From Lachnospiraceae bacterium UBA6452 (GTDB lineage: Bacteria > Bacillota > Clostridia > Lachnospirales > Lachnospiraceae), in assembly GCA_002441865.1 (NCBI GenBank), contig DJNY01000064.1, positions 1 through 6,738 of the forward strand: a DNA stretch of 6,738 nucleotides, in the 5' to 3' direction. The notes under the pieces were generated by a model. That model was given only the letters and a program-made list of their open reading frames with translations, had not been told where the DNA came from and did not search any database. This document shows positions 1 to 6,738 of the stretch, one piece after another (the first letter of the stretch is position 1; each line of letters begins with the position of its first letter). The position numbers and the translations under genes are program-made.

Positions 1-1007
1 CTTTCTTTCCGGTTCAGCTTCGTTCCTGCCACGCTGAGCAGAACACCGATCGTCCGAAATACAAGTGCCCCAAAGATCAGCAGAACTGCCTGCAGTCCTG
101 CACCTAATGTATAGCGGATATCCACAGCAGCACCTACCAGAACAAACAAGATCACCTCTGCTGCCAGCCACAGCTTTCCAAATTTCTCAGACAGCCGCTT
201 TGAGACAAACGCGGTACTTTTCATCCTGATCACACATGCCATGCTGACAACCGCAAGCAGACCGGAAACTGCAACCTTTCCTTCCAGCCAGCCTTCTATC
301 GCAATGAGCAAGAAAGAAAATCCCAGTACAATGATCACTTTCATACTGTTTCTGATGCAATGCTTTTTGGCATATGCCGTTTCAAAAAACAGACAAAGCA
401 AAAAGCCGCAGAAGCCGCCAAGCAGGATCCCCAGCACAATAGAAACCGGAATATTCACAAAATCAAGCACATTGGCGGTTCCGCCCTGCGCCATGCTCAA
501 AAACGTTGTAAACAGCACGATCACAAAAATATCGTCGCAGGAAGCCCCTGCCATGATCATCTGCGGGATTGCTTTTTCGGTTCCGTACTTTCGTTCCATC
601 AGGCTAACCATACGTGGCACAACGACCGCCGGTGAAACTGCTGCCAGAACCGCTCCCATGACTGCTGCCTCAATATGGCTAACACCCAGAAGCACCGGTG
701 CCAGCAGAATATAACCGATGATCTCGCAACTGGCAGGCACAAAAGAAAGCATGATCGCAGATCTGCCTGCTTTTTTCAGATCCTGCAGATCCAACGATAG
801 CCCGGCTTTCAATAAAATAATGATCAGTGCCATCTTTCTAAGTTCCGCGGAAATCCCCAAAATGGAAGGATCTAACAGATCCAGCACATAAGGGCCTAAA
901 ATAATACCGGTTGCCAGCATACCAATGATACGCGGCAGTTTGATCTTCTGGCAGATGGCTCCCATTGCCAGTCCCACCAGAAAAATGAGTGATAACGATG
1001 TCAGCAT
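1..1007 (-). CDS. Cation:proton antiporter (Na+/H+ exchanger family), C-terminus outside window
   Basis: A membrane antiporter expected to exchange H+ for Na+, K+ or another monovalent cation across the cytoplasmic membrane. The frame is open for 335 codons from ATG at 1007 and runs off the window edge, so roughly the last 50-60 residues are missing if it has the usual length near 390. The start is set by AGGAGGAG immediately upstream (1013-1020). The protein is a string of hydrophobic segments with short loops. Diagnostic pieces are LPRIIGMLATGIILGP (residues about 24-39), SPAVVVPRM (about 125-133) and ASCDDI (about 155-160). The last has the paired acids D158-D159 in the position of the ion-binding aspartates of CPA-type exchangers. 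Family membership is well supported by these motifs. Ion specificity cannot be read from sequence. The gene has its own promoter and a structured leader ending in a terminator, which suggests conditional expression separate from the upstream operon. Confidence 0.9.
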   Translation of the reverse strand, partial: MLTSLSLIFLVGLAMGAICQKIKLPRIIGMLATGIILGPYVLDLLDPSILGISAELRKMALIIILLKAGLSLDLQDLKKAGRSAIMLSFVPASCEIIGYILLAPVLLGVSHIEAAVMGAVLAAVSPAVVVPRMVSLMERKYGTEKAIPQMIMAGASCDDIFVIVLFTTFLSMAQGGTANVLDFVNIPVSIVLGILLGGFCGFLLCLFFETAYAKKHCIRNSMKVIIVLGFSFLLIAIEGWLEGKVAVSGLLAVVSMACVIRMKSTAFVSKRLSEKFGKLWLAAEVILFVLVGAAVDIRYTLGAGLQAVLLIFGALVFRTIGVLLSVAGTKLNRKE

Positions 1008-1049
1008 AATTGCTCCTCCTTATTGTTTCCGCAGAAGTTTATCTCAAAT

Positions 1050-1096
1050 AAAAAAGCTGATACTTCTGCGACATAATATCGTAGAAGTCATCAGCT
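1050..1096 (-). terminator. Strong intrinsic terminator / expression platform in antiporter leader
   Basis: Minus-strand hairpin: AGCUGAU (1096-1090) pairs with AUCAGCU (1061-1055). After one bulged G (1089), ACUUCUACGA (1088-1079) pairs with UCGCAGAAGU (1071-1062) apart from one A-C mismatch. The loop is 7 nt. The stem runs straight into a U tract (1055-1050), continuing UAUUU-like. It stops transcription about 43 nt before the antiporter ATG. It can also terminate read-through from the aminotransferase operon, but its 5' arm overlaps the closing stem of the upstream RNA, which favours a regulated role. Confidence 0.85.
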
Positions 1097-1142
1097 CTGT
1101 AAGCAGTTTAGGTTTCCCAAGGGAGAACTTCATTCCCTACGC
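1079..1142 (-). promoter_or_regulatory. Putative riboswitch aptamer in the antiporter leader
   Basis: This is the first ~64 nt of the predicted transcript, between the promoter and the terminator. It can fold with a closing stem CGUAG (1141-1137) with CUACG (1084-1080). Inside are a GGGA/UCCC hairpin (1137-1134 with 1124-1121) and a UUGGG-AAA-CCUAA hairpin (1120-1116 with 1112-1108). A purine-rich, partly unpaired stretch (about 1107-1089) follows. The GGGA helix shares G1137 with the closing stem, so the two adjust at one base pair. The 3' strand of the closing stem lies within the 5' arm of the downstream terminator, so the two folds exclude each other. Compact structured RNA, mutually exclusive terminator and a cation antiporter downstream together indicate a riboswitch whose bound state would permit transcription. 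Na+ (DUF1646/Na+-I) or Li+ (nhaA) classes are hypotheses from gene context. I did not verify a consensus match. Confidence 0.6.
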
Positions 1143-1147
1143 TGTAA

Positions 1148-1176
1148 AATATAACAGCGTTTTATTTCTTTGTCAA
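1148..1176 (-). promoter_or_regulatory. Consensus sigma-A promoter for the antiporter leader
   Basis: On the minus strand a perfect -35 box TTGACA (1171-1176) is followed by a 17-bp spacer and a -10 box TATATT (1148-1153). It is the best promoter in the window. It overlaps the last codons and the stop of the aminotransferase gene, so the antiporter can be transcribed independently. Transcription should start near A1143 or G1142, which puts the 5' end of the RNA directly at the first strand of the leader's closing stem. An inverted repeat (1139-1145 and 1154-1160) surrounds the -10 box. Confidence 0.85.
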
Positions 1177-2343
1177 GTCAGCTAACTTGCTGAGACAGCC
1201 AAGTGCCTTCTCCAGTGTTTTTTCATCCTTTGCGAAATGCAGGCGGATCAAGTTGTTGACCGGCTCTTTGAAAAAGCTCGATCCCGGTACTGCTGCCACA
1301 CCGATATGCTCGATCATCCATTCACAGAATTGCAGATCCGTATAGCCGGCAAACTGTGGCAGATCCAGAAACTCCTGAATATCCACCAGTACAAAATACG
1401 TTCCCTGCGGTACATTGTGCTTCAGACCGATCCGGTCCAGTCCCTGCAGGAAATAATCTCGCTTTTCCGTATATTTTTCAAGTAACTCTCTATAATAGCT
1501 TTCGCCAAACTTCAGTCCGACAGTTGCTGCCTCCTGTAGTGGCGCAGCAGCACCGACCGTCAGGAAATCATGCACCTTTCTGGCAGCTTCGATCACATGC
1601 GCCGGGCCGATCAGATACCCCAGACGCCATCCGGTAATTGAATAAGTCTTGGATAACGAATTACAGGTGATCGTATGCTCGTACATACCGGGCAGTGATG
1701 CCATACAGATATGCTTTGCAGGTTCATACACAATATGCTCGTATACTTCATCCGTCACAACAAATGCATCATATTGCAGTGCAAGGTTACCTATTGCTAA
1801 CAATTCTTCTTCCGTAAATACCTTGCCACACGGATTGGAGGGATTACATACGATAATTGCCTTTGCGCCATTCTGAAATCCCTTTTCCACCAGAGAAATA
1901 TCAAACTCATAAGTCGGCGGAACCAATGGGATGTAAATCGGCTCTGCCCCGGAAAGGATTGCATCCGCTCCGTAATTTTCATAAAACGGAGAAAATACCA
2001 TTACCTTATCTCCCGGATTACAGATCGTCATCATCGCACACATCATGGCTTCTGTTCCGCCGCAGGTCACGACGATCTCGGTATTCGGATCAATGCTGCG
2101 TCCGATTGCTTTTCCCTGTTTTTCTGCCAGTGCTTCCCTGAAATTCTGTGCGCCGTAAGTTACCGCATACTGATGCGGTCCCTTCTTTGCCACTTCGGCA
2201 AGGGCATCCGTGATCTCCCTTGGCGGATCAAATTCCGGGAATCCCTGCGATAAATTGATTGCTCCATACTGATTACAGATCCTTGTCATCCGGCGGATAA
2301 CGGAATCTGTGAATGTGTCTACACGATTACTTAGTTTTGGCAT
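1162..2343 (-). CDS. Class I/II PLP-dependent aminotransferase
   Basis: A cytoplasmic fold-type I aminotransferase that moves an amino group between an amino acid and a 2-oxo acid using pyridoxal phosphate. The 393 residues are full length for the family (usually 385-400). Visible motifs: LSQGFPEFDPP (31-41) of the N-terminal substrate region; GGTEA (95-99) phosphate-binding loop; NPSNPCGK (167-174); D198 and Y201 in the DEVYEH segment, contacting the cofactor ring; SLSKTYSITGWRLGY with K232 as the PLP lysine; and R367 in NLIRLHF, expected to hold the substrate carboxylate. All catalytic residues are present, so it should be active. The order and motifs fit the group called aspartate, methionine or kynurenine aminotransferase by automatic annotation; the substrate cannot be decided. 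Start ATG at 2343 follows TAGGAGGG with good spacing. The upstream tRNA deacylase ends only 10 bp before it, indicating cotranscription. Its last codons contain the antiporter -35 box. Confidence 0.93.
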   Translation of the reverse strand: MPKLSNRVDTFTDSVIRRMTRICNQYGAINLSQGFPEFDPPREITDALAEVAKKGPHQYAVTYGAQNFREALAEKQGKAIGRSIDPNTEIVVTCGGTEAMMCAMMTICNPGDKVMVFSPFYENYGADAILSGAEPIYIPLVPPTYEFDISLVEKGFQNGAKAIIVCNPSNPCGKVFTEEELLAIGNLALQYDAFVVTDEVYEHIVYEPAKHICMASLPGMYEHTITCNSLSKTYSITGWRLGYLIGPAHVIEAARKVHDFLTVGAAAPLQEAATVGLKFGESYYRELLEKYTEKRDYFLQGLDRIGLKHNVPQGTYFVLVDIQEFLDLPQFAGYTDLQFCEWMIEHIGVAAVPGSSFFKEPVNNLIRLHFAKDEKTLEKALGCLSKLADLTKK

Positions 2344-2353
2344 GGTTACCCTC

Positions 2354-2887
2354 CTACAACTTTACCTGAATAAAAGAATGGTGCATTGCCGGTAATATTT
2401 TCTCGATCAGGTCAGAAGTCTTAAAACGGATGCTGGACGTGTTGATGCACGGATGGCATCCGATCATTTCTCCCGAAAGCACATCCTCGTCGATCAGAAG
2501 CTGCACCTGATCTTCTGTATCATTCATCAGTCCCATCACACTGACAGAACCCGGTGTGATATCCAGAAACTTCTCCATGTATTCAGGCTTTGCAAAGGAA
2601 AGTCTTGCCGAACCGATCTGCGCAGACAGATCCTTTGTATGAAACGTCTTTGTATCCGGGATCATCAACAGATAAAACGCTGTTTCCTGTCTGTTGCACA
2701 AAAACAGATTCTTGCAGACAGTTGCCTGCAATGCCTCATCGATCTCCTGACAGTCCTCCATCGTCATCGCTGGCGCATGATCGATGCGCTCATACGAAAT
2801 GCCAAGCTGATCCAGCAGATCATATGTCCGGATCTCCTTTGCCAGCCTGCCTGTTATATCCTGTGGTCTTCCTTTTTGTAATTCCAT
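2354..2887 (-). CDS. ProXp-ala / YbaK-type aminoacyl-tRNA deacylase
   Basis: A free-standing trans-editing protein related to the insertion domain of bacterial prolyl-tRNA synthetase. Family members hydrolyse mischarged tRNA, typically Ala-tRNA(Pro), in the cytoplasm. The 177-residue length is normal. Supporting features: a helical N-terminus with YDLLDQLGISYERIDHAPA (22-40); a conserved lysine in CKNLFLCN (K59), the invariant editing-site lysine of this fold; TPGSVSVMGLMND (111-123); and the closing GCHPCINTSSIRF block (143-155), equivalent to the family's H-P-x-x-N-T motif. Family members are also annotated PrdX or 'prolyl-tRNA synthetase associated domain' protein; the exact tRNA and amino acid are inferred. 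Start ATG at 2887 lies 11 nt from GGAGG, slightly long but the only reasonable choice. It sits 15 bp behind the hydrolase stop and 10 bp ahead of the aminotransferase, inside one operon. Confidence 0.9.
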   Translation of the reverse strand: MELQKGRPQDITGRLAKEIRTYDLLDQLGISYERIDHAPAMTMEDCQEIDEALQATVCKNLFLCNRQETAFYLLMIPDTKTFHTKDLSAQIGSARLSFAKPEYMEKFLDITPGSVSVMGLMNDTEDQVQLLIDEDVLSGEMIGCHPCINTSSIRFKTSDLIEKILPAMHHSFIQVKL

Positions 2888-2902
2888 ATGTAGTAATGCC
2901 TC

Positions 2903-3526
2903 CTACTCATTCATCAGCCATGCAAACGCCTTTGCCGTTCGTAAAACAGGATCTTTGAAATGTCCGCCCGGATTCCATTCCAGCGTACACAAATGCCCTC
3001 TCGCCTGCAGATGTGCATAGCCTGCCCGGATGCATGCTCCCACCTGCGCCATAACCGGATTTTTGGTCTTTTCTTCCTTCTCACCTAGACTCAGATAAAC
3101 CTTTTCCGCTTTTATCTCATGCTCTTTCATATAAGAAATAAAGCCCGGATACCAGACGGATGGCGAAGCTGCCGCCACACCTACAAACAAATCTGTCTGG
3201 TAAGCCGCCCACAACGAAAAAAGCCCGGCAAGAGAATAACCACCGATATAATATGATTTACTTTTGTCTACACACAGCTTCTTGATTTCTTCCAGTGTCT
3301 GCGCTGCCCCGTCTCCAAATTCTTCTGTTCCATATACAGCAGGTGCTTTCCATGGTGTAAGTTCCTGATTCCACGCGTCCACCTTTGCCGCGATAAGAGA
3401 AAACGGCTGTCCTGTCAGCTTCTGCATCTCTCTGACTTCTTCCTCTACTGTGGGCAGATCATGCTCTCCCACAAGCTGGATCAGCACATGCTCTGCCGCC
3501 TGCGTACCATATTGATAGATTGTCAT
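2903..3526 (-). CDS. Alpha/beta hydrolase, esterase-like
   Basis: A small predicted serine hydrolase of 207 residues from ATG 3526. The nucleophile elbow is GGYSLAGLF with the serine at about residue 98, a G-x-S-x-A variant of the usual G-x-S-x-G. The histidine is probably in PGGHFKDP (about 189). An acidic residue in LSLGEKEEK (about 149-152) is a candidate for the third member of the triad. The VAAASPSVWYPGF stretch after the elbow is typical of the esterase D / Fes-IroE-like branch. No signal peptide is seen, so it is probably cytoplasmic; the substrate is unknown. The frame also has TTG at 3550 (8 residues more), but that overlaps the preceding small gene and lacks a clear ribosome site. 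ATG 3526 follows AGGTAAGCAAT and lies 5 bp after the small gene's stop, suggesting translational coupling. Confidence 0.82.
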   Translation of the reverse strand: MTIYQYGTQAAEHVLIQLVGEHDLPTVEEEVREMQKLTGQPFSLIAAKVDAWNQELTPWKAPAVYGTEEFGDGAAQTLEEIKKLCVDKSKSYYIGGYSLAGLFSLWAAYQTDLFVGVAAASPSVWYPGFISYMKEHEIKAEKVYLSLGEKEEKTKNPVMAQVGACIRAGYAHLQARGHLCTLEWNPGGHFKDPVLRTAKAFAWLMNE

Positions 3527-3531
3527 ATTGC

Positions 3532-3765
3532 TTACCTGACATATCCGCAACCGTTTCTGACCGGCTGTTCCTCTCCCGATACATAATGTGTTCTGAATGC
3601 CATATTACATTCCCGCAGCTCCATCTTACCGTCAATATATGGCTGGTACATTTCCAAAATGCCCGGCGCACACCCATCACAGCCACCCTCTATATTTCCA
3701 AGCGACTCTGCTACGATTGCTTCTCTTTCTTCCTTTGTTGTATCTTTGATCAGTAAACTTTTCAT
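3532..3765 (-). CDS. Small cysteine-containing hypothetical protein (77 aa)
   Basis: I do not recognise this as a named gene. ATG 3765 follows TAGGAGTTACAAC, a good ribosome site, and the stop lies 5 bp before the hydrolase start, so it looks real and coupled to that gene. It starts with a charged helix-like stretch (KDTTKEEREAIVAESLG, 7-23), then GGCDGC (27-32). A second helix pair around MYQPYIDGKMELRE (39-52) follows, and the end is NGCGYVR. Cysteines 29, 32, 53 and 73 could bind a metal, but this is only a guess. The pattern charged helix, EG turn, then Y-I-x-G-K-x-x-L-x-E resembles VbhA-type antitoxin domains. The expected S-x-x-x-E-G spacing is off by one (S21, E26, G27) and there is no Fic gene nearby, so I do not assign that role. 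Confidence 0.72.
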   Translation of the reverse strand: MKSLLIKDTTKEEREAIVAESLGNIEGGCDGCAPGILEMYQPYIDGKMELRECNMAFRTHYVSGEEQPVRNGCGYVR

Positions 3766-3804
3766 GTTGTAACTCCTATTCTACTTATCCCTTCTGTCAT
3801 TACC

Positions 3805-3813
3805 ATTCTATCA
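3805..3813 (-). promoter_or_regulatory. Possible extended -10 promoter for the four-gene operon
   Basis: The minus strand reads TG-A-TAGAAT, an extended -10 element, about 40 bp before the small protein's ATG. No good -35 box is seen 17 bp upstream. It is the best candidate in the gap between the third acetyltransferase and this operon; I see no terminator in the gap, so read-through from upstream is also possible. Confidence 0.3.
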
Positions 3814-3848
3814 TGAATCAACATATATTCCTCTATAAAATTTTCCCC

Positions 3849-3900
3849 TCATAAAATCATCTCCCACCGTTCTTTTGTAATAGCTGCACCATATAATTTC
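3849..3900 (-). pseudogene. Remnant of an acetyltransferase C-terminus (tail only)
   Basis: Between the third GNAT and the small protein, the minus strand in a frame different from the GNAT ends with the codons for AAITKERWEMIL and a TGA at 3849-3851. This resembles the C-terminus of the RimJ-type GNAT in this window (MTKEQWEKMKL). At DNA level, 18 of 21 bases match between about 3861-3881 and the corresponding part of that gene (about 5194-5214). No start codon or body belongs to it, so it is probably a scrap left after a deletion or recombination. The match is short, so chance is not excluded. Confidence 0.35.
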
Positions 3901-3901
3901 T

Positions 3902-4345
3902 TTATATCAACCTCTGCAAATACACCATATCCACCAATTGTACCCCAGCCTCATATATTGGATGATCATAATGATCTGTAAAAAAACATGGTATAGTATA
4001 CGAACGAACAAAACCACATTTTTCATAAAAAGGTATTGTCAATGGGCTGTCTCCTGTTCCTACTTGCAAAACGGCATATTGTCCTCTGTATTTCTCAATG
4101 ATAAAATCAATCAAGGTCTTTGCATAACCTTTGCCTTGAAGTTCCGGAACTGTTGCAATGTTCTTTATTTCAAGCACATCATTTCCTTCATTTGTAATGA
4201 CACACTCACACTTGATTCCGTTATCATCCAGCACATACATTTTGCCTTTATTCAGATAGCGGTCTATCATATTTTCCTGCTCATCTGCCAATAACAACAG
4301 ATCAAGATATTGCTTTTTATTTTCTGTAACCTCTATGATCTTCAT
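3902..4345 (-). CDS. GNAT family N-acetyltransferase
   Basis: A predicted cytoplasmic acetyl-CoA-dependent N-acetyltransferase of 147 residues, full length for a single-domain GNAT. Acetyl-CoA motif A is clear: IKNIATVPELQGKGYAKTLIDFI (about 60-82), with QGKGYA as the pyrophosphate loop at 70-75. Motif B follows, with IPFYEKCGF at 104-112. The tail DHYDHPIYEAGVQLVDMVYL (124-143) is a pattern I associate with a recurrent uncharacterised clostridial GNAT subgroup. The acceptor substrate is unknown. ATG 4345 is preferred over the adjacent TTG 4348 because AGGAG lies 9 nt before the ATG. That ribosome site is inside the left copy of the 26-bp repeat. Nothing directly downstream looks like a terminator. 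Confidence 0.88.
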   Translation of the reverse strand: MKIIEVTENKKQYLDLLLLADEQENMIDRYLNKGKMYVLDDNGIKCECVITNEGNDVLEIKNIATVPELQGKGYAKTLIDFIIEKYRGQYAVLQVGTGDSPLTIPFYEKCGFVRSYTIPCFFTDHYDHPIYEAGVQLVDMVYLQRLI

Positions 4346-4354
4346 CAATAACCT

Positions 4355-4380
4355 CTCCTAATTTTATCTCTAAGCACCAG
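4355..4380. repeat. 26-bp direct repeat, copy A
   Basis: Identical at 24 of 26 positions to 4735-4760, with an unbroken shared core TATCTCTAAGCACCAG. Copy A supplies the ribosome site of the third GNAT and the stop codon of the small remnant just upstream. The two copies are exactly 380 bp apart and in the same orientation. Confidence 0.85.
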
Positions 4381-4452
4381 TTACACTTAATTTTTTTGTA
4401 TCAGCATCATATAATGGTCCAGAAATGTTTATATCGTTTCAATCTTCATCAT
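4370..4452 (-). pseudogene. Short gene remnant behind the ArsR pseudogene
   Basis: ATG 4452 or 4449 has a good ribosome site (AGGAG at 4458-4462) but encodes only MMKIETI before TAA at 4429-4431. In another frame, coding-like sequence continues as NISGPLYDADTKKLSVTGA and ends with TAG at 4370-4372, within repeat copy A. Removing two bases (a TA) near 4430 would join the two into one 26-residue product. I do not recognise the family. It may be the start of a second gene of the ArsR operon that was cut short and frameshifted. Confidence 0.4.
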
Positions 4453-4498
4453 TTTTACTCCTGTCGGGTAAATCAGATGTAATACTGACCGCCCTTTT

Positions 4499-4726
4499 TT
4501 AAACACCAATCAATAATTCAAAACTTTTCATATCCGGGTCAAAATAATAATAATTTTTTGTTGCTTCCTGTCTCATTTTCAATATTCTCGCATCCTTCAG
4601 AATTTGTAAATGATGAGACACTGCCGGTCTGGACAAATGTGTTTTCTCTGTAATCTCATTTACACGTACTCACCATGTTTCAGGTTATCTACTGCAAATG
4701 TCAAAACCATGGTAATTTTCTCTCAC
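4499..4726 (-). pseudogene. Broken ArsR-family HTH transcriptional regulator
   Basis: ArsR/SmtB proteins are small winged-helix repressors, often metal- or stress-responsive. A perfect ribosome site AGGAGGTGA (4731-4739) precedes GTG 4726, but that frame soon stops. Clear ArsR sequence appears in two pieces. MVLTFAVDNLKHGEY starts at ATG 4710. One base out of frame, VNEITEKTHLSRPAVSHHLQ carries the recognition helix, followed by a wing (LKMRQEATKNYYYF) and TAA at 4499-4501. The junction lies at about 4661-4668, where adding one base (for example a codon CGT between TAC and GTA) restores the reading frame. About 30 residues usually found before MVL are also absent, so there is probably an internal deletion as well. 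It should be non-functional unless the frameshift is a sequencing error; the N-terminal loss would remain. Confidence 0.82.
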
Positions 4727-4734
4727 AAAATCAC

Positions 4735-4760
4735 CTCCTGATTCTATCTCTAAGCACCAG
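4735..4760. repeat. 26-bp direct repeat, copy B
   Basis: Second copy of the repeat at 4355-4380. It lies between the stop of the second GNAT and the start of the broken ArsR gene, and includes part of that gene's AGGAGGTGA ribosome site. The pair brackets exactly the stretch that contains only broken genes. Confidence 0.85.
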
Positions 4761-4769
4761 AATTTAGCA

Positions 4770-5186
4770 TTACTGAACCCGATGATAAATTTTCAATCTT
4801 TGTGCCTCATTTGCCTCAAATCCAAACTTCTCGTAAAATGGAATCTTATCAGGAACTGCACATAACTCCACAAAAATATCTGTACCTTTCACTCCATTGT
4901 CATTTATGAATCTTATTAATTCATTTATTAACATCTTCCCGATACCTTTTCCCTGATATTCAGGTCTGACAACAACGTCCTTAATATAGTAATTAAGTCC
5001 CATATCACCATTCATTCTTGCCATCGCGACAATACAATCTCCATCCCATATAGAAACTCTAAATAAAGTATGCATCATTGCTAACTTTGTCTGTTCAAGT
5101 GACGGTCCATCTCCCCATACCGTTTCCCACAATTCAATAAATTGTTCTGCGGTTAACTCGTTATACTTCACTATAAAATCTGACAT
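4770..5186 (-). CDS. GNAT family N-acetyltransferase
   Basis: A single-domain acetyltransferase of 138 residues. Motif A reads IKDVVVRPEYQGKGIGKMLINELI (about 68-91), with QGKGIG at 78-83 gripping acetyl-CoA pyrophosphate. KIPFYEKFGFE at about 114-124 is motif B. The N-terminal half (ELWETVWGDGPSLEQTKLAM) forms the variable substrate side, so the acceptor is unknown. ATG 5186 follows GGGAG by 11 nt; the in-frame GTG at 5204 lacks a comparable site. The gene overlaps the preceding acetyltransferase by 16 bp, so the two are almost certainly translationally coupled. Only one ribosome-site-sized gap separates it from repeat copy B. The family call is secure; the physiological role is not. Confidence 0.88.
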   Translation of the reverse strand: MSDFIVKYNELTAEQFIELWETVWGDGPSLEQTKLAMMHTLFRVSIWDGDCIVAMARMNGDMGLNYYIKDVVVRPEYQGKGIGKMLINELIRFINDNGVKGTDIFVELCAVPDKIPFYEKFGFEANEAQRLKIYHRVQ

Positions 5187-5728
5187 AATTTCATTTTCTC
5201 CCACTGCTCTTTTGTCATTCTATTTGTATGTCCCACTCTTGTTTCATTGAGCAGTGGCACAGGAACATTTTCACAAGTATGGTGATAAACAAATCCAACC
5301 TTTTCCTGCACTCGTTTCGACTTTTGATTGCCATCATAATAGCCACACCATATGGTACGCATTCCAAGATCCTCAAAGCCGTGACGCAGAATCTCTCTGA
5401 CAGCCTCCGGTACATAGCCTCTGCCCCAGAATGGCTGTCCCAGCCAATAGCCCAGTTCACACTCATCATCCCGGTCTGTCATATCTGTATGCCCGTTCAA
5501 TATCAGTTCGATTGCACCGATAGCTTTCCCATTTTCTTTTTCACAGATAGCATAACTTTCGACACCATTAAGTACATTCCTGATCACTTGCAGACTTTCT
5601 TCCACCGATTTATGTGGCTGCCATCCTGCAATCGGACCAATTTCCGGATTCTTCGCATATTCAAACAGGCTCTCTGCATCCGACTCCTGCCATTTTCTTA
5701 ATAGTAACCGCGCTGTTTCAAGTACCAT
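5171..5728 (-). CDS. RimJ/RimL-type GNAT acetyltransferase
   Basis: A 185-residue acetyltransferase of the branch related to ribosomal-protein N-acetyltransferases RimJ/RimL and to YdaF-like enzymes. It shows the branch's standard parts in order: ETARLLLRKW (4-13), the opening strand; ECELGYWLGQPFWGRGYVPEA (89-109), the acetyl-CoA site with G-R-G; and GNQKSKRVQEKVGF (133-146), the conserved N-x-x-S/R-x-x-E-K-x-G-F block. Being related to Rim enzymes does not prove a ribosomal target; many relatives act on small molecules. ATG 5728 is preferred over ATG 5734 because GGAGG lies 7 nt before the former but only 1 nt before the latter. The gene overlaps the second GNAT and follows the dehydrogenase after about 49 bp without a terminator, so all three probably share one transcript. 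Confidence 0.9.
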   Translation of the reverse strand: MVLETARLLLRKWQESDAESLFEYAKNPEIGPIAGWQPHKSVEESLQVIRNVLNGVESYAICEKENGKAIGAIELILNGHTDMTDRDDECELGYWLGQPFWGRGYVPEAVREILRHGFEDLGMRTIWCGYYDGNQKSKRVQEKVGFVYHHTCENVPVPLLNETRVGHTNRMTKEQWEKMKLCQIL

Positions 5729-5777
5729 TATCATTCCTCCAAATTCCAGAATTTACCCAAGTGTCTGGCTGGGTTAT

Positions 5778-6656
5778 TCAGATAACCTTTTTTAGATAGC
5801 CGTAGAACTGTTTATGCAACTGCCTCATTTCGTCAGGTGCTTTTATAGCATGCTGATACATAAATAGATTTCCGAACTCACTTTTGTAAACAGCCGATAA
5901 TACTGTTGCCAGCACAGGCAATGGAGCAAACAGAAACAGATTCATCTTTCCGGGAGACAATGTTCCCAGTTCTTTCTTCAAGAGACGGAAATTTCTTTTC
6001 AACCGATAGGCTGTTTTACGCATAAGTTTTTTGTCCCTGCCTGCATTCTCAGGATTATCAGTTTCATAATAGGCATCTGCGATTGGCACTACCATTGCAA
6101 GATGGCAAAGCTGCCAGATATGCATATCCTTTACTTCTTGGTATGGAATGTGAGATTTTTGAAATATTTTAGAAAGCTGCATAGTTCTTGCCGTTTTTTT
6201 ACCCGAAATTTCAGCAAAAGTAGTTGGCTGAACCAGCCAAGGCGTAAGAGCACCGTTAAGTACATCATCCTGTATGCCGCCTCCTGCACCCGGAAAGGCA
6301 GGCAGAATACGTCCTTTTCCACATATTTCTTCCCACTTTTTGTAATCATCAATGGAGTTTACCAGTGTTACAATACACTTGCTTTGATTTGTTTTTAACT
6401 CGTCTAACGCCTGATACAACTGTTCTTCACGGACAGTCAGAAAAATGAAATCATATTTGTCATCATCCCGCAATTTGGAAAGAACAGAAATGTCGGCTTT
6501 CTTAACCGCCTTGCCTTCTCGATATAGAAGCCCCTTTGTCTGTAGAACTTCCAATCTTTTTCCGCGTGCATAAACGCTTGTGTCATATCCTGCCTGGGCA
6601 AATAGAGCTGCATACAGCGATCCTATAACCCCTGCTCCATATATCAACAATCTCAT
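5778..6656 (-). CDS. Ketopantoate reductase (PanE/ApbA)-like dehydrogenase, divergent active site
   Basis: A 292-residue protein with an N-terminal NAD(P)-binding Rossmann domain and a helical C-terminal domain, the architecture and length of 2-dehydropantoate 2-reductases. Visible: GAGVIG (7-12) dinucleotide loop; YARGKR with R31, where PanE binds the NADPH 2'-phosphate; LTVREEQL (73-80); and N100 in TLVNSI, the position of a conserved asparagine. The catalytic region differs. Where PanE has a K-x-x-x-N pattern, this protein has IWQLCHLAMVVPIADAYY (180-197), with no lysine or asparagine at those places. I therefore expect an NADPH-dependent reductase-like protein that is not a pantothenate enzyme. 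Start ATG 6656 fits GAGAGATTG-free context with GGAGG 11 nt upstream and begins directly at MRLLIYGAG. Upstream in-frame TTG at 6701 would overlap a palindrome and is unlikely. Confidence 0.82.
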   Translation of the reverse strand: MRLLIYGAGVIGSLYAALFAQAGYDTSVYARGKRLEVLQTKGLLYREGKAVKKADISVLSKLRDDDKYDFIFLTVREEQLYQALDELKTNQSKCIVTLVNSIDDYKKWEEICGKGRILPAFPGAGGGIQDDVLNGALTPWLVQPTTFAEISGKKTARTMQLSKIFQKSHIPYQEVKDMHIWQLCHLAMVVPIADAYYETDNPENAGRDKKLMRKTAYRLKRNFRLLKKELGTLSPGKMNLFLFAPLPVLATVLSAVYKSEFGNLFMYQHAIKAPDEMRQLHKQFYGYLKKVI

Positions 6657-6691
6657 TATAACCTTTACCTCCATAACTCCCGATTCATCAC

Positions 6692-6706
6692 ATGCGTTCA
6701 ACGCAT
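6692..6706. promoter_or_regulatory. Perfect 15-bp palindrome upstream of the dehydrogenase
   Basis: ATGCGTT-C-AACGCAT: two 7-bp arms around one base, about 36 bp before the dehydrogenase ATG. It is perfect and rather GC-containing for its surroundings, and it lies where a repressor or activator would bind. On the minus strand, TTGATT sits just upstream and TGATGA just downstream, a weak promoter-like pair. Which protein would bind is unknown. Confidence 0.45.
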
Positions 6707-6714
6707 CTAATCAA

Positions 6715-6731
6715 ACTTAAATACATTAAGT
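6715..6731. promoter_or_regulatory. Second short palindrome upstream of the dehydrogenase
   Basis: ACTTAA-ATACA-TTAAGT: two 6-bp arms with a 5-bp spacer, 9 bp further upstream than the first palindrome. AT-rich palindromes of this size can arise by chance, so the call is weaker than for the neighbouring one. Together they suggest a regulated promoter whose upstream part is outside the window. Confidence 0.3.
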
Positions 6732-6738
6732 CCTGTTT

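Follow-up and report, generated by a model that had tools for sequence, protein, structure and literature searches.

Background

The closest described systems to the locus reported here are fluoride riboswitches (crcB motif, Rfam family RF01734) that precede genes for cation antiporters. A review gives Na+/H+ antiporters as the commonest riboswitch-associated genes after the fluoride exporters and ties them to pH homeostasis (PMC11139923). In C. difficile, a further paper places an operon behind one fluoride riboswitch; the operon consists of a CLC gene followed by a gene for an antiporter of the NhaP type (PMC11477304). Na+/H+ antiporters are already in print as fluoride-riboswitch targets, and Weinberg 2010 names K+ and Cl- transport genes with crcB RNAs (PMC2864571). 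For the aptamer, a structural account gives the tertiary pairs A6-U38 and A40-U48 in T. petrophila numbering (PMC11586693). For the proteins, published accounts describe the animal-NHA-like CPA2 clade by a DD ion site, an Arg at motif position 8 and a clade-specific Glu, which is E215 in human NHA2 (PMC6181914), and describe exchange by NHA2 as electroneutral (PMC8850199).

We analysed a leader on the minus strand of a window, by which we mean the whole 6,738-nt stretch of Lachnospiraceae DNA given above. Its regulator and the broad kind of its target are those of the fluoride-riboswitch-linked Na+/H+ antiporters already described. The arrangement differs from that in C. difficile, where an NhaP-type antiporter follows a CLC gene, whereas here an antiporter with the marks of the NHA-like CPA2 clade is the first gene after the switch. 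The riboswitch itself is thus ordinary, being a known family before a known target class, and the distribution is the part worth following. What is added here is the set of NHA clade marks in the target, its place behind 39 of 41 riboswitch loci in one family sample, and its near-exclusion with the fluoride channel Fluc. Among the titles and abstract openings listed by searches of open-licence literature, we found no report of an NHA/Fluc exclusion, of the NHA assignment, or of this target prevailing in a single large family of gut bacteria.

Methods

Genome contigs were scanned once for relatives of the antiporter, the query being an alignment of ten close homologues; the best 80 of 220 relatives (70-96% identical) were used. 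The leader alignment, including the window, has 70 rows, 67 of them distinct. Co-occurrence was counted in 200 genomes of Lachnospiraceae (family sample) and 291 genomes of Clostridia (class sample), which have a few genomes in common; over both samples, 106 different genomes carry the antiporter and 92 carry Fluc. In both, an antiporter was called at E <= 1e-40 to P0001, a full-length relative that is 99% identical to the antiporter of the window. 'CLC-F-like' denotes, in the family sample, a PF00654 match below 260 bits; CLC scores in the class sample gave no clean split, so that any CLC was counted there. Counts of antiporter, Fluc and CLC genes may be short where genomes are drafts.

Results

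Locus and promoter

The riboswitch match lies downstream of an aminotransferase gene (1162-2343) and ahead of the ATG, at 1007, of a PF00999 antiporter gene (Table 1). The consensus promoter described ahead of the RNA in an initial annotation of this DNA is confirmed: the two hexamers, with a 17-nt spacer and a TG before the -10, agree with the consensus at 11 of 12 positions. Two promoter-like sites were found in 900-1300 on both strands, compared to 0.8 expected from shuffles. Among the leaders, 57 of 70 carry such a site (at least 9/12) within 80 nt upstream of P1, compared to 11% of shuffles, and a stretch resembling a Shine-Dalgarno sequence is present in all 70.

Two further observations concern the surroundings. 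An inverted repeat (1160-1139) spans the -10 region; the terminator scan reads a plus-strand terminator hairpin there (1139-1160), and the repeat recurs with one mismatch in leader L001. It may be a protein-binding site or a product of chance. Further upstream on the same strand (2354-2887 and 3902-5734) lie genes for three GNAT acetyltransferases and for a protein with a tRNA-editing domain (PF04073); none of them has an obvious connection with fluoride.

Table 1 Features of the leader and the antiporter gene in the window
Feature	Position	Strand	Remarks
-35 hexamer TTGACA	1171..1176	-	lies in the final codons of the aminotransferase gene
Extended -10	1148..1155	-	TG (1155-1154) and TATATT (1153-1148)
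Fluoride riboswitch aptamer (extent of RF01734 match)	1075..1146	-	48.1 bits, E 3.1e-11
P1 hairpin	1121..1137	-	GGGA 1137-1134 with UCCC 1124-1121; loop carries 5' pseudoknot strand GAAGU 1131-1127
Extra hairpin between P1 and P2	1110..1120	-	insertion relative to Rfam consensus
P2 hairpin	1094..1104	-	1104-1101 with 1097-1094; 94.0% of cells paired (67 rows)
3' pseudoknot strand ACUUC	1084..1088	-	shared with 5' terminator arm
Terminator hairpin	1056..1095	-	5' arm 1095-1077, loop 1076-1074, 3' arm 1073-1056; -18.4 kcal/mol
U-tract	1050..1055	-	read from sequence
Shine-Dalgarno AGGAGG	1015..1020	-	read from sequence
Antiporter gene	3..1007	-	PF00999, E 1.3e-35; cut by window edge after 335 aa

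Match to the fluoride riboswitch family

When the window was scanned with the covariance models of 4227 Rfam families, RF01734 was the sole match above its cut-off, at 48.1 bits compared to a gathering cut-off of 34. The structured RNA is therefore real by covariance-model match, which bears out the compact structured RNA of the initial annotation. In thermodynamic folding, the RNA from 1150 to 1040 folds with z = -3.1 (2 of 200 shuffles were equally good), and the aptamer part alone (1142-1080) folds no better than shuffles (z = 0.14), which is unsurprising because the folding program cannot model pseudoknots.

Compared to the family, the window RNA has the score, P1, P2, the pseudoknot, the positions of the tertiary pairs and a terminator overlapping the 3' part in common. 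Window positions 1133, 1093, 1091 and 1083 are invariant in all 70 rows; we take them to be A6-U38 and A40-U48, having carried the numbering over by hand from the T. petrophila RNA and the Rfam consensus. The RNA differs from the family consensus in the hairpin inserted between P1 and P2, a feature that is not confined to antiporter leaders. As a mark specific to antiporter leaders this hairpin was rejected: 11 of 38 antiporter-adjacent hits are shorter than 66 nt and cannot accommodate it, and among the 8 hits next to Fluc, 3 have a length of 71-72 nt.

Conservation of the helices

In the 67 distinct rows P1 is paired in 100% of cells and the pseudoknot in 99.4%. Both hardly vary among leaders, so that their support is conservation and not covariation. 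P2 shows changes on both sides at two of its four pairs. The outer pair of the extra hairpin is CG, AU, UA or GC in 37 of the 67 distinct rows and unpaired in 30, the window being among the 30 and reaching four pairs in a shifted register; judging by the alignment, this hairpin covaries. Taken together, P1, P2, the pseudoknot and the extra hairpin have 95.3% of cells paired compared to 92.7% in shuffles, and 35 double-sided changes compared to 13.2; slid controls of the same helices are 39-66% paired.

The initial annotation had rested the switch on a closing stem (1141-1137 with 1084-1080). Its five pairs can be read in the window, and their conservation fails: all five are present in 4 of 70 leaders and at least four in 11 of 70. 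With 55.8% of cells paired compared to 56.6% in shuffles, the stem was rejected as a conserved element. Its inner pair (1137-1084) also takes bases of P1 and of the pseudoknot. Homologous leaders, on which the initial annotation had staked its reading, thus gave a divided answer: the named pairs fail, and the riboswitch stands because 69 of the best 80 antiporter relatives keep an aptamer between promoter and ATG, as recognised by a regular expression. Among the other 11, one leader has just 33 upstream bases (L037), two hold apparent remnants by eye (L002, L012), and eight show no aptamer (L003, L014, L060, L061, L072, L073, L075 and L076).

Terminator and predicted switch

The hairpin downstream of the aptamer comprises 17 pairs, interrupted by a single bulged base and a single mismatch, and 43 nt separate its U-tract from the ATG. 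Hairpin, U-tract and distance are as first annotated, and the stem, given there as 16 bp, is corrected to the 17 pairs counted here. A general terminator scan of 900-1300 did not list this hairpin, the loop and stem rules of that scan being unsuited to it. In computed folds of all 70 leaders, a downstream hairpin trailed by a T run engages 3-5 of the 5 pseudoknot bases; 69 of these hairpins are at or below -10 kcal/mol, with a median of -21.9. The element that overlaps the terminator in every leader examined is therefore the pseudoknot strand (1088-1084), which would take the role that had been given to the closing stem.

Since the 3' strand of the pseudoknot is also part of the terminator, the two folds are mutually exclusive and ligand should raise expression. 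The same reasoning for an ON direction is given for crcB RNAs by Weinberg 2010 (PMC2864571). In the predicted mechanism, fluoride binding together with Mg2+ would stabilise the pseudoknot, the overlapping terminator would be kept from forming, and the antiporter gene would be read through. Without fluoride, 1095-1077 would leave the aptamer to pair with 1073-1056, and transcription would stop at the U-tract. By its anatomy, then, the leader should switch the gene on in response to fluoride. The direction agrees with that of the initial annotation, and its broader picture of an ion-sensing, terminator-type riboswitch before a cation antiporter stands on family match and anatomy.

A separate observation concerns a nine-base stretch beyond the U-tract. 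Window 1038-1030 (ACTTCTGCG) is an exact complement of 1070-1062 (CGCAGAAGT) in the 3' arm of the terminator. This complementarity is also present in L001, and 28 of 70 leaders have a GCG immediately after the T run. In read-through RNA these nine bases could occupy the free 3' arm.

Antiporter protein

Near-identical listed relatives of the antiporter are about 399 aa long. The best solved relative of P0001 is NHA2 (SLC9B2), with E 3e-39 over residues 23-397, followed by a prokaryotic Na+/H+ antiporter 1 (4czb) with E 6e-8. In human NHA2 numbering, all 116 sequences compared have E215, D278, R432, K460 and T462, and 115 have D279. Seven of the 116 duplicate a locus that is also listed under another id; four copies, partial or interrupted by stops, had been excluded. 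Judged from its sequence, the antiporter hence shows the features by which the animal-NHA-like CPA2 clade is described, namely the Glu, the first Asp and the Arg throughout and the second Asp in all sequences except one. The bacterial protein differs from NHA2 in having no counterpart of its N-terminal part of ~120 residues. A search for relatives among viral contigs confirmed none.

The clade and the conserved ion-site residues predict electroneutral Na+/H+ exchange. By analogy to NHA2, the protein would exchange Na+ (or Li+) for H+, and such exchange would offset the proton load and the shifted ion gradients that follow entry of HF. The benefit is not obvious, since a protein that extrudes H+ would by itself raise internal pH and thereby the accumulation of fluoride.

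Pairing of riboswitch and antiporter

Whole-genome scans of the genomes of the best 80 relatives found a match above the cut-off in 70 (46 of 50 and 24 of 30), mostly one place per genome, with two in G022, G077 and G080. The nearest relative among these genomes, Kineothrix sp. MSJ-39 (G001; Lachnospiraceae, Clostridia), whose antiporter is 96% identical to that of the window, has one fluoride riboswitch and neither a Fluc nor a CLC match.

In the family sample, 41 of 200 genomes have a fluoride riboswitch above the cut-off. The loci lead to the antiporter in 39 of 41 cases, and to a CLC and a Fluc gene in one case each; among the 39, the antiporter starts 1982 nt downstream in L152 and is matched as fragments only in L132 and L136, and L140 and L154 are one locus. 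The class sample has 65 hits above the cut-off, distributed over 56 genomes: an antiporter lies within 400 nt of 38 hits and a Fluc gene within 400 nt of 8, and 19 are near neither, one of these 19 being 425 nt from Fluc (G277).

Discussion

We consider it highly probable that the leader, a member of the fluoride riboswitch family, turns on the gene of an NHA-type cation/proton antiporter as fluoride enters the cell. Observed in its support are the match to RF01734, the helices of the aptamer, the strand shared with the terminator, the family of the gene, and the recurrence of this leader before this gene. Antiporter genomes without the riboswitch speak against it: 22 of 59 in the family sample have none above the cut-off, and in the class sample no riboswitch lies within 400 nt of the antiporter at 14 of 52 places, one of which (G286) has one just below the cut-off.

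A more far-reaching explanation keeps the same riboswitch and makes the antiporter the main fluoride defence, replacing Fluc. The bacterial NHA clade would then serve as a stand-alone defence in Clostridia, either through fluoride-coupled transport or by dissipating, through electroneutral exchange, the pH gradient behind HF accumulation. We regard this as possible yet doubtful. It is suggested by the antiporter being the commonest riboswitch target, by Fluc being nearly never shared, and by about half of the genomes with the antiporter under a riboswitch being without a known fluoride exporter. No genome has both genes in the family sample (59 with antiporter and 41 with Fluc of 200; 12.1 expected) or in the class sample (48 and 52 of 291; 8.6 expected). 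A control pair, CLC-F-like genes and Fluc, overlaps in 20 genomes of the family sample compared to 18.0 expected. The P values of the exclusion, 1.3e-7 (family) and 3.0e-5 (class), treat genomes as independent and overstate the evidence because the genomes are kin; shared ancestry may be the cause of the near-exclusion. Of the genomes with both riboswitch and antiporter, 18 of 37 (family) and 16 of 37 (class) lack Fluc and every kind of CLC, subject to genes that drafts may miss. However, the residues of the protein are of the cation/proton exchanger type, and 3 of the best 80 relatives (G010, G038 and G072) have antiporter and Fluc together. If the NHA antiporter is the survival route of gut Clostridia without Fluc, a common gut group has an uncharacterised fluoride defence, and the role of antiporters in fluoride regulons, so far ascribed to pH homeostasis, becomes testable with one gene in one knock-out.

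It is improbable that the antiporter acts as a helper of the fluoride/proton antiporter CLC-F by removing the protons that CLC-F brings in. The C. difficile operon (PMC11477304) joins a CLC gene to an antiporter behind one riboswitch. Of the best 80 relatives, 49 have a CLC of the lower-scoring, CLC-F-like kind; the one such protein that was checked against solved structures (L093) is closest to the solved CLC-F. Nevertheless, antiporter and CLC-F-like genes occur together in 19 genomes of the family sample compared to 26.0 expected, so that dependence of the antiporter on CLC-F is unsupported there, and antiporter genomes have no CLC at all in 29 of 59 cases (family) and 22 of 48 (class).

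The explanation we prefer, fluoride sensing before an NHA-type antiporter, also has to be weighed against other accounts of the leader itself. Sensing of an alkali or other metal cation, the ligand favoured in the initial annotation, is suggested only by the annotation of the gene as a cation antiporter. The Rfam scan proposed there for Na+ and Li+ motifs was run on 900-1300 and returned RF01734 at E 1.8e-12 instead; no Na+ or Li+ riboswitch family is among the four matches listed at E <= 10, and the other three are far below their own cut-offs. An alkali-ion riboswitch is left without a supporting Rfam match, and we consider cation sensing extremely unlikely. Equally hard to credit is a plain attenuator whose terminator works without ligand, since that terminator, strong as it is by itself, would not need the 27 aptamer columns upstream of it that are invariant in 70 leaders.

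Leaders with two elements

Some leaders carry elements in duplicate. In L030, L035, L045 and L059 a second hairpin with its own T run was seen by eye after the first terminator; two successive terminators may tighten the off state. L154 (436-510 and 571-643; genome G241, contig C21) has tandem fluoride aptamers before the antiporter, at 36.2 and 44.6 bits. Behind the first lie a hairpin resembling a terminator and a T run, and the pseudoknot strand of the second can pair with the Shine-Dalgarno sequence at -6.3 kcal/mol, which is no better than shuffles. The arrangement suggests control first at the level of transcription and then at that of translation. In the class sample, two riboswitch hits lie 28 nt apart in genome G481.
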